Assembly (NCBI GenBank): GCA_028698335.1
Contig: JAQVDP010000002.1
Span: 1-64,000, forward strand
DNA length: 64,000 nucleotides
Direction of reading: 5' to 3'
From: Nevskiales bacterium
Lineage (GTDB): Bacteria; Pseudomonadota; Gammaproteobacteria; Nevskiales; Nevskiaceae
Shown here: positions 1 to 64,000 of the stretch, piece by piece
Layout: every line of letters begins with the position of its first letter
Numbering within the stretch: the first letter of the stretch is position 1
Made by a program: the position numbers and the translations under genes
Notes under the pieces: model-generated
Databases searched by the model: none
Seen by the model: the letters and a program-made list of their open reading frames with translations, nothing else
What the model was told of the DNA's origin: nothing

Positions 1-46
1 CCTTCTAAGCGAACGGTCGCAGGTTCGAATCCTGCCGGGCGCGCCA
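1..46 (+). tRNA. tRNA-Arg (TCT), 3' part only
   Basis: The first 46 bases are the 3' half of a tRNA cut by the window edge. The anticodon loop reads CTTCTAAG, giving anticodon TCT (Arg, AGA codons). A T-arm with GGTTCGAATCC follows, then an acceptor 3' strand CGGGCGCG and an encoded CCA at 44-46. The sequence closely resembles the tRNA-Arg(UCU) family. The 5' half lies outside the window, so the acceptor stem cannot be paired. Its last 18 bases are repeated at 200-217 as part of an 87-bp direct repeat. Confidence 0.85.
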
Positions 47-115
47 TGAATTGAAGTCGCACTGCTGCTGATCGACCGCTGTGCTCGTTCAGCGAGAGCA
101 TTCGAACCTGCGACA
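29..115 (+). repeat. 87-bp direct repeat, copy 1 (includes tRNA 3' end)
   Basis: Bases 29-115 match 200-286 exactly by eye, an offset of 171 bp. The repeat starts inside the T-arm of the tRNA-Arg and runs about 69 bp beyond its CCA. A 15-bp stretch at 100-114 is the reverse complement of the tRNA T-arm at 16-30, so copy 1 can fold back on the tRNA end. A tRNA 3' end repeated downstream is what an integration or excision event leaves behind. A simple 171-bp tandem duplication explains it equally well. Confidence 0.85.
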
Positions 116-199
116 AATATCGAACAGGTTCGACAATCTGGCGTCAGCCGGATTGAACGTCGCCGCAGGCGACGGCCCGGAGGGCGAGCGTAGCGAGTC

Positions 200-286
200 A
201 TCCTGCCGGGCGCGCCATGAATTGAAGTCGCACTGCTGCTGATCGACCGCTGTGCTCGTTCAGCGAGAGCATTCGAACCTGCGACA
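200..286 (+). repeat. 87-bp direct repeat, copy 2
   Basis: This is the second copy of 29-115. It carries the final 18 bases of the tRNA, including CCA at 215-217, without the rest of a tRNA. The 84 bp between the copies (116-199) hold a partial inverted T-arm-like motif (cgaacaggttcgac at 120-133) and a GC-rich segment (around 160-200). They contain no gene. Confidence 0.85.
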
Positions 287-455
287 CACAACGAAAATCA
301 GCTTCCCATTCAGGGCGCGATGACGGCCTGTTGATCCGGTTCTGCGATAGCTGTCCGACTTTGGATCACATCTACCCCGAGCCCCCCAAATAGGGGCTAC
401 GGCCCAGCGTGCCCGATCCCTACGCTTGCGCCACCGTTCTGGTTCGGAGCTTGCG
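287..455. other. intergenic leader before the lipoprotein gene
   Basis: Together with the repeats this completes a stretch of about 410 bp without a gene after the tRNA. I see no convincing promoter hexamers or RNA structure, only a short GGGGGC-type hairpin near 380-395. A Shine-Dalgarno GGAG at 446-449 serves the gene starting at 456. Confidence 0.4.
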
Positions 456-1550
456 ATGTTGCGCACCCCCTTGATCACTGCCGGCAGCGCCTTGCTGCTG
501 GGCGCCTGTGCCAGTGCGCCGGTGGCGCCACCGCCGGCCTTCGATGTGCAGGCCGATCCCGTCGCGCAGTCCGCGCAGTTCATCACGCCGGTCAACGCCG
601 GGGACCGGGGGGCGGGGCAGCAGGTCGCGCTGACGGCCTGCAATGTGGTGTTCGGGATCAAGACCGGCGCCAACGCGCAGACGCAGGCGGGGATGTTCGA
701 GTCCACCAGCGGACGGGTGGATGCGAAGGTGTCGCAGGTCTATCTGCTGGAGGGGGTCAGCGACGCGCGGATGCAGGCGATCACGGACCGGATCTGCGCG
801 CGGGCTGGGGAGCAGCTCGCCGCGGCGGGGATGCAGGTGATGCCGCACGCGAAGCTCGCGGCGACGCCGCAGTATCAGGCGCTGACCGAGAAGGGACGGG
901 CGGCGCCGGTGGAGTGGAGCGTCGGCAAGGCCGACTACAAGGTGTTCGCGCCGTCCGGCTGGACCGTGTTCGACCAGCGTTTCGACGGCACCGCGCGCGG
1001 CATCGCCAATATCTTCGGCGCGGCGACGCGCAGCAACCCGGCCTCGCTGGAGAGCAGGCTGGTGCACGAGCTGGGCGTGAACGGGGTGCACCTCGACATC
1101 CTGGTCGACTTTGCCAGCCTGAGCAGCAGCGACCAGCAGAACAAGGGGATGCTGAGCCGCCTGGCGGGGGCGGACGAGGCCTCGGTGGAGACGACACTGG
1201 CGCTGAGCGTGACCGGCATGCTGAAGCTGGTGACGCCGGAGGTGATCAACTGCCACAAGCTCGGCTGCGACACGCTGGAGCAGCGCTGGCCGATGTACAA
1301 GTCCGCGCGGCCGCTGGTGGCCACGGAGACCTTCTACAGCGAGCTGCGCGACGCCGAGTCGACCGCGGGCAAGGTGGCCGAGGGCGTCGCCAACGTGCTC
1401 GGCTTTCTCGCCGCCGCGGCCGGGGGCAGCGGCAGCAGCGTGAGCATGTCGAAGTGGGCGGTGGCGGCCGATGCCGACGCCTACGCGGCGATCGCAGAGC
1501 AGTACGCCTCCGGGTTTGTGGCGATGGCCGCGGTGGCCGCGCAACCCTGA
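456..1550 (+). CDS. hypothetical lipoprotein
   Basis: A 364-residue protein with a classical lipoprotein signal: MLRTPLITAGSALLLGAC, with lipobox LGAC and Cys at about residue 18. A Pro/Ala linker follows, then a region rich in Gln and Ala. It should be acylated and exported to the outer membrane or periplasm. I recognise no catalytic motif or family. The frame is open 10 codons further upstream, but ATG 456 has GGAG six bases upstream and starts directly at the signal peptide. It is a single-gene unit closed by a strong terminator at 1595-1628, convergent with the response regulator gene. Confidence 0.75.
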   Translation: MLRTPLITAGSALLLGACASAPVAPPPAFDVQADPVAQSAQFITPVNAGDRGAGQQVALTACNVVFGIKTGANAQTQAGMFESTSGRVDAKVSQVYLLEGVSDARMQAITDRICARAGEQLAAAGMQVMPHAKLAATPQYQALTEKGRAAPVEWSVGKADYKVFAPSGWTVFDQRFDGTARGIANIFGAATRSNPASLESRLVHELGVNGVHLDILVDFASLSSSDQQNKGMLSRLAGADEASVETTLALSVTGMLKLVTPEVINCHKLGCDTLEQRWPMYKSARPLVATETFYSELRDAESTAGKVAEGVANVLGFLAAAAGGSGSSVSMSKWAVAADADAYAAIAEQYASGFVAMAAVAAQP

Positions 1551-1594
1551 TCCCGGATGGACCGAATGCCGTCTTCGTGAAGGCGAAGGCCTTG

Positions 1595-1628
1595 GCCTCC
1601 GCGACCGGGCTGGTCGCGGAGGCTTCTT
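1595..1628 (+). terminator. rho-independent terminator
   Basis: A perfect 12-bp stem GCCTCCGCGACC (1595-1606) pairs with GGTCGCGGAGGC (1612-1623) around a 5-base loop, followed by TTCTTTTG. It closes the lipoprotein gene. It lies just before the end of the convergent regulator gene. Confidence 0.85.
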
Positions 1629-1637
1629 TTGTGGGGT

Positions 1638-2291
1638 CTAGAATTCGGGCCGGACCAGGCCCATGCGCGCGGCTTCCAGGGTGGCCTCGGCGCGGCTGGA
1701 CACCTTGAGCTTGCGGTAGACCGCCTTGATGTAGCCGGCGGCGGTGTTGCGCGTGACCTCCATGTGCTCAGCCACTTCCGGCAGTTTGTAGCCCTTGGCG
1801 ATCAGGATCAGGGTTTCGCGCTCGCGCGGGGACAGTTCGTCCTCGGCCGCGGTCGGCGGCGCGGCGAAGACCCGCAGCAGGCGCTGGGCGATGGCGGGTG
1901 ACAGCGGCGGTTCGCCGGCGATGATGCCGCGCAGCGCGGCGAGCACGCGGTCCTTCGGATGGTCCTTGAGCAGATAGCCCTGGGCGCCGGCGTGCAGCGC
2001 CGGGAACAGGTGATGGTCGTCCGCGTAGATCGTGGTGACGATGCAGCGGCATTGCGGCGCGCTGCGGGACAGTTCGCGGATCAGCTCGACGCCGGAGCCG
2101 TCCGGGAGGTTCAGATCGACGAAGGCAAGATCGGGCGTGCGCGCGGCGAGCAGGCGCCGGGCGTCGGCCAGCGTCGGCGCGATGTCGGCGGCGATGCCGG
2201 GGAAGGCCTCCCGCATCAGCTCGCCGAGCCAGACCGCGGTGGTCGGATGGTCTTCGAGGACCAGCCCGTATTGGAAGGATTCGGTGTTCAC
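1638..2291 (-). CDS. NarL/LuxR-family response regulator
   Basis: A 217-residue two-component response regulator. The N-terminal receiver domain shows the acidic pair E13-D14 and phospho-acceptor D59 (AFVDLNLPDGSG), with the conserved Lys in GYLLKDHP. The C-terminal LuxR-type helix-turn-helix begins near LSPRERETLILIAKG and contains VTRNTAAGYIKAVYRKL. It probably binds DNA after phosphorylation by the histidine kinase encoded 52 bp upstream. GTG 2291 is the chosen start; an in-frame GTG at 2309 is possible. The open frame continues far upstream, but that part is a shadow of the kinase gene. The target genes are unknown. Confidence 0.88.
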   Translation of the reverse strand: MNTESFQYGLVLEDHPTTAVWLGELMREAFPGIAADIAPTLADARRLLAARTPDLAFVDLNLPDGSGVELIRELSRSAPQCRCIVTTIYADDHHLFPALHAGAQGYLLKDHPKDRVLAALRGIIAGEPPLSPAIAQRLLRVFAAPPTAAEDELSPRERETLILIAKGYKLPEVAEHMEVTRNTAAGYIKAVYRKLKVSSRAEATLEAARMGLVRPEF

Positions 2292-2343
2292 GGCGTTCGA
2301 GTGTCGCACAAGCCGCGCCCGGGGACGGCCGCGGCGGCAGGTT

Positions 2344-3048
2344 TCAGGCGTTCGGCAGCGGGAAGCGCAGCAGCACCTTGGTGCCGCCCTCGGTGCCGGA
2401 GCTCCACTGGATCGTGCCCTGCAGTTCCTCGGCCCGGCGCCGCATCGCGGTGGTGCCCGAGCCGAGCGGCGCCTGCTGCGCGGTGGGGCCGTCGTCGGTG
2501 ACGTCCAGCACCAGATCGCTGCCGAGCTGGCGCGAGCGGATGCGCATGTGTCGCGGGTGGGCATGGCGCAGCGCGTTGGTGACGGCCTCGCGCACGATGC
2601 GAAACAGGTGCAGCGCCTGGCCATCGTCGAGATGCGGGTCGGGCAGCGCGGTGTCCTGCTCCCACAGCAGGGTGATGCCGAGCACGTCGAGGCGCTGCTC
2701 GGTCTCGTCGCGGATCCGGGCGAGGATCTCGAGCAGCGAGCCCTCGGCGTGCGACGCGCGCGAGACGATGTCGCGCAGGTCCTGCATCACCGCGCGGGCG
2801 AGATCGGCCTGGCTGCGGTCCTCCAGCGAGTGGATCAGGGTCAGCAGCTTGGCGCCGATGTCGTCGTGCAGGTCGCGGTAGATCCGGGTGCGCTCCTCGT
2901 TGGCGGCGCGGATGCGTTCGATCTGGGTCAGCGCCGCGAGGTCCTGCGGCGGCGGGCGGTCGGCGCGGTGGCGGCGGCCGCGCAGCAGCGCGTAGGCGGC
3001 GACGGTGACCGCGACGGCCGCGACGATCCAGGGCAGCGCGGCCGTCAT
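2344..3048 (-). CDS. membrane-anchored histidine kinase (HisKA_3 type)
   Basis: A 234-residue sensor kinase. One N-terminal membrane helix (residues 6-23) is followed by a short linker. Next comes the HisKA_3 dimerisation region with phospho-accepting H61 in YRDLHDDIGAK. The HATPase domain has the N-box (REAVTNALRHAH), the G1 box (VTDDG) and the G2 region (GSGTTAMRRRAEEL). There is no recognisable periplasmic or PAS sensor domain, so input may come from the Ser/Thr kinase whose stop codon overlaps this start (ATGA at 3045-3048). That suggests translational coupling. It is the cognate kinase of the downstream NarL-type regulator by position. Confidence 0.88.
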   Translation of the reverse strand: MTAALPWIVAAVAVTVAAYALLRGRRHRADRPPPQDLAALTQIERIRAANEERTRIYRDLHDDIGAKLLTLIHSLEDRSQADLARAVMQDLRDIVSRASHAEGSLLEILARIRDETEQRLDVLGITLLWEQDTALPDPHLDDGQALHLFRIVREAVTNALRHAHPRHMRIRSRQLGSDLVLDVTDDGPTAQQAPLGSGTTAMRRRAEELQGTIQWSSGTEGGTKVLLRFPLPNA

Positions 3049-5420
3049 CGTGCGTGCCCGGTGGCGTCGTGGGCCTCGGCCCAGGCCAGGCGCTGGCGGA
3101 AGGTCGCGACCCGCGCATGGTCCTCGCCGAAGGTGTCGACGACCACCGGCAGCGACAGCTTGAGCTGCGCGACCGCGGCGTCGAACTGGCCGGACCGGCG
3201 CAGCGACTCGGCATAGTTGCCGCGGAACAGCGCCAGATGCAGGTGCTCCGGCGGCAGCATGCCGGCGGCGAGTTCGACCAGCCGCGCGAAGGTCCGGGTG
3301 GAGTCGTCGAGCCGGCCGAGCGCGCGGTAGTTGTTGCCGAGGTTGTTGTACTCGACCAGATCGTTGATCGACGGCCCGTCCGGCTTGGCTTCGGCCTGCG
3401 CGATCAGTGCGGCGTTGAGGCGGGCGGCGGTGGCCAGATCGCCGGCCTCGCTGGCGACGTAGGCGTAGAGACTGGCGACGCTGCGGGTCATCTCGGCATC
3501 CGCGCCGAGCTGGCGGGTCATGCCCTCGTGCGCGGCGGCGGCCGGCTGCATGCCGTCGGCGGCGTGGCTGGCCATCGCCAGCGTGGCGGCGAGCCCGGCC
3601 TGCGCCATCAGCGTCTGCGGATGCTCCGCGCCGAAGACTTCGCTGCGCAGGCCGACGATGTGCTCGAACATCCCGATCGCCTCGTCGAACTGGCCGAGGT
3701 CGCGCTTGATGTTGGCGACGACCTCCTCGAAGGTGGTCACGCGCGGATGCTTCTCGCCCAGGGTCTCGCGCGCCGCGTCCCGGGCGGCGACGGCGATGGG
3801 CAGCGCCTGGTCGAACTTGGACTGCTGCTGCAGCACGTGGGCATAGGTGCCGTCGAGTGTCAGCGTGACCGGGTCGGCCGGCCCCAGTGCCTCCGCGGCC
3901 CGCGCGGCCAGCGGTTCGAGCAGGTTCTCCGCAGCTTCGAAGTGACCCTGGTTGATCAGCACGTTGGCGCGCGTCAGTGCCAGCTCGTAGCCGAAGCGTG
4001 GATCGTCGGACGGCGGGATCGCGTCGAGCTGGCGGGCGGTGGCGTCCTCCTGGCCGGAGGCGAGCAGGCCGTCTGCCAGTTCCAGCTCCAGGCGCGCGAG
4101 CAGCGCCGGGTCGGCGTCGGGCAGGCCGCGGGTGGTCGCGACGGCGTCGTCGAGCAGCGCGAGCCCGGCGTCGTAGCGGCCGAGGCCGATGTAGGTGTTG
4201 CCGAGCGCGCGCTTGAGCTGGGCGACACTGCTGGGCGGCAGGTCGGTGCGGGCGGACAGCTCGGCGCGCGCGACGTCGAGCACGTGCAGCACCGAGATCT
4301 TCTCGCCGAGCGCATGTTCCGGGTCCGCCGCGGTGAGCATGTCGGCGAGGAAGCGGTTGACCGCCTCGCGCTCGCTGAGGCGCTGTTCGGCGGCGGCGCG
4401 CGCCCGCGCCTCGGCCAGCGCGTAGCGGGTCGAGATCACGGTGGCCGCGATCAGCGCGACGACGACGACGGCGGCGGCCGCCGAGACCGCCTTGTGACGG
4501 CGCGCGAACAGGCCGATCACGTAGCCGAGCGTCGGCGGGCGGGCCTCGATCGGCTGGCGGTTCAGGTAGCGCCCGATGTCGGCGGCGAGTTCGGCGGCCG
4601 ACGCGTAACGGGCGCCGGCCTCGCGCGCCAGCGCCTTCATCACGATGGTGTCGACGTCGCCGCGGGCCGACGGCAGGCGGTCGCACAGGCGCACCGGTTC
4701 GTCGCGCTGCAGCCGTCCGAGTGCGCTGACCACGGTCGACTTCTCGAGTCCGGGGTAGGGCAGCTCGCCGCAGATGAGCTGGTAGGCGATCACGCCGAGG
4801 GCGTAGACGTCGCTGCGGGCGTCGAGCGCGGCGGCCTCGCCGCACAGCTGTTCCCAGCTCATGTAGGCGATGGTGCCGAGGATCTCGCCGGCGCTGGTCA
4901 TCTGGGTCTGCTCGTCGGCCGCGACGTGGGCGACGCCGAAGTCGAGGATCTTGGGTTCACCGCGCTCGTTGACCAGGATGTTGCCGGGCTTGAGGTCGCG
5001 ATGGATGACGCCGCGCGTGTGCGCGAAATGAGTGGCGCGCGCGATCGTCGCCAGCAGGCGCAGGCGTGCGCGCAGATCCAGCCCGGCGCGGTCGGCGTAG
5101 TGCAGCACGTCTTCGCCGCGCACGTACTCCATCACCAGATACGGCAGCTCGCCGCCCGGGCCGGCCTCGGTGCCGGAGTCGTAGAGACGCGCGATGTTGG
5201 TGTGTTCCAGCGCCGCGAGCAGCTTGACCTCGCGCTCGAAGCGCTGGCGCCCCAGCGCCGACGCGCTGCGCAGGACCTTGATCGCGACCTCGCGCCGTGG
5301 CTGCCGCTGCTCGGCGAGGTAGACCTGTCCGGCCGCGCCCTCGCCGAGCAGGCGGATCAGGCGATAGCCCCCGATGGTGCCGAGGGTGGAAGCGGAGGCG
5401 GGGGCGTCTTCGAGCGTCAT
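3045..5420 (-). CDS. Ser/Thr protein kinase with TPR sensor region
   Basis: A 791-residue Hanks-type kinase. The cytoplasmic kinase domain covers residues about 18-290. It has glycine loop GEGAAGQV, ATP-binding K48, catalytic loop HRDLKPGN (D142, N147) and DFG (D160), so all catalytic residues are present. One membrane helix lies near residues 312-337. The C-terminal 450 residues are TPR-like helical repeats (TPR_10/12 style), presumably periplasmic. It heads a three-gene operon with a histidine kinase and a NarL-type regulator, an arrangement that suggests cross-talk between Ser/Thr and two-component phosphorylation. The 218-bp gap upstream (5421-5638) must hold the promoter. I see no clear hexamers or strong Shine-Dalgarno there. 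Confidence 0.9.
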   Translation of the reverse strand: MTLEDAPASASTLGTIGGYRLIRLLGEGAAGQVYLAEQRQPRREVAIKVLRSASALGRQRFEREVKLLAALEHTNIARLYDSGTEAGPGGELPYLVMEYVRGEDVLHYADRAGLDLRARLRLLATIARATHFAHTRGVIHRDLKPGNILVNERGEPKILDFGVAHVAADEQTQMTSAGEILGTIAYMSWEQLCGEAAALDARSDVYALGVIAYQLICGELPYPGLEKSTVVSALGRLQRDEPVRLCDRLPSARGDVDTIVMKALAREAGARYASAAELAADIGRYLNRQPIEARPPTLGYVIGLFARRHKAVSAAAAVVVVALIAATVISTRYALAEARARAAAEQRLSEREAVNRFLADMLTAADPEHALGEKISVLHVLDVARAELSARTDLPPSSVAQLKRALGNTYIGLGRYDAGLALLDDAVATTRGLPDADPALLARLELELADGLLASGQEDATARQLDAIPPSDDPRFGYELALTRANVLINQGHFEAAENLLEPLAARAAEALGPADPVTLTLDGTYAHVLQQQSKFDQALPIAVAARDAARETLGEKHPRVTTFEEVVANIKRDLGQFDEAIGMFEHIVGLRSEVFGAEHPQTLMAQAGLAATLAMASHAADGMQPAAAAHEGMTRQLGADAEMTRSVASLYAYVASEAGDLATAARLNAALIAQAEAKPDGPSINDLVEYNNLGNNYRALGRLDDSTRTFARLVELAAGMLPPEHLHLALFRGNYAESLRRSGQFDAAVAQLKLSLPVVVDTFGEDHARVATFRQRLAWAEAHDATGHAR

Positions 5421-5638
5421 CGGTCTGCGGGCGGCGGATTCGCGGTGTCCATCGACCCGGGGAAAGATGCATCAGCCGTGCCGAGGGCCCGAGCATTATC
5501 ACAGCCCCAGCCGGATTGTCTGTCGGGAACCCGCTTGCAGCCCCTCACGGCACGCAGGCGTGGGCGGCCCCGGCCGCAGTCAGCGACGCCGGTGCGCAGT
5601 GGCGTGCCGCGATCCGCGCGGACGGCGCCGGGCCGGGA

Positions 5639-6721
5639 CTAGGCTTCGAGGACGTGACTGCGATCGAGGAACTTGTCGAAGAAGATCGCGTCGGCGCCGA
5701 CGCCGGCGTCGCCCAGCACCTTGATGCAGGCGTCGATCATCGGCGGCGGCCCGCACAGATACGCGTGGTGGCGGCCGAGACCCGATCCGAGCACATTCTC
5801 GAAGTGTTCCGGGATGAAGCCGCGCCGCCCGCTCCAGTCGCTGTCGTCCGGTTCGGCCGACAGCACGGGCTCGAACGCGAAGCGGCCGTGCCAGCCCGCC
5901 TTGAGCGCCTCGATCCGGTCCAGCGCGTAGAGATCGGCCCGGGTTCTGGCGCCGAAGAACAGGGTGACGTCCCGCGCGACGCCTTCGGTCTTGGCCTGTT
6001 CGAGCACGGCGAGGATCGGCGCCAGTCCGCTGCCGCCGGCGATGCACAGCAGTGGCGCGTCGGCCGGCCGCAGCCAGAAGTCGCCATAGGGGCCGTGCCC
6101 TTCGAGCACGGTGCCGACCCGGGCCTCGCTGAACAGCCATTCGGTGAAGGCGCCGCCGGGGACGCGGCGGATGAAGAAGGAGACCGCGTCGGTCGCGTCG
6201 GCGGTGCCCGGAGCGCTGGCGAACGAATAGCTGCGCGCCTCGCGCACGCCGTCGTGGATCACGCCGGGCACGTAGATCTCCGCATACTGGCCGGCGGTGT
6301 AGCGCGCCGGATCCTGCAGGCGTGCCTGCACGTGCAGGATGTCGTGCGTCAGTCGGTCCAGGCCGGTGATTTCGCCGCGGGTGTGGATGACCGGATGCGC
6401 GGGTCGGTCCGAGGCGTCGATGTCGACCTCGACGGTCACGTCCGTCTGCGGGACGCTCTGGCAGGCGAGCACGTAGTTCTGCTGCAGTTCCTCCGCGCTG
6501 AGGATGTAGCTCTTGTCGGTCATCTCGCGGACTTTTCCGCTGACCAGCCGGCATTTGCACTTGCCGCAGCCGCCGGCGCGGCAGTCGTGCGGGAAGGGGA
6601 TGGACTGGTCCAGCGCGGCCTGCAGCAGCGTCGCCTTGGCGTTGACCTTGACCGTACGGCCCGACGGCACGATCTGCATCGTGCAGTCGACCGCTGATCG
6701 TCGGAACAGGCGTGACAGCAT
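5639..6721 (-). CDS. XylA-like ferredoxin-NAD(P)H reductase, electron donor for hydroxylase
   Basis: A 360-residue flavo-iron-sulfur protein. The N-terminal plant-type [2Fe-2S] domain has C47, C52, C55 and C87. An FAD domain with RSYSFAS follows, then an NAD(P)-binding domain with IAGGSGLAPI and YLCGPPPM. The layout matches XylA (xylene monooxygenase reductase) and related one-component reductases. It very likely passes electrons from NAD(P)H to the AlkB/XylM-type hydroxylase at 9612, replacing the rubredoxin/AlkT pair; none is seen here. ATG 6721 has AGGAGGAG at 6726-6733, a near-ideal ribosome site, so the longer frame starting at 6778 is rejected. A palindrome shared with the hydroxylase promoter lies 106-129 bp upstream. 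Confidence 0.88.
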   Translation of the reverse strand: MLSRLFRRSAVDCTMQIVPSGRTVKVNAKATLLQAALDQSIPFPHDCRAGGCGKCKCRLVSGKVREMTDKSYILSAEELQQNYVLACQSVPQTDVTVEVDIDASDRPAHPVIHTRGEITGLDRLTHDILHVQARLQDPARYTAGQYAEIYVPGVIHDGVREARSYSFASAPGTADATDAVSFFIRRVPGGAFTEWLFSEARVGTVLEGHGPYGDFWLRPADAPLLCIAGGSGLAPILAVLEQAKTEGVARDVTLFFGARTRADLYALDRIEALKAGWHGRFAFEPVLSAEPDDSDWSGRRGFIPEHFENVLGSGLGRHHAYLCGPPPMIDACIKVLGDAGVGADAIFFDKFLDRSHVLEA

Positions 6722-6826
6722 GGGGCTCCTCCTGGCGCGGGTGGCTCCGGGCCGGGCGGCGGACGCTGACGTCCGCAAGACCGGCCGGGATGGCGTGGAC
6801 CCACTGTATCGGCGGGCGCCGGAAGG

Positions 6827-6850
6827 CGTCTCCTATCGATCGATAGGAAG
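6827..6850 (-). promoter_or_regulatory. palindromic operator upstream of the reductase gene
   Basis: The core TCCTATCGATCGATAGGA (6831-6848) is a perfect 18-bp palindrome. Read toward the reductase gene, the 24-bp block 6850-6827 matches the block at 9499-9522 upstream of the hydroxylase at 22 of 24 positions. Both are in the same orientation relative to their genes. A possible -10 (GATACA) lies about 39 bases after the palindrome start, so the site would overlap the -35 as for a class II activator. The AlkS-like regulator encoded between the two sites is the obvious binding candidate (inference). Confidence 0.7.
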
Positions 6851-6879
6851 GGGGCGGATTCGCGCGGCGGCGCGGGCGC

Positions 6880-9468
6880 TCAGATCAGCCCGGCACGCTG
6901 GGCGGCGTGGACCGCCGCGGTGCGGCTGCCGACATCGAGCTTGCCGTAGATGTTGTGCAGGTACCATTTGACGGTGCCTTCGCCGAGAAAGCTGCGGCTG
7001 GCGATCTCGGCATTGCTCAGGCCCTCGGACAGCAGCTTGATGATCTGGATCTCGCGTCCGCTGAGCGCGTCCAGCGTGTTGTCGTCATGGGTCGGCGACG
7101 CCTTCTCCCGGATCTGCTGCGCGATCGGGCTGCAGCGCCCGCGATAGTCGGCCTGGTAGGTTTCGAGCAGCGGGGAGAGCAGGGTGTATTCGTCGTAATA
7201 GACCCGGAAATAGCCTTCCAGCTCGCCGAGCGTGAGCGCCTCGTGGATCTGTTCCAGCGCGCGCGGCGTGTTGCCGAGGTCGTAGTTGGCGATGGCCTTC
7301 AGCAGCAGGCATTCGCAGAGCTTGAACTGCTGCCCGGAGCTGCGCGCGTGTGCCAGCATCGGCGCGATCAGCGCGGCCGCACGCTCGGCTTCGCCGCGCA
7401 GCAGCGCCAGCCGCGTGAACAGGCGGATGCCGCGATCCTTCTGGAACGGGGCGTTGCTGTCCGGGCGCAGATCGGCCAGATGGGCCGCGGACTCGGCCTG
7501 GTCGAGGGCGCCGGCGCGCAGCAGGCTCAGCACCCGCTCCGAGGCGATGGCCTTGGACAGCCGGGGGAAGCCGCGCTGGGCGCCGATGTGTTCGCCTTCG
7601 GCGAGCAGGTCCAGCGCGGTGCCGAGGTCGCCGTCGGCGCAGCGCAGGCGCGCGGCCGTGATGTAGCCGCAGATGACGGCGTCGGCCAGGCCCTGGTCCG
7701 GCAGCAGTGGCAGGCAGTCCTCCAGCGCCGTGCGTGCCTCGGCCAGTTCGTCGCGTTCGTAGTGCAGCAGCGCCTGGATGCCGAGGAGCATCGCCCGCTG
7801 GCTGGACGCACCGTCCTCGCCGTCGATCGACTTGAGGCTGGTCGAGATCTCCGCGCGCGCCTGGCGGTGGCGCCCGGCCTTGATCAGCGTCAGCAGCGAA
7901 ACCACATGCGCCCAGGCCAGGCCGTAGTCGGAGTGGATGTTGCTGAACAGGCCACGGGCCAGCGACAGATTGCGGCTGGCCTCGCCGAACTGGCACGCGC
8001 ATTTCTGTTCGAACGCCACCACGACGCGGGCGACGCCCTGCTGGTAGTCGTCGCCGCGATGGTTGCGCAGCCACTCGCCGGCGAAGGCGGCGGCGGACTG
8101 GTGATCGTCGCGCATGCCGGCGATGACGCCGCGCTGCAGGATGACCACGCCGGAGGCGTCGTCCGCGACCGAGCGGGTGCGCTTGAGGCGCTGTTCGGCC
8201 TCGACGTGGCGCCGCTGGAAGATCAGCGCCCATACCGCGAACTCCTCGAGGCTGTCCTTGAGCGCGGGCGGGGGTGACGGGCACAGGTCCAGCAGATCGA
8301 GAAACGTCTGGTGCCAGCCGGCCTGGAACACCATGCGTTCGGCGACGTCGTGCAGCCATTCGGCGGCCTGCGCGCAGTCTCCGGCGTCGGCCATCAGCTG
8401 CACCGCGCGCCGCACGTCGTCGTGTTCGCGCCACCAGTGTGCGGCGCTGCGGCGCTGCGCGTTGAGCTGCGCCAGGGCTTCGGGCGACGCGGAGCGCAGG
8501 ATGGATTCGCGCAGCACCGGATGGATGCTGAGCGCGTCGTGACCGCCGTTGATGCGGCGTCGCTGGAGAATGCCGAGCCGCTCCAGACTGTCGAGCGTGC
8601 CCTTCGGGACCGCGATGTCGAGCGCGCCGAGCATCTCGACGGGGATCGCGTCGTCGAAGGCCATGACCGCCAGCAGGCGATGCTGGGCCTCGCTGAGGCC
8701 GGACAGGAAGCGATCCTCGATGTAGCGCCGCACCGGCGTGGTGTCGGCCATCGACAGCCGGCTGCGGTCGAGCGCCGCGGGCGTGCCCGACAGCGCGAGC
8801 TGCAGCAGGACCGGCCAGCCCTGGGTGGTCTGCACCAGTGTCTGGAGCTGTTCGGGCTGCCAGTGGACGTCCCGCATCGTGGCCAGATCCCGGGCCTCGT
8901 CGTCGGTCATCGCCAGTGCCTCCGGTCCGAGCCAGCGCACCATGCCCCTGGCGGACAGGTCGCCGATCGACAGCTGCGGATCGCGGAACTCCCGGGACGT
9001 CATGACGAACTGCAGGTTGGGGCCGGCGCCCCCGAGCAGGCGGTTGAGATAGCTCATCGCCGGGCTGCCGGCGAGGTGATGGACGTCGTCGAAGATCAGG
9101 CGATGGCGCTGGGACGAGTTCTCGATCTTCTTGGTGAAACGCAGGAACAGCTCGGCGGGATCGCTGGACGCCGCGGTGGGCTTGGCCCTGCCGCGGGCCA
9201 GACGGTCGATGAGTTCGGCCAGCAGCACGCCGGGATTGCGGTGTTCCGCGTTCAGCGGCAGCGCGATCGCCCGGGTTCCGCGCGGCGTGGCCTTGAATAT
9301 CTGCTGCGCCAGCGTGCTCTTGCCGTAACCGGCCGGAGCCTCGATCAGCAGGATCGGTTCGCGCCGGACCGAGTCGGTCAGCCGGGTGCGGACGAGCGAC
9401 GCGAGGCCCTCGCTCGCGACGAGATCGGCCGCTGTTGCATCACGCTCATTTCGATCGGTTCTGACCAT
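6880..9468 (-). CDS. MalT/AlkS-family (LAL) transcriptional activator
   Basis: About 862 residues. The N-terminal ATPase domain has Walker A EAPAGYGKST (near residues 43-53) and a Walker B-like LIFDDVHH. A long helical TPR-like sensor region follows, then a C-terminal LuxR helix-turn-helix (LSGREIQIIKLLSEGLSNAEIA). Size and order match MalT and AlkS, the activator of alkane genes in Pseudomonas putida GPo1. It lies between the reductase and the hydroxylase, and palindromes flank both ends of the gene. It is probably the activator of both, responding to the hydroxylase substrate or a product. Start ATG 9468 is chosen over GTG 9474; neither has a good ribosome site. Confidence 0.85.
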   Translation of the reverse strand: MVRTDRNERDATAADLVASEGLASLVRTRLTDSVRREPILLIEAPAGYGKSTLAQQIFKATPRGTRAIALPLNAEHRNPGVLLAELIDRLARGRAKPTAASSDPAELFLRFTKKIENSSQRHRLIFDDVHHLAGSPAMSYLNRLLGGAGPNLQFVMTSREFRDPQLSIGDLSARGMVRWLGPEALAMTDDEARDLATMRDVHWQPEQLQTLVQTTQGWPVLLQLALSGTPAALDRSRLSMADTTPVRRYIEDRFLSGLSEAQHRLLAVMAFDDAIPVEMLGALDIAVPKGTLDSLERLGILQRRRINGGHDALSIHPVLRESILRSASPEALAQLNAQRRSAAHWWREHDDVRRAVQLMADAGDCAQAAEWLHDVAERMVFQAGWHQTFLDLLDLCPSPPPALKDSLEEFAVWALIFQRRHVEAEQRLKRTRSVADDASGVVILQRGVIAGMRDDHQSAAAFAGEWLRNHRGDDYQQGVARVVVAFEQKCACQFGEASRNLSLARGLFSNIHSDYGLAWAHVVSLLTLIKAGRHRQARAEISTSLKSIDGEDGASSQRAMLLGIQALLHYERDELAEARTALEDCLPLLPDQGLADAVICGYITAARLRCADGDLGTALDLLAEGEHIGAQRGFPRLSKAIASERVLSLLRAGALDQAESAAHLADLRPDSNAPFQKDRGIRLFTRLALLRGEAERAAALIAPMLAHARSSGQQFKLCECLLLKAIANYDLGNTPRALEQIHEALTLGELEGYFRVYYDEYTLLSPLLETYQADYRGRCSPIAQQIREKASPTHDDNTLDALSGREIQIIKLLSEGLSNAEIASRSFLGEGTVKWYLHNIYGKLDVGSRTAAVHAAQRAGLI

Positions 9469-9498
9469 GGCCACAGCATCGCAGAAAACAAGCAGCCG

Positions 9499-9522
9499 CT
9501 TCCTATCGAACGGTAGGAGACG
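9499..9522 (+). promoter_or_regulatory. palindromic operator upstream of the hydroxylase gene
   Basis: TCCTATCGAACGGTAGGA (9501-9518) is an imperfect palindrome, followed by GACG, and matches the block at 6827-6850. It is 94-111 bp upstream of the hydroxylase ATG and about 30 bp upstream of the divergent regulator start. One site could therefore control both genes. A weak -10-like GAATCT lies about 40 bases downstream, at the same distance as in the reductase promoter. Confidence 0.7.
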
Positions 9523-9611
9523 GCGAAAGTGCCGTGAATGAATCTAGCTGCGTCGGCGTAGACATGCGTTTTACGCCATATCGATACGCAAGTTAAGGCA
9601 GGAGAAAAGTC

Positions 9612-10781
9612 ATGATGAAATACGTTCGATCGTTGACGATGCCGGCGATGGTGGTCGGCATCACGTACACGCTGATGCTCGGCGGATGGTGGATGTGGTT
9701 CGGCATTCTGGCGGTGGTCGTCGGCTTCGTCGTGCTCGATGCGATTCTTCCCGAGGATCTGTCCGAGCCCGACTACGGCGCCACCTGGCTGCTGAATCTG
9801 GCGCTGTATACGGTGCTGCCGCTGCTGGTGGCGATGGATGGCGTGTTCATCTGGATGATCGGGTCGGGCGACCCGATGGGGCTGGGCGCCTGGGTCCAGC
9901 AGAACCTGGGCATCGACATGTTCGCGGCGCGCGCGGCGACCGATCACTGGTTCATGTGGGTCGGCGGCGTGCTCAGTGTCGGCCTGTTCAATGCCGTTGC
10001 GGGTACCAACGTCGGCCACGAACTGACGCACCGCACCTCGCGGCCGGTCGACATGTTCCTGGGCCGCTGGATGCTGGTGTTCAGCAGCGACGTATCGTTC
10101 TCGATCGAGCATGTCTACGGCCATCACGTGAACGTGGGCACGGCAACGGACCCGGCCACCGCCAAGCGTGGCGAGAGCCTGTATCCGTTCATCATCCGCT
10201 CGACCATCGGCAGCTACGCCCACGCCTGGAAGATGGAGAAGGCGCGCCTGGCCAAGACCGGCAAGTCGGTGTGGAACCCGATCCACAGCCGCCTGATGCG
10301 CGGCAACCTGATGTGCGTGGTGCCCTTCGTCGGGGCCTACTATGTCGCCGGCTGGGCGGGCGTCGGTCTGTTCGCTGCGGTTTCGGCCTGGGCCAAGGCG
10401 GTGCTGGAGATCGCCAACTACTTCGAGCACTACGGACTGGTGCGCGACCCGAGCACGCCGGTGCAGCCGCGCCACTCCTGGAACTCGAACAAGATGCTCA
10501 GCAGCATGACGCTGTTCAGCCTGACGCGTCACTCGCATCACCACGCCGAGGCCGAAGCCGAGTTCTGGAAGCTGCAGGCGATGCCGGATGCGCCGATGCT
10601 GCCGCACGGCTATCTGACGATGATCCTGGTGGCGCTGGTTCCGCCGCTGTTCAAGCGCCAGATGGTGCCGCTGCTCAATGACTGGGACAGCCGCCACGCG
10701 ACGCCGAAGGAGCGTGAGCTGGCCCGCGAGCAGTCGATCCGCAGCGGGATGTCGGGTCTGCGGGTGGCCATGCAGGGTTGA
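9612..10781 (+). CDS. AlkB/XylM-family membrane di-iron hydroxylase
   Basis: A 389-residue integral membrane monooxygenase of the fatty acid desaturase superfamily. It has the full set of histidine motifs: HELTH (136-140), EHVYGHH (166-172), NYFEHYG (269-275) and RHSHHH (306-311). About six hydrophobic helices surround them. It should hydroxylate a methyl group of an alkane or alkyl-aromatic with O2 and electrons from the XylA-like reductase. The substrate cannot be read from sequence. RBS AGGAG at 9600-9604; ATG 9615 immediately follows as an alternative start. It is monocistronic, with terminator at 10803-10837 and operator at 9499-9522. Confidence 0.9.
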   Translation: MMKYVRSLTMPAMVVGITYTLMLGGWWMWFGILAVVVGFVVLDAILPEDLSEPDYGATWLLNLALYTVLPLLVAMDGVFIWMIGSGDPMGLGAWVQQNLGIDMFAARAATDHWFMWVGGVLSVGLFNAVAGTNVGHELTHRTSRPVDMFLGRWMLVFSSDVSFSIEHVYGHHVNVGTATDPATAKRGESLYPFIIRSTIGSYAHAWKMEKARLAKTGKSVWNPIHSRLMRGNLMCVVPFVGAYYVAGWAGVGLFAAVSAWAKAVLEIANYFEHYGLVRDPSTPVQPRHSWNSNKMLSSMTLFSLTRHSHHHAEAEAEFWKLQAMPDAPMLPHGYLTMILVALVPPLFKRQMVPLLNDWDSRHATPKERELAREQSIRSGMSGLRVAMQG

Positions 10782-10802
10782 CCGGCGCTCCCCTGCAGGT
10801 CG

Positions 10803-10837
10803 GGCCGGGCGGTGCGCAAGCGCCGCCCGGCCTTTTT
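10803..10837 (+). terminator. rho-independent terminator of the hydroxylase gene
   Basis: A 10-bp stem GGCCGGGCGG / CCGCCCGGCC (10803-10812 with 10823-10832) is followed by TTTTT. It lies 21 bp after the hydroxylase stop. Confidence 0.88.
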
Positions 10838-10887
10838 GCGCGTGCGCGCGGGACCGCGACCAGCGGCCGGCGTCGGGGGTGAAGCCG

Positions 10888-11910
10888 TCAGGGGCGGGCG
10901 GTCGTCGCGGCGCGGCGCAGCGCTGCGGGCGTCTGGCCGAACCAGCGGCGGCAGGCGCGGGTCAGCACCGCGGGATCGGACAGGCCGAGCAGGCCGCAGA
11001 TCTGGATCAGCGGCATCTGGGTGGCGCTGAGATAGCGCAGCGCGGTCTCGCGGCGGATGTCCTCGCGGATGGCGTCGAAGCTGGTGCCTTCGCGGGCGAG
11101 GCGTCGCTGCAGGGTGCGGGGGTGCATCGCGAGCATCGCGGCGACGTCTTCGCGATTCATCATCGACGTGCCCAGCACCTTGCGCGCGGCCATGCGCACC
11201 CGGGCCGCCAGCGTCTGCCCCGGCGCGGGAAACAGGACATCCAGATAGTCGACGGCCATCTGGCGCAGGCGGGCGTTGACGCCGTGCATCGAGCTGCGCA
11301 GGAGTTCGGGGCGCAGCAGCAGCGCGGCGGCCGGCTGTGCGCTGCGCACCGGCGCGCCGAAGTGGCGGACGTAGGCGGACACCGGCGCGATCGGCTCGTG
11401 GGGCAGGTGCACGGCTTCGACGCGATAGCGGGCGCCGGCGAGTTCCTGCATCACGCGGTGGGCGACGCCCAGGCCGACGTCGATGGCCTGGCGTGTCGCC
11501 GACAGGCGCGGCAGCAGAAGTTCGTAGCGCATCTCCGCCAGCTCCGGTTGCGACGGGCTGGGTTCGAGAATGCTGAATGCGATGCCGGGGCTCTGCACGA
11601 ACAGGTAGCGCGAGCCGAGCATCATCGCGTCCTGCAGCGTCCCGGCGTTCTGCATGACGACGGCCAGCGGGCCGAGCACGCCGATGTCCTGGCTGGCGGC
11701 CAGACGCAGGCCGAAGTCCGGGCAGGACAGGGCGGCGGCGCTGGCCTCGAGCAGGTGCACGAAGCTGCGCAGCGGCACCAGCGTGTCCTCGTCGGCCAGC
11801 GCGTCGGCGGTCATCTGGTGGCTGGCGAGCAGGGCCCCGGCATCGCCGCCGAGGCCCTGCACCAGATTCAGATAGCCGCGCAGGGCGCCGACACGCAGCA
11901 TCGCGGTCAT
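10888..11910 (-). CDS. AraC-family transcriptional regulator
   Basis: A 340-residue regulator. The N-terminal about 230 residues resemble the Arabinose_bd domain (PF12625-type) found in OruR/ArgR-like AraC proteins. The C-terminal 100 residues form the double helix-turn-helix: VAAMLAMHPRTLQRRLAREG then ICGLLGLSDPAVLTRACRRWFG. It is divergent from the cupin gene at 12081. The intergenic region carries two direct repeats one after the other, as AraC monomers use. ATG 11910 is taken; ATG 11901 is possible, and neither has an obvious ribosome site. The ligand is unknown, but the context suggests an aromatic or alkyl-derived metabolite. Confidence 0.88.
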   Translation of the reverse strand: MTAMLRVGALRGYLNLVQGLGGDAGALLASHQMTADALADEDTLVPLRSFVHLLEASAAALSCPDFGLRLAASQDIGVLGPLAVVMQNAGTLQDAMMLGSRYLFVQSPGIAFSILEPSPSQPELAEMRYELLLPRLSATRQAIDVGLGVAHRVMQELAGARYRVEAVHLPHEPIAPVSAYVRHFGAPVRSAQPAAALLLRPELLRSSMHGVNARLRQMAVDYLDVLFPAPGQTLAARVRMAARKVLGTSMMNREDVAAMLAMHPRTLQRRLAREGTSFDAIREDIRRETALRYLSATQMPLIQICGLLGLSDPAVLTRACRRWFGQTPAALRRAATTARP

Positions 11911-11941
11911 TTCGGGGTGGGCTCGTGCAGGGAGATAGGCC

Positions 11942-11977
11942 TGTCTCCAAGGATCAATAAATTGTCCCCAGGATCAA
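11942..11977. promoter_or_regulatory. tandem direct repeats, probable AraC operator
   Basis: TGTCTCCAAGGATCAA (11942-11957) is repeated as TGTCCCCAGGATCAA (11963-11977). The AGGATCAA cores are exactly 20 bp, or two helical turns, apart. Tandem half-sites of this kind are typical of AraC-family binding. They lie 32 bp from the regulator start and about 104 bp before the cupin gene, so they may serve autoregulation and activation together. Confidence 0.6.
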
Positions 11978-12080
11978 GCCCGACGATGCCGGAGCTGCGA
12001 AATTGCCGGCTCCGGGCGGCCGGCGACGGCCGGTTCCCGGCCGCGAAGTTTGGAATGACATCTTAAAGAGGAGAATCCGG

Positions 12081-12590
12081 ATGCCGATGCCGCCGCTGGT
12101 GACGAACCACCGCGAACTGCTGACCCTCAACTCCAGGGAGTTGCCGATCTACGAGAACGCGTTGCCGGGTGTCGACGTCCAGCCGCTGTTTCTCGACACG
12201 CACCGTGGGGTCTGGGTCCTGCGCGCGGTCTTCCATCCCGGCGTGGTGCTGCCCACGCACTATCACACCGGCTCGGTCCATCTCTGGACGCTGTCGGGCA
12301 GCTGGCACTATCTGGAGTATCCGGAGCAGCCGCAGACCGCGGGCAGCTATCTGTACGAGCCGGGCTCGTCGGTGCACACCTTCGTCGTGCCCAAGGACAA
12401 CACCGAGCCGACCGAGACGGTGATGTACGTCGAGGGCAGCAACATCAACTTCGACGCCGACGGCAACTACGTGGGGATGCTCGACGCCAACTCGATCACG
12501 CTGCTGATCGATCAGCTGATCCGCGAGCGCGGCCTGGAGCCGGCGCGCTATATCCGTCCGCAGCAGCCCGACTACACCGCCGCGCGCTGA
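12081..12590 (+). CDS. cupin protein, 2,4'-dihydroxyacetophenone dioxygenase-like
   Basis: A 169-residue single-domain cupin. A metal-binding pattern is visible in HPGVVLPTHYHTGSVHLW and the later EPGSSVHTF, consistent with a non-haem metal site. The overall sequence resembles the 2,4'-dihydroxyacetophenone dioxygenase family, which cleaves a C-C bond next to a carbonyl. Substrate assignment is by resemblance only. Start ATG 12081 has AGAGGAG at 12067-12073; an earlier in-frame start at 12003 is rejected. It is divergent from the AraC regulator that probably controls it, and may act downstream of the nearby hydroxylase module. Confidence 0.75.
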   Translation: MPMPPLVTNHRELLTLNSRELPIYENALPGVDVQPLFLDTHRGVWVLRAVFHPGVVLPTHYHTGSVHLWTLSGSWHYLEYPEQPQTAGSYLYEPGSSVHTFVVPKDNTEPTETVMYVEGSNINFDADGNYVGMLDANSITLLIDQLIRERGLEPARYIRPQQPDYTAAR

Positions 12591-12601
12591 GGCCGCCGCA
12601 T

Positions 12602-12640
12602 GCCTTGTCCGCCCCCGCGACGACGGGGGGCGGACAAGGC
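12602..12640. terminator. strong hairpin between convergent genes
   Basis: A perfect 14-bp stem (12602-12615 with 12627-12640) around an 11-base loop sits between the cupin gene and the convergent DUF2202 gene. There is no T-run on either side, so it may be a bidirectional barrier or mRNA-stabilising hairpin rather than a textbook terminator. Confidence 0.6.
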
Positions 12641-12653
12641 CGGTCGCGTGCGG

Positions 12654-13358
12654 CTAGCAGCCGCCGGTTTCGTAGGGGCTGTTGATGATCGCGTCGTATG
12701 CGTCCTGCGTGATGTATTCGGGGACGTAGGTGACGCCATAGTCGAGCAACCGCGACGAGAACGAGCGCAGATGGTTGCGCGAGCCTTTCTCGAGGTTGGC
12801 CCATACGTTGGCGATGTCCTGGTTGTCGACGATGCTGTCGAGCTGATTCTGCAGGTCGTAGATGTCCAGATCCTCGATCAGCGCGCCCACGGTCAGGGCC
12901 TCGATCAGGCTGGTGCTGCCGCGCGCGACGAGCTGGTCGTACAGCGTCTGCAGGGCGGTGTTGGTGAACTCGCCGACGCCGTTGCCGGCGGCCGGGTCGT
13001 CGAGCTGATAGCGGTCGAGCAGCAGCTTGACCGCGTCCATGTGGGTTTCTTCGCTGTCGGCGATGTTGTCGAAGATCGGCAGCGTCCAGATGTCGCCCAG
13101 GCTGAGGTAGACGTCCCGCGCCAGCTTTTCCTCCTCGCGCATGAAGATGATGCTGTCGCGTTCGGCGTCGGACAGGGCTTCCACCGGCAGCGCGTCGATC
13201 TGGTTGAGCTGACAGGCGAGGTTGATCGGGGTGGCACCGTCCGGACCGATGCGCGGGCCGCCGCCGTTGCCGCTGCCGCAGGCCGACAGCAGGCCAAGGC
13301 ACAGGATGCCGGCTGCGACCAGCGCGGTGTGGCGGGCGGGGGGATTCGTCGGGTTCAT
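12654..13358 (-). CDS. DUF2202-domain lipoprotein
   Basis: A 234-residue lipoprotein. The signal peptide ends in GLLSAC, followed by a glycine-rich linker. A helical DUF2202 domain of the ferritin-like type covers residues about 55-230. It has Glu/His-rich motifs FMREEEKLARDVY, EETHMDAV and SRNHLRSF, which could bind metal. Function is unknown; the ferritin-like relation is family knowledge. AGGAGGAAG precedes ATG 13358, so the longer frame to 13502 (overlapping the upstream gene) is rejected. It lies 34 bp after the small secreted protein gene in the same direction and is probably co-transcribed with it from a promoter near 13880. Confidence 0.85.
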   Translation of the reverse strand: MNPTNPPARHTALVAAGILCLGLLSACGSGNGGGPRIGPDGATPINLACQLNQIDALPVEALSDAERDSIIFMREEEKLARDVYLSLGDIWTLPIFDNIADSEETHMDAVKLLLDRYQLDDPAAGNGVGEFTNTALQTLYDQLVARGSTSLIEALTVGALIEDLDIYDLQNQLDSIVDNQDIANVWANLEKGSRNHLRSFSSRLLDYGVTYVPEYITQDAYDAIINSPYETGGC

Positions 13359-13392
13359 GATGTGGCTTCCTCCTCTCATGTGGTCCGGTTGA

Positions 13393-13803
13393 TCAGTTGC
13401 CGCCGGAGCCGCCGCCGGCTCCCTGGCGCTGTCCGCCGCTCTGGCCGCTGCCCGCTCCCTGGCCGGCGCCACGGCCCTGGCCCTGACCCTGGCCGCTGCC
13501 ACGCATGGCGCCCGGCTGGCGCAGGGGCTGGTCGGGCAGGGTGACGCCGCGTTCGGCGGCGCGCTGCTGCATCTGGGCGTGATGCGCGGCCTGGATCTGC
13601 TGGCGGGCTTCGACGGTGCGGGCGTTGCGCATGCTCGCGCGGTACGCGTCGCGTTCCTGCTGGGTCATCAGCTGCCAGCCGTAGATCTGTTCCTGGGCCT
13701 GCGTATCAGGCGCGGGCGGCGGGTTGCCCTGGGCGTGGGCGGCGGCCGTCAGGGCGGCGGCGCACAGCGCGGCCCGCAGGGCGGTGTTCAGTCGTTGTCG
13801 CAT
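13393..13803 (-). CDS. small secreted Gln/Gly-rich protein
   Basis: A 136-residue protein with a clear cleaved signal peptide (residues 1-24, ending AAHAQG). The central segment is amphipathic and charged (QIYGWQLMTQQERDAYRAS). The C-terminal tail of about 40 residues is almost entirely G, Q, A, S and R. Family not recognised. AGGAG lies seven bases before the ATG. It is first in a two-gene unit with DUF2202, suggesting a shared periplasmic, possibly metal- or stress-related, role. Confidence 0.7.
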   Translation of the reverse strand: MRQRLNTALRAALCAAALTAAAHAQGNPPPAPDTQAQEQIYGWQLMTQQERDAYRASMRNARTVEARQQIQAAHHAQMQQRAAERGVTLPDQPLRQPGAMRGSGQGQGQGRGAGQGAGSGQSGGQRQGAGGGSGGN

Positions 13804-13887
13804 GGTTTGCTCCTGACCTGTGAAGGATGTTGTCGGTGTGAGCCGAATTCTGAAGCGGACCGGGCCGTGTCACGATGACGTTGGTCA

Positions 13888-13903
13888 ATACCCCAAGGGG
13901 TAT
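13888..13903. promoter_or_regulatory. ATACCCC-AA-GGGGTAT inverted repeat, possible CsoR-type operator
   Basis: Seven-base arms around AA form the site, and a half-site GGGGTAT recurs at 13978-13984. The pattern resembles operators of the CsoR/RcnR/CstR copper- or sulfur-sensing repressors. No such repressor is encoded in this window. The site lies 85 bp upstream of the secreted-protein/DUF2202 unit. Confidence 0.45.
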
Positions 13904-13930
13904 CAGGACGGGGGTCAACGGCGGGTCAAT

Positions 13931-13949
13931 GATGCTGCGGCGCAGCATC
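13931..13949. promoter_or_regulatory. inverted repeat GATGCTGC-N3-GCAGCATC
   Basis: Perfect 8-bp arms with a 3-base spacer lie in the divergent region between the secreted-protein gene and the fusion cytochrome gene. It may be an operator or a small hairpin. No regulator can be assigned. Confidence 0.4.
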
Positions 13950-14082
13950 CTGGCGCCGTATCGGCTGCGCGTCGACTGGGGTATTTCTACTAGGGCCGGG
14001 TGGTGGATCGCGGTCTAGAATCGGGCGGATCAATAAACCGATAGCGGCCGCAAGTGCCGCAGTGCGTGACGAGGAGAGAACG

Positions 14083-17000
14083 ATGTCGCTGATCAATAGG
14101 CGTCCGAACGCCGTGTTGCCGATGCTGGCCGGTTTGTGCCTGATGGGGCTGGCGGGATGCGGGGGCGGAGGCGACCAGACACCTGCGGTGGTGCCGACGC
14201 CGACTCCGACGCCGACGACTCCGCCGGGAACCGGCGGCGGTCCCGTACTCGGCGAGGGCCGGACCTTCCTGATCGAGCCGGGTGCGGACGCGACGACGGA
14301 CATGGTCGCGGCGATGATCCAAGCCGCGCCGGGCGATGTCATCGAGTTCGCCTGCGGCTACTTCGAGCTGACCTCGACGCTGCAGCTGACCAACACCGAG
14401 GATGTGCTGATCAAGGGGTGCGGCAGGGACAAGACGGTCCTGTCGTTCAAGCACAACGACACTCCGGAAGGCATCCTCGCGGTCAACGTCCACGGTGTGA
14501 CGATCGAGGACCTGACGGTGCTGGATACCGGCGGCAACGGCATCGAGATGCGCGGGGTCAGCCATGGCACGCTGCGGCGGGTGCGCGCGTTCTGGTCGTC
14601 CAACGGCGGGCGCGAAAGCCCGGACCCGGTGACCGCCGACAACTTCGGCGAGCGCCTGCAGGTGGCCTGCACCGATCCGGCCACGCAGAATCCCGACGCG
14701 CCGGAGAATTTCCTCGGCGATACGACGTCGCCGGACTACACCGTCAGCAAGAAGTCCGGCCGTTACGGCATCTATCCGGTGTCGTCCGAGAACATCCTGA
14801 TCGAGGACGCCGAATCGATCGGCGCGTCCGACGCTGGCATCTACGTCGGCCAGACCAACAACGCGATCATCCGCAACAGCCGTTCGGCGTTCAACGTGTT
14901 CGGTTTCGAGATCGAGAACGTCCAGGGCGGCGAGTACGCGAACAATCTCGCCGAGTGCAATACCGGCGGCTTCCTGATCTACGACCTCGACGGCCTGCGC
15001 CAGTACGGCGATCGCTCGCGCATGTACGGCAACGTCTCGCGCATGAACAACACCTACAACTTCACGTCGGGCGGTTTCGTCGGCAACGTGCCGCCGGGCA
15101 GCGGCATGATCACGCTGAGCTACGACCGCATCGACGTGTTCGACAACGAGTTCCGCGACAACAACACCGCCGGCATCATCCACGCCAGCTACGAGCTGTT
15201 TCCGGAAGGCGCCGGACGCCCGGACGAGAAGCGCATCGACTGGTACACCGAAGGTCTGCACATCTATCGGAACAGGTTCGTCAACAACGGCAACGGGCTG
15301 CCGCTGCCGACGACCAACGATCTGCAGAACCAGGATCTCGCGCGTCTGCTGCCGGCGCTGGTGGGGCTGAAGAATCAGGTCGCCTGCCTGCTGCCGACCA
15401 ATCTGCTGACCTGTGCCGCGGCCGGTGTCGTCGGCTTCCGCGGCGCGCACATCATCTGGGACGGATTGCTCGACAGCTACGATGCCGACTGCCCGTATCC
15501 GCTCGACGCCGCCGGCAATCCGGTGCCGGCCGACGAGCGCGGCAAGCCGCAGATGACCAATGAGCATCCGAATCCGGAGTGCCACTACAACGCCTACAAG
15601 TTCGACACCGAGGCCGAGGGCGCGCCGCGCATCCTGCCGGACTGGTTCTCGTGTATCGATGCCGACAACGACTTCAGCAGCGACAGCCTGACCTTCGCGG
15701 ATTTCCACGGCACCAAGGGGCTTGAGGCCGTGGTCAACAGCAACATCGATCCGACCAATCCGCTGTCGGTGCTGACGGTGCTGACGGCACTCGATCCGGG
15801 CGCGTTGCTGGAGTTCCCGTCGAGCTTCGACATGAGCGCGCATCAATGCGTCGAACGCTACGGCAGGAACCTCGCGCCGCTGCCGGCGGTCGAGATCCCG
15901 CCCTTCGAGCGCAGCGGTGACTACGATCCGGCGCCGAGCCCCGAGCAGGTCGCCGCGCTGTGCGAGGCGGACGTTGCCGCCGGGCAGGTCAATTTCGAGG
16001 CGGCGAAGGTCAACTGCCCGACGCTCGATCAGTACAACCTGTTCGCCGACGCCGAGGATCCGACCAGCACGCCGAACGGCGGCGGTGTGCCGTTCGTGCT
16101 CAACACCAAGCTGTTCTCCGACTACGCGGTGAAGTACCGCGTGATGTATCTGCCGCCGGGGACGCAGGCGGTCTATCGCGACGCCGCGACGGCGGGCGTC
16201 AACGCCGCGATCGTGTTTCCGACCGGGACGATCCTGGCCAAGACCTTCTCGTTCGCCGATGAGACCGCGGGGACCGAAACCCCGGTGGAGACGCGGCTGC
16301 TGATCAAGCGCGTCAATTCGAAGGGGCAGGCCCGCTGGGACGGCATTCCATACCAGTGGGAGACGGATACCGAAAGCGGACGCCGTGTGGCGCGGCTGGC
16401 GATGGGCGGCGCGACGGCGTCGGCGTCCTGGCATCTGACCGACGTCGATTCGGGACAGCTGCACAGCGGCTCGACCGACCGCTACACGATCCCGAACGCC
16501 AACCAGTGTCTGAGCTGCCATGCCAATGAGGATCTGGAAACCGGTTCGGCGCCGATCGGTCCGAAGGTGCGGAACCTGAACCGGCCGTATCGTTCCGAGT
16601 CCGACTTCGTGACCTCGCAGTCGCAGCATCCGATCGCCGGGCGCAACCAGATCGCCTATCTGTGCGAGCAGGGCCTGATGGCGGGGTGCCCGAGCAGCCT
16701 CGGCGTGGATGCCCAGACCCAGATCGCCGGCGCGGTCGAGCGGCTGCCGGTGTTCAACAAGCCCGGCGACGCCGGTTTCGAGGCCGGCTCGGACGCCGAC
16801 ATCGAGGCACGGGCGCGCGCCTATCTGGAGATCAACTGCGCGCATTGCCACAACGTTCGCGGCTTCGCGTCGAACACCGGCTTCTATCTGGACTTCCTGC
16901 GGCCGGTCGACGGCTCGTTCGGCATCTGCAAGCGACCGACGGCAACCGGGCAGGAGGGCAACGGCGGCCGTACGGTGGATATCCATCCGGGTGTCGTCAG

Positions 17001-17181
17001 CGACTCCATCGTCGCGTTCCGCATCGGGCCGGATGCGACCACGCCGGCGGCGCGGATGCCACCGATCGCACGCAGCGTGGTGCACGACGAGGGGCATGCG
17101 CTGATCGAGCAGTGGATCCAGGACGTTGTCGTGCCGGACGAGGCCCGCTATCCGGGCTCGACCAGCTGTGCCGGCAACTGA
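14083..17181 (+). CDS. lipoprotein: parallel beta-helix domain fused to diheme cytochrome c
   Basis: A 1032-residue protein with lipoprotein signal MGLAGC, then a Thr/Pro linker. Residues about 65-580 form a parallel beta-helix repeat region (right-handed, pectate-lyase-like) resembling the SO_2929 family (TIGR03805). Residues about 640-1030 resemble the SO_2930 family (TIGR03806) and carry two haem-binding motifs, CLSCH and CAHCH. In Shewanella these are separate adjacent genes; here one continuous frame encodes both. It should be an outer-membrane-anchored periplasmic or surface redox protein of unknown substrate. ATG 14083 has GAGGAGAG at 14071-14078. It is monocistronic. Confidence 0.85.
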   Translation: MSLINRRPNAVLPMLAGLCLMGLAGCGGGGDQTPAVVPTPTPTPTTPPGTGGGPVLGEGRTFLIEPGADATTDMVAAMIQAAPGDVIEFACGYFELTSTLQLTNTEDVLIKGCGRDKTVLSFKHNDTPEGILAVNVHGVTIEDLTVLDTGGNGIEMRGVSHGTLRRVRAFWSSNGGRESPDPVTADNFGERLQVACTDPATQNPDAPENFLGDTTSPDYTVSKKSGRYGIYPVSSENILIEDAESIGASDAGIYVGQTNNAIIRNSRSAFNVFGFEIENVQGGEYANNLAECNTGGFLIYDLDGLRQYGDRSRMYGNVSRMNNTYNFTSGGFVGNVPPGSGMITLSYDRIDVFDNEFRDNNTAGIIHASYELFPEGAGRPDEKRIDWYTEGLHIYRNRFVNNGNGLPLPTTNDLQNQDLARLLPALVGLKNQVACLLPTNLLTCAAAGVVGFRGAHIIWDGLLDSYDADCPYPLDAAGNPVPADERGKPQMTNEHPNPECHYNAYKFDTEAEGAPRILPDWFSCIDADNDFSSDSLTFADFHGTKGLEAVVNSNIDPTNPLSVLTVLTALDPGALLEFPSSFDMSAHQCVERYGRNLAPLPAVEIPPFERSGDYDPAPSPEQVAALCEADVAAGQVNFEAAKVNCPTLDQYNLFADAEDPTSTPNGGGVPFVLNTKLFSDYAVKYRVMYLPPGTQAVYRDAATAGVNAAIVFPTGTILAKTFSFADETAGTETPVETRLLIKRVNSKGQARWDGIPYQWETDTESGRRVARLAMGGATASASWHLTDVDSGQLHSGSTDRYTIPNANQCLSCHANEDLETGSAPIGPKVRNLNRPYRSESDFVTSQSQHPIAGRNQIAYLCEQGLMAGCPSSLGVDAQTQIAGAVERLPVFNKPGDAGFEAGSDADIEARARAYLEINCAHCHNVRGFASNTGFYLDFLRPVDGSFGICKRPTATGQEGNGGRTVDIHPGVVSDSIVAFRIGPDATTPAARMPPIARSVVHDEGHALIEQWIQDVVVPDEARYPGSTSCAGN

Positions 17182-17304
17182 GGGGGCACAGAGACATATA
17201 TATGGAGAGATGCCCGGCTCCCGTTTCGCCCCCGGTGGCGGGACGGGACGGGAGCGGGCCGGGCGGCGGGAAGGACGAAGTGAAAAAAATCGTCACAAAC
17301 CCTG

Positions 17305-17331
17305 TTGACTCGCAAAATGTTCTGTTATGAT
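17305..17331 (+). promoter_or_regulatory. sigma-70 promoter of the tRNA-His/tRNA-Lys operon
   Basis: TTGACT (17305-17310) and TATGAT (17326-17331) are separated by 15 bp. A GC-rich discriminator (TCGCGCCCC) follows, as in stringently controlled stable-RNA promoters. The first tRNA begins 43 bp downstream. Confidence 0.7.
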
Positions 17332-17374
17332 TCGCGCCCCTGAGCGATACCCCGCTTGGGGGATGGCTCCCGAT

Positions 17375-17452
17375 GGTGGACGTAGCTCAGTTGGTTAGAG
17401 TCCCAGATTGTGATTCTGGTTGTCGGGGGTTCGAGTCCCCTCGTCCACCCCA
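17375..17452 (+). tRNA. tRNA-His (GTG)
   Basis: A complete cloverleaf with acceptor GTGGACG/CGTCCAC and encoded CCA at 17450-17452. The extra G-1 (17375) facing C73 (17449) is diagnostic of tRNA-His. Anticodon loop ATTGTGATT gives GTG. Confidence 0.95.
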
Positions 17453-17469
17453 ATTTAAATTGGATGAAT

Positions 17470-17544
17470 GGGCTGCTAGCTCAATGGTAGAGCAGCTGAC
17501 TCTTAATCAGTAGGTTCGGGGTTCGAGTCCCTGGCAGCCCACCA
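17470..17544 (+). tRNA. tRNA-Lys (CTT)
   Basis: The acceptor GGGCTGC pairs with GCAGCCC, with discriminator A and encoded CCA. The anticodon loop CTCTTAA between CTGA/TCAG gives CTT (AAG codons). It lies 17 bp after tRNA-His and is co-transcribed with it. Confidence 0.93.
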
Positions 17545-17561
17545 ATTCAGCGACTCACGAG

Positions 17562-17590
17562 GCCCGGTACACGACCGGGCTTTCGTGTTT
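17562..17590 (+). terminator. terminator after the tRNA operon
   Basis: A stem GCCCGGT/ACCGGGC (17562-17568 with 17574-17580) is followed by a T-rich tract TTTCGTGTTTTT. It separates the tRNAs from ppiD. Confidence 0.75.
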
Positions 17591-17632
17591 TTGTGCATTT
17601 GAGAGATTGCCGACCCGAGTGAAGGGGAGACT

Positions 17633-19558
17633 ATGCTTCAACAGATTCGTGATCGCACCTCCGGCCTGATCGCAGGTTTCATCGTCGCGTTGATTGCGAT
17701 CCCGTTTGCGTTCTTCGGTATCGAATCGTTCCGCTCGGGCGGCGGTGATCCGGTGGTTGCCAAGGTTGGCGATCAGAAGATCCACGATTCGCAGTTCCGC
17801 CGTGCCTACGACCAGCGCTACCAGCAGCTGATGTCGCTGATGGGCGAGAATTTCCGCGCCGACATGATCGACCAGACGCAGCTGCGTCAGTCGGTCCTGC
17901 GGGACATGGCGCAGGAGACGATGCTCAAGCAGTTCACCGAGTCGGAAGGCTACGCGGTCGACGACGCCACGGTGTTCAGGAGCATCGCCACCGAGACGGC
18001 GTTCCAGCGTGACGGCAAGTTCAACACCGAGGCCTATCGCGACGCGCTTGCGCGCGTCGGCTTCACGCCGGAGCGCTACGAGGCGCGGCTGCGTGATTCG
18101 CTGGAAATGAACCAGATGCGCGAGGCGATCGTCGACACGGCCTTCGTCACCGACGTGTCCGTCGACCAGGCGCTGCGTCTGGCCGGGGAGCAGCGGACGA
18201 TCGAGTATGCGGTGTTCGACGTCACGCGCTATCGCGCGAAGGCGAACGTGACCGACGACGAGGTCGCGGCCCGCTACGAGGACAGCAAGGCGCAGTATCA
18301 GGCGCCCGAGCGCATCAAGCTCGAGTACGTGGAGTTGTCCAAGGCCACGCTGCCGGAGCCGAGCACCCCGGGTGACGACGTGCTCAAGGCGCTGTACGAC
18401 GCCGAGAAGGACGGCCGGTTCACCACGCAGGAGGAGCGCAAGGCCAGCCATATCCTGGTGAGCTTCGGTGCCGACAAGGCAGCCGCCAAGGCGAAGGTCG
18501 AGAAGATCGCCGGGGAACTGGCCGGCGGTGCCGATTTCGCGACCCTGGCCAAGGAATACTCGGACGACACCGGGTCGAAGGCCAGTGGCGGCTCGCTCGG
18601 CTGGGTCAAGCGCGGGCAGATGGTCAGCAGCTTCGAGGACGCGCTCTACGGCCTCGATGCCGGTCAGACCAGCGGTCCGGTCGAAACCGAGTTCGGCTGG
18701 CACCTCATTCATGTCGACGAGATCAAGCCGTCGGTGACGCGCAGCTTCGACGATCCGGAGGTCAAGCGTGAGCTGACCGAGCTGTTCCAGAGCCGCGAGC
18801 GCCAGCAGCGTTTCGAGGACATGAGCAGCCAGCTCGAGCAGCTCGCGTTCGAGAATCCGACCTCGCTGGAGCCGGTGGCTTCGGCGCTGGGCCTGAAGAT
18901 CCAGACCACCGAGTGGTTCACGCGCGAAGGCGCCGGCGGGATCACCGCCGAGGAGCCGGTCAGGACCGCCGCCTTCATGCCCGAGATCATCGACGACGGC
19001 GAGAACAGCAAGCCGCTGGCGATCAGCGGCGAACGTCTGGTCGTGATCCGCAAGGCCGACTACGAGGCTCCGCGTCAGCGCACGCTCGACGAGGTGCGGG
19101 AGACGATCCGCAACCAGCTGCTGGCCGAGAAGGCGCGACAGCTGGCCGAGCAGGACGCCGACGAGGTCGTCAACGCCGTGGGTTCGGGCACCGCGTTCCA
19201 GGAGATCGTCTCGGCCAAGGGTGCCGAGCTGCGCAATCCCGGCGCGATCCGGCGTGACGACAAGAACGTCGAGGGCGCCGTGGTGGCGCGGGCGTTCAAG
19301 CTCGCGCGGCCCGGCAACGACGTCGGCACCCTGGGTCAGGCGGTGCTGGACGACGGCTCGCGCGTCGTGATCGTGCTGCGGTCGGTGACGGTGCCCGAGC
19401 AGATCGCGGCGGACCAGAAGCCGGCGCAGCAGCAGCGTCTGCGCGACGCCATCGCCGGCAAGGAGTTCGGCGCCTATCTGTCGCTGATCGAGGACGAGGT
19501 CGGTATCGAATACGTCGATCGTCCGGCCGAAGACGCGACGCCGGATTCCGGGCAGTAG
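17633..19558 (+). CDS. ppiD: peptidyl-prolyl isomerase PpiD (SurA/PpiD chaperone)
   Basis: A 641-residue inner-membrane-anchored periplasmic chaperone. A single membrane helix (residues 11-30) is followed by a SurA_N-like region (about 35-200). A parvulin PPIC domain covers residues about 265-370 (ASHILVSFG, SGGSLGWVKRGQMV, FGWHLIHVDE). A C-terminal helical and beta region follows. PpiD assists folding of exported proteins at the Sec translocon. Length matches the family (about 620). RBS AGGGGAG precedes the ATG. In Pseudomonas the order is lon-hupB-ppiD-fabI. Here ppiD and fabI are near one another but hupB is 12 kb away, and a symporter lies between ppiD and fabI. Confidence 0.93.
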   Translation: MLQQIRDRTSGLIAGFIVALIAIPFAFFGIESFRSGGGDPVVAKVGDQKIHDSQFRRAYDQRYQQLMSLMGENFRADMIDQTQLRQSVLRDMAQETMLKQFTESEGYAVDDATVFRSIATETAFQRDGKFNTEAYRDALARVGFTPERYEARLRDSLEMNQMREAIVDTAFVTDVSVDQALRLAGEQRTIEYAVFDVTRYRAKANVTDDEVAARYEDSKAQYQAPERIKLEYVELSKATLPEPSTPGDDVLKALYDAEKDGRFTTQEERKASHILVSFGADKAAAKAKVEKIAGELAGGADFATLAKEYSDDTGSKASGGSLGWVKRGQMVSSFEDALYGLDAGQTSGPVETEFGWHLIHVDEIKPSVTRSFDDPEVKRELTELFQSRERQQRFEDMSSQLEQLAFENPTSLEPVASALGLKIQTTEWFTREGAGGITAEEPVRTAAFMPEIIDDGENSKPLAISGERLVVIRKADYEAPRQRTLDEVRETIRNQLLAEKARQLAEQDADEVVNAVGSGTAFQEIVSAKGAELRNPGAIRRDDKNVEGAVVARAFKLARPGNDVGTLGQAVLDDGSRVVIVLRSVTVPEQIAADQKPAQQQRLRDAIAGKEFGAYLSLIEDEVGIEYVDRPAEDATPDSGQ

Positions 19559-19592
19559 TCATCGCAGATCGCATCGGCGTTGGCCGATGCCA

Positions 19593-19634
19593 AGCCGTTC
19601 ATGGTTCAATCGGCCATGAACGGCTTTTTGTTTT
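19593..19634 (+). terminator. rho-independent terminator of ppiD
   Basis: A perfect 12-bp stem AGCCGTTCATGG (19593-19604) with CCATGAACGGCT (19614-19625) is followed by TTTTGTTTT. It isolates ppiD from the symporter gene 22 bp further on. Confidence 0.9.
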
Positions 19635-19656
19635 ATCCGGACGGAACTCCTGACTC

Positions 19657-20919
19657 ATGAAGTTGCACTGGCAGATCGTGATCGCGCTGGCCGCTGCCGT
19701 GGCCGCCGGATCGATCATCGGCGACGCCGCCTGGTTCGTCGAGACGACGACCTTCATCGGCACGCTGTTCCTCAACGCGCTGCGCATGCTGATCGTGCCG
19801 CTGATCTTCGGCGCCATGATCCACGCGATTCTCGGGATCGACGATTCCAGCGAACTCGGGCGGATCGGCTGGAAGACGACACTGTATTTCGCGTCGACGA
19901 CGCTGGTGTCGATCGTCATCGGTCTGGCGGTGATCAATCTGGTCCAGCCGGGCGTGATCGACGGGGCGCCGGCCGGAGACCGGCTGGGCCTGAGCGCCGA
20001 CACCGGCGCGGTGCTCGACAAGGTCGAGAATCGCGGTGGCAGTGATCTGGTCGGTGTGATCCTGCGGATGGTGCCACCGAACCTGGTCAAGGCGGCGGTG
20101 GAGAACGAGATGCTGGGGCTGATCTTCTTCAGCCTGTTGTTCGGCTACTTCGCGGCACGCCTGCCGGTCGGCCTCGCCGAGGTCCAGCGCAATTTCTGGG
20201 CGGGGCTGTACGAGGTCATGATCCACATCACCAACTGGGTCATGAAGTTCGCGCCACTGGGCGTGTTCGCGCTGGTCGGGCGGACCGTGGCGCAGACCGG
20301 TTGGGCGGCGCTGGAGCCGCTGCTGCTGTTCTTCTTCTGCGTGCTGGCGGCATTGATGCTGCAGGCCTTTCTGGTGCTGCCGCTGCTGGTGCGGTCGTTC
20401 GGACTGTCGCCGTGGCGGCATCTGCAGACGATGGCACCGGCGCTGCTCACCGCGTTCTCGACCAGCTCGTCGGCGGCGACCCTGCCGGTCACGTTCGGCT
20501 GCGTGAAGCGCGCCGGCGTGCAGGATCGCGTGTCGGGATTCGTACTGCCGCTGGGCGCGACCGTCAACATGAACGGGACCGCGCTGTACGAGTGTGCGGC
20601 CGCACTGTTCATCGCCCAGGCCTACGGCCTGGAGCTGAGTCTGCTCAGCCAGTTCACCGTGGTGGTCCTCGCCCTGCTGACCTCGGTCGGCGTCGCCGGG
20701 ATTCCGTCGGCGAGCCTGGTTGCGATCGCGGTGATCCTGACCGCGGTCGGCCTGCCGCTGGAGGGCGTCGGCCTGATCCTGGCGGTGGATCGCATCCTCG
20801 ACATGTGCCGGACCGCGGTCAACGTGTTCGGTGACGCCACCGGCGCGGTCATCATCGCGCACCTGGAAGGCGAGGACGATGCCGGGGACAGCGACGACCC
20901 GATGATCGCCAACCTCTGA
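19657..20919 (+). CDS. dicarboxylate/amino-acid:cation symporter (DAACS family)
   Basis: A 420-residue integral membrane transporter of the GltP/DctA family. Signature elements are the Ser-rich hairpin TAFSTSSSAATLP, the NMNGT motif in GATVNMNGTALYE (TM7), the second hairpin GVAGIPSASLVAIAV and the binding helix VDRILDMCRTAVNVFGD. The Arg of DMCRT is typical of acidic substrates (aspartate, glutamate or C4-dicarboxylates). It couples uptake to Na+ or H+. It is a single gene: a terminator precedes it and a hairpin at 20928-20960 follows. Confidence 0.9.
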   Translation: MKLHWQIVIALAAAVAAGSIIGDAAWFVETTTFIGTLFLNALRMLIVPLIFGAMIHAILGIDDSSELGRIGWKTTLYFASTTLVSIVIGLAVINLVQPGVIDGAPAGDRLGLSADTGAVLDKVENRGGSDLVGVILRMVPPNLVKAAVENEMLGLIFFSLLFGYFAARLPVGLAEVQRNFWAGLYEVMIHITNWVMKFAPLGVFALVGRTVAQTGWAALEPLLLFFFCVLAALMLQAFLVLPLLVRSFGLSPWRHLQTMAPALLTAFSTSSSAATLPVTFGCVKRAGVQDRVSGFVLPLGATVNMNGTALYECAAALFIAQAYGLELSLLSQFTVVVLALLTSVGVAGIPSASLVAIAVILTAVGLPLEGVGLILAVDRILDMCRTAVNVFGDATGAVIIAHLEGEDDAGDSDDPMIANL

Positions 20920-20960
20920 AAAACGAAGGGCCCGGTGCGAGCGGTGTCGCGACCGGGCCC
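20920..20960 (-). terminator. terminator of fabI (also hairpin after the symporter)
   Basis: A perfect 9-bp stem GGGCCCGGT/ACCGGGCCC (20928-20936 with 20952-20960). Read on the minus strand it is followed by TTCGTTTTT, so it ends fabI transcription. It may also act on the convergent symporter mRNA. Confidence 0.8.
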
Positions 20961-20998
20961 CTGATTGATGCCCCGCGATGCGGGGCGGATCGGTGGCG

Positions 20999-21784
20999 TC
21001 AGGCGCCGGCGCCGAGGCCGACGATGTTGTAGCCGGCGTCGACGTAGAGGATCTCGCCGGTGATGCCCGAGGCCAGGTCCGACGACAGGAACGCCGCCGC
21101 ATTGCCGACTTCCTCGACGGTCACATTGCGCTTGAGCGGCGCCGCCGCGGCCGCGTTCGACAGCATGCCGCGGAACCCGGTGATCCCGGCGGCGGCAAGA
21201 GTCTTGATCGGGCCGGCGGAGATGCCGTTGACACGCACGCCCATCTCGCCGAGTTCGGCCGCCATGAAGCGGACGTTGGCTTCGAGCGAGGCCTTGGCCG
21301 GTCCCATCACGTTGTACATCGGAACCGCCCGCACCGCGCCGAGGTAGGTGAGGGTGAGCATCGAGCCGCCGTGTTCCTGCATCAGCGGCCGGGCGGCCTT
21401 GCCCAGTGCGGCGAACGAATACGCGGAGATGTCGTGCGCGATGCGGAAACCGTCGCGCGTCACCGCGTCGAGGTACTTGCCGGCGAGCTGCTCGCGCGGT
21501 GCGAAGCCGATGGAGTGGACCAGCACGTCGAGCGAGCCCCAGGCCTTGCCCAGCTCGGCCATCAGCTCGTCGATCTGCGCGTCCTCGGCGACGTCGAGCG
21601 GGTAGACCAGCTTGGAACCGCATTCGGCGGCGAATTCCTCGACGCGCGTCTTCAGGCGGTCGTTCTGGTAGGTGAAGGCCAGCTCGGCCCCTTCGCGCTT
21701 GAACGCCTCGGCGATGCCGGTGGCGATCGAACGGTCGCTGGCGACACCGGTGATCAAAGCCTTCTTGCCTGAGAGGAAGCCCAT
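20999..21784 (-). CDS. fabI: enoyl-ACP reductase (NADH) FabI
   Basis: A 261-residue short-chain dehydrogenase-type reductase, the last step of each fatty acid elongation cycle. The Rossmann start is [17 protein letters not shown]. The catalytic set is Y147, Y157 and K164 (YNVMGPAK). S91-I92-G93-F94 around the triclosan-contact glycine is unaltered, so the sensitive-type residue is present. Length and motifs match E. coli FabI. An AGGAG ribosome site lies nine bases before the ATG. It is probably a single-gene unit with its own promoter in 21785-21873. Confidence 0.95.
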
Positions 21785-21873
21785 GTGATGATTCTCCTAG
21801 ATCGCGGGGGACCGGCCTGGCCGGTTATTTTGATTATCGGGCACGCGAATGCCAACCGGCGGTGCCCGGTTCG

Positions 21874-21907
21874 CCCCGCGCAGGGCGGAGTATCGCCTTG
21901 CGCGGGG
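21874..21907 (-). terminator. hairpin after the envelope-machine operon
   Basis: A 14-bp GC-rich stem with one G-T pair (21874-21887 with 21894-21907) lies 16 bp after the stop of the AgmX/TonB-like gene. There is no T-run, so termination is probable but unproven. Confidence 0.5.
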
Positions 21908-21923
21908 GCGGGGTGACGCGGGT

Positions 21924-22913
21924 TCAGGACGGCAGGAAGTTGATCGGGTAGTTCGGATAGGTGAACGTCGGGACGTTCTTGGCACCGAAATTCAGCAGCT
22001 GCACGCGCTGCACGATCTTGCGTTCCAGTTCCGGGTCGTTGAAGGTGGACGACACCAGCTTGCACGCCGTCACGCTGCCGTTGGGCGCGATCGTGATGCT
22101 GACGACGATCTTGCCCGCGCCCAGGTTCGGGTTCTGGCGCATGGCCCGGTTGAAGATCGCGTAGAACGCGCCCTTGTTCCGGTCGAACGTGAGCTGGATC
22201 TCCTCCAGCGTGCGTCCGGCAATCAGCTTGTCGCCGCCCTGGCCGGGACGGGAATGGTCCTTGCCGATGCCGACCGGGCTTTCGACCACCTTGGTCCGGC
22301 GTTCGCCGAGGCCGGTTCCAGCCTGCGCGCGACGTGTCGCGCCGGTGCCGGTCGGGGTGCCGATGCCGCCCGAGCTGCTGGCGGCGGCCTGCTCGAAGGC
22401 TTGGCTGTCGGAAGCGGTGTCACCGCCACTGGCGCTGTCGAGCGAGCTCAGCGGCTGCTCCGACTGCGCCAGCGAGGTTGCGCCGGTGTGCAGGGCCTGC
22501 AGCTGGTCGGCGAAGGCCATCACGCCCGAGCGGGCAGCCGTCTCGCGTGCGCGCTGCACGGCCTGCTGCTGGGTGACCTCCGGCTTGACGACCGGCTTGG
22601 GCGGCGCCTTCTCCGGCTGCGGTTCCGGGGTCGGCGCCTCCTTGGCCTCTTCCGGCTGCGGCTGGTCCTCTTCGGCCGGTTTCGGTTCCTCGACCTTCTC
22701 GGCGACCGGCGCCGGCTGCTCGGTGATCAGCTCGACGTAGCGCGATCCGGTCAGCGTGCCGCCACCCCGGGTCAGACCGACCAGTTCGAGGAACGGCACG
22801 ATGGCGCTGAGGATCAGCATCGGCACGCCGACGATCAGGACCAGACGCTTGAAGCGGCGGTCGGATTCCTCCGCCAGCGACCAGGATTGCCACTGAATCG
22901 ACTGCGCGCTCAT
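21924..22913 (-). CDS. AgmX/PglI C-terminal-domain, TonB-like energy transducer
   Basis: A 329-residue protein. It has a cytoplasmic N-terminus, one membrane helix (residues 24-43), a long Pro/Glu/Lys periplasmic spacer (about 65-115) and a Gly/Ser linker. The C-terminal domain of about 90 residues (FYAIFNRAMRQNPNLGAGKI, then VSITIAPNGSVTACKL) matches the AgmX/PglI-type TonB fold. It is last in a nine-gene operon with ExbB/TolQ and two ExbD proteins; its start overlaps the preceding ExbD stop by 4 bp. It presumably transmits force from the stator to outer-membrane or TPR partners. Similar proteins (GltG/GltJ) belong to the myxococcal gliding machine. Confidence 0.85.
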   Translation of the reverse strand: MSAQSIQWQSWSLAEESDRRFKRLVLIVGVPMLILSAIVPFLELVGLTRGGGTLTGSRYVELITEQPAPVAEKVEEPKPAEEDQPQPEEAKEAPTPEPQPEKAPPKPVVKPEVTQQQAVQRARETAARSGVMAFADQLQALHTGATSLAQSEQPLSSLDSASGGDTASDSQAFEQAAASSSGGIGTPTGTGATRRAQAGTGLGERRTKVVESPVGIGKDHSRPGQGGDKLIAGRTLEEIQLTFDRNKGAFYAIFNRAMRQNPNLGAGKIVVSITIAPNGSVTACKLVSSTFNDPELERKIVQRVQLLNFGAKNVPTFTYPNYPINFLPS

Positions 22914-23422
22914 GAGCCGCCCCCCGCCTCACGGTGCGCGACGGCCAGCGAGATCTTGGCGAAGCGGGCTTCGCTGCAGGTCGCCATGACCTTCTTGATC
23001 AGCTGATAGGGGATGTCCTTGTCGGCCATGATGTTGATCTCGCCGCGGGAGACCGCGCCGGCCTCGGCGCCGACGACGGGCATCAGACCTTCCTGCAACA
23101 GGCGCGACTTCAGCGGGCCGAGCACGTTGCCGGTGGTGTTGAGGGCATCCTCGATCGACATGACCGGCTCGTTGTCGAGCAGGATCTGTTCCTTGCTGAT
23201 CATCAGCAGGACCGTTTCCCGGGGACCGGTGACGGCGACCGATGCCGGCAGCTCAAGCGACCGGGGGTTCGGCAGGACTTCGACCTGCGACGAGTTGACC
23301 AACAGAAAGAACACCAGGATCGTGAAGATATCCATCAGCGACGTCAGGCTCAGCGCACCAGGCCGGTTGCGCTTGCGCCTGCGATCGAGTCGCTGCGTTC
23401 TGAGGTGATGCGCTCGAATCAA
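22910..23422 (-). CDS. ExbD/TolR-family stator protein (Asp-containing)
   Basis: A 170-residue protein. A basic N-terminus leads into one membrane helix, LTSLMDIFTILVFFLLVN. Its Asp (about residue 31) is the proton-carrying residue of ExbD/TolR/MotB. A periplasmic ExbD-type domain follows (GEINIMADKDIPYQLIKKVM). It partners the ExbB-like protein encoded by 23922-24554 to form a proton-driven motor. It overlaps both neighbours by 4 bp, indicating coupled translation. The second ExbD paralogue upstream lacks this Asp, so proton flow probably depends on this subunit. Confidence 0.88.
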   Translation of the reverse strand: MIRAHHLRTQRLDRRRKRNRPGALSLTSLMDIFTILVFFLLVNSSQVEVLPNPRSLELPASVAVTGPRETVLLMISKEQILLDNEPVMSIEDALNTTGNVLGPLKSRLLQEGLMPVVGAEAGAVSRGEINIMADKDIPYQLIKKVMATCSEARFAKISLAVAHREAGGGS

Positions 23423-23919
23423 GGTGCAGCCTCCGTCTTCGGGGCATCGCCGATCGAGATCTGCGGAAACATGTCGACCAGCACCCCGGCCTTGGCCGCG
23501 GGCAGGTAGTGCACTGCATCCATGACTTGAATCAGCGTGTCGTAGTTGATGCCGGGCTCGAGCAGCAGCGTGATGCGGTCTTCGCCCGGGTTCTGGTCCT
23601 TGATCTCCGCAAGCATCGCCGACAGCGCGGCGTACTTGTGCTCACCGTCGACCTTGTCCCAGTGCTCGAGCGTCTTGCCGTCCTTGTCCAGGGTCAGGCC
23701 GGTGTCGCGGATGATGACGCTGATCCCGCGCTGGATGTTCTGCGGCGGGGGCGGTGTCTGCGAGCTGTCGGGCAGGCTCAGTTCCTTGATCGTCAGCTGC
23801 GTGAACACAGCCGTGATCAGAAGGAACGGAACCAGGACCACCATCAGATTGAGAAAGGCCGTGATATTGAGCTCCGCCACATCCTGCTGGCGGCGCCCAC
23901 GGCGCATCCGGGCCAGCAT
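23419..23919 (-). CDS. ExbD-like stator protein with Asn in place of the proton-carrying Asp
   Basis: A 166-residue ExbD-family protein. The single membrane helix reads LNITAFLNLMVVLVPFLL: the expected D of (I/L)DVM is N here (LNLM, about residue 24). The rest is a periplasmic ExbD-like domain. Lacking the ionisable residue, it cannot carry protons like a normal ExbD and may be structural. The paired order of an Asn-type and an Asp-type ExbD looks deliberate rather than decayed, as the frame is intact and overlaps the next gene by 4 bp. I recall similar sequences in related clusters, so the substitution may be a subfamily trait. Confidence 0.85.
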   Translation of the reverse strand: MLARMRRGRRQQDVAELNITAFLNLMVVLVPFLLITAVFTQLTIKELSLPDSSQTPPPPQNIQRGISVIIRDTGLTLDKDGKTLEHWDKVDGEHKYAALSAMLAEIKDQNPGEDRITLLLEPGINYDTLIQVMDAVHYLPAAKAGVLVDMFPQISIGDAPKTEAAP

Positions 23920-23921
23920 GC

Positions 23922-24554
23922 TTAGCTCTTCAGGCCGAGACTGTTCAGGAACTTGATCGCCGCCATTTCGACGCTGTCGATCAGGTCATTGGCCTTGGAC
24001 TGCAGCCAGGCGTGGGCCAGCAGCAGCGGAATCGCGACGATCAGTCCGAAGGCGGTGGTGTTCATGGCCACCGAGATCGAGGCCGACAGCAAAGTGGCCT
24101 TCTCGGCGGGGCTGACGTTGGCCACCGCGTTGAAGCCCTGGATCAGACCGATGATCGTGCCGAGCAGGCCGAGCAGGGTCGCGATGTTGGCGAAGGTCGC
24201 CAGATAGTGCGTCCGCCGTTCAAGCAACGGCGTGACTTCCATGATGCTTTCTTCCATCGCCATTTCGATCTCGCTGCGCGTGGCGTCGCCGCGCGCCCGC
24301 GCCAGGCCGAATCCGAGCACGCGGCCGATGGCGGTCTCGGAGCTGCTTGCGAGTTGCTCGGCGGCGTCGCGCTCGCCCTTGTTCAGCAGCGGCAGCAGCT
24401 CCGACCAGAGTGCGCGGTTCTCGCTGTTGGCGCGGCGCAGGTACAGGGCGCGCTCGACGGCGATGGCCAGCCCGACGATCAGTACCAGCATGATCGGGTA
24501 CATGAACGCGCCGCCGTTCTGAAGAAAACGAATGGCCGTTGCAAAAAACTCCAT
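23922..24554 (-). CDS. MotA/TolQ/ExbB proton channel protein
   Basis: A 210-residue inner-membrane protein with three hydrophobic segments: residues about 16-36, then the pair near THYLATFANIATLLGLLGTIIG and AFGLIVAIPLLLAHAW. The LLGLLGTIIGLI signature is typical of TolQ/ExbB/AglR. With the two ExbD proteins it would form the motor of this operon. Start ATG 24554 has GAGGA eight bases upstream; a TTG five codons earlier is less likely. Just 2 bp separate its stop from the next start. Confidence 0.9.
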   Translation of the reverse strand: MEFFATAIRFLQNGGAFMYPIMLVLIVGLAIAVERALYLRRANSENRALWSELLPLLNKGERDAAEQLASSSETAIGRVLGFGLARARGDATRSEIEMAMEESIMEVTPLLERRTHYLATFANIATLLGLLGTIIGLIQGFNAVANVSPAEKATLLSASISVAMNTTAFGLIVAIPLLLAHAWLQSKANDLIDSVEMAAIKFLNSLGLKS

Positions 24555-24620
24555 GGGTTGAGTCCTCAAATGTCCTGGATGACGAAAACGATACTTGGAT
24601 ACGACGCAAACGGTCCGGAA

Positions 24621-24980
24621 TCAGCGCTCCAGGGGCGTGACCACGCCCTTGGCCTTCAGCGCCTTGTCCAGCGCGTTGTAATACTCGATTTGCCGGACGA
24701 AGACCTCTTCGTCCAGCGGGACAAGATCCTCCTGCATCAACCGTGCCGGACGATCCATGTCGGATTCGGGCAGCGAGTCGCGCCACGGAGTGATGAACAG
24801 ACCGATCGGCGACTCGCGTTCGCCGATGATCGTCGTGCCGGAGGCGTCCGCTGCGCGGGCGGGGGGCGGCGCCGGTTCGGCCTGCTGCGTGCCGACGGCC
24901 GGCAGTTCATCGTCCTGAGCGTACGCTGCGGCCCCGAACAGGAGCAGCACGGTCGCGGAGAGGGCGGGCAAGCGTATCAT
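24621..24980 (-). CDS. small secreted protein of the envelope-machine operon
   Basis: A 119-residue protein with a signal peptide (residues 1-21, ending AAAYAQ). A Pro/Ala segment follows, then a conserved-looking core TTIIGERESPIGLFITPWRD and a charged helical C-terminus. Family not recognised, though the core recalls small proteins seen with similar ExbB/ExbD/TPR clusters. It probably sits in the periplasm and contacts the TPR proteins. Its start overlaps the TPR lipoprotein stop (ATGA), and 66 bp separate it from the ExbB gene. Confidence 0.75.
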   Translation of the reverse strand: MIRLPALSATVLLLFGAAAYAQDDELPAVGTQQAEPAPPPARAADASGTTIIGERESPIGLFITPWRDSLPESDMDRPARLMQEDLVPLDEEVFVRQIEYYNALDKALKAKGVVTPLER

Positions 24981-25678
24981 GGCGTCGTCTCCGGAGTGGG
25001 CGCGGCCGTGGGCGGCGCCGGTTCCGGCGCGGGCTCCGCGGCGCGGGCGTCTGCCTCGATCTTGGCGATCCAGGCCATCACCCGCAGGTCGTCCTCGCCG
25101 CGCAGGGTCAGATAGGCGCGGTAGTGCGGCAGGGCCTGCATTGGTTGCTGCAGGTGGGCGTCGAGCAGGACGCCGAGATTGTAGTGCGCCAGCGCGTAGT
25201 CAGGGTCCAGCGCGAGTGCGCGCTCGTAGGCCAGGCGGGCGCGCTCGAGGTCGCCGGCTTCGCGGTGCAGGATGCCGAGCCAGTTGAACGCGATCTTGTT
25301 CTCGCGGTTGAGTGCCGCCGCTTTGGTCAGTGCGCCGATCGCCATTTCGCGACGATTCGACTTGGCGTACAGGATGCCGAGGTTGGTCCACGGCCCGGAC
25401 AAGTCCGGGAAGTCCTGTACCAGCGACTTGAAGGCATCCTCCGCCTCCTGCACCTGATGCTGCTGCCACAGCGTCATCGCCGCCTCGAAGCGCGCCTGCG
25501 GATCGCCCTTGTCCGGTTCGGCGGGCTGTTCGGGCGGCGGTGGCAGCTTCGGTCCGCCGCCCATCATGCTGCACGCGGAGACGGCCGTCATCGCGGCCAG
25601 CAGGAGGGCGCGCACGCCGGCTTTGGGAAGCGAGGAGCGGAAGGCGGTCACGGTCATCGGATCAGTTGAGGCTTTCAT
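24977..25678 (-). CDS. TPR lipoprotein
   Basis: A 233-residue lipoprotein with signal ending AVSAC. Four to five TPR motifs (for example AWTNLGILYAKSNRREMAIG-like and AHYNLGVLLDAHLQQPMQA-like) lie between residues about 65 and 200, followed by a Pro/Ala-rich tail. TPR lipoproteins usually scaffold outer-membrane complexes. Start 25678 has GAGGA five bases upstream and overlaps the previous gene by 17 bp. ATG 25657, just after that gene's stop, gives a more normal signal-peptide length. It belongs to the nine-gene machine operon and may be comparable to AglT/GltE-like TPR proteins (inference). Confidence 0.85.
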   Translation of the reverse strand: MKASTDPMTVTAFRSSLPKAGVRALLLAAMTAVSACSMMGGGPKLPPPPEQPAEPDKGDPQARFEAAMTLWQQHQVQEAEDAFKSLVQDFPDLSGPWTNLGILYAKSNRREMAIGALTKAAALNRENKIAFNWLGILHREAGDLERARLAYERALALDPDYALAHYNLGVLLDAHLQQPMQALPHYRAYLTLRGEDDLRVMAWIAKIEADARAAEPAPEPAPPTAAPTPETTP

Positions 25679-28508
25679 AGCGGTCCTCGCCCTGTTCGAT
25701 CTTGCCGTAGCGTGCCGGCGCGATCTGCGCGAGCGCCTCGGCGCTGCGTGCGATCCACTGGTCGTACAGGCCCTGCGGGATGCGCTTGAGGTTGGCTTCG
25801 TAGGCTTCGATCGCCTGTTCCTCGAACGGGTAGGCCTGCTCCTCGAGCAGCAGGTCGTACTGTTCGAGTTCGAGACCGCTGAGGTTGCGCGGCCGCTCGG
25901 ACTTGAGCAGGGCCTTGCCGAAGTCCTGATAGACCCGGCCGAGCTCGTCGGTCGCTGCGGTGGTCGTCTCGGCGAAGCCGAACGACGAGGCCTTGCCCAG
26001 CCAGCGGATCGCGTCCTCCATCGCCTGTTTCTTGCGCGGCAGATTGCGTTCGATCGGCAGTGTCAGCGGGATCGCGCGGGCATCGTCGGCGGCCATGCGT
26101 CCGAGTTCCAGGCTCGACTGTGCGGCCAGCGAACGCGACTGCGGCGTGCGCTCCTGCCCGGCGGTGTCGTCGGCGCTGACCAGCTCGCGCAGCCACTTGG
26201 CGAGACCGTCGCGATCGCCGGTGACGCGGGCGTGATCGACCAGGCGGACCCGGGCTTCGATCGCGCGCGGCAGTGGGCGGGGGAACTGGGTCACGTAGTA
26301 CTCGAAGGCCGTCGCGGCATTGTCGGCGGCGTTGGCCTGTTCGTAGAGAGTGGCGGAGAGCCAGGCCGCCTCGCGACGGATGTCGACGCTCTCGCTGTCG
26401 CGACGGGCGATGCGGGCGTAGGCCTCTGCGGCCTGCGCCGGCTTGTCGTCCTTCTGGTAGACGACGGCGAGCTTCTTGTCGACGTCCGCCTCGAGCTCGT
26501 GCCCGGGGAACAGACTGCGGAAGCGCTCGAGCACCGTCGCCGCCTCGGGCCAGTCTTCCAGTTCGATCAGTGCCGCGGCGCCGTCGTACTCGGCGGTCGC
26601 GCGGATCTTCGACGTCGGCGTGATCTGGCCGACGCGCAGGAAGTGCTGCGCGGCGGTGCGCAGCTCGCCGGCGGCGCGTGCCACTTCGCCCTGCTTGTAG
26701 ATCGAAGCGGCGAGCTGCTCGGTGACCTCGGCATGTTCCGGCGTGTCGGCAGCCGTCAGCTTGAGTTCCTCGGCGTAGGCCTTCTCGGCCGGCGCGTAAC
26801 GCTGCTGGGCGAAGTGCGAGTCGCCGACGACGCTCCAGGCAACGCGCCGCAGCGTGGCGTCGACGGGCGTCGGCGATTCGAGAACGCGCCCGCCGACGGT
26901 GACGGCCTCGTCGTAGGCCTTGAGTTCGAACAGGTCCTGGGCCGCCTGCGTCAGCACCGGATACTTCTGCGGATGGCCGTCGAAATGATCGGCGAGCTTG
27001 ACGCTGGCGTCGATCGCCGTGCGCAGGTTCTGCGGCCGCTGGTCGGGTGCAACCGCCTTGGCGTGTTGCTGGTAGGCCAGCACCGACGCATACGCGGCTT
27101 CGCCGGCACGGGGATAATTCGGGTAGCCATAGGCCGTGCGGTCGTATTCCTGTGCGGCCTCGAGGGTGTGGCCGCCGTCGAGCAGGCTGTCGCCCAGCAG
27201 GAAGTTGATCTCCGGCAGCCCCGGATCGCCGGGATAGAGGTCGATGATCCGTCGATACCAGCCGGCGGCGACCAGGAACGCGGCGGGATCGAAGGACTCG
27301 GCCTTGGCCGTCTTCGCCTGCTGTGCCTCGGCGTGGTAGTACTTGGCGAGGTCCTCGAGATGACCGCGCAGTTCGGTCATCACCGCTTCGGTCGGCGCCG
27401 TGCCGTTCCAGTAGGCGGCGGCGGGGTCGTAGGTCTTGGCGTAGCGTTCCTTCTCGCGCAGGACCAGATCGCCGAAGCCGCCCTCGTCGTACACCGCGAT
27501 GACGCGGGACTGGAACGCCGGCGCGAATTCCGAACTCGGGTAGCGTTCGATGAACGCGGCATAGGCGGTGGCGGCGTCGCTGTAACGGCGCTTGTCGAGC
27601 AACGATTCGCCCAGCGCGGCGTAGACCAGCGGGTAGAAGCGTGGGTCGCCGTGGGTCTGCAGATACTCGCTCAGCGCCGGGCCGCCGCCGAGCGTCGCCA
27701 GCGACAGCGTGATGACGCGCAGCGAGTCGCGGACCAGATCGACCTTCGCCGGCGCGATCGACTGCAGCGCGGCGGCGGTGTCGATCGTCGTGCCCTCGGC
27801 GGGCAGTTCGCGGTCGAGCACGTCGAAGAAGGTTGTTATCGCTTCGTCGTACTTGGACTGCTTGTACTGCGACCAGCCGTACTTGTACTGCGCTGCCTCG
27901 AAGAACTGGGTGGCGTCACCCAGGTCCATGACGATGCGGTACTCGCCTTCGGCTTCGGCATACCGGCGCAGGTTGAACAACAGTTCGGCGCGTCGGAAGT
28001 GCGCGTCGCCGGCCAGTGGCGAGTCCGGATGCCGCTGCGTCAGGCGTTCAAGCGTGTCGATCGCGGCCTCGGGGTCGCCGATGTTCTGCTGCGCGCGGGC
28101 CAGCTGATAGAAGATCCGGTCGTTGTCCTTGTCGTTGGGGTGCGCGTAGAGCAGCTCGTTGTAGAGCTTGATCGAATTCTGCAACGTCGCTTCGGACTCG
28201 TCGCCGGTGCCCTTGGCGTCCTGCATCTGCACCTGCAGGTCGGCGAGCCTGCGCTGGGCCTCGGAGCGGGTCTCCGGATCGGGTGCGAGCTCAAGCAGCC
28301 TGCGATAGTTCTCTGCGGCCCGTTCCGGATCGATGGCGACCGGCTCGGAGGCGATGATTGGCAACACTTCGGGCGACGGTTCGTCGAGCTTGCCGACGGA
28401 CTTTCGAATCGACGGTGCGGATTCGCGCACGATCTTGGGCGCGCAGCCCTGCAGCGACAGGGCCGCGATCAGAACGAGCGGCAGAGGGCGCCACGGATTA
28501 CGGTTCAT
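25662..28508 (-). CDS. large TPR-repeat lipoprotein (AgmU/GltD-like)
   Basis: A 948-residue lipoprotein with lipobox SLQGC. It consists almost wholly of TPR-like helical repeats, with many ...A..Y......P.s...aa motifs. No catalytic residues are seen. Size and repeats recall the giant TPR components of the myxococcal Glt apparatus. The assignment is by composition and neighbours, not by clear homology. The ATG overlaps the upstream gene by 11 bp. It would form a periplasmic or outer-membrane scaffold contacted by the AgmX/TonB-like arm. The longer frame (to 28547) is rejected because it precedes the lipoprotein signal. Confidence 0.85.
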   Translation of the reverse strand: MNRNPWRPLPLVLIAALSLQGCAPKIVRESAPSIRKSVGKLDEPSPEVLPIIASEPVAIDPERAAENYRRLLELAPDPETRSEAQRRLADLQVQMQDAKGTGDESEATLQNSIKLYNELLYAHPNDKDNDRIFYQLARAQQNIGDPEAAIDTLERLTQRHPDSPLAGDAHFRRAELLFNLRRYAEAEGEYRIVMDLGDATQFFEAAQYKYGWSQYKQSKYDEAITTFFDVLDRELPAEGTTIDTAAALQSIAPAKVDLVRDSLRVITLSLATLGGGPALSEYLQTHGDPRFYPLVYAALGESLLDKRRYSDAATAYAAFIERYPSSEFAPAFQSRVIAVYDEGGFGDLVLREKERYAKTYDPAAAYWNGTAPTEAVMTELRGHLEDLAKYYHAEAQQAKTAKAESFDPAAFLVAAGWYRRIIDLYPGDPGLPEINFLLGDSLLDGGHTLEAAQEYDRTAYGYPNYPRAGEAAYASVLAYQQHAKAVAPDQRPQNLRTAIDASVKLADHFDGHPQKYPVLTQAAQDLFELKAYDEAVTVGGRVLESPTPVDATLRRVAWSVVGDSHFAQQRYAPAEKAYAEELKLTAADTPEHAEVTEQLAASIYKQGEVARAAGELRTAAQHFLRVGQITPTSKIRATAEYDGAAALIELEDWPEAATVLERFRSLFPGHELEADVDKKLAVVYQKDDKPAQAAEAYARIARRDSESVDIRREAAWLSATLYEQANAADNAATAFEYYVTQFPRPLPRAIEARVRLVDHARVTGDRDGLAKWLRELVSADDTAGQERTPQSRSLAAQSSLELGRMAADDARAIPLTLPIERNLPRKKQAMEDAIRWLGKASSFGFAETTTAATDELGRVYQDFGKALLKSERPRNLSGLELEQYDLLLEEQAYPFEEQAIEAYEANLKRIPQGLYDQWIARSAEALAQIAPARYGKIEQGEDRYESLN

Positions 28509-30306
28509 TTGAATCGCCTTTGCGCTGGCGGTCATAGAGTCGGGCAAGCGAGAAGCGCGCCTCGATCAGATAGCGTTCGATCTGGCGCTTCTGGCCCTCG
28601 AGCTCTTCGGTCGCCATGTCCCGAAGGAGCTGCGACTGGGCGGCACCGGCCTGGGCGACCTGCTCGCGCAGGTTGGCGATCCGCTCATACAGGGCCTGCG
28701 ATCGTTCGAGCGGGCCGTTGAAGCGCCGTGGCGTCTGCGCCAGCTGCAGCAACATGCTGACCTGCGGTTCGGCGGGTGCGGTGTCGCTGTAGCGGCCGGG
28801 TGGCGACAGCGTCGATTCCGGGCGCAGCCGGATCTGCAGGCCCTTCCACGGGGCCTCCCAGTCGTTGGCGGCGCGCTCGACGACCTCGTCGATCTGCAGG
28901 CCCGGGCGGTCATGGTCGGTCGCGGCGCGCTGGACGGTGCGCAGACGATCGTTCCAGGAGTCGAGATTGCGCGCGAGCATGCGCACGTCGCGGTAGTTCT
29001 TCAGCGCTTCCTGAAAACGGTGCTCGGCCAGCAGGCTCTGCAGGAAGTAGGTCTCCGGGGCATCCGGGAGATCCCGCATGTGCCAGGTCCAACCGGCCTC
29101 GGAGTCGATCTCGCGCCGGACGATGGTCTCGACCATGCGACCCTGCTTGATCGAGTCGAGGGCAGTGGTCATGCGGGCCCTGGCGTTCTCGAGCACTTCG
29201 ATCGCCTTTTCGTAGTACTGCAGGGCCTGCGTATGCGCGCCGAGCCGGTCCAGCGTGTAGGGGATCGCGAGCCATGCTTCCTGCACGGCGGTGTTCATCG
29301 GATCACGCGAGATCAGTTCGACCCAGGGCACCAGGGCCCGCTTCAGGTTCTCCTGCTCCTCCTTGCTGGCCTTCTGCAGGCTGAAGGCCCGCAGTCCGGC
29401 GCGCTTGAAGATGTCGTCCTCGAGGAAGCCGGGACGCACCAGCGCCCCCAGCGTCGAGAACGTCGTGAACGGGTCTGCCTGTGTCGGCTCGTCCCCGACC
29501 TGCGCCTTGGTCACGCGCTTGCCCTGCGGGGCCATGTGCGCCCAGCCGAGGCCGAGAAGGGCGCGGTTCGAGAACGGTCCGTCGACGCGGACGCGCTCGA
29601 AGATCGGTCCCGCGGTACCGCCTTGCTGCTGCTGCAGGAAGTGCCAGCCCAGGCTGGTGTTGGCGCGGTCGCGCAGCGCCAGTTCCTCGGCGTCATGCGG
29701 GACGAGGCGGCCGATCCGGTCGAGGACGGTCTGTCCCTGCGGGGCGCGGCCATCCTTGATCAGTGCGACCGCCAGGTTGTAGCGCGCATACGACGATTGC
29801 GCGTCGGCGTTGTCGAGTTCGGTCAGGGTTTCCGCCGCCTCGCCATAACGCTGTTCGGCGAGCTGGACGCGCGACAGCAGATCCTGCCACTGCGGCAGCA
29901 GTTCCTCCGGCAGCGACTCGCGCTGGCGCAGCAGGACCGCGCGGGCCTGCGCGGTGTAGCCGCGCTGGTAATCGAACTTGGCGACCTGCAGGCGTGACTT
30001 GGCGATGCGGACCTTGTCGTCACTGGTCGCTGCGAGATTCTGGTAGATCGCCTCGGCCTGATCCTTCAGACCGAACAGCAGATAGCTGTCCGCCAGCTGC
30101 CACTGATAGGCCTCGGGCATCCGTAGCGCATCGTCGCCCGGGTCGGCGAGGCGCAGCTCGACCGCGGCGGACATGTTGCGGTTGTCTTCGCTCAGATAGA
30201 CCGCGGTGCGGACGTGCGGGTCGTCGACGGTTCCGGGGACATACAGTTCCGCTGCCTGCGCATGGGCGGCTGCGACGCCGAGAAGGCCGAACAGGACGCG
30301 TTTCAA
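28498..30306 (-). CDS. secreted TPR-rich helical protein
   Basis: A 602-residue exported protein. The signal peptide is residues 1-18 (MKRVLFGLLGVAAAHAQA), followed by helical repeats including YARYNLAVALIKDGRA and FSLARLYDRQR near the end. Start TTG 30306 is preferred: GGAGG lies eight bases before it and it overlaps the previous stop (TTGA). ATG 30321, five codons upstream, has no ribosome site. The family is not certain; similar long TPR proteins accompany ExbB/ExbD machines. It is second in the operon. Confidence 0.8.
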   Translation of the reverse strand: MKRVLFGLLGVAAAHAQAAELYVPGTVDDPHVRTAVYLSEDNRNMSAAVELRLADPGDDALRMPEAYQWQLADSYLLFGLKDQAEAIYQNLAATSDDKVRIAKSRLQVAKFDYQRGYTAQARAVLLRQRESLPEELLPQWQDLLSRVQLAEQRYGEAAETLTELDNADAQSSYARYNLAVALIKDGRAPQGQTVLDRIGRLVPHDAEELALRDRANTSLGWHFLQQQQGGTAGPIFERVRVDGPFSNRALLGLGWAHMAPQGKRVTKAQVGDEPTQADPFTTFSTLGALVRPGFLEDDIFKRAGLRAFSLQKASKEEQENLKRALVPWVELISRDPMNTAVQEAWLAIPYTLDRLGAHTQALQYYEKAIEVLENARARMTTALDSIKQGRMVETIVRREIDSEAGWTWHMRDLPDAPETYFLQSLLAEHRFQEALKNYRDVRMLARNLDSWNDRLRTVQRAATDHDRPGLQIDEVVERAANDWEAPWKGLQIRLRPESTLSPPGRYSDTAPAEPQVSMLLQLAQTPRRFNGPLERSQALYERIANLREQVAQAGAAQSQLLRDMATEELEGQKRQIERYLIEARFSLARLYDRQRKGDSNEP

Positions 30307-30875
30307 CGGGCGGCCCTCCATTGTTTCATGCGGACCTGGACGTTGCCGCCGAACAGGCTGGTCCGGGCGAGGCCGAACTCCAGTTCCGCCTCATCGTCGC
30401 CCTTGTCGAACAGCGCTTCGTAGCGATCGGTGACCGGTGCCGCGTCGTCCTTTGCGCCCGCGTACTGGCCGGTGTACGAGAGGCGGATCCGGTGCGGGCC
30501 AGGTGCGACAGTCGTGCTCATCACGCGCTGAAGGGCGTTTTCCTTGAGCAGCGCGCGGGCATCGTGCTCGTCGTAGTGATAGACCGTCGGGGTCTGGTCG
30601 TCGATGGCGACCGTGACCTGCTGCAGCAACAGCCCGGGGACGTCCACGCGCAGATAGACCGAGACGCGCAGATAGTCGGGTACCAGGGTGCTGTTCTCGA
30701 CCGCCAGCGCTTCGCGGTTGAGTTCGATCACTTCGTCCTTGAGGGCTTGAATGCTCTGGTCGAGTCGAACGGCGCGTTCGGCCGTGTCGCTCTGCTGGGC
30801 GGACGCCGCAAACGAAATCGCTGTCCAGGAACAGAGCAATAACGTGCGGGCCATACGGCCACTGATTGAACGCAT
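30303..30875 (-). CDS. periplasmic protein, first gene of the envelope-machine operon
   Basis: A 190-residue exported protein with signal peptide to about residue 28 (ending SFAASAQ). A coiled-coil-like segment follows (RLDQSIQALKDEVIELNREALAVE), then a beta-rich domain with VTVAIDDQT, HRIRLSYTGQY and ELEFGLARTS, resembling an immunoglobulin-like sandwich. Database entries for such proteins are often mislabelled AraC regulators; there is no DNA-binding motif here. ATG 30875 is chosen since the upstream frame has no coding character. The operon promoter must lie in 30876-31150. Confidence 0.75.
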   Translation of the reverse strand: MRSISGRMARTLLLCSWTAISFAASAQQSDTAERAVRLDQSIQALKDEVIELNREALAVENSTLVPDYLRVSVYLRVDVPGLLLQQVTVAIDDQTPTVYHYDEHDARALLKENALQRVMSTTVAPGPHRIRLSYTGQYAGAKDDAAPVTDRYEALFDKGDDEAELEFGLARTSLFGGNVQVRMKQWRAAR

Positions 30876-31346
30876 GCGGATGGGCTGGGTGAATTGGAGT
30901 TTTTCGAGTGTAGCAAAAGGTCTAGCGCAGCAGAGGTGGGCCGACTGCCGGGGCTTTGAGCGAGATGACCGGCAGCTGAATGGGGCTGGCTTCAGGGTCA
31001 TGTAGGAACAGGCTGACATGATGTTCCGTCGATGCGCGCGAGACCGGTCCGGGCTTTGGGGCGGCGAAGAGTGACGCGCCGGAATCGCGGAAGTCAATCG
31101 GATGGCGGAGCAATGGGAGGAAACCTTTGTGCACTTGATTTTTTCGGTGTTTGCACTTTTGTTGACGCTCGAAAACCCGCTTGTTATAAAGCGCCGCAAC
31201 CCCGCATCCATCGCCATTCCGGCGGCTGTCGGCTGTGCAGGAGCCGTGCCGCATATCGTCAAGCGACACGCGGGGAGCGCACAGGGGTCATTTACATCCG
31301 TAGTGTCTATGGCGAAACGCCATCCATTTTCGAGGGGACGCTCTTA
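30876..31346. other. divergent intergenic region between the envelope-machine operon and hupB
   Basis: 471 bp without a gene. It contains the hupB promoter at 31162-31190 and a leader of about 150 nt. The promoter of the leftward nine-gene operon should be here too, but I cannot point to it. The low-GC patch at 31130-31195 contrasts with the rest. Confidence 0.6.
31162..31190 (+). promoter_or_regulatory. sigma-70 promoter of hupB
   Basis: TTGACG (31162-31167), a 17-bp spacer and TATAAA (31185-31190) form a near-consensus promoter. Transcription would begin near 31197, leaving an untranslated leader of about 150 nt before hupB. Confidence 0.85.
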
Positions 31347-31619
31347 ATGAACAAAACTGATTTGATCAACGCGATCGCCGAGCAGGCCGATCTTTCCAAG
31401 GCCGACGCGACGCGTGCGGTGGACGCTTTCTTCGAGGTCGTCGGTACGGCGCTCAAGAAGAAGGACAAGGTCTCGCTGGTGGGCTTCGGCACCTTCATGC
31501 TGCGCGAGCGCGCAGCGCGCCAGGGTCGCAACCCGAAGACCGGCGACACCATCAAGATTGCGGCGAGCAAGACGCCGTCCTTCAAGGCTGGCAAAGCCCT
31601 CAAGGACATGGTACAGTAG
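31347..31619 (+). CDS. hupB: DNA-binding protein HU-beta
   Basis: A 90-residue histone-like protein, the usual family length. The signature [22 protein letters not shown] covers the DNA-binding arm, followed by [17 protein letters not shown]. It forms dimers that bend and compact DNA. The frame runs upstream to 31032, but ATG 31347 begins the normal HU N-terminus ([12 protein letters not shown]) and has GAGGGG upstream. tRNA-Val and two tRNA-Asp genes follow. In many gammaproteobacteria ppiD follows hupB; here it does not. Confidence 0.97.
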
Positions 31620-31677
31620 CGGTCTTTGCTGGTTCCTGGGGTGCTGCAAGGGCAGCCCGTCCATCGCACTAAAATCG

Positions 31678-31753
31678 GGGTGCTTAGCTCAGCTGGTAGA
31701 GCGTCGCCCTTACAAGGCGAATGTCGGCGGTTCGAGCCCGTCAGCACCCACCA
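31678..31753 (+). tRNA. tRNA-Val (TAC)
   Basis: The acceptor GGGTGCT pairs with AGCACCC, with discriminator A and encoded CCA. Anticodon loop CTTACAA gives TAC. It lies 58 bp after hupB, probably on the same transcript. Confidence 0.95.
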
Positions 31754-31768
31754 AAGTTTGAACGTAGT

Positions 31769-31845
31769 GGAGCGGTAGTTCAGTTGGTTAGAATACCGGC
31801 CTGTCACGCCGGGGGTCGCGGGTTCGAGTCCCGTCCGCTCCGCCA
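31769..31845 (+). tRNA. tRNA-Asp (GTC), copy 1
   Basis: The acceptor GGAGCGG pairs with CCGCTCC, with discriminator G and encoded CCA. Anticodon GTC lies in CTGTCACG. It is identical to the copy at 31951 across the tRNA, and lies 15 bp after tRNA-Val. Confidence 0.96.
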
Positions 31846-31859
31846 ACGAGATGTCAGAA

Positions 31860-31889
31860 GAGGGCGCCTGTCGAGGCGTCCTCTTTTTT
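31860..31889 (+). terminator. terminator after tRNA-Asp copy 1
   Basis: A stem of GAGGGCGCCT-type arms with AGGCGTCCTC (31860-31869 with 31874-31883) is followed by a run of T. Confidence 0.85.
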
Positions 31890-31950
31890 AGTCCATAGGG
31901 TAGGAGGATCGAACGGGTCGACCCGTCGTTTCTCAGCAGTTTTTTCGAGT

Positions 31951-32027
31951 GGAGCGGTAGTTCAGTTGGTTAGAATACCGGCCTGTCACGCCGGGGGTCG
32001 CGGGTTCGAGTCCCGTCCGCTCCGCCA
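31951..32027 (+). tRNA. tRNA-Asp (GTC), copy 2
   Basis: Identical to copy 1 and shifted 182 bp. The shared block begins at AGTGGAGC (31766 and 31948) and continues through CGAGATGTCAGAAGAGG into a near-identical terminator, so the tRNA and terminator were duplicated together. Since copy 1 has its own terminator, copy 2 may depend on read-through or its own promoter in 31890-31950. Confidence 0.96.
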
Positions 32028-32040
32028 CGAGATGTCAGAA

Positions 32041-32069
32041 GAGGACGCCTGAGGGCGTCCTCTTTTTTT
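32041..32069 (+). terminator. terminator after tRNA-Asp copy 2
   Basis: A stem GAGGACGCC/GGCGTCCTC is followed by seven T. It is a near copy of the terminator at 31860-31889. Confidence 0.9.
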
Positions 32070-32446
32070 GTCCGGATCGCGGTGGCAGCCAGATTCGCAA
32101 CGGTATGCCGCGCAATCGCCGATGCCCCGGCGCCGGCCTTGTTCCGGGACTTTGCCGCGCTGGGCAGTCGCAACGCCTGCCGTGCCGATGCGTGGATCAT
32201 CGATGCCGCGTCGACAGTGTGGCGCGTGCCCATGCTAGATTAACCTCGCAACTGTGGGCGGACGACGGTATGCGCTGAACGATCGGTCGTGTGCCATGGT
32301 CGTTGCGCGGATCCGTTCGAGACAAGAAACTGGGCCAACGCAACCGCACGACTCGATGCGGGTGGGTCCGGTTCGGCGCGGCCGCAACAGTGGCGACAGG
32401 TTTTTTGCAGTGTGGAGAGGCGGGCAGCATTGCCCCGGGGAGACGG
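32070..32446. other. intergenic region before the TonB2-type operon
   Basis: 377 bp without a supportable gene. Short open frames on both strands show no recognisable protein. It should contain the promoter of the hydrolase-DUF3450-ExbB operon; I see no clear hexamers. GGGGAG at 32437-32442 is the ribosome site of the next gene. Confidence 0.5.
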
Positions 32447-33244
32447 ATGTCGCATCCAGTAGTACTGATCCATGGCATGTGGTGCACCGGTGCCAACTGG
32501 GACCGCGTGCGCAGCCTGATGGAACCCCGCGGCTACGACTGTTTCGCGCCTTCGTTGCCGGCCCACGACCCGACTCCCGATCAGCCCATCGACGTGGCGC
32601 GCCTGAGCCTGCGCGATTACCTCGCCGAGCTCGAGCATCAGGTGGCGGAGCGCCGCTATGATCGCCCGCCGATCCTGATCGGCCATTCGATGGGCGGCCT
32701 GCTGGCGCAGCAGCTGGCCTGCCGGGTGCAGCCGCTGGCACTGGTGCTGCTGACGCCGGCGCCCGCCTGGGGCATCGGCGCGCTGCGCTGGGCGAATCTG
32801 CTCGCGTTCGCGCCCTGGATGTTCGGCGGTGCGTTCTGGCGCAACTCCCACAAGCCTTCGTTCCCGAACGCCGTGCGTTCGGCTTTCAACGGCGTGCCGC
32901 AGAATCGTCACCGCCACTTGTACGAGGCGCTGGTGCACGAATCGGGACGTGCCGCGTACGAGATCGGGATGTGGTGGTTCGACTGGAGCCGGGCGTCGGC
33001 GGTGGATGTCTCGCGCATCCGTTGCCCGGTGTACGTCGTCAGTTGTGGTGAGGACCGCCTGACGCCGGCGCCGGTCGTGCGCAAGCTTGCCGCGCGCTAT
33101 CCGGGCGTCACCCAGCGGTACTACCCGAGTCGGGGCCACTGGGTCATCGACGATGAAGATACAGAGGAGATGGTGCATGCCATTTGCGGGTGGCTTCGGC
33201 CGATGGAGCAGCGATATGAGCGGACACGCGCGCATGCGGCCTGA
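32447..33244 (+). CDS. alpha/beta hydrolase
   Basis: A 265-residue cytoplasmic enzyme. It has HG oxyanion motif LIHGMWCTG, nucleophile elbow GHSMGG (Ser near residue 80), acid Asp in CGEDRLTP and catalytic His in SRGHWVIDD. No signal peptide is seen. It is probably an esterase or lipase-like hydrolase; the substrate is unknown. ATG 32447 follows GGGGAG by four bases; the longer frame from 32291 is rejected. Its 3' end overlaps the DUF3450 gene by 29 bp, so it leads the second energised-machine operon. Confidence 0.88.
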   Translation: MSHPVVLIHGMWCTGANWDRVRSLMEPRGYDCFAPSLPAHDPTPDQPIDVARLSLRDYLAELEHQVAERRYDRPPILIGHSMGGLLAQQLACRVQPLALVLLTPAPAWGIGALRWANLLAFAPWMFGGAFWRNSHKPSFPNAVRSAFNGVPQNRHRHLYEALVHESGRAAYEIGMWWFDWSRASAVDVSRIRCPVYVVSCGEDRLTPAPVVRKLAARYPGVTQRYYPSRGHWVIDDEDTEEMVHAICGWLRPMEQRYERTRAHAA

Positions 33245-34019
33245 TGTGGCGGGGTGGCGAGTGCGACCGGGACAGCTGGTTGCCGTGGCACTGATGGCGA
33301 TGATGCCGATGGCGGCGTCGGCTCAGTCGGCGACGGTGACCCGCGCCATCGACGAAACCATGCGGACGCAGCAGTCGGCGGCGCAGTCGCAGGACCGGAT
33401 CGACCACCTCGACGACCAGACCCGCGCGCTGCTCGAGCGCTATCGTGCGGCGCTGTGGCAGTCGCAGCAGCTGTCGGTGTACGCGGACCAGATCGACGAG
33501 CTGAGCCAGTCGCAGGAGGCCGAGCGCGAGTCGCTCAAGCGGCAGATCGCGGAAATGGAACGCGTCGAGCGAGAACTGCTGCCGCTGATGCTGAGGATGA
33601 TCGACAGCCTGGATTCCTTCGTCGAATTCGACCTGCCGTTCCTGCAGGACGAGCGGCGTGAACGGGTGGCGGCGTTGCGCGCGCTGATGGCCGACGCGTC
33701 GTCGTCGACCGCCGAACGGTTCCGGCGCATCGTCGAGGCTTACCAGATCGAGGTCGACTACGGGCGCGGCTTCGGCGCCGAGCGCGTGGAGATCGAGGGT
33801 CGGGTGATGGATCAGTTGCGGATCGGTCGAGCCGCGCTGTTCGCGCTGGCGCTCGACGACGACGAGGCGCTGCGCTGGGATGCCGGGAGCGGCAGCTGGG
33901 AGGAGGTCGATGGGCGCTATCTCGCGGCCATCCGCGAGGGCTTGAGAATCGCAAGGGAGACGGCAGCGCCGAATCTTCTGATTCTGCCGATGCCGACCGC
34001 GGCAAAGGAGCAACCGTGA
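33216..34019 (+). CDS. DUF3450 periplasmic coiled-coil protein
   Basis: A 267-residue exported protein. The signal peptide ends near MAASAQ (residue about 37 from ATG 33216; ATG 33234 would give a shorter one). A long coiled coil follows (residues about 45-120, for example QSQEAERESLKRQIAEMERV). A globular C-terminal part has DLPFLQDERRERVAAL and YGRGFGAERVEIEG. DUF3450 proteins accompany TtpC-ExbB-ExbD-TonB2 systems, where they may link TtpC to the periplasm. GGAG at 33204-33207 supports the start. Confidence 0.88.
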   Translation: MSGHARMRPDVAGWRVRPGQLVAVALMAMMPMAASAQSATVTRAIDETMRTQQSAAQSQDRIDHLDDQTRALLERYRAALWQSQQLSVYADQIDELSQSQEAERESLKRQIAEMERVERELLPLMLRMIDSLDSFVEFDLPFLQDERRERVAALRALMADASSSTAERFRRIVEAYQIEVDYGRGFGAERVEIEGRVMDQLRIGRAALFALALDDDEALRWDAGSGSWEEVDGRYLAAIREGLRIARETAAPNLLILPMPTAAKEQP

Positions 34020-35365
34020 TGCGCGCACTGATCGCAGTCGTGCTGCTGGCGCTCGCGTCGAGCGCGTTGGCCGCCAGCCCCCGCCTCGACGAACTGCTCA
34101 AGCAGGTCAAGGAGAGCCAGACCCAGGCGTCGCAGCTCAACCGGGAGCGCGAACAGCGATTCCTGCGCGACAAGAACAAGCGGCAGGCGATGCTGGCTGA
34201 GGCGGAGCAGGATCTGGCGAAGTCCAAGGCGCGCGCCGATGCCTCGCGCAAGCGCTTCGACGCCGCCCAGCGGGAGATCGGCGAACTCAAGCAGCAGTTG
34301 CAGGAGCGCGCGGGCGACTACGTGCAGGTGACCGCGGCGGTGCGCCAGCTTGCCGGGGACTTCCGGACCGTCGCGTCCGATTCGCTGGTGACCGCGCAGG
34401 TTCCGGACCGCATGGATTTTCTCGAACAGATCGCGGACAGCCAGGACCTGCCCGGTATCTCCGAGCTCGAGCAGCTGTGGTATCTGCTGCAGGAGGAGAT
34501 GACGGAAGGCGGCAAGGTCGTCCGCTTCAGTGCCGACGTCGTCGATGAGCAGGGCCTGCGGCGTCCGGCGGAGGTGGTCAGGATCGGAACGTTCACCGCG
34601 ATGGCGGACGGCCGCTATCTGGTCGCGGGTGATTCGGGAACCGTGCTGGATGCGTTGCCGCGGCAGCCGGGCTGGAGTCTGAGCCGGCTCGCCGCCAGCT
34701 TTGCCGACGCGGAGGATGCCATCGCCCCGGCGCTGGTCGATCCGTCGCGCGGCAGCCTGCTCGTCATCGAGGGCGAGAAGCCGAGCCTGCTTGAGCGGGT
34801 CAACCAGGGCGGGCTCGTCGGTTACGTGATCATCCTGATCGGTATCGTCGGCATCGTGCTGGCGGTCGCGCAGATGAGTTATCTCGAAGTCGTCGGGCGG
34901 CGCATGCGCGCGCAGCTCAAGCAGGTGCGGGTGCCGCGTGACGACAATCCGCTGGGGCGGGTGCTGCGCGTCTTCAGCGACGATCCCGAGCACCGCGACG
35001 ACGATCCCGAGCTGCTGGAGCTGCGGCTGTCGGAGGCGGTGCTGCGCGAGATGCCGATGCTGGAACGGGCGCAGTCGATCCTCAAGCTGTTCGCAGCCGC
35101 GGCGCCGCTGCTGGGTCTGCTGGGAACGGTGACCGGCATGATCGTGACCTTCCAGACGATCACGGTGTTCGGGACCGGCGATCCCAAGCTGATGGCCGAC
35201 GGGATCTCGCAGGCGCTGGTGACGACGGTCCTGGGCCTGTGCGCGGCGATCCCGTTGCTGTTCATCAACTCGCTGCTGGCGACACGGGCGCGCAGTCTGG
35301 TGCAGATCCTCGACGAGCAGTCCGCCGGGTTGCTTGCCGAGCGCCTGGAGGGCGGCCGTGCTTGA
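34019..35365 (+). CDS. TtpC-like protein: coiled coil fused to MotA/TolQ/ExbB channel
   Basis: A 448-residue protein. A signal peptide (1-18) is followed by a periplasmic coiled coil (about 20-100) and a linker. An ExbB/TolQ-type membrane domain follows, starting with GYVIILIGIVGIVLAV, then LLGLLGTVTGMI and a helix ending LCAAIPLLFINSLL. The layout matches TtpC of Vibrio-type TonB2 systems, a second ExbB-like subunit. ATG 34019 overlaps the DUF3450 stop by one base (TGATG) and has AAAGGAG at 34004-34010; the GTG at 34016 is less likely. Confidence 0.9.
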   Translation: MRALIAVVLLALASSALAASPRLDELLKQVKESQTQASQLNREREQRFLRDKNKRQAMLAEAEQDLAKSKARADASRKRFDAAQREIGELKQQLQERAGDYVQVTAAVRQLAGDFRTVASDSLVTAQVPDRMDFLEQIADSQDLPGISELEQLWYLLQEEMTEGGKVVRFSADVVDEQGLRRPAEVVRIGTFTAMADGRYLVAGDSGTVLDALPRQPGWSLSRLAASFADAEDAIAPALVDPSRGSLLVIEGEKPSLLERVNQGGLVGYVIILIGIVGIVLAVAQMSYLEVVGRRMRAQLKQVRVPRDDNPLGRVLRVFSDDPEHRDDDPELLELRLSEAVLREMPMLERAQSILKLFAAAAPLLGLLGTVTGMIVTFQTITVFGTGDPKLMADGISQALVTTVLGLCAAIPLLFINSLLATRARSLVQILDEQSAGLLAERLEGGRA

Positions 35366-35897
35366 TGCGGCGCTGCAAGGCGTGCTGACGCCGCTGCGCT
35401 CGATCCAGGGGTTCATGGCGGCGGGCGGTTTCGTGCTGTGGTGGATCTTCGTCGCCGCGGTGGCGCTGTGGACCCTGATCCTCGAACGCTACTGGTTCTT
35501 CGCGCGGATGCTGCCGCGCATGCGTGCCGAGGTGCGCGCGCAGTGGATGGGGCGCCCGGAGCGCCGTTCCTGGACCGCGCGGCGGATCCGCGCCGCGATG
35601 ATCTCGCGCATCGAGGGCGCGATGGACGTGACGCTGCCGCTGATCCAGGTGCTGATCTCGCTGTGCCCGCTGCTCGGGCTGCTGGGCACGGTCACCGGCA
35701 TGATCGAGGTGTTCGACGTGATGGCGCTGAAGGGAACGTCCGATGCACGCGCGATGGCGGCAGGGGTCTCGCGTGCAACGATTCCGACGATGGCCGGCAT
35801 GGTCGTCGGCCTGTCCGGCCTGCTGTCGATCAACCGGTTTCGCAAGCGTGTCCGCAATGAAACGGAGCGGCTCGGTGACGAGCTGGGTTACGCATGA
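35358..35897 (+). CDS. ExbB/TolQ proton channel protein
   Basis: A 179-residue inner-membrane protein with a first helix WWIFVAAVALWTLILERYWFF. The paired helices around LISLCPLLGLLGTVTGMIEVF and AGMVVGLSGLLSI are the standard ExbB2 core. GTG 35358 is chosen: GGAGGG lies just upstream and it overlaps the previous stop. The upstream ATG at 35334 would lie deep in the preceding gene. It forms the motor with ExbD at 35894. Confidence 0.9.
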   Translation: MLDAALQGVLTPLRSIQGFMAAGGFVLWWIFVAAVALWTLILERYWFFARMLPRMRAEVRAQWMGRPERRSWTARRIRAAMISRIEGAMDVTLPLIQVLISLCPLLGLLGTVTGMIEVFDVMALKGTSDARAMAAGVSRATIPTMAGMVVGLSGLLSINRFRKRVRNETERLGDELGYA

Positions 35898-36301
35898 AGA
35901 TCCGACGTCACGGCGCCCCCCCGGAAGACACCGGCATCGACCTGACCCCGATGCTGGACGTGATCTTCATCATGCTGATCTTCTTCATCGTCACGACGAC
36001 GTTCGTGCGCGAGTCCGGCATCAAGATCAATCGGCCTGCCGCCAAGACCGCGGTCAAGCAGGACCAGACCAACATCCTCGTCGCCATTTCGCCGGAGGGC
36101 GAGATCTGGATCGACAAGCAGCGTGTCGACATCCGTTCGCTGCGCGCAATGATCCAGAAGCTCAAGGCCGAGAATCCGGAGGCGGCCGTGATCATCCAGG
36201 CGGACAAGGACGCGCGCGCCGGGCTGATGGTCGAGGCGATGGATCAGGCGCGCCTCGCCGGTGTCCGCGACGTGTCGGTTGCCGCGACGCCGCGCCAGTG
36301 A
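35894..36301 (+). CDS. ExbD stator protein
   Basis: A 135-residue protein. The membrane helix contains LTPMLDVIFIMLIFFIV with the proton-carrying Asp at about residue 22. The periplasmic domain has VIIQADKDARAGLMVEAMDQAR. This is a canonical ExbD with length near 135. It overlaps the ExbB stop by 4 bp, and a short ExbD-like protein without Asp follows 6 bp later. Confidence 0.92.
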   Translation: MKIRRHGAPPEDTGIDLTPMLDVIFIMLIFFIVTTTFVRESGIKINRPAAKTAVKQDQTNILVAISPEGEIWIDKQRVDIRSLRAMIQKLKAENPEAAVIIQADKDARAGLMVEAMDQARLAGVRDVSVAATPRQ

Positions 36302-36307
36302 CGGACG

Positions 36308-36613
36308 ATGAAGGGTCGGCTGCTGGTCTACTCGGTGGTGCTGCTGGCCGCACTCGGCTATCTGCAGTGGCGGGCACGTGCGCCGGCCAGCCTGGAGATC
36401 ACGGTCGTGCGGGAGAATCTGGTCGCCTATCGCGGACAGGCCATGTCGCTTGACGAGCTCGAAGGGGCGATCGCCGCCGATCTGCGCAGCGGACGACCGA
36501 CCAAGGTTGTCGTGACGGTGGACGGACACGCACCGAGCACCGTGCTGATCCCGGTGCTGGACCTGCTGGAGCGCAGCGGTGCCGCGGATGTGCAGGTGAT
36601 TGCGGAGCCATGA
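36308..36613 (+). CDS. minimal ExbD-like membrane protein lacking the Asp helix
   Basis: A 101-residue protein. One N-terminal hydrophobic helix (LLVYSVVLLAALGYLQW) has no acidic residue. The following about 75 residues match the ExbD periplasmic fold (AMSLDELEGAIAADL, TKVVVTVDGHAPSTVLIPVL, then AADVQVIAE). It therefore looks like an ExbD periplasmic domain on a plain membrane anchor. It could mark a regulatory or structural position in the motor. It stands exactly between exbD and tonB and overlaps the tonB start (ATGATG), so it is a designed member of the operon. Confidence 0.75.
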   Translation: MKGRLLVYSVVLLAALGYLQWRARAPASLEITVVRENLVAYRGQAMSLDELEGAIAADLRSGRPTKVVVTVDGHAPSTVLIPVLDLLERSGAADVQVIAEP

Positions 36614-37299
36614 TGCGCTGGATCGTCACGCCAGTGGCGGCGCTGCTGATCGCGTTCGCCCTGTTTCTCCTGATGTACTGGCTGATCCTGCCGCCGCAGG
36701 GGCCGGACGAGGCGCGTCGGGTGTTGCCGGATGTGGAAGTGGTGCAGCCGGTGGAGTCGGAACAACCGGATCAGGATCTGGCCAGCGCCGATGCCGCGCC
36801 GCCGCCGCCACCGGCCGCGCCGCCGTCGCTGGCACGCCCCGATCTGCCGACGACCGACATTCCGGTCATCGACGCCGCGCCGCTGGATGTGGGTCCCGTG
36901 GCGGTGACGCCGAATCTGTCGTCCAGCGGCCTCAAGCTCGGCAGCAGCGGTGCGTTCGGGGGCTTCGGCGGCAGTGGAACCGGGCAGGGCGGCGGTGGTC
37001 ATGGCAGCGGCAAGGGCTTCAAGGGCGTGCCCCTGGTGCCGCTGTCGACCGCGCGTCCGCAGATGCCGGAGTGGGCCTGCAAACAGAAGATCCGGGGCTG
37101 GGTCGAGGTCGTGTTCACGGTGCTTCCGAACGGCAGCGTGACCAATGTCAGGCTGATCGATGCCGATCCGAAGGGTGTTTTCGAGGCCGCGGCGATCGAG
37201 AGCGTGGCGCACTGGATCTATGAATCGTCGCCGAAGGCGCGCGAAGTCAAACAGCGCGTGCCGATGGACCCCGCGGACTGCGCGTACAACTGGCAATGA
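36613..37299 (+). CDS. TonB-family energy transducer
   Basis: About 228 residues. It has a short cytoplasmic N-terminus, one membrane helix (TPVAALLIAFALFLLMYWLI), a Pro-rich spacer and a Gly/Ser-rich linker (residues about 115-140). The TonB C-terminal domain has WVEVVFTVLPNGSVTNVRLID and AAIESVAHWIY. It belongs to the TonB2 group by context. ATG 36613 is five bases after GGAG; ATG 36610 is the alternative and overlaps the upstream stop. It transmits ExbB/ExbD energy to an outer-membrane partner, not encoded here. Confidence 0.9.
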   Translation: MRWIVTPVAALLIAFALFLLMYWLILPPQGPDEARRVLPDVEVVQPVESEQPDQDLASADAAPPPPPAAPPSLARPDLPTTDIPVIDAAPLDVGPVAVTPNLSSSGLKLGSSGAFGGFGGSGTGQGGGGHGSGKGFKGVPLVPLSTARPQMPEWACKQKIRGWVEVVFTVLPNGSVTNVRLIDADPKGVFEAAAIESVAHWIYESSPKAREVKQRVPMDPADCAYNWQ

Positions 37300-37313
37300 G
37301 GACTGGAGCCGAC

Positions 37314-39878
37314 ATGCCGCGCCGGACCTCCGGCCGTCCCTGGTGGATCGCTTGGGTCCTGATGTCCATCGTGCCGGTCGCGATGGCCGACCAGTACCGC
37401 AGCGAAACCCGCGAGCTGGACAGGGTGCCGCCCCCGGTGCAGCAGAAGAGCCCGGAGGAGCTGCTGCGGATCACGACCGATCCCTACGCGAAGTCGCTGC
37501 TGCTGCGTGATCTGGCGGCGCAGGCTGCCCAGCAGAAGGATTACGCCAAGGCCGCGCGCTATATGGAGCAGGCGCTGCAACAGAAGGCGTTCTCGGGGGT
37601 CGCCGAGCAGCAGATGCGCGAGCAGCTGTCTGATCTGTATCTGGCCAGCGGCGACTATCAGAAGCTGATTCCGGAGCTCGAGGCGCAGGTCCGCAGTGGC
37701 AAGGCGCGTCCGGAGATCATGGTGGCGCTGGGGTCCGCGTATCTGCAGAAGAAGCGTTATCGCGAGGCCGCCTCGCTGCTGGAGCGGGCCGTGCGGGCGT
37801 CGCGCAACGTCGACCCGAGCTGGCGCCGCGCGCTGGCCGCCGCACTGATCGGTGCAGGGCGTGAACGCGAGGCCTTGCCGCAGCTGGAGCAGCTGCTGCA
37901 GGAGGATCCCGGACAGGGCGATGACTGGCTGCGCCTGTCGGCCCTGCATCTGAAGTTCGGCGACAAGCGGCGTGCGGCTGCGGTGATGGAGCTGGCCGGC
38001 CGCATGGGTTTTCTGAAGAGTGCCGACGACTGGGTGCGCCTGGTGACGCTGACCGGGCAGCTCGGCGCTCCGTTCGAGGCGGGCTCGTTGCTGCAGGCCA
38101 AGATGGAGGCCAAGCAGGTTCCGGTCAATGCGCAGAACTGGCGACTGCTGTCGTCGCTGTGGCTGGCGGCGCGCGAGGATGCACTGGCGCTGCCGGCGCT
38201 GGACGAGGCCATCCGGCTGGCGCCGTCGCCCGATCTGTATCGCCAACGGGCCCAGCTGCGGATGGATCGGGAGCAGTATGGCGAGGCGGCGCGTGACTTC
38301 GAGCGGGCGATCGCGGCGGGCGCCAAGGATGCGCCGACCCGGATGGCGTTGGCGATCGCCCGTTATCAGCAGGCCGATATCGACGGCGCGCTCGAAGCGT
38401 TTCGCAGCGCCCGCGATGCCGGCGGCAACAAGAAGCTGGCCTCGGACTGGATCAGCTACCTCGAGAGCGGCCGCGCCCGCGAGCAGGCGCTGGCGGCGGC
38501 CGCCCAGCGCGCGCCCGCGGAGGACGAGACGATCCAGCTCAGCGGCCGTCTGAGTGGCGCGGCCATCGAGATCGCGGCCGACGATGCCACGGCGGACAAA
38601 CCCGGCCCCCGCGGCGGCGGTCTGACGCCGGTCGGCGCCGAGGCCGACGGCAATGCCGACGGAACGATTCCGCCCTGGACCGGGGGCCTGCAGCGCGCGC
38701 AGTGGCCACAGGGCTTCAAGCCCGGGCAGCGCCTGAAGGATCCCTTCGCCGGGGACCGGCCGCTGTTCACGATCACCGGCGCCAATCTGGCGCGCTACCG
38801 CAGCCACCTCAGTCGCGGGCATCAGGCGCTGCTGGAAAACGATCCCGGTTACAAGATGCCGGTGTATCCGTCACGGCGCAGCGTCAGTTACCCGCAGGCG
38901 ATCTATGAAGCCTCGCAGGCGAACATCGGCCGTGCCAAGCTGCTCGGTCCCGATGCGCTGGCCGGCGCCCGCCTGGGGGTGCCGTTTCCGAAGCCGAAGT
39001 CCGGTGTCGAGATCATGTGGAACCACCGTACGCGCTATCGCGGCGACACGCTGGTGCAGCAGACGACGCAGGCGGTAGTCCGTCCGGGGGACAAGCCGCA
39101 GTATCTCAAGCAGAGCGAGCGGGTCTATTTCCGCTACGGCAACCTGAAGGATCCGATCGACCTGTCGGACAAGAATATCCTGCTGTATTACCTGACGTGG
39201 TTCGGCAAGACCACTAATGCCATCGACTTCGTCGCGCTGGTGCACGAGACGGCGAACTCGCTGGAAAACTCGCGCAACGTCTGGGTCAAGCCGCCGAAGG
39301 TTCCGCGTCTGTTCCGGATTCCGCCGGTCGGGTACGACCAGCCGTTCCCGGGATCCGAGGCGCTGATGTTCGTGGACATGCTCGACATGTACAACGGCGC
39401 CTTCGACCGCTACGTCTGGAAGCTCGTCGGCAAGCGCGAGATCTATATCCCGTACAACGCATACCGGATCAGCGACGGCCACTACAGCTACGCGCAGCTG
39501 TTGCAGGACCGGCACTTCAATCAGGATGCGACGCGCTATGAACTGCACCGGGTCTGGGTGATCGAGGCCACCGAGCGCGAGGGGCGCAACCACACGTTCG
39601 GCAAGCGGACCTTCTACGTCGACGAGGACAGCTGGAACGTGGTGCTGGTCGAGAATGAGGACCACGCCGGCAAGCTGTGGCGCTTCCAGGAAGGACATCT
39701 GCTGCCGGCTTACGACATCCAGGCCGCCAACTCGGCGCCGACGCTGACCTACGATCTGAAGGACGGCCGTTATTTCGTCAACCGGCTCAGCGCCGAGGAT
39801 GCGCCGCCGCAATACGGCGAGCCGATGCGCGATGCGGAATTCCTGCCCGCTGCGGTCAAGGCGCGCTACTCGCGATAA
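37314..39878 (+). CDS. TPR protein fused to a DUF1329 domain
   Basis: An 854-residue exported protein. The signal peptide (to about residue 26, ending PVAMADQ) is followed by a TPR solenoid at residues about 45-395 (YAKAARYMEQALQQKAF and similar). A charged linker (about 400-430) leads into a complete DUF1329 domain to the end, starting LTPVGAEADGNADGTIPPWT. The free DUF1329 protein encoded at 42353 shares the same opening and motifs (YNGAFDRYVWKLVGKREIYIPYN; FYVDEDSW; FQEGH). TonB2 operons normally end in a stand-alone TPR gene; here it is joined to a lipid-carrier-like domain. ATG 37314 follows GGAG by five bases and overlaps nothing; an ATG at 37296 overlaps tonB. Confidence 0.88.
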   Translation: MPRRTSGRPWWIAWVLMSIVPVAMADQYRSETRELDRVPPPVQQKSPEELLRITTDPYAKSLLLRDLAAQAAQQKDYAKAARYMEQALQQKAFSGVAEQQMREQLSDLYLASGDYQKLIPELEAQVRSGKARPEIMVALGSAYLQKKRYREAASLLERAVRASRNVDPSWRRALAAALIGAGREREALPQLEQLLQEDPGQGDDWLRLSALHLKFGDKRRAAAVMELAGRMGFLKSADDWVRLVTLTGQLGAPFEAGSLLQAKMEAKQVPVNAQNWRLLSSLWLAAREDALALPALDEAIRLAPSPDLYRQRAQLRMDREQYGEAARDFERAIAAGAKDAPTRMALAIARYQQADIDGALEAFRSARDAGGNKKLASDWISYLESGRAREQALAAAAQRAPAEDETIQLSGRLSGAAIEIAADDATADKPGPRGGGLTPVGAEADGNADGTIPPWTGGLQRAQWPQGFKPGQRLKDPFAGDRPLFTITGANLARYRSHLSRGHQALLENDPGYKMPVYPSRRSVSYPQAIYEASQANIGRAKLLGPDALAGARLGVPFPKPKSGVEIMWNHRTRYRGDTLVQQTTQAVVRPGDKPQYLKQSERVYFRYGNLKDPIDLSDKNILLYYLTWFGKTTNAIDFVALVHETANSLENSRNVWVKPPKVPRLFRIPPVGYDQPFPGSEALMFVDMLDMYNGAFDRYVWKLVGKREIYIPYNAYRISDGHYSYAQLLQDRHFNQDATRYELHRVWVIEATEREGRNHTFGKRTFYVDEDSWNVVLVENEDHAGKLWRFQEGHLLPAYDIQAANSAPTLTYDLKDGRYFVNRLSAEDAPPQYGEPMRDAEFLPAAVKARYSR

Positions 39879-39970
39879 CCGCGTTACCGGCTGCAACCCT
39901 TTCGGCGCCCCGTGCATCTGAATAACGGGTGCGCCGGAACGCGGCGCCGAACCGGAGACCGGGGGTCGCC

Positions 39971-40243
39971 ATGAAAACCACAATCAGCAGTCTTTCCACC
40001 TGGATCGCGATGGCCGCACTGAGCGTGCCGATGGCTGTCGCCGCGGCGGGGCCGCAGGCGCCCTGCGTGTCTCAGGCCGACGATCACATCGAGGCGGCGG
40101 TGGCGCGCCTGCGCCAGGAGCAGCGGCAGCAGATGCAGTCCAACGCCGAGGTGGCGCTGGCGCAGCTGCGCTCGCGGGTCGCAATGGCACGCGCCAGCGG
40201 GGCCGCGGTGGCCGATGCACCCGGGATCAAGGCCGAGCGCTGA
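39971..40243 (+). CDS. small secreted protein, unknown
   Basis: A 90-residue protein with signal peptide (residues 1-25, ending VAAAG). A single Cys (APCVSQADD) follows, then an amphipathic, Gln-rich helix (VARLRQEQRQQMQSNAEVAL). Family not recognised. ATG 39971 has a GGGGG-type ribosome site. A hairpin with TTCGGCGCC/GGCGCCGAA arms (39901-39951) precedes it and may end the upstream operon. Confidence 0.6.
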   Translation: MKTTISSLSTWIAMAALSVPMAVAAAGPQAPCVSQADDHIEAAVARLRQEQRQQMQSNAEVALAQLRSRVAMARASGAAVADAPGIKAER

Positions 40244-40261
40244 GGTCGCTGCGACCCGGGA

Positions 40262-40714
40262 TCAGACCGTCGCGTCGAGCCGCTGCGCGAGCAGTTGCGC
40301 GATTCCGGGCATCGCGGTGGCGACTTCGGCTTCGGCACTGCCGCGCAGGCGCTTGTAGGCCGATTGCACGCTGCCGCTGGCCTGGCGGACACGCAGGTCG
40401 GCGACGCCCAGCAGGGCCTCAGTCGCACGGTCGCTGCGCTGCTGCAGAAAGGCTGCGAAATCGATGGAATGGCCGCCGTCCATGTACTCCTGATACAACG
40501 GGTCCAGCGCCTCGGCAAAGTCCGGCAGCAGGCGGTTGACCGCTCGCGGCAGAATGCCCGGTTTGGCGGATTTGAGCACCGCCAGGCCGGCTTTCAGGGT
40601 GGCGCCCTTGAGTCCCTTGCGCGACGCGACCTGACCTTCGATCAGCTCGACCAGTGCACCGACCAGCGAGTCGCGTCGGTCGTTAGCCAATAGAATATCG
40701 GAGAAATTGTTCAC
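40262..40714 (-). CDS. DUF6918-like helical protein
   Basis: A 150-residue soluble protein, mostly helical: VNNFSDILLANDRRDSLVGA at the start and VGALVELIEGQVASRKGLKG later. No signal peptide. The repeated Lys/Gly stretch KGLKGATLKAGL recalls DUF6918, known next to ABC1-type kinases. GTG 40714 is chosen because the protein-like sequence begins there; the longer frame is the shadow of the kinase gene. It is divergent from the ABC1 kinase with only 10 bp between starts, so promoters must overlap the coding regions. Confidence 0.7.
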   Translation of the reverse strand: MNNFSDILLANDRRDSLVGALVELIEGQVASRKGLKGATLKAGLAVLKSAKPGILPRAVNRLLPDFAEALDPLYQEYMDGGHSIDFAAFLQQRSDRATEALLGVADLRVRQASGSVQSAYKRLRGSAEAEVATAMPGIAQLLAQRLDATV

Positions 40715-40724
40715 GGACTGTTCG

Positions 40725-42164
40725 ATGTCCCCATCTGACAAGCCGTCGCAGGACGGCGAAAAGCGCGCCAAGGGTAGCATCTCGTCTCTGAAGACCGGAT
40801 CGATCGAGCGCGGCGTCGCATTGACCAAGCTCGGGGTCGGCGCGGGTGCCAAGATCATGGCGCATTCACTTGCCAACATCTTCCGGGGCGAGGTCGAGCG
40901 CGACCAGGCCAAGCGCGACTTCTACCAGCGGCAGGCGCAGATCCTGGCCGACGAACTCGGGCAGCTCAAGGGCAGTGTGATGAAGGCCGGGCAGATGCTG
41001 TCGCTCTACGGCCAGTACTTCCTGCCGGAGGAAGCGGTGACGGTCCTGTCCTCGCTGCAGGACGACACGCCGCCGGTCGACTGGCGCGTCGTTGCGCCGG
41101 TGCTCGAACGCTCGCTCGGCGCGGCGCGGCTGCGTGAACTGGAAATCGACGAAACGCCGATCGCCGCGGCCTCGCTGGGCCAGGCCCACCGCGCCCGGCG
41201 CAAGTCCGACGGCCTGGATCTGTGCATCAAGGTGCAGTATCCCGGGGTCGCCAACGCAATCGAGAGCGACGTCCGGACCCTGTCGCGGCTGTTGATCATG
41301 ACGCGCCTGACGCCCAAGGGGCTGGATCTGGCGCCGGTCTTCGCCGAGGTCAAGGAAATGCTGCATCGCGAGGTCGACTACGAGGCCGAGCGCCGTTTCA
41401 CCGAGCAGTTCGCCGAGCGCCTCGCCGGCGACGAGCGTTTCGTGGTGCCGCAGGTGCTGGGTGAATACAGCACCCGCGAGGTGCTCACGACGACCTACGA
41501 GCACGGCAAGGGCGTCCGCCATGCCGACGTGCAGGGGATCAACCTGGAGCGGCGCAACCGTCTCGGACGCGCATTTCTGGAGCTGTTTCTGACCGAGTTC
41601 TTCGACTGGGGAACGGTCCAGTCCGACCCGCATTTCGGCAACTACCGCATCCGTCTGGGCGAGAACGCGGAGCCCGATCGCATCGTGCTGCTGGATTTCG
41701 GCGCCACGCGGGTGTTTCCGCGCCGCTTCGTCAACAACTACGCGCAGATCGTCAGCGGTGCCGTCGAGCACGACCGGGAACGGATCTTCAGCGGTGCCAA
41801 GGCGATCGGTCTGATGCAGGACGGATTTCCGGACAACGTCGTCGACGCCTTTGCGCGTCTGTGCGAGCTGATCGTCGAGCCGTTCAGCGGCAAGGACGAT
41901 CCTGCGGTGCCGGCGAAGCTGCGCAATGCCGAGGGCGAGTACTGCTGGGGCGCCAGCGACCTGCCGATGCGGACCAGTCGCATGGCCGCGATGAACACCC
42001 TGTCGATGTCCTTCCGCATGCCCCCGCGGGAGATCGTGTTTCTGCACCGGCGCCTTGCGGGCGTCTTCATCATGCTGGCGACGCTCGGCTGCGAGTTCTC
42101 GGGACGCGAGCTGCTGCTCGACGCCCTCGAATCCGGGGACGCGGCGCAACCGTATCTCGTCTAG
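40725..42164 (+). CDS. ABC1/UbiB-family atypical kinase
   Basis: A 479-residue protein of the ABC1 (AarF/UbiB) kinase-like family. The motif KAGQMLSLYGQYFLP is the KxGQ element that defines the family. AASLGQAHRARRKSDGL is the A-rich loop. The catalytic region has DPHFGNYRI, with LLDFGAT as the metal-binding Asp. There is no membrane helix. UbiB proteins assist ubiquinone synthesis and other ABC1 proteins act in lipid homeostasis. This one is not next to ubi genes, so the role is unassigned. Start ATG 40725 has no strong ribosome site. Confidence 0.88.
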   Translation: MSPSDKPSQDGEKRAKGSISSLKTGSIERGVALTKLGVGAGAKIMAHSLANIFRGEVERDQAKRDFYQRQAQILADELGQLKGSVMKAGQMLSLYGQYFLPEEAVTVLSSLQDDTPPVDWRVVAPVLERSLGAARLRELEIDETPIAAASLGQAHRARRKSDGLDLCIKVQYPGVANAIESDVRTLSRLLIMTRLTPKGLDLAPVFAEVKEMLHREVDYEAERRFTEQFAERLAGDERFVVPQVLGEYSTREVLTTTYEHGKGVRHADVQGINLERRNRLGRAFLELFLTEFFDWGTVQSDPHFGNYRIRLGENAEPDRIVLLDFGATRVFPRRFVNNYAQIVSGAVEHDRERIFSGAKAIGLMQDGFPDNVVDAFARLCELIVEPFSGKDDPAVPAKLRNAEGEYCWGASDLPMRTSRMAAMNTLSMSFRMPPREIVFLHRRLAGVFIMLATLGCEFSGRELLLDALESGDAAQPYLV

Positions 42165-42352
42165 TGGCGACCGCTGATCGGGCGGCACCCCCTCGCGGAC
42201 GCTGTGGTTCAGTGACAGTTCATGGCGCTCTGCAATGTTTCAGCTATGGCAAGCGATGGTCGGATTCGGTAGCATTCCGCGCATCGTTGCCTCGACAAAA
42301 ACGGTCGATCCGAGGTCGCCCAGATTCACTTCCTTGAGGAGAACTCAACGCT

Positions 42353-43711
42353 ATGAATAAACGTCTCGCCGTTATCACCGGCGCCGTGGCCCTGTCGCTG
42401 ATGGCCGGTCACGCCATCGCCAAGGTGCCCGCCGCCGAGGCCGATCAGCTCGGCAAGGACCTGACCCCAGTCGGCGCCGAGCGTGCCGGCAACCAGGCGG
42501 GCACGATCCCCGAGTGGACCCCGGCGCAGCGCCGCGGCTCGCTCGAGGGCGAGTTCCCGAACAATCCGAAGGTCGATGCCGAGAAGCCGATCTTCGCGAT
42601 CACCAAGGCCAACATGGCCAAGTACGCCGACAAGCTGTCAGAGGGGCACAAGTTCCTGCTGAACACCTACGACAGCTACAAGATGAACATCTATCCGGCG
42701 CACCGCGAGGTCACCTGGCCGAACGAGATTCTGGAGGCAACCAAGGCCAACGCGACGACCTGCGAGATGCTGGATCCGGATACGCCGAACAACTGCACGC
42801 TCGGCTTCCCGTTCCCGATTCCGAAGTCCGGCGCCGAGCCGATCTGGAACCACAAGCTGAAGTGGCGTGGCGAAGCGGTCACCCGCTACAACAACCAGAT
42901 GATCGTGCAGCCCAACGGCGATTTTCAGCTCACCAAGATCGTCGAGGACGTCGAGTTCGGCTACGCGTCGATCAAGAATCCGGTGACCCTGACCAAGAGC
43001 GGCAGCGGCGAGATCCTGAAGTATCTGTCCAAGACCGTGGCGCCGCCGCGGCTGGCGGGTACCTTCATCCTCGTACATGAAAAGCCGGGAACCGGCGCCG
43101 AAGGCCGTTCCGCGTGGCTGTACTCGCCGGGCCTGAAGCGCATCCGCCGTGCACCGACGGTGTGCTGCGACAACCCGTACGAGGGCACCGACGGTCACCA
43201 GTTCTATGACCAGGTCGACATGTTCAACGGCGCCCTCGACCGCTACAACTGGAAGCTGGTCGGCAAGAAGGAAATCTTCATTCCGTACAACTCCAACCGT
43301 ATCGCCGGGCCGCAGACCAAGTACAAGGACATGGCCAAGCCGCGCCACCTGAACCAGGATCTGCCGCGCTACGAGCTGCATCGTGTCTGGATCGTCGAGG
43401 CCAACATCAAGCCGGGGACGAGCCACACGTTCAAGACCCGCCGCTTCTACATCGACGAGGACTCCTGGACGATCGCGCTGGTCGACGACTACGACAACCG
43501 CGACCAGCTCTACCAGTTCCAGGAGGGCCACATCGTGTTCGGCTACAACGTCCTGTCGGCGACCACGGTTCCGGAAGTCATCTACCACTTCACCTCGGGC
43601 CGCTACTTCATCACCGCGGCGTTCAACGAGGACAAGCCGCTGGATCTGACCGCGAAGTTCAAGCCGGATTACTTCACGGCCGCGTCGGTCCAGAAGATGA
43701 CGACCAAATAA
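42353..43711 (+). CDS. DUF1329 periplasmic protein
   Basis: A 452-residue exported protein. The signal peptide (1-23, ending AGHAIAK) is followed by a DUF1329 domain over the rest. It opens with LTPVGAERAGNQAGTIPEWT and includes YNWKLVGKKEIFIPYN and FYIDEDSWTIALVDDYD. DUF1329 proteins have a LolA/LolB-like beta fold and are usually associated with handling lipids or steroids, often with DUF1302 porins (not present here). RBS GAGGAG in TTGAGGAGAACTC precedes the ATG. It is a monocistronic gene with terminator at 43743-43769. The same domain is fused to the TPR protein encoded at 37314. Confidence 0.93.
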   Translation: MNKRLAVITGAVALSLMAGHAIAKVPAAEADQLGKDLTPVGAERAGNQAGTIPEWTPAQRRGSLEGEFPNNPKVDAEKPIFAITKANMAKYADKLSEGHKFLLNTYDSYKMNIYPAHREVTWPNEILEATKANATTCEMLDPDTPNNCTLGFPFPIPKSGAEPIWNHKLKWRGEAVTRYNNQMIVQPNGDFQLTKIVEDVEFGYASIKNPVTLTKSGSGEILKYLSKTVAPPRLAGTFILVHEKPGTGAEGRSAWLYSPGLKRIRRAPTVCCDNPYEGTDGHQFYDQVDMFNGALDRYNWKLVGKKEIFIPYNSNRIAGPQTKYKDMAKPRHLNQDLPRYELHRVWIVEANIKPGTSHTFKTRRFYIDEDSWTIALVDDYDNRDQLYQFQEGHIVFGYNVLSATTVPEVIYHFTSGRYFITAAFNEDKPLDLTAKFKPDYFTAASVQKMTTK

Positions 43712-43742
43712 GGATCGTCGGGAAGTTGGTGTACATTTGCAG

Positions 43743-43769
43743 CCGCCGGGCATTGCCCGGCGGTTTTTT
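43743..43769 (+). terminator. terminator of the DUF1329 gene
   Basis: A 9-bp stem CCGCCGGGC/GCCCGGCGG (43743-43751 with 43755-43763) is followed by six T. Confidence 0.9.
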
Positions 43770-43820
43770 CATTCGAGAGGGTTTTTTGCCCGAGCAGTGG
43801 CGAAGGCCAGGGGAGACATT

Positions 43821-44315
43821 ATGAAAATCGACGACAATCACAGCTTCGAAAAGCCGGTCGACACGGTCCTCGAGATGTTTTCGGACCGGGCCTATTTCGA
43901 AAAGAAGTACAAGAACCTGGGCTTCAGCGACATCGAAGTGCTCGATTGCGACAAGAGCGGCGACCGCTTCCTCATCAAGGTGCGCTACGCCGCGACCAGC
44001 GATGCGCCGATTCCCCAGTTCGCCAAGAAAATTCTGGGCGACAAGAGCATCATAACGCAGCAGGACGAGTGGAATCTCAAGTCCAGAACCGGTCGCATCA
44101 CGATCGAGGTCAAGGGCGTGCCGGTCAAGCTCGGCTGCGACATGCGCCTGCAGCCGGAGGGCAAGGGTGCTGTCAACCGTATGAGCTGGTCGATCAGCTG
44201 CGGCATTCCGCTGATCGGCGGTAAGCTCGAGAAGATCATCGGCGACGATATCCTCAGCAAGTCCGACAAGGACCGTACGGTCTCGGCCAAGTTGCTCGAG
44301 AGCTACGGCGCCTGA
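43821..44315 (+). CDS. DUF2505-family protein
   Basis: A 164-residue cytoplasmic protein resembling DUF2505, a START/Bet v1-like fold for small hydrophobic ligands: FEKPVDTVLEMFSDRAYFEKK and ITIEVKGVPVKLGCDMRLQP. No catalytic residues are evident. AGGGGAG lies six bases before ATG 43821, so the upstream extension to 43737 is rejected. With DUF1329 genes on one side, it may be part of a lipid- or steroid-related set (inference). Confidence 0.82.
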   Translation: MKIDDNHSFEKPVDTVLEMFSDRAYFEKKYKNLGFSDIEVLDCDKSGDRFLIKVRYAATSDAPIPQFAKKILGDKSIITQQDEWNLKSRTGRITIEVKGVPVKLGCDMRLQPEGKGAVNRMSWSISCGIPLIGGKLEKIIGDDILSKSDKDRTVSAKLLESYGA

Positions 44316-44359
44316 AGCTCTCATCGTCCGGGCACGTCACCGACCAACAGCGAGTCCAC

Positions 44360-44608
44360 ATGAATTCAGCATCCAAACCGCCGAAGTCCCCGGAATCGGA
44401 AGGAAAGCCGGAGTCGGTGACGCTGCTCGACACGATCAAGAGCGTTTCCGCGTCGTTCTTCGGCGTGCAGAGCTCGAAGAATCGCGAACGCGATTTCACC
44501 AAGGGCAAGCCGATCCATTTCATCATCATCGGTGTGGTGATGACGGTCCTGTTCATTCTCGCCGTATGGACGGCGGTGAAGGTGGCGTTGCACAGCGCCG
44601 GGATGTAG
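44360..44608 (+). CDS. DUF2970 small membrane protein
   Basis: An 82-residue protein. A charged N-terminus is followed by the DUF2970 signature LDTIKSVSASFFGVQSSKNR and DFTKGKPIHFIIIG. One membrane helix lies at residues about 53-75. Function unknown. It lies 44 bp after the DUF2505 gene in the same direction, and probably shares its transcript. Confidence 0.85.
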   Translation: MNSASKPPKSPESEGKPESVTLLDTIKSVSASFFGVQSSKNRERDFTKGKPIHFIIIGVVMTVLFILAVWTAVKVALHSAGM

Positions 44609-44671
44609 GGATCGCCCGGCGCAGGGCGGCTCGCGGCGCGAATGCGCCGGCAACATCAGCAAGGAGGGGCG

Positions 44672-46450
44672 ATGAGAAGCGTGCTTCGGAGTATCGGGTC
44701 GCTGTGCCTGTTGCTGCCGGCCGTGGCCAGCGCCGCGACGCCGGATTGGGTCGAGCGCAGCAACCGCAATGCTGCGGTGCTGCTGGAGGTCATGGCCCGT
44801 TTCGGTCCCGAGACCGCCGCCCAGCTCGGTGTCGACGGCTACGACGAAGCCGTCGTTGACCTCGAGCCCAGGGTGTACGAGCGCTCGCAGGCGGCCACCG
44901 GGGTCGCCGCCGCCGAACTGCGCCAGCGCAAGGCGGACGAGCAGGATCCGTCGGTATTGCAGGATCTCGACATCCTGATCGATGCGGCCGACGACGCGGT
45001 GACCAGCGAACGCCTGCGCCACGAGCGGTTGTTGCCGTACTACAACGTGCCGCAGATCGTCTTCGTCGGCATCAAGGCCCTGCTCGATCCGCGGATTCCC
45101 GCGCAGCGGCAGAAGGCCGCGCTGATCCGCCTGCGGCGCTATGCCGGACTGGAGCCGGAGACGCATCCGATCACCGAGCTGGCGCAGGCCCGCATCCAGG
45201 AACGGTGGGCCGAGGACGGACTGCTCGGGCCGTACGTCGGCGAGGTGGAGCAGGATCTGGCCGACGCGCCGCGCTTCATCGACGGTCTCGAGGCGCTGTT
45301 CGCCAGCGCCGGCCTCAGCGGCTACGAGGCGCCACTGGCCATCCTGCAGGATCAGCTGCGGGCTTACAGCCAGTGGGTTCGCGACACGATCCAGCCGCGT
45401 GCGCGCGCCGATCATCGCCTGCCACCGGAACTCTATGCCGACAATCTCAAGCAGTTCGGCGTCGAACTGGCGCCGGATGAGCTGATCCGTCGCGCGTTGC
45501 TGAGCTTCGCCGAGATCCGCAACGAGATGCAGGCGCTTGCGCCGCTGATCTCGGCACAGTTGAAGCTCGAGTCCACCGACTATCGCGACGTGATCCGGGC
45601 GCTGAAGGCCAGGCAGATCGATGGCAGCGACATCCTGCCGCTGTATCGCGAGCGCCTCACGCAGATCGAGGCGCAGATGCGGCGCCACCACGTCGTCAGC
45701 GTGCCCGGGCGCGAGGCGGTGATCCGTCTGGCCACCGAGGCCGAGTCGGCGCTGGTGCCGGCACCGCACATGAGCCCGCCACGTCTGATCGGCAACACCG
45801 GTGAATACGGCGAATTCGTCCTCCCGCTCAACGTGCCGGGCAAGGACGGACGGGACGATCTGAAGACCGACGATTTCACCTTCGACGCCGCGAGCTGGAC
45901 GCTCACGGCGCACGAGGCGCGCCCCGGGCACGAGATGCAGTTCGCCGCGATGATCGAAAAGGGCGTGTCGGCTGCCCGCGCGATCTTCGCGTTCAACAGC
46001 GTCAACGTCGAGGGCTGGGCGCTCTATGCCGAGGCCGAGATGAAGCCGCTGTTCCCGCTCGACGGCCAGCTCATCGGCCTGCAGCACCGGTTGATGCGTG
46101 CAGCGCGCGCCTTCCTCGATCCGATGGTCAATCTCGGCCGGCTGACGCCGGAGCAGGTCCGGCGCGTCCTCACCGACGAGGTGGTGCTGTCGGCGGGGAT
46201 GGCGCAGCAGGAAGTCGATCGCTATACGTTCCGGGCGCCGGGGCAGGCGACGTCGTACTTCGTCGGCTACCAGGCGCTGATGGCGCTGCGCCAACGCACC
46301 GAACTCGCGCTCGGCGAGCGTTTCGACAGGCAGCGTTTCCATGATTTCGTGCTTGCGCAGGGCCTGCTGCCGCCGAAGCTGCTCGAACAGGCGGTCATGC
46401 AGCGCTTCGTGCCCGACGAACTGGCGCGGACGCGCAAGGCGGGCGCATGA
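44672..46450 (+). CDS. DUF885-family secreted metallo-protein
   Basis: A 592-residue exported protein. The signal peptide (residues 1-21, ending AVASAA) is followed by a DUF885 domain covering most of the chain. The zinc site HEARPGHE (HExxxGH form) and a later Glu in NSVNVEGWALYAE match the peptidase-like metal motif of the family. It is probably a periplasmic peptidase-like enzyme; the substrate is unknown. AAGGAGGGG precedes ATG 44672. Its stop overlaps the start of the small membrane protein by 4 bp. Confidence 0.88.
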   Translation: MRSVLRSIGSLCLLLPAVASAATPDWVERSNRNAAVLLEVMARFGPETAAQLGVDGYDEAVVDLEPRVYERSQAATGVAAAELRQRKADEQDPSVLQDLDILIDAADDAVTSERLRHERLLPYYNVPQIVFVGIKALLDPRIPAQRQKAALIRLRRYAGLEPETHPITELAQARIQERWAEDGLLGPYVGEVEQDLADAPRFIDGLEALFASAGLSGYEAPLAILQDQLRAYSQWVRDTIQPRARADHRLPPELYADNLKQFGVELAPDELIRRALLSFAEIRNEMQALAPLISAQLKLESTDYRDVIRALKARQIDGSDILPLYRERLTQIEAQMRRHHVVSVPGREAVIRLATEAESALVPAPHMSPPRLIGNTGEYGEFVLPLNVPGKDGRDDLKTDDFTFDAASWTLTAHEARPGHEMQFAAMIEKGVSAARAIFAFNSVNVEGWALYAEAEMKPLFPLDGQLIGLQHRLMRAARAFLDPMVNLGRLTPEQVRRVLTDEVVLSAGMAQQEVDRYTFRAPGQATSYFVGYQALMALRQRTELALGERFDRQRFHDFVLAQGLLPPKLLEQAVMQRFVPDELARTRKAGA

Positions 46451-46698
46451 GCGCACCGGCCAAGCCGTTGCCGTTTCCGCTATCGCTGCTGGTGCTCGAC
46501 GGCGTCGGCGCGGCGCTGCTCGGACTCGGTCTGGCCGAGCACTTCGGTGCCATTGATCTGCTGTCGCGGTGGCTGCCGGTTCCGGATGCCGATCTGGCCG
46601 CCATCGGCGCCGGCGGGGCGATGATGGCGATCGCCGCTTTCGGCATCATCCGCAGCCTGCGCGAGCGTGCGGTGCGCAAGGGCCCGGTCGTACGCTGA
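46447..46698 (+). CDS. small membrane protein, unknown
   Basis: An 83-residue protein with two hydrophobic segments (LSLLVLDGVGAALLGLGLAE and IGAGGAMMAIAAFGIIR) and a basic C-terminus. Family not recognised. The start overlaps the DUF885 stop (ATGA), so translation is coupled. It is convergent with mutS, whose stop is 20 bp away. Confidence 0.7.
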   Translation: MSAPAKPLPFPLSLLVLDGVGAALLGLGLAEHFGAIDLLSRWLPVPDADLAAIGAGGAMMAIAAFGIIRSLRERAVRKGPVVR

Positions 46699-46717
46699 AG
46701 GCCGCCGTAGCGCCGTT

Positions 46718-49342
46718 TCACGGTGCTTCCGGGTCGTCCGCGGCGGCCTTGAGGCGGTACAGCCAGTCGAGCGCGTCCCGCGGCGTGACTGCGTCCGGAT
46801 CGAGCTGCGCCAGCAGCGCCGCCACGGCCGACGGTGCGGCGGCGGCCGGGGGCGGCTGCGGCGGGGTGGCCGGGGCGCCGAACAGCGACAGCTGTGGCGC
46901 TGCGCCGTCGACGGCCGGTGGCGTCTTGCGCTCGAGTTCCTCGAGGTAGCCGCGGGCGGTGCGAATGACCGCCTGCGGAACGCCGGCCAGCGCCGCGACC
47001 TGCAGACCGTAGCTGCGATTGGCGGGTCCCGGCTTGACGTTGTGCAGGAACACCAGGCGCTCGCCGTCGGCGCTGGGGTATTCGGCGGCGTCGAGGTGGA
47101 CGTTGGCGATGCCGGGGCGCTCCTCGGCCAGCGCGGTCAGCTCGAAATAGTGGGTCGCGAACAGACAGAACGCCTGTACGTCGGTGGCCAGATATTCGGC
47201 GACGGCGCGAGCCAGCGACAGGCCGTCGTAGGTCGAGGTGCCGCGCCCGATCTCATCCATCAGCACCAGACTCGCGGGACTGGCGTTGTGCAGGATGTTC
47301 GCCGTCTCGCTCATCTCGACCATGAACGTCGACTGTCCCGACGCCAGATCGTCGGCGGCGCCGATGCGGGTGAAGATGCGGTCGATCGGGCCGATGCGCG
47401 CGGATTCCGCCGGCACGAAACAGCCGGCGTGGGCCAGCAGCACGATCAGCGCGGTCTGGCGCATGTAGGTCGATTTGCCGCCCATGTTGGGGCCGGTGAT
47501 GACCAGCAGCCGCGTACTCTGGGACAGCGACAGGTCGTTGGGGACGAAGGGCTGCTCCAGCGTCTGTTCGACGACCAGATGGCGTCCCGCGCGGATCTCC
47601 AGGCAGGGGGTGTCGATCAGCTCGGGGCGACTCAGATTGAGCGCCAGCGCCCGCTCGGCGAAACAGCCGAGCACGTCGAGTTCGGCCAGCGCCCGCGCTG
47701 CGGCCTGCAACGGTGCGAGCTGCCGCGCGAGGTCGTCGAGCAACTGCTCGTACAGGGCCTTCTCGCGCGCCAGCGCGCGGTCGCGTGCCGACAGCACCTG
47801 GTCCTCGAAGCGCTTGAGTTCCTCGGTGATATAGCGCTCGTAGTGGGTCAGTGTCTGCCGTCGCGTGTAGTCGGTGGGGATCTTGGCGGCGTGGGTCTTG
47901 CCGACCTCGATGTAGTAGCCATGAACGCGGTTGTAGCCGACCTTGAGCGTCTCGATCCCGGTGCGCTGGCGCTCGCGCTGTTCGAGCTCGACCAGATAGC
48001 CGTCGGCGTTCTCGGAAAGCTGGCGCAGCTCGTCCAGCGTCGCGTCGAAGCCGGTGCGGAACACGCCGCCGTCCTTGACCAGCAGCGGCGGGGCGTCGGC
48101 CAGCGCACGGCCGAGGTGCTGCGTCAGCGCATCGTGGTCGCCGAGGTCGCGGAGCAGTTCGCCGATCAGGCCGGTCTCGACCCCGACCAGCGCGTCGTGC
48201 ACCGCCGGCAGCGCGGCCAGGCTTGCCGCCAGTCCCGTGAGGTCACGCGGCCGCGCGCTGCGCAGGGCGACGCGCGCCAGGATCCGCTCGAGGTCGGCGA
48301 TGTCGCCGAGGGCGTCGCGCAGGCGCTCGGCGGCACTGGCGTGGGCGCCGCCGCCGTCGAGCAGGGCGGCGATCGCGTCGTAGCGGGCCCTTAGCTGCGC
48401 GTGATCCCGGAGCGGACGGGTCAGCCAGCGGTGCAGTGCGCGCGCGCCCATCGCGCTGCGGCAGCGATCGAGCACCTTGATCAGCGTGAAGTCGTGCGCG
48501 CCGGAGATCGAACGGTCGATCTCGAGATTGCGCCGGCTGGTGGCGTCGAGGATCAGTGAGTCGCCCGGCGCCTCCAGGCGCAGGCCGGTCAGGTGCGGCA
48601 GCGCGGTCTTCTGCGTTTCCTGGACGTACTGCAGCAGTGCGCCGGCGGCGGCGATCGCAGCGTCGAGGCCCTCGCAGCCGAAGCCGCGCAGATCCTGGGT
48701 GCGGAACTGTTCGATCAGCTGGCGGTAGGCCGAGGCGGCGTCGAATTGCCAGATCGGACGCGGTCGTGTGGCGACGCCGGGCGGGCACCAGCCGGGACCG
48801 TCGGCGACCAGCAGCTCGCTCGGGGCGACCCGATGCAGTTCCGCCATCAGGTCGCTCTCGCTGGCGGTCTGGACCACGCTGAAGCGTCCCGACGACAGTT
48901 CGAGATAGGCCAGGCCGTAGTCGTCCTTGATCCGGCAGACCGCGCCGAGCAGGGTTTGCGCGCGCTCGTCGAGCAGCGCCTCGTCGGTTGCCGTGCCGGG
49001 CGTGATGATGCGGGTGACCTCGCGGCGCACCGGGCCTTTCTCGGCGCCGACTTCGCCGACCTGTTCGGCGATGACGACCGACTCGCCGGCCTTGATCAGG
49101 CGCGCGACGTACTGTTCGACCGAATGATGCGGTACGCCGGCCATGATCACCGGCTTGCCGGCGGATTCGCCGCGCTGCGTCTGGGTGATGTTGAGCAGGC
49201 GCGCCGCCTTGCGGGCGTCATCGTAGAACAGCTCATAGAAATCCCCCATGCGGAACAGCACGAGGGTGTCGGGATGCTGGGACTTGATGCCCAGGTACTG
49301 CTGCATCAGTGGGGTGTGATCGCTGAAAGGCGCTGCGGTCAT
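46718..49342 (-). CDS. mutS: DNA mismatch repair protein MutS
   Basis: An 874-residue protein (E. coli 853). The mismatch-contacting F35-Y36-E37 lies in RMGDFYELF. Connector, lever and clamp regions follow. The ATPase domain has Walker [10 protein letters not shown], Walker [17 protein letters not shown] and the signature helix [15 protein letters not shown] Pro/Ala-rich tail (residues about 815-845) precedes the terminal dimerisation segment. ATG 49342 is chosen since the frame upstream overlaps the divergent gene's promoter. It is divergent from the DAHP synthase gene; 73 bp hold both promoters. Confidence 0.97.
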
Positions 49343-49415
49343 CGGCTGAAAACGGGTTCGGGCGAGTGGGGCGGTATACTTGCGACCCCAATTATCGCCT
49401 CGAAGCACTTTTCAC

Positions 49416-50762
49416 GTGAGCCCGCATACGACCCATGCATGGACGCCGGAGTCCTGGCAGCAGCGCCCGGCCGCCCAGCAGCCCACTTATCCGGATGCGG
49501 CCCTGCTGCAGCAGAGCCTGGAACAACTGGCGACGCTGCCGCCGCTGGTGACGTCGTGGGAGGTCAACAGCCTCCGGCAGCAGATCGCGCGCGCGCAGGT
49601 CGGAGAGTGCTTCGTCCTGCAGGGTGGCGACTGCGCCGAGAGCTTCGACGACTGCCGCCCGGAGATCATCGCCAACCGGCTCAAGGTCCTGCTGCAGATG
49701 TCGTTGGTGATGGTGCACGGGCTGCGCCAGAGGATCGTGCGCATCGGGCGTTTCGCCGGGCAGTACGCCAAGCCGCGTTCGGCCGACATCGAGACCCGCG
49801 ACGGCGTCTCGCTGCCGAGCTACCGCGGCGATCTGGTCAACGCGCCGGCGTTCACCGAGGCGGCGCGCGTGCCGGACCCGCGGCGCATGATCGAGGGCCA
49901 TGCGCGTTCGGCGATGACGATCAACTTCGTGCGCGGCCTGATCGACGGCGGCTTCGCCGACCTGCATCACCCCGAGTACTGGGATCTGGAGTGGGTCCAG
50001 CATTCGCCGCTGGCGGCCGACTATCAACGCATGGTCGACACGCTCGGCGACTCGGTCCGCTTCATGGAGACGCTCGCCGGCCAGCCGGTGGGAGAGCTGT
50101 CGCGGGTCGATTTCTTCACCTCGCACGAGGCGTTGCTGCTCTGGTACGAGCAGGCGCACACGCGGCAGGTGCCGCGGGCCCCGGGCTGGTACAACCTGGC
50201 GACGCACTTCCCGTGGATCGGGATGCGGACCGCGGAAATCGGCGGCGCGCACGTCGAATACTGCCGCGGGATCCGCAATCCGATGGGGGTCAAGGTCGGT
50301 CCCAAGATGACCGCGGACTGGGTGTCGGACCTGTGCCGCATTCTCAATCCCGACAACGAGGCGGGGCGGCTGACGCTGATCCACCGCATGGGCTCCGACA
50401 ACATCGGCGATCACCTGCCGCGGCTGATCGAGGCGGTGCATCGGGCCGGGCACCGGGTGCTGTGGGTCTGCGATCCGATGCACGGCAATACCGAGTCGAC
50501 GCCGAGCGGCCTCAAGACCCGGCCGTTCGAACGCATCATGTCGGAGGTCGAGCAGGCCTTCGCGATCCACAAGGCCTGCGGGTCGCGGCTCGGCGGCGTG
50601 CACCTCGAGCTGACCGGCGAGGACGTCACCGAGTGCACCGGGGGCGCCCGCAATCTGTCGCATGCCGATCTGGAACGGGCGTACCGGTCCACGGTCGATC
50701 CGCGCCTCAATTACGAGCAGGCGCTGGAGATGGCGATGAAGATCGCCCGGGTCGCCGGCTGA
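49416..50762 (+). CDS. class II 3-deoxy-7-phosphoheptulonate synthase
   Basis: A 448-residue enzyme of the class II (plant/actinobacterial-type) DAHP synthase family. It catalyses the first step of the shikimate pathway from phosphoenolpyruvate and erythrose 4-phosphate. Motifs are FVLQGGDCAESFDD, KPRSADIETRDG, GPKMTADWVSDLC, WVCDPMHGNTESTPSGLKTR and GGVHLELTGEDVTEC. Metal-binding Cys, His and Glu residues are in the expected places. GTG 49416 gives a normal N-terminus; TTG 49380 is an alternative. Neither has a strong ribosome site. Confidence 0.95.
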   Translation: MSPHTTHAWTPESWQQRPAAQQPTYPDAALLQQSLEQLATLPPLVTSWEVNSLRQQIARAQVGECFVLQGGDCAESFDDCRPEIIANRLKVLLQMSLVMVHGLRQRIVRIGRFAGQYAKPRSADIETRDGVSLPSYRGDLVNAPAFTEAARVPDPRRMIEGHARSAMTINFVRGLIDGGFADLHHPEYWDLEWVQHSPLAADYQRMVDTLGDSVRFMETLAGQPVGELSRVDFFTSHEALLLWYEQAHTRQVPRAPGWYNLATHFPWIGMRTAEIGGAHVEYCRGIRNPMGVKVGPKMTADWVSDLCRILNPDNEAGRLTLIHRMGSDNIGDHLPRLIEAVHRAGHRVLWVCDPMHGNTESTPSGLKTRPFERIMSEVEQAFAIHKACGSRLGGVHLELTGEDVTECTGGARNLSHADLERAYRSTVDPRLNYEQALEMAMKIARVAG

Positions 50763-50792
50763 GCGCCGGTCCGACCGAGGGGCGGGCCCGGC

Positions 50793-52175
50793 TCAGGGCG
50801 CGGTGAAGCCCTCGATGCCGCGCGCCTGGAACTCACCGCCGCGTGAGTCGAGCACGTCGATGAAGTCCCAGCCGATGGTGAAACGGCCGTCCGGTCCGGC
50901 GGTCGCCAACGGCTTCTGTTCGTGGTTCGGGGACGCGCTATTGACCTGGAAGGGGGCTCCGTAGGCATTGCCGCCGGCATCGAACAGGGTGGCCATCACG
51001 TCCACCTGCCCCGCGGTGTAGGTCTGCCAGGTGAGGACGGCGGAGCCGTCGCCGGCACCGGCGACCGACGCGTACACATCCCTCGCCGGCGGTTCGCGGT
51101 CGGCGAACGCAAATGCGTAGTCGCTTCCGCCCGGGCTGCCGTCGGCGTTCCAACGCTGCGCGTGCGTCAGCCCGATCCCGTTCCAGGCCAGCAGGTAGTG
51201 GTCCGGTCCGGCTGCGGCCATATCCTGCAGCTCGCCGAGAGACTCCCCGCTGATCACCGGCTGGACGTCGATCTGGCCGGCGCCACGGGCATCGTAGGTG
51301 CGGTATTCGATGTCGGTGACGTAGCCCGCGGACGGAATCAGGATGTTCGACTCGCGACGGAAACGGTTCCAGGCGACGGCGAAGCGGCCATCATCCTGCA
51401 CCGCGATGCGCGGATTGGCGACGATGCCGGTGCTGGCGATGAGCAGCAGCGCGAACCTGGGGGTCACCAGGATCGGATCGTAAGCGGTCGCCAGCGGCGT
51501 GATCAGGCCCAGACGCCGGCCGTCGGCCCGGAATCGTTGCAGGTTGATCCGGGTGCCGGTCAAGTCGCCATAGGTGCGCAGCTTGGGGTCGCCGTTGATC
51601 TCGACCGCCTGCAGCCAGGCGATGCAGAAATTGCCTTCGGCGTCCATGCCGACGACGGGATCCATCGCGACGCGGTCGATCAGGCCGGCGACGGTGATGG
51701 CCAGATCGCGAATGTGTTCACCGAGCATCGGCACGCTGACCCGGATTTCGCCACCGAGCGGGGTGCCGTCGGCGTCGTAGCGCTGTGCGAACACGCCTTC
51801 GCGACCGCCGTATACCGAGCGCCCGTAGGCGATCACGAAGCTGCGGTCCGGGGCGATGGCCACGGCCTGGTGGCTCAGGGGCCTGATGAGACCGGAGTCC
51901 GGCGGTGTCAGCGTCATCACCGGACCGAGCGGTGCGCCGTCCGCCGTCAGCCAGCGGCCAAAGATCGTGCCGGGGGACTTCCAGATGGCCAGCAGGTTGC
52001 CGGATGCATCGCGGGCCAGACCGAAGTCCGAGCTGATCACGATGCCGTCGTCGAGCCGGAACACCGGGGTCAGCGGATCGCCCGGTGCCGCCGCGGCCGT
52101 CCCCGAGCACAGGGCCCATGCCAGCAGGCCGGCCAAAGTGGATCGCATCATGCGGATGCCAAGACTGCTCATCAT
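50793..52175 (-). CDS. secreted beta-propeller-like protein, unknown
   Basis: A 460-residue exported protein. The signal peptide ends at GTAAAAPGD. A series of roughly 60-residue beta units follows, with recurring GxFxIAW / DGRFAVAWNRF / GRFTIGWDF motifs and the RYDADGTPLG type, as in propeller or FG-GAP-like proteins. No catalytic signature. AGGAGAGCG precedes ATGATG (52175/52172). The frame extends to 52349 without coding character. It is convergent with DAHP synthase; function and partners are unknown. Confidence 0.7.
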   Translation of the reverse strand: MMSSLGIRMMRSTLAGLLAWALCSGTAAAAPGDPLTPVFRLDDGIVISSDFGLARDASGNLLAIWKSPGTIFGRWLTADGAPLGPVMTLTPPDSGLIRPLSHQAVAIAPDRSFVIAYGRSVYGGREGVFAQRYDADGTPLGGEIRVSVPMLGEHIRDLAITVAGLIDRVAMDPVVGMDAEGNFCIAWLQAVEINGDPKLRTYGDLTGTRINLQRFRADGRRLGLITPLATAYDPILVTPRFALLLIASTGIVANPRIAVQDDGRFAVAWNRFRRESNILIPSAGYVTDIEYRTYDARGAGQIDVQPVISGESLGELQDMAAAGPDHYLLAWNGIGLTHAQRWNADGSPGGSDYAFAFADREPPARDVYASVAGAGDGSAVLTWQTYTAGQVDVMATLFDAGGNAYGAPFQVNSASPNHEQKPLATAGPDGRFTIGWDFIDVLDSRGGEFQARGIEGFTAP

Positions 52176-52361
52176 CGCTCTCCTGCTCCCCCTCAGTGAG
52201 AGACCCATGCTCGCCCGGCACGTCTGATTCGATTGTCGGAATTCACCGTCAATGCATGTCAGACATCCGGCCATGCGGGTCGGGGCGATTGCGCCACTCC
52301 GCAAGTGGGACTCGCGACACCGTCGATGCGGTGTGCGGCCGGCGCACAACAGCGTATCGAT

Positions 52362-54140
52362 TCAGGCGCTTGCGGCGTGCCCGTCCCAGAGATCGGCGGC
52401 GAGGCGACGCCCGCCCTTGCGCAGCAGCGACGCGACGTAGAGCGCGCTCAACGCCAGCAGGCAGACGTAGTCGACGAGGCCGTGCGTCATCTCATCGGCG
52501 ACGGGGACGTGTTCGGCCAGTGATGCGGGCGCCAGCAGATTGACGGCAGCGCCGAGAAGAATCGCGCCGGATGCGGCGATCACCGCGAATCGCAGGGCGG
52601 TCCGGCGGCCGTGGAGTTGCCGCAGCACCCCGAAGGTCGAGACATTGGTCGCCGGTCCGGTCAGCAGAAAGGCGACGGCGGCGCCGGGTGAGATGCCGCC
52701 GGCGATCAGCACCGCGATCAGGGGGGTCGCGCCGGCCGCGCAGACGTAGACCGGCATGCCGAGGGCGGCGAACAGCATCACCTCGAGCAGCGGCGGCCAG
52801 TCGGCGGTGAACAGGGTCTCGACGTAGGGCGTCGCGGCAGCGGCGACCAGCAGGCCCGTCAGCATCCACGCGACGGTGTCGTCGACCAGATCGACCAGCC
52901 CGGCGCGCAGGCCGCGAACGATCCGGTTCTGTGGCGGCTTGGCGGTGTCGCAGCAACTGCTGTTGCCGCAGCAGGACGCGGCAGCGGTGGTCGCTGCGGT
53001 GGGGGCGCCGCCCTGCCGTCGGGCGACGAGAACCGCCACCGTGATCGCCAGCAATGCGGCGGTGGCAACGCGGACGGCGGTGAGTTCCCAGCCCAGCAGC
53101 GGGACCGACACGAACAGGGCCGTCAGGCCGATCTCGGGGGTGGCGATCAGGAACGCCATCGCCGCCGGGAGCGGCAGACCGCGCTGGATCAGCGAGCGAT
53201 ACAGCGGCAGGACGCCACAGCTGCAGATCGGCAGCGGCAGGCCGACCGCCATGCCGCGGGTGGCCTGACCGAGGGCGCCGCCGCGTCCGATCCAGCGCAG
53301 CCAGCTTTGCGGCAGATCGCCGCTGACGAAACCGCCGATGAGGTAGGCCAGCAGCAGTGCCGGTGCGGACTCCAGCCCCAGCCCGAGCAGCCGTTCCAGG
53401 AAGTCGGGCAGCTGATGGGGTTCGGCGCTGTGGAAGACCGACAGGGCCGCCAGCGCGGCGAGGGCGCTGAGATTGCCGAGGCCTTCGTAGATCGGCGGGG
53501 TGCGCCGGTGCTCCGAGGTTTCGTGCAGATGCGGCCGGCCGAAGATCACGTGCAGGATCGAGCCCGCGATCAGGGCCTGGAACCAGGCCCAGGCGGTGGC
53601 GCCGAGCAGCGCCGACAGCTCGGGCGCATACAGGTAGCCGGTCAGGGTCCCGGCGCACATCGCCAACAGCGCGAAGGCGGGCAGCAGGGCGCCGAACACC
53701 GGGTACAGCAGCCACCAGATCACCAGGCCGACCGGAACGCTGTGAATGGCGATCGCCAGTCCGAGCGCCTCTTCGCCCAGTGCGGCGTGGTGCGGATCGT
53801 GGCTCTCGCCCGCAAGGGCGGCGCCGTCGCCGATGCTGTGGAGCGCCAGCCCGCCGATCGCCAGCGCCAGCGCCAGCATGTGGGCCTCGCGGCGCGCACG
53901 CGTCAGCCCGTGCTCCAGCGCGGTCGGTCCGAGCAGCCCGAGGGCGACGAACAGCAGGCTCCAGTAGCCGCCGGCGCTCAGGGCGTCGGGGACAACCTCG
54001 AGCAGGACCAGGCCGGTGATGCTGACCAGCACGAAACCGTCGAGAAAGCCGAGCAGCGGCGGCTGCCGCCGAGCCAGCGCATAGAGCAGCGGCCCGGACA
54101 TCAGGGCGACAAGAGTGGCGGTGAGGAGGCCGGCGTGCAT
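52362..54140 (-). CDS. ZIP-like domain fused to SO_0444/ArsP-type metal permease
   Basis: A 592-residue membrane protein. Residues 1-210 resemble a ZIP metal transporter, with H101-SIGD105-G and H133-SVP in consecutive helices, where ZIP has HNxxDG and HExPE. Residues about 240-590 are a PF03773-type permease with CSCGVLPLYRSLIQRGLPLP and CAAGATPL...GPATN. A Cys cluster CCGNSSCCD sits in the loop at about residue 385. The C-terminal half resembles SO_0444-type Cu/Zn efflux proteins. Metal specificity is inferred. It is a single gene, divergent from the gene at 54290. Confidence 0.78.
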   Translation of the reverse strand: MHAGLLTATLVALMSGPLLYALARRQPPLLGFLDGFVLVSITGLVLLEVVPDALSAGGYWSLLFVALGLLGPTALEHGLTRARREAHMLALALAIGGLALHSIGDGAALAGESHDPHHAALGEEALGLAIAIHSVPVGLVIWWLLYPVFGALLPAFALLAMCAGTLTGYLYAPELSALLGATAWAWFQALIAGSILHVIFGRPHLHETSEHRRTPPIYEGLGNLSALAALAALSVFHSAEPHQLPDFLERLLGLGLESAPALLLAYLIGGFVSGDLPQSWLRWIGRGGALGQATRGMAVGLPLPICSCGVLPLYRSLIQRGLPLPAAMAFLIATPEIGLTALFVSVPLLGWELTAVRVATAALLAITVAVLVARRQGGAPTAATTAAASCCGNSSCCDTAKPPQNRIVRGLRAGLVDLVDDTVAWMLTGLLVAAAATPYVETLFTADWPPLLEVMLFAALGMPVYVCAAGATPLIAVLIAGGISPGAAVAFLLTGPATNVSTFGVLRQLHGRRTALRFAVIAASGAILLGAAVNLLAPASLAEHVPVADEMTHGLVDYVCLLALSALYVASLLRKGGRRLAADLWDGHAASA

Positions 54141-54289
54141 GATCGGGAGTGAATGACGGAAACGGCATTATCCCATGACCGGGTGGACGCTCGCGCGTTG
54201 CCGGGATCTCCGACACCGATGAGATCGATATCGCATGTCTTTGCCCGAGCGGCGCGGTAGGCTGTGCCCTCCGACCGGACCCGACATCG

Positions 54290-54799
54290 ATGACCGATCG
54301 AGCCAGAATCTTCCTGAAGCTGGCGCTGGCGACCTTGCTGTTGCTGGCGCTCGCCGTGCCGGCGTGGTGGGCGCTGCGCCCGCAGCCGGATCGCTACGAC
54401 TACGCGGCGGCGTTCGAGACGGGCGCGGTCGAGGCCGGCGTCCCGCTGCAGGTCGACGTCACCGCGTTCGCCGGCCGCCCGCGGGCGGTGGTCGAATCGC
54501 TGCTGGGACGGCCGCAGGGCTGCGAAGCGTCGATGTACGGCGAACGCTGCCGCTATGCCCGCGAGGTCGAGATCGTCTACGTCGACGGGCGTGCCGACTG
54601 GATGACCGTTCGCTATCCGTACGGGCGGATCGCACTGGCGCCAGCGGCGCTGGCCGCGATCGGGCTGAGTCCGGTCGAACCGCATCAGGTCGGATCCTTC
54701 AGCCTGCGCTGGCAGGCGATCGGTGGACTGCACGATGTCGAGCTGGTCGGTGACGAAAGCGGCGTCCTGTATGCGCGAATCAAGGCGATCCATGGCTGA
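54290..54799 (+). CDS. membrane-anchored hypothetical protein upstream of alpha-2-macroglobulin
   Basis: A 169-residue protein with an N-terminal membrane helix (residues 8-28) and a periplasmic domain containing a paired CEASMYGERC motif that could form a disulfide. Family not recognised. Its stop overlaps the alpha-2-macroglobulin start by 8 bp, so it belongs to the same operon and may help that protein or PBP1C at the periplasmic face. Confidence 0.7.
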   Translation: MTDRARIFLKLALATLLLLALAVPAWWALRPQPDRYDYAAAFETGAVEAGVPLQVDVTAFAGRPRAVVESLLGRPQGCEASMYGERCRYAREVEIVYVDGRADWMTVRYPYGRIALAPAALAAIGLSPVEPHQVGSFSLRWQAIGGLHDVELVGDESGVLYARIKAIHG

Positions 54800-57700
54800 G
54801 TCGAAGCGGCGCTGCGGCGGGATCCGGGGGCTGTTGCTGGCCATCGCATGGCTGTGGACCGGCAGCGTCGTGGCGGCCCCGCTGCAAGTGCGCGACGTGA
54901 CGCCGGCCGGAACCGATGTCCCGGCCGGGGGACAGATCTCGATCAGCTTCAGCCAGGCCATGGTGCCGTTGGGACGCATGGTGCGCGATGCCGACGCGGT
55001 GCCGGTCCGGATTTCACCGGACCCGGGCTGTCAGTGGCGCTGGCTCGATCCCGCGGTCCTGACCTGTGAGTTGCCGCCGGGGCGTACGCTGCAGCCCGCA
55101 ACGGCGTACGCGGTCGAAGTGCCGGCCGGACTGCGCGCGCTGTCCGGCGACGCGCTGCAGCGGCGGGTCGAGCATCGCTTCGTGACCGAGCGACCGCGGG
55201 TGCGCTATGCCCAGGTCGTCGAATGGCGGGGGGCGACCGAGCCGCTGCTGCGGATCAGTTTCAGTCAGCCGGTGACCGCGGCCTCGGTCGCCGCGGCTCT
55301 GCGTCTCGGCGGCGTCGCGCTCGATGTCGAGGCCGACCCGTTCGATGCGCGGACCCCGTTCTATACGCCACAGGGGGAGGCGCGCAGGATCTGGCGGGTG
55401 GCGCCGCAACGGCCGCTGCGGCCGGCGGTCCGTGCCACGCTGCAGGTCGACACCGGGCTGGCGTCGGCGCTGGGGCCCTTGCCCGGGCGGCCGCAGGATC
55501 CGGGGTTCGAGCTGACGACCTTCCCCGCGCTGCGCTTTCTGGGGCTGCAGTGCCAGGTCGACGGGGAGTTGCAGCGCTTCGAGCCGGGTGTGCCGGCAGT
55601 CGGCTGCGCGCCACTGGGCGGGGTCGCGCTGGCATTCAGTGCGCCGGTCGCGGCCAAGGCCGTCGCGGAGGTGCTGACGATCGACCCCGATGACGCGCGC
55701 CGGGCTGCCGAGCACGATCCAGGGTTCGATCCATGGGCCAATGTCGCCGACACGCGACCGGTCGGATGGCGGCATGCCGAAGGCCAGGTATATGCGGTCC
55801 GCCTGCCGTTCGCGCTGAAGGCCGAGGCGTCGTATGCGCTGACGCTCGCGGCCGGGCTGACCGACCGCTTCGGCCGGGTGCTCGACGCGCCGGCCAGGGT
55901 CAGCCTCGAGACCGGGCCGCGCGCGCCGCGTTTCGTTTTCGATCACCGGCAGGCGGTGGTCGAGTCGGATCTGGCGACCGATGTCCCCGCGGTCGTGACC
56001 AATCTCGATGACATCGAGGCGCGTTACGACCGCATGACGGCGTCGGGCCTGGACGAGGATCAGACGCTGCTGCGTCCGGTCGACGACGTGCGCAACGTCG
56101 CGTTCGCGATGCCGCTGGGTGTCCGCGACATGGTGGCGGCACATTCGGGCGCGGTGCTCGGCAGTCTGCGGCCACGGGCCGACGGACAGGTGGTGGGGCC
56201 GGAACAGGGGCATGCGTTCTTCGCCCAGGTGACGCCGTGGCAGGTGCACGTCAAGTTCGGACACGGCAACACGCTGGTATGGGCGAGCCGCATGAGCGAC
56301 GGCGGCGGCGTCGCCGATGCGCGGATCGAACTGCTCGACGGGTTCGGCGGCGAAGTGCTGGCGGCCGCGCGCACCGACGCCGAAGGTGTTGCGCAGCTGC
56401 CGGGGGCCGCGGACATCGACCCCCGGCTCGAACGGGCCTGGCGTGAGGTCGATCAGAGCCTGATCGTGCGGGTGCGGCAGGGCGAAGACCAGGCGCTGCT
56501 GCCGCTGCAGCATGCCTTCGAGGTCGACACCTGGCAGGCGTCCAATGCCGAGGTCGCGGCCTGGCGGCGCACCCGTCACGCGCATCTGCGGGCCTGGGGC
56601 ACCACCGCGCAAGGCGTCTACCGGGCCGGTGACACCGTCCAGTACAAGCTGTACGTCCGCGACGATGCCGGCGAGCGGCTCGCGCCGGCACCTGCCGGAC
56701 GCTACACACTGCGCGTCTACGATGCGGCCGGCACCGTGGTGCATCAACGCGAGAATGTGGATCTGGATGCGTTCGGCGCGCTCGACGGTGCCTTCGATCT
56801 GGCGACGCAGGCCGCGGTCGGCTGGTACCGCTTCGAAGTCGAACCGTCGTATGCCGAGGTCGCGCTGGAGGCGATGCGCATGCTGGTCGCGGATTTCACG
56901 CCGGCACCGTTTCGCGTCCATGCGGCGCTCAATGCCGAGGGCGTCGAGGCGGGGCAGCTTGTCGAGGCGGAGATCAGTGCGGAGCTTCACGGCGGTGGCG
57001 CCTTCGCGCAGGCGCCGGTACGGGCCCTGGCGCGGATCGAGCCGCAGGCGTTCACGCCGCAGCAGCGGCTGGCCCGGCGTTTCAGCTTCGACAGCGCGGC
57101 GCCGGACACGCGGCCGGTCGCGGTGGTTCTCGACCAGCGCGACCGGCTCGATGCGCAGGGACGGTGGCGGACGTCGGTCACCGTGCCGGACAGCGATATC
57201 TACGTCGGGCGCCTGCTGCTGGAAGGCAGCGTCGACGACGATCGCGGGCGCAGCATCAGCGCGCGCGTCAGCCGGCCGCTGCGTGGACGCGACCGGATGA
57301 TCGGCCTGCGATATGACGACTGGATCGCCCGTGCCGGCGAGGCGACACAGGTCGACGCGCTGGTGGTCGACATGGATGGCACCCCGCTGGCCGGCGTGCC
57401 CTATTACGTCAAGGTCGAGCGCAAACAGACCCGCGGGGCACGGGTCAAGGGCGCCGGCAATGCCTATCTGACCCGGTACAGCCATCAGTGGTCGAGAGTC
57501 GAGACCTGCAAGGGGCGCTCGCAGGTACAGGGCATGCGTTGCCGCTTCGTGCCGGATGCCGCGGGCCAGTACCGCATCACCGCGATGCTGCGCGACAGCC
57601 ACGATCGTCTGCAGCAGACGCAGACCTGGATCTACGTCCAGGGGCCGCAGGCCGTGGTCTGGGAGGACACGCCGGACTATGCCCTGGAACTGCAGACGGA

Positions 57701-60443
57701 CCAGGATCGCTATCGTGTGGGGCAGACCGCGCGGATTCTGGTGAAGAACCCGTTTCCCGGCGCGCGGGCGCTGGTGACGGTCGAGCGCTATGGGGTGCTG
57801 ATGCATCGTCTGGTGACGCTGGCGACGGCGACCGAAACGATCGAACTGCCGATCGAGCCGGAGTATCTGCCGGGTGCCTACGTCTCGGTGGTGGTGCAGT
57901 CGCCGCGGGTCGCGGCACCGGTCGAGGCGGGAGTCGATCTCGGCAAGCCCACGTTCCGCATGGGGTATCTGCCCCTGCAGGTCGACGATCCGTATCGCCG
58001 CATCGACGTTGCGGTGAACCTGGCGGCGCGAGACTACCGGCCGCGTGCGCCGGTCGCGGTCACGCTGCAGGCCAGCGCCGCGCACGATGACGGTGGACCG
58101 ATTGCATTTGCCGTCGCCGTGGTCGACGAGGCCGTGCTCGACCTGATCGGTGACGGCACCGCCGCCTACGATCCCCTGCGCGGCTTTACCGTTCTCGACC
58201 CGCTGGACCTGGGCAACTACAGCCTGCTGACGCGTCTGGTCGGTCGCCAGAAGTTCGAGAAGAAGGGGGCCAACGCCGGCGGCGATGGCGGCTCGGCGCT
58301 GTCGCTGCGCGCCATCGACCGTTTCGTTGCGTACTGGAATCCGAGTCTGTCGGCCGACGCCGCCGGCAGCGCGCGTTTCGAGTTCACGTTGCCGGATCAG
58401 CTCACCGGCTGGCGCGTGTTGGCCATGGCGGTGACGCCGGGCGACCGGATGGGGCTGGGGCAGGGCCAGATCCGGGTGAACAAACCCACCGAGCTGCGTG
58501 CACTGCTGCCGGGGCGTCTCGCCGTGGGCGATGAGATCCACGCCGAGTTCAGCCTGCTCAATCGCAGCGACCATGCGCGCGATCTCGAGGTGAGCCTGCA
58601 GGCGTCCGGCGCCGCGACCGGCGTGTTGCGGCAGACCGTGCCGCTGCAGGCCTACGAGCGGCGGACGCTGGCGCTGCCGCTGAGCATCGGCGATGCGGGT
58701 GTTCTCAAGATCGAGGCGCGCGCCGGCGATGCCGAGGATCGCGACGCGCTGGTGACCGAGGTGCCGATCCGGCGTCCGCGCTGGACCGCGGCAGCGGCGG
58801 ACTGGGCGGTGTTGACCGCCGGGCAGGTGCTGGATCAGACGATATCGCCGCCACCGGGCGGCGACGCGCAGCTTGAACTGCGCTTCTCTCCGACCCTGGT
58901 CGGCGGCCTCGACGGCGCATTCGGCTACATGCGCGACTACCCCTACGCCTGCTGGGAACAGCAGATCAGCCGCGCGACGATGGCCGCGTACTATCTCAAG
59001 CTGCATGCGCGCCTCGGCGATACCGTCGAATGGCCCGGTGCCGCCGAGCTGATCGAACAAACCCTCGCGCACGTCGCCGACTACCAGACCGCGGGCGGCG
59101 GCATGGCCTTCTTCAAGGCCGCCGACGGGTACGAGAGCCCGTATCTGTCGGCGTACACGGCGCTGGCGTTCGCCCGCTTGCAGCGCCTGGGATACGCGCC
59201 GCCGGAGGCGGCGTGGGAGCGGCTCGACCACTATCTTGAAGGTCTGCTGCGCGAGGATCCGGCGGTGCGCGGCTATCGCGACGCTCCCGCGCGGACGCGG
59301 CTGCGCGCGGTGACGCTGGCAGCGCTGGCGCCCCGCGGCCGGATCGGCGCGGACGCGCTGCAGCGGGTGCTGGCGCATGCACCGGAGCTGGGCCTGTTCG
59401 GTGAGAGCCTGATGCTCGATGCCGCGCGCCAGCTCGCGCCCGAACAGATGCCGCGCCTGCGCGACCGCATTCTCTCGCGCGCACAGGCCTCGGCGGGGCA
59501 GCTGGCGCTGCGTGACGACGCGGCTGCCGACGAAGCCGCGTTGCTCGGTTCGTCGCTGCGCGCGCAGTGCGCGGCGCTGGCGGCACTGGTCGAGGCCGAT
59601 GCGCAGACCGCGGCGGGCGATGCCGACGAGCGCGTGTTCAAGCTGGCCCGGCACGTCAATGCGCTGCGCGGTCAGCGCACGCACTGGTCGAATACCCAGG
59701 AGAACCTGTTCTGCACCGCGGCGCTGCTGGCGTTGGCGGAGCGCTACGAGACGTCGCCGCCCGAACTGCAGATCGCCGTGGAGCTGGATCACGCGCCGGT
59801 CGCCACGGTCGAGCTGTCGACCCGGAGTCGCACGCTGCAGCAGCCGTTGCCGGCAGCGGGGGGCGGCGACGATGCGGGCGTGCCGCAGTCGCTGAAGCTG
59901 ACACCGGACGGCCACGGCCATGCCTATGTCGACACGCGCCTGCGCTACCGGGCGCCGGAGCAGTCGTCGGCGCTCGCCGCGGGGCTGGCGGTCGAGCGAC
60001 GCTACTCGGTGTTGCGGGAGGGGCAGTGGCAGGCGCTGTCGTCACCGCTGCGACTGCGGCGTGGCGAGCGGGTGATGGTCGAACTGAGTGTCGACGTTCC
60101 GGCGCAGATGAGCTACGTGGTCGTCGACGATCCGGTGCCGGCCGCGATCGAGCCGCTGAATCCGGATCTGGCGAACGCCGCCGGACTCGATCTCGAGGCG
60201 GCCCTCAACGGCGGCGCCTACCCGTATCCGTTCTATCACCGTGAGCTGCGCTTCGATGCCGTGCGCCATTACGCCGACTGGATCGAGGCCGGCCGCTACC
60301 GCCTGGTCTGGTTCGGGCAGGTCACCGCCAGCGGGACCTTCGCCGTCGGTCCGGCGCATGCCGAGCGCATGTACGCGCCCGATGTCTACGGCAATTCGGC
60401 GAGCGCGCGCGTGATCGTCGACCCGCCCGATCCGGCGCGGTGA
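54792..60443 (+). CDS. bacterial alpha-2-macroglobulin (YfhM-like)
   Basis: An 1883-residue periplasmic protease trap. The signal peptide ends SVVAAP; macroglobulin-like beta domains fill residues about 40-1150. The thioester motif CWEQ is at C1387, within YACWEQQISRATM, followed by a helical toroid domain. Unlike E. coli YfhM the signal has no lipobox Cys, so it may be soluble or anchored by partners. In enterobacteria it pairs with PBP1C; here that gene follows immediately with a GTGA overlap. It may protect the wall synthesis machinery by trapping intruding proteases. Confidence 0.93.
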   Translation: MAESKRRCGGIRGLLLAIAWLWTGSVVAAPLQVRDVTPAGTDVPAGGQISISFSQAMVPLGRMVRDADAVPVRISPDPGCQWRWLDPAVLTCELPPGRTLQPATAYAVEVPAGLRALSGDALQRRVEHRFVTERPRVRYAQVVEWRGATEPLLRISFSQPVTAASVAAALRLGGVALDVEADPFDARTPFYTPQGEARRIWRVAPQRPLRPAVRATLQVDTGLASALGPLPGRPQDPGFELTTFPALRFLGLQCQVDGELQRFEPGVPAVGCAPLGGVALAFSAPVAAKAVAEVLTIDPDDARRAAEHDPGFDPWANVADTRPVGWRHAEGQVYAVRLPFALKAEASYALTLAAGLTDRFGRVLDAPARVSLETGPRAPRFVFDHRQAVVESDLATDVPAVVTNLDDIEARYDRMTASGLDEDQTLLRPVDDVRNVAFAMPLGVRDMVAAHSGAVLGSLRPRADGQVVGPEQGHAFFAQVTPWQVHVKFGHGNTLVWASRMSDGGGVADARIELLDGFGGEVLAAARTDAEGVAQLPGAADIDPRLERAWREVDQSLIVRVRQGEDQALLPLQHAFEVDTWQASNAEVAAWRRTRHAHLRAWGTTAQGVYRAGDTVQYKLYVRDDAGERLAPAPAGRYTLRVYDAAGTVVHQRENVDLDAFGALDGAFDLATQAAVGWYRFEVEPSYAEVALEAMRMLVADFTPAPFRVHAALNAEGVEAGQLVEAEISAELHGGGAFAQAPVRALARIEPQAFTPQQRLARRFSFDSAAPDTRPVAVVLDQRDRLDAQGRWRTSVTVPDSDIYVGRLLLEGSVDDDRGRSISARVSRPLRGRDRMIGLRYDDWIARAGEATQVDALVVDMDGTPLAGVPYYVKVERKQTRGARVKGAGNAYLTRYSHQWSRVETCKGRSQVQGMRCRFVPDAAGQYRITAMLRDSHDRLQQTQTWIYVQGPQAVVWEDTPDYALELQTDQDRYRVGQTARILVKNPFPGARALVTVERYGVLMHRLVTLATATETIELPIEPEYLPGAYVSVVVQSPRVAAPVEAGVDLGKPTFRMGYLPLQVDDPYRRIDVAVNLAARDYRPRAPVAVTLQASAAHDDGGPIAFAVAVVDEAVLDLIGDGTAAYDPLRGFTVLDPLDLGNYSLLTRLVGRQKFEKKGANAGGDGGSALSLRAIDRFVAYWNPSLSADAAGSARFEFTLPDQLTGWRVLAMAVTPGDRMGLGQGQIRVNKPTELRALLPGRLAVGDEIHAEFSLLNRSDHARDLEVSLQASGAATGVLRQTVPLQAYERRTLALPLSIGDAGVLKIEARAGDAEDRDALVTEVPIRRPRWTAAAADWAVLTAGQVLDQTISPPPGGDAQLELRFSPTLVGGLDGAFGYMRDYPYACWEQQISRATMAAYYLKLHARLGDTVEWPGAAELIEQTLAHVADYQTAGGGMAFFKAADGYESPYLSAYTALAFARLQRLGYAPPEAAWERLDHYLEGLLREDPAVRGYRDAPARTRLRAVTLAALAPRGRIGADALQRVLAHAPELGLFGESLMLDAARQLAPEQMPRLRDRILSRAQASAGQLALRDDAAADEAALLGSSLRAQCAALAALVEADAQTAAGDADERVFKLARHVNALRGQRTHWSNTQENLFCTAALLALAERYETSPPELQIAVELDHAPVATVELSTRSRTLQQPLPAAGGGDDAGVPQSLKLTPDGHGHAYVDTRLRYRAPEQSSALAAGLAVERRYSVLREGQWQALSSPLRLRRGERVMVELSVDVPAQMSYVVVDDPVPAAIEPLNPDLANAAGLDLEAALNGGAYPYPFYHRELRFDAVRHYADWIEAGRYRLVWFGQVTASGTFAVGPAHAERMYAPDVYGNSASARVIVDPPDPAR

Positions 60444-62563
60444 GCGGTCGTGGGCCCTTGCTCCGGGTGACGGCGCGCCGGGCGGCGACGGCGATCGCTG
60501 CCGCCCTGGTCGGGCTCGGGCTGGCCACGCTGCTGGCGCAGCGGCCGTTGCCGCAGGCGCTGGTCCCGCAACAGAGCGGGCCGGCGCAGCGTGTCGTGCT
60601 CGACCGTCACGGCGGTGTCCTGAACGAGCGCTTCGACGGTGACTGGAACCGGACGCGGCAGCGCCGGCTGGAATCGGTTCCGCTCTTGCTGCGGCGGGCC
60701 GTGGTCGCGGCAGAGGACCGCCGCTTCTGGCGCCACCATGGTCCGGACTGGCGCGCCCGCGCCGCGGCGGCGTGGCAGAACCTGCGGGCCGGTCGCGTCG
60801 TCAGAGGCGCGAGCACGATCAGCGAGCAGGTGGTGCGCATGCTCCATCCGCGGCCGCGCACACTGTGGTCGCGGTGGGTCGAGGGTTTCGAGGCCGCACG
60901 TCTGGAACGACGGTTTTCGAAGAGCCGGATTCTCGAGTTCTATCTCGACCAGGTGCCGTACGGCGGCAACCGGCGCGGGGTCGCGCAGGCTGCCGAGTTC
61001 TATTTCGGCCGCAGTCTCGAAACCCTCAGCGCGCACGAGATGCTGGCGCTGGCGGTCCTGGTGCGGGCGCCGTCGCGGTTGCCGCAGCAACCGCAGCGCC
61101 TGGCCGCAGCGGTCGGACGGCTCGCCACGACCCTGACGCGGCCGCCCGATCCGGTGGCCACGTCGGCGGCCGAGCTGACCGCGATCGCGCTGGACTGGCG
61201 CCGGCAGGTGCCGCCGGCACGGGCGCCGCATTTCGTCGCCGAGGTGCACCGGCGTGCGGCGGCTTTGCCGACGGGCGGCGATACCGCGTTGCGCTCGAGT
61301 CTCGATCCGCAGCTGCAGCAGCGGGCCGAGGCATTCCTGCGGGACCGGCTGCAGGACCTGAGCGGGATCGACGCGCATCAGGCGGCGGCGCTGGTCGTCG
61401 ATCTCGACGGCAATCGCATCCGCGCATGGGCGGTCGCCGACGCCGACCATCAGGACGTGGTCGGCATCGATGCGGTGCGGGTGCCGCGGCAGCCGGGCTC
61501 GACCCTCAAGCCACTGCTGTACGCGATGGCGCTGGAGCGGGGCTGGACGCCCGAGACCCTGATCGCCGACACGCGCCTGAACGAGGCCGTGAACACCGGT
61601 CTGCACGAATACCGCAACTACAGCCGGACCCACTACGGTGCGGTGAGCCTGCGCGAGGCCCTGGGCAACTCGCTCAACATCCCGGCGGTTCGCGCGCTCG
61701 GCTTCGTCGGCGGGCAGGCGTTCCTGCAACGGCTGCGGGCGTTGGGCGTCAGCAGCCTCGACGCGGGCGCGCCGGTCTACGGCGACGGTCTGGCGCTGGG
61801 CAACGGCGAGCTGAGCCTCTACGAGCTGGTCCAGGCGTATACCGCGCTGGCGCGCGCCGGGCGGTACCAGCCCCTGACCGTGTTCGCCGATGACCGCGAG
61901 CCGCGTCCGGAGCAGGCATTGATCGCAGCGGCGGCGGCGCGGCGGATCGGCGACATCCTGTCGGACCCGGCGGCGCGCCTGCTCGAGTTCGGTGACGGCG
62001 GCGTGCTCGCGTTTCCGCTGCGGACCGCGGTCAAGACCGGCACCTCCAGCGACTATCGGGATGCGTGGACGGTGGCCTACGACGGACGCTACGTCGTCGG
62101 AGTCTGGGTCGGCAACCTGTCGGGGCGGGCGACGTCCGGCGTCACCGGCGCGCGCGGCGCGGCGCTGCTGGTGCGCAGCCTGCTGGCGAGCCTGCCGGCC
62201 GATCCGCAGCGGGTCCTGGCGGTCGCGGCGCCGGACGGCGGCGCGGTCGGCAGAGACGCCGACGCCGCGCCGCCGTGGCGCGACGTTCCGGACCAGGCGC
62301 GCCTGAGTCAGCCTTTCGACGGCCTGCGCCTGGCGCGGGATCCGAGGATTCCGGATCCACTGGAGGCCTTCGAGTTCGAGCTGGCCTGGGCGGGGACGCC
62401 GGTCCAGGTGCGCTGGATCGTCGACGGACAGGTCGTCGCCACCACACCGACCGGTGCCTGGGCGTGGCCGCTGCAGGCGGGGCATCATCGCGCCCAGGCG
62501 GAGGTGACGGCGGCGGACGGACAGCGGCAGCGCACGCCCGAGGTGCATTTCGAGGTGTACTGA
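60440..62563 (+). CDS. pbpC: penicillin-binding protein 1C
   Basis: A 707-residue bifunctional peptidoglycan synthase. An N-terminal membrane helix (17-35) is followed by the glycosyltransferase 51 domain with catalytic E92 in AAEDRRFWRHHG and GASTISEQ. The transpeptidase domain has SxxK at S354-K357 (PGSTLKP), SLN and KTGTSS. A C-terminal BiPBP_C-type beta domain ends FEVY. It starts at GTG 60440, overlapping the alpha-2-macroglobulin stop. PBP1C plus alpha-2-macroglobulin is the conserved YfhM-PbpC pair. Confidence 0.95.
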   Translation: MSGRGPLLRVTARRAATAIAAALVGLGLATLLAQRPLPQALVPQQSGPAQRVVLDRHGGVLNERFDGDWNRTRQRRLESVPLLLRRAVVAAEDRRFWRHHGPDWRARAAAAWQNLRAGRVVRGASTISEQVVRMLHPRPRTLWSRWVEGFEAARLERRFSKSRILEFYLDQVPYGGNRRGVAQAAEFYFGRSLETLSAHEMLALAVLVRAPSRLPQQPQRLAAAVGRLATTLTRPPDPVATSAAELTAIALDWRRQVPPARAPHFVAEVHRRAAALPTGGDTALRSSLDPQLQQRAEAFLRDRLQDLSGIDAHQAAALVVDLDGNRIRAWAVADADHQDVVGIDAVRVPRQPGSTLKPLLYAMALERGWTPETLIADTRLNEAVNTGLHEYRNYSRTHYGAVSLREALGNSLNIPAVRALGFVGGQAFLQRLRALGVSSLDAGAPVYGDGLALGNGELSLYELVQAYTALARAGRYQPLTVFADDREPRPEQALIAAAAARRIGDILSDPAARLLEFGDGGVLAFPLRTAVKTGTSSDYRDAWTVAYDGRYVVGVWVGNLSGRATSGVTGARGAALLVRSLLASLPADPQRVLAVAAPDGGAVGRDADAAPPWRDVPDQARLSQPFDGLRLARDPRIPDPLEAFEFELAWAGTPVQVRWIVDGQVVATTPTGAWAWPLQAGHHRAQAEVTAADGQRQRTPEVHFEVY

Positions 62564-62636
62564 CGGCGGCGCGCCCGGGTGGGCCTGATGCCGATCAGTG
62601 TGCCGTTGTGACGGATCGTCGATAGTGACCGGCATC

Positions 62637-64000
62637 ATGAGCGAGCACATTCCATCATCGTCCCCACCGCAGAGCGCCGACGTCGACTGGCACCTGCTGT
62701 CACCGGAACACAGCGTCGATCAGCTGCGCTCCGACCGCGAACGCGGCCTGTCCGGCGCCGATGCCGCCGCACGGCTCGATGCGCATGGCCGCAACCAGAT
62801 CGCGCAGGCCCGCCAGCGCGGGCCGCTGGCGATGTTTCTGGCGCAGTTCACGGACTTCATGATCCTGGTGCTGATCGCCGCCGCGATCGTGTCCGGCGTG
62901 CTCGGGGATCTCGTCGATACGATCGCGATTCTGGTCATCGTGCTGATCAACGCCGTGATCGGCTTCCTGCAGGAGTACCGTGCCGATCGCGCGATTGCCG
63001 CATTGCGCGAGCTGTCCGCGCCGCACGCGACGGTGCTGCGCGACGGGCAGGAGCGGGTGATCCCGGCCGACGAGGTTGTGCCCGGCGACATCGTGCTGAC
63101 CGACGCCGGCGACATCGTCGCCGCCGACCTGCGTCTGCTCGACGCCGTGCAGTTTCAGAGCGACGAATCGGCGCTGACCGGCGAATCGCAGCCGGTGGTC
63201 AAGTCGACCGATGCGTTCGACGACGACAGGCCGCTGGCCGAACGCAGCAACATGGCCTACAAGGGCACGCTGGCGGTGCGCGGCCGCGCCATCGGGATCG
63301 CCGTCGCCACCGGGATGCGCACCGAGGTCGGTCGCATCGCCGACCTGCTGGCGGCGCAGGAGGAAGTCCGGACCCCGCTGCAGACCCGGCTGACGCGCTT
63401 CGGCCGGGTTCTGTCCCTGATCATCCTGGCGATCTGCGCGATCGTGTTCGGCGCCGGCGTGCTGCGGGGCGAGCAACCGCTGCTGATGTTCCTGACCGCG
63501 GTGTCGCTGGCGGTCGCGGCGATCCCCGAGGCCCTGCCCGCGGTGGTGACGCTGACGCTCAGCCGCGGTGCCAGTCTGATGGTGCGGGCCAATGCGCTGG
63601 TGCGGCGACTGCCGGCGGTCGAAACCCTCGGCTCGGTGACCTACATCTGCTCCGACAAGACCGGCACGCTGACCCAGAACCGGATGCGTGCGGAACGTTT
63701 CTGGCTGGCGGGCACGGCGCAGCCCGACGCGACGCTGCCGCCGGAGGCCGGGTACGCTCTGGGGCGCATCCTGATCCTGAACAATGATGCGCGACTCGAT
63801 GCCGACGGGCTGCTGCTCGGCGATCCGACCGAGACGGCGCTGATCGAGGGCGCGGCGACCATCGGCCTGGATCCCGAGGCGCTGCGTGAGCAGTACCCGC
63901 GGCAGGCGGAGTTGCCGTTCGACAGCGACCGCCAGCGCATGCTCACGCTGCATCGTCTCGACGACGGGGTTCTGGCGCTGCTCAAGGGCGCGCCGGAGAC
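62637..64000 (+). CDS. cation-transporting P-type ATPase, N-terminal part
   Basis: 454 codons to the window edge, no stop, so about half of a protein of roughly 900 residues. An N-terminal cation-ATPase domain is followed by the first membrane helices (LVLIAAAIVSGVL). The actuator loop contains DESALTGESQPV (TGES), and helix M4 contains VAAIPEALPAVV, the PEALP ion-binding motif. The phosphorylation site is D340 in SDKTGTLTQN. PEALP and the Cation_ATPase_N region point to a Ca2+-type or P2A pump rather than a heavy-metal ATPase. Ion identity is inferred. ATG 62637 is the natural start. Confidence 0.9.
   Translation, partial: MSEHIPSSSPPQSADVDWHLLSPEHSVDQLRSDRERGLSGADAAARLDAHGRNQIAQARQRGPLAMFLAQFTDFMILVLIAAAIVSGVLGDLVDTIAILVIVLINAVIGFLQEYRADRAIAALRELSAPHATVLRDGQERVIPADEVVPGDIVLTDAGDIVAADLRLLDAVQFQSDESALTGESQPVVKSTDAFDDDRPLAERSNMAYKGTLAVRGRAIGIAVATGMRTEVGRIADLLAAQEEVRTPLQTRLTRFGRVLSLIILAICAIVFGAGVLRGEQPLLMFLTAVSLAVAAIPEALPAVVTLTLSRGASLMVRANALVRRLPAVETLGSVTYICSDKTGTLTQNRMRAERFWLAGTAQPDATLPPEAGYALGRILILNNDARLDADGLLLGDPTETALIEGAATIGLDPEALREQYPRQAELPFDSDRQRMLTLHRLDDGVLALLKGAPE

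Follow-up and report, generated by a model that had tools for sequence, protein, structure and literature searches.

The last gene of a TonB2-type operon in the analysed DNA of a Nevskiales bacterium (64,000 nucleotides, hereafter the window) encodes a TtpD protein which continues, within a single reading frame, into a complete DUF1329 domain. This TtpD-DUF1329 fusion is conserved in much of the order, and its operon is a distinct, dedicated paralogue kept beside ordinary TonB2 operons. It suggests that a TonB2 machine may help to move hydrophobic compounds, and not only iron carriers, across the outer membrane.

The TonB2 operon and its terminal fusion gene

The operon carries, in order, genes for TtpB, TtpC, ExbB, ExbD, a second ExbD-like protein and TonB, followed directly by the fusion gene. 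By its genes it is a TonB2 (Ttp) system, with both TtpB and TtpC present, ExbB, ExbD and TonB encoded in the same operon, and a TPR protein (TtpD) in last position. The second ExbD-like protein has no Asp in the membrane helix at its N-terminus.

32291..33244, + strand: alpha/beta hydrolase ahead of the operon, start codon provisional (PF12697; 94 bits)
33216..34019, + strand: TtpB (DUF3450), start codon provisional (PF11932; 244 bits)
34016..35365, + strand: TtpC, MotA/TolQ/ExbB domain plus DUF3450-like N-terminal part (PF01618, 100 bits; PF11932, 29 bits, below the cut-off of 32.6)
35421..35897, + strand: ExbB (PF01618; 79 bits)
35894..36301, + strand: ExbD (PF02472; 112 bits)
36308..36613, + strand: second ExbD-like protein (PF02472; 24 bits, just below the cut-off of 25.4)
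36610..37299, + strand: TonB2-type TonB (PF03544; 43 bits; best solved relative 2k9k, named TonB2)

The same six proteins, in the order TtpB-TtpC-ExbB-ExbD-TonB-TtpD, make up the Vibrio TonB2 and TonB3 systems according to the excerpted text of PMC6957404, and the TPR half of the fusion matches the TtpD type. In the Vibrio vulnificus TonB2 operon described there, ttpB2 is the first and ttpD2 the last gene, and both are reported to be essential for TonB2-dependent siderophore use, with the way of working of TtpD left open beyond its TPR motifs. TonB2 with TtpC is also treated in excerpts of PMC10734418, and DUF3450 occurs in those of PMC12505986.

The fusion gene is a single intact gene of 854 codons, the frame 37296/37314-39878 being free of stop codons. 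The start at 37314, which is that of the original prediction, lies 14 bases past the tonB stop codon. Its product consists of a signal-peptide-like start and a TPR solenoid, which a disordered linker of approximately 35 residues connects to a complete DUF1329 domain.

37314..39878, + strand: TtpD-DUF1329 fusion gene, 854 amino acids (open frame; Pfam TPR plus DUF1329; AlphaFold model with pLDDT 85, pTM 0.62)
37314..37391, + strand: predicted Sec signal peptide, residues 1-26, AMA|DQYRS (by eye)
37452..38507, + strand: TPR solenoid, the TtpD part, residues 47-398 (model helices 47-398)
38508..38621, + strand: disordered linker, residues 399-436 (pLDDT below 50 at 400-434)
38622..39875, + strand: DUF1329 domain with predicted LolA-like fold, residues 437-854, 418 residues (PF07044, 354 bits; Foldseek)

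The proposal that the solenoid runs on into a full DUF1329 domain is borne out by the Pfam match, which covers positions 1-366 of the 368-position profile (PF07044; residues 486-847; Bitscore: 354 against a cut-off of 23.1; e-value: 1.2e-105), while Pfam TPR families match from approximately residue 105 to 365. A search of the fusion protein against NCBIfam returned no model at or above its cut-off. The motifs said to be common to this domain and the free DUF1329 protein encoded at 42353-43711 are reflected in 39% amino acid identity over 449 aligned positions (BLASTP; e-value: 6e-112). Whereas V. vulnificus TtpD2 is a 425 amino acid protein with TPR motifs (PMC6957404, in excerpt), the TtpD of the window adds the linker and the 418-residue DUF1329 domain.

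Since the N-terminus looks like a Sec signal peptide, both halves of the fusion would be located in the periplasm. Among the N-termini of the window protein and 33 relatives, with starts picked by script, a lipobox-like string occurs in 3/34 and a Cys shortly before the conserved QY in 2/34, and lipoproteins are therefore not the rule among the fusions. The QY near the mature start is invariant in 13/13 aligned sequences.

Predicted structure and conservation of the two halves

The AlphaFold model of the fusion (mean pLDDT 85) comprises a TPR superhelix (residues 47-398) and a confidently predicted DUF1329 domain, separated by an unordered linker (400-434), with the two halves not fixed relative to each other in the model (pTM 0.62). 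The highest-ranking Foldseek match was LolA3 of Porphyromonas gingivalis (9tp6; TMt 0.80), followed further down by a solved DUF1329 protein (4z48; TMt 0.75) and a Vibrio LolA-like protein (3bk5; TMt 0.73), all assigned to the DUF1329 domain by fold, while many TPR superhelices in the same list were likewise assigned to the TPR half. The predicted model thereby agrees with the LolA-like fold originally ascribed to DUF1329. Median amino acid identity to the window protein across 34 relatives is 62% for the DUF1329 domain, 50% for the TPR part and 24% for the linker, indicating that constraint on the added domain is no weaker than on the TtpD part.

Distribution and origin of the fusion

Long-frame orthologs of the fusion (at least 310 bits and an open frame of 756 codons or more; hand count) are present in 58/85 genomes of the order. 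The scores are bimodal, with all other listed TPR matches in the order at 254 bits or less. For 45 of these 58 (the window, 32 loci and 12 more), DUF1329 was read in frame with the TPR part; the remaining 13 are assigned by frame length. By family, coded f1 to f6, the fusion occurs in 49/58 (f1, where several genomes without a match are incomplete), 1/1 (f2), 4/4 (f3), 3/4 (f4), 0/1 (f5) and 1/17 (f6) genomes. No fusion-class match was found in 14 genomes of one genus and two of a second genus of the order.

Outside the order, a survey of the class, in which up to six candidates per genome were scored, identified the fusion in two genomes of one further family (f117), and a survey of the phylum, scoring up to four candidates per genome, matched 24 other genomes, none with a frame longer than 583 codons. 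With such limits both surveys may overlook fusions. A scan of named genomes yielded seven full-length matches among at least 79 loci, all seven of which were confirmed as fusions. Among the matches listed, fusions are found in Panacagrimonas perspica, Hydrocarboniphaga daqingensis and metagenome-assembled genomes (MAGs) of Panacagrimonas, a member of the Nevskiaceae, Stagnimonas and Abyssibacter.

An assembly error or frameshift joining two genes, or absence of the fusion from all relatives, had been named as grounds for rejection. Since the same unbroken frame recurs in many independent genomes, including those of the isolates P. perspica and H. daqingensis, an artefact of this kind is ruled out.

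In a tree of 80 DUF1329 domains, constructed by a quick method without bootstrap, the 35 fused domains fall on one side of a single branch (SH-aLRT 99). A clade of 25 free DUF1329 proteins, including the neighbouring gene product of the window, adjoins them (SH-aLRT 96 for the union). This tree incorporates 21 of the 72 non-full-length loci of the named-genome scan and six of the ten other strong DUF1329 domains of the window's genome, the four most divergent (one on contig C41, two on C35 and one on C20) being left out. Its topology points to the DUF1329 domain having been gained once by TtpD.

The fused operon as a paralogue of ordinary TonB2 operons

Judged from its sequence relatives, the TPR half is the TtpD of the published TonB2 system. 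Searches for TtpD-type proteins in the class (274 genomes) and the phylum (398 genomes) gave 38 loci besides that of the window, one genome contributing twice. A TonB gene lies in the fetched flank of 37/38, the end of the TPR frame falls inside the locus in 38/38, and 3/38 are fusions. A chance TPR protein beside tonB is ruled out by the bimodal scores within the order and by these tonB-adjacent matches.

The window's genome further contains two complete ordinary TonB2 operons, on contigs C32 and C23, whose TPR proteins are stand-alone (frames of 432 and 452 codons), and a third on the 5.2-kb contig C30, whose TPR gene is cut off by the contig end after 435 codons. When 41 TtpC proteins were placed in a tree, a single branch (SH-aLRT 92) separated the 32 encoded in fused operons from the nine of other operons. 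The fused operon is thus a distinct and dedicated paralogue, as this branch and its coexistence with the ordinary operons indicate. A DUF1302 match (C32:135224-137848) is located approximately 5 kb from the C32 TonB2 operon, but open reading frames which resemble, by eye, a peptide ABC transporter are situated in between.

Genes flanking the fusion

Across 34 fetched fusion loci, several of them cut by contig ends, TonB (33), ExbB (32), TtpC (31), DUF3450 (30) and ExbD (27) are encoded upstream on the same strand, the sole locus without an upstream tonB being at a contig end. The TonB2/TtpC context put forward for the window thus holds for its relatives, and the proposed count of fusions near exbB-exbD-tonB comes out in its favour. 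ExbD was not found in the fused operons of families f3 and f117. An alpha/beta hydrolase gene is located upstream on the same strand in 15/34 loci. Three further genes recur downstream:

40707..42164, + strand: ABC1/UbiB-like kinase (PF03109; 183 bits; downstream in 25/34 fusion loci)
42353..43711, + strand: free DUF1329 protein (PF07044; 417 bits; downstream in 16/34)
43821..44315, + strand: DUF2505 protein without an evident signal peptide by eye (PF10698; 104 bits; downstream in 23/34)

Where at least 6 kb of downstream sequence was available (n=29), ABC1 follows the fusion in 23 loci, DUF2505 in 21 and a free DUF1329 in 15, the last being absent from about half of the fusion loci. Nine stand-alone TtpD loci were chosen for comparison, and in the eight with as much downstream sequence (C30 ends at its TPR gene) none of the three was found. 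A 0.8-kb gap, with a possible opposite-strand gene inside it by eye, separates the operon of the window from the ABC1 block, and co-transcription of the two is therefore not implied. Both DUF2505 genes of the window's genome adjoin a DUF1329 gene; one comes after the free DUF1329 of the window, while the other lies ahead of a DUF1329 gene, in a pair flanked by cytochrome P450 and aldehyde dehydrogenase genes. The ABC1, DUF2505 and hydrolase families have lipid links.

DUF1302 barrels, RND pumps and receptors

Twelve strong DUF1329 places occur in the window's genome (15 matches in all), of which, by coordinates, eight are located within approximately 5 kb of an MMPL match and six beside DUF1302. 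The fusion, its neighbouring free DUF1329 and the DUF1329 on contigs C44 and C13 have neither nearby, suggesting that the TonB2 motor may take the place which an RND pump occupies in other DUF1329 modules. The contig of the window (C12; 303,771 bases) has neither a DUF1302 nor an MMPL match, and the adjoining DUF1302 and RND genes of an Ame-type module are accordingly missing at the fusion. One DUF1302 near a fusion was noticed, approximately 3 kb past the DUF2505 of one genome (G025), as a single sighting and not a tally over all loci.

DUF1302 numbers per genome, where counts near 14 are lower bounds, have a median of 11 in genomes with the fusion (n=58; range 2-15) and of 1 in those without (n=27; range 0-14; Mann-Whitney p 2e-9, a value which ignores kinship). 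Sixteen of the 27 fusion-less genomes belong to one family with 0-1 DUF1302, while 1-14 were counted in the other 11, of which several are incomplete. The correlation rests mostly on this family and may therefore reflect one or two independent losses.

Eight of the 11 DUF1302 proteins of the window's genome show, by eye, strand-like sequence directly after the signal peptide and no plug region, and no Plug match coincides with a DUF1302 place in this genome. Plug domains occur at 22 places in it, none on the contig of the fusion, and a Plug match is found approximately 5 kb upstream of each complete stand-alone TonB2 operon (C32 and C23, the latter weak; n=2).

Comparison with related envelope systems

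Free DUF1329 proteins have been linked with hydrophobic compounds, namely AmeB with monoterpenes (PMC6394551, in excerpt), a Delftia protein with phenanthrene (as quoted in excerpts of PMC13101534) and PP_0766 of Pseudomonas putida with growth on Tween 20, for which the DUF1302 protein PP_0765 is also needed (PMC10866462, in excerpt). Contact between PP_0766 and PP_0765 is predicted in the same excerpts, being called weak in the matrix and highly likely in the figure legend. The AmeABCD-type module (DUF1302 barrel, DUF1329, AmeC (COG4447) and HAE3-RND; excerpts of PMC6394551) shares with the fused operon a periplasmic DUF1329 of the LolA superfamily and a proton-driven inner-membrane partner, but the partner here is a TonB2 motor and not an RND pump, the operon contains no DUF1302, and DUF1329 is covalently attached to the TPR subunit of the motor.

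The link between a proton-motive-force machine and such a domain had been thought undescribed. For the fusion itself this stands, as no description was found in the literature searched (mostly non-subscription papers, and part of the matching ones). For proton-driven machines in general there is a precedent, TOL_3187 of Thalassolituus oleivorans, an MMPL protein with a LolA-like domain which is 42-fold up on the n-C28 alkane (PMC6304351, available text). Like the fusion, it combines a LolA-like domain with a proton-driven envelope protein, and it is induced by a long-chain alkane, but it is an MMPL/RND protein and not a TonB2 subunit, and the two are likened by description and not by sequence. 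The novel part is thus the TonB2 machine.

Neither Pal nor TolB was found among the operon and neighbour proteins scanned, which sets the fused operon apart from Tol-Pal. The TPR protein CpoB of that system is not known to carry a DUF1329. The likeness to Tol-Pal with CpoB lies in a TolQR/ExbBD-type motor with a periplasmic TPR partner; excerpts of PMC12204202 describe TPR genes next to TolQR-like motors that have vWA force transducers, as well as CpoB-TolB-Pal fusions, and those excerpts contain no mention of DUF1329.

Potential role of the fusion

We tentatively favour, at somewhat less than an even chance, the reading that TtpD-DUF1329 is an adaptor coupling the TonB2 motor to an outer-membrane route for hydrophobes, possibly through plug-less DUF1302 barrels. 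In the periplasm, the TtpD half would dock on the TtpC-ExbB-ExbD-TonB motor and keep the DUF1329 arm at this site, and this arm, on its flexible linker, would carry or gate a hydrophobic ligand or grip an outer-membrane partner, the likeliest being a plug-less DUF1302 barrel. Proton-motive force would then load, release or gate the arm such that a hydrophobic compound, either substrate or lipid, crosses the outer membrane. Later steps could fall to the free DUF1329, the DUF2505 protein and the hydrolase. The DUF1302 barrel shows no TonB box, and TonB could thus not pull it directly, so that an adaptor would be needed if TonB2 drives it. The DUF1329 arm is a candidate for this adaptor because growth on Tween 20 requires both PP_0766 and PP_0765, between which a contact is predicted, while a hydrophobe as ligand is suggested by the compounds to which AmeB, PP_0766 and the Delftia protein are tied. 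By analogy with these proteins, a lipid or hydrophobe role of the fusion is plausible. The adaptor reading is further supported by the TtpD identity of the TPR half, by the upstream tonB in 33/34 fusion loci, by the complete and better conserved DUF1329 domain, by the ABC1 and DUF2505 genes which follow the fusion in most loci and none of the eight comparable stand-alone TtpD loci, and by DUF1302 numbers following the fusion in the order; the lack of DUF1302 and MMPL on the contig of the fusion, and of a free DUF1329 in about half of the loci, count against it, as do the gap before the ABC1 block of the window, the possibly few independent losses behind the DUF1302 correlation and the unfixed placement of the two halves in the model.

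A narrower form, in which TonB2 has replaced the RND pump in a DUF1302/DUF1329 hydrophobe route and TtpD-DUF1329 is the adaptor to the plug-less barrels, is rather unlikely; if true, it would constitute TonB-powered hydrophobe transport that needs no TonB-dependent receptor. Persistence of the covalent link across the order suggests a role of TtpD as the meeting point of motor and cargo system, and suggests that DUF1329 proteins, whose domain is of unknown function, can be driven by proton-motive force. The fusion may thereby widen what TonB machines move beyond the uptake of classical receptors, and it opens the role of each half to direct tests.

The operon could instead be an ordinary energizer of receptors for siderophore or vitamin uptake, with DUF1329 as an outer-membrane or scaffold anchor that has no cargo of its own and stabilises TtpD. 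In Vibrio, TtpD2 takes part in siderophore uptake (PMC6957404, in excerpt), the 22 Plug-domain places of the genome need energizing and the flexible linker would suit a tether. However, Plug matches accompany the two complete stand-alone operons and not the fusion's contig, those operons and the one cut by a contig end are available for receptors, and the fused DUF1329 is better conserved than the TPR half, making this account rather unlikely. A contribution to outer-membrane lipid homeostasis, whereby lipids or lipoproteins are moved in the retrograde direction in a Tol-Pal-like or LolA-like manner and nutrients are not taken up, would accord with the predicted LolA-like fold, with the lipid-linked families of the neighbouring ABC1, DUF2505 and hydrolase genes, and with the prevalence of the fusion in family f1. 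The fusion is missing from 14 and 2 genomes of two genera, however, and is thus not essential for the envelope, while neither Pal nor TolB is among the operon and neighbour proteins scanned, making this explanation quite improbable.

Finally, the fusion might be an economical way of making two independent periplasmic proteins whose halves do not cooperate, in keeping with the poorly conserved sequence of the linker and the undefined placement of the domains in the predicted model. This is very unlikely, as the halves are joined across several families although free DUF1329 genes are abundant, and the length of the linker is held within 28-56 residues in 35 sequences.

Motor subunits of the fused operons

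A second ExbD-like protein is encoded within the TonB2 operon that ends in the TtpD-DUF1329 fusion gene:

Window 36308-36613: second ExbD-like protein, between ExbD and TonB

The membrane helix of its translated product lacks an Asp residue. The gene is present in the window and in four of the 34 fetched fusion loci, all four of which belong to the genus of the window. No match to the ExbD profile was found in the fused TonB2 loci L103, L104, L105, L113 and L114, which derive from family f3 and from f117, a family of the same class outside the order; L104 and L114 are truncated farther upstream. The TonB gene is located directly downstream of exbB in the fused operons of these five loci. Three further fetched loci come from the same genomes (L127 with L105, L128 with L104 and L240 with L103). 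ExbD may be supplied to the fused f3 and f117 motors by another operon.

Intergenic regions downstream of the fusion gene

A hairpin resembling a terminator is located downstream of the free DUF1329 gene:

Window 43741-43765: terminator-like hairpin with 11 pairs and a T run, in the gap separating the free DUF1329 gene from the DUF2505 gene

The number of such sites in the region does not constitute evidence, since five were counted against a mean of 6.2 in shuffled sequences. By eye, two ORFs can be made out between the fusion gene and ABC1 (39971-40912): a small one whose start resembles a signal peptide, and one on the opposite strand, which may be divergent from ABC1.

Additional loci

One genome of the family (G342) harbors two fusion-class matches, on contigs C91 and C151, both of which are long frames. 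On contig C13 of the window's own genome, consecutive genes (L079, 4498-10658) encode a cytochrome P450, a DUF2505 protein, a divergent DUF1329 protein and an aldehyde dehydrogenase, possibly constituting a hydrophobe-oxidation cluster. A gene for DUF1302, the plug-less outer-membrane barrel family considered a candidate partner of the fusion, lies in the f2 genome (G025:C10:30985-33306), approximately 3 kb beyond the fusion cluster's DUF2505 gene, a proximity noted in this one genome. The eight DUF1302 frames read in the window's own genome (L201-L208) comprise about 620 to 910 codons, with the longer frames incorporating additional stretches, some of them Cys-containing, between the conserved blocks.
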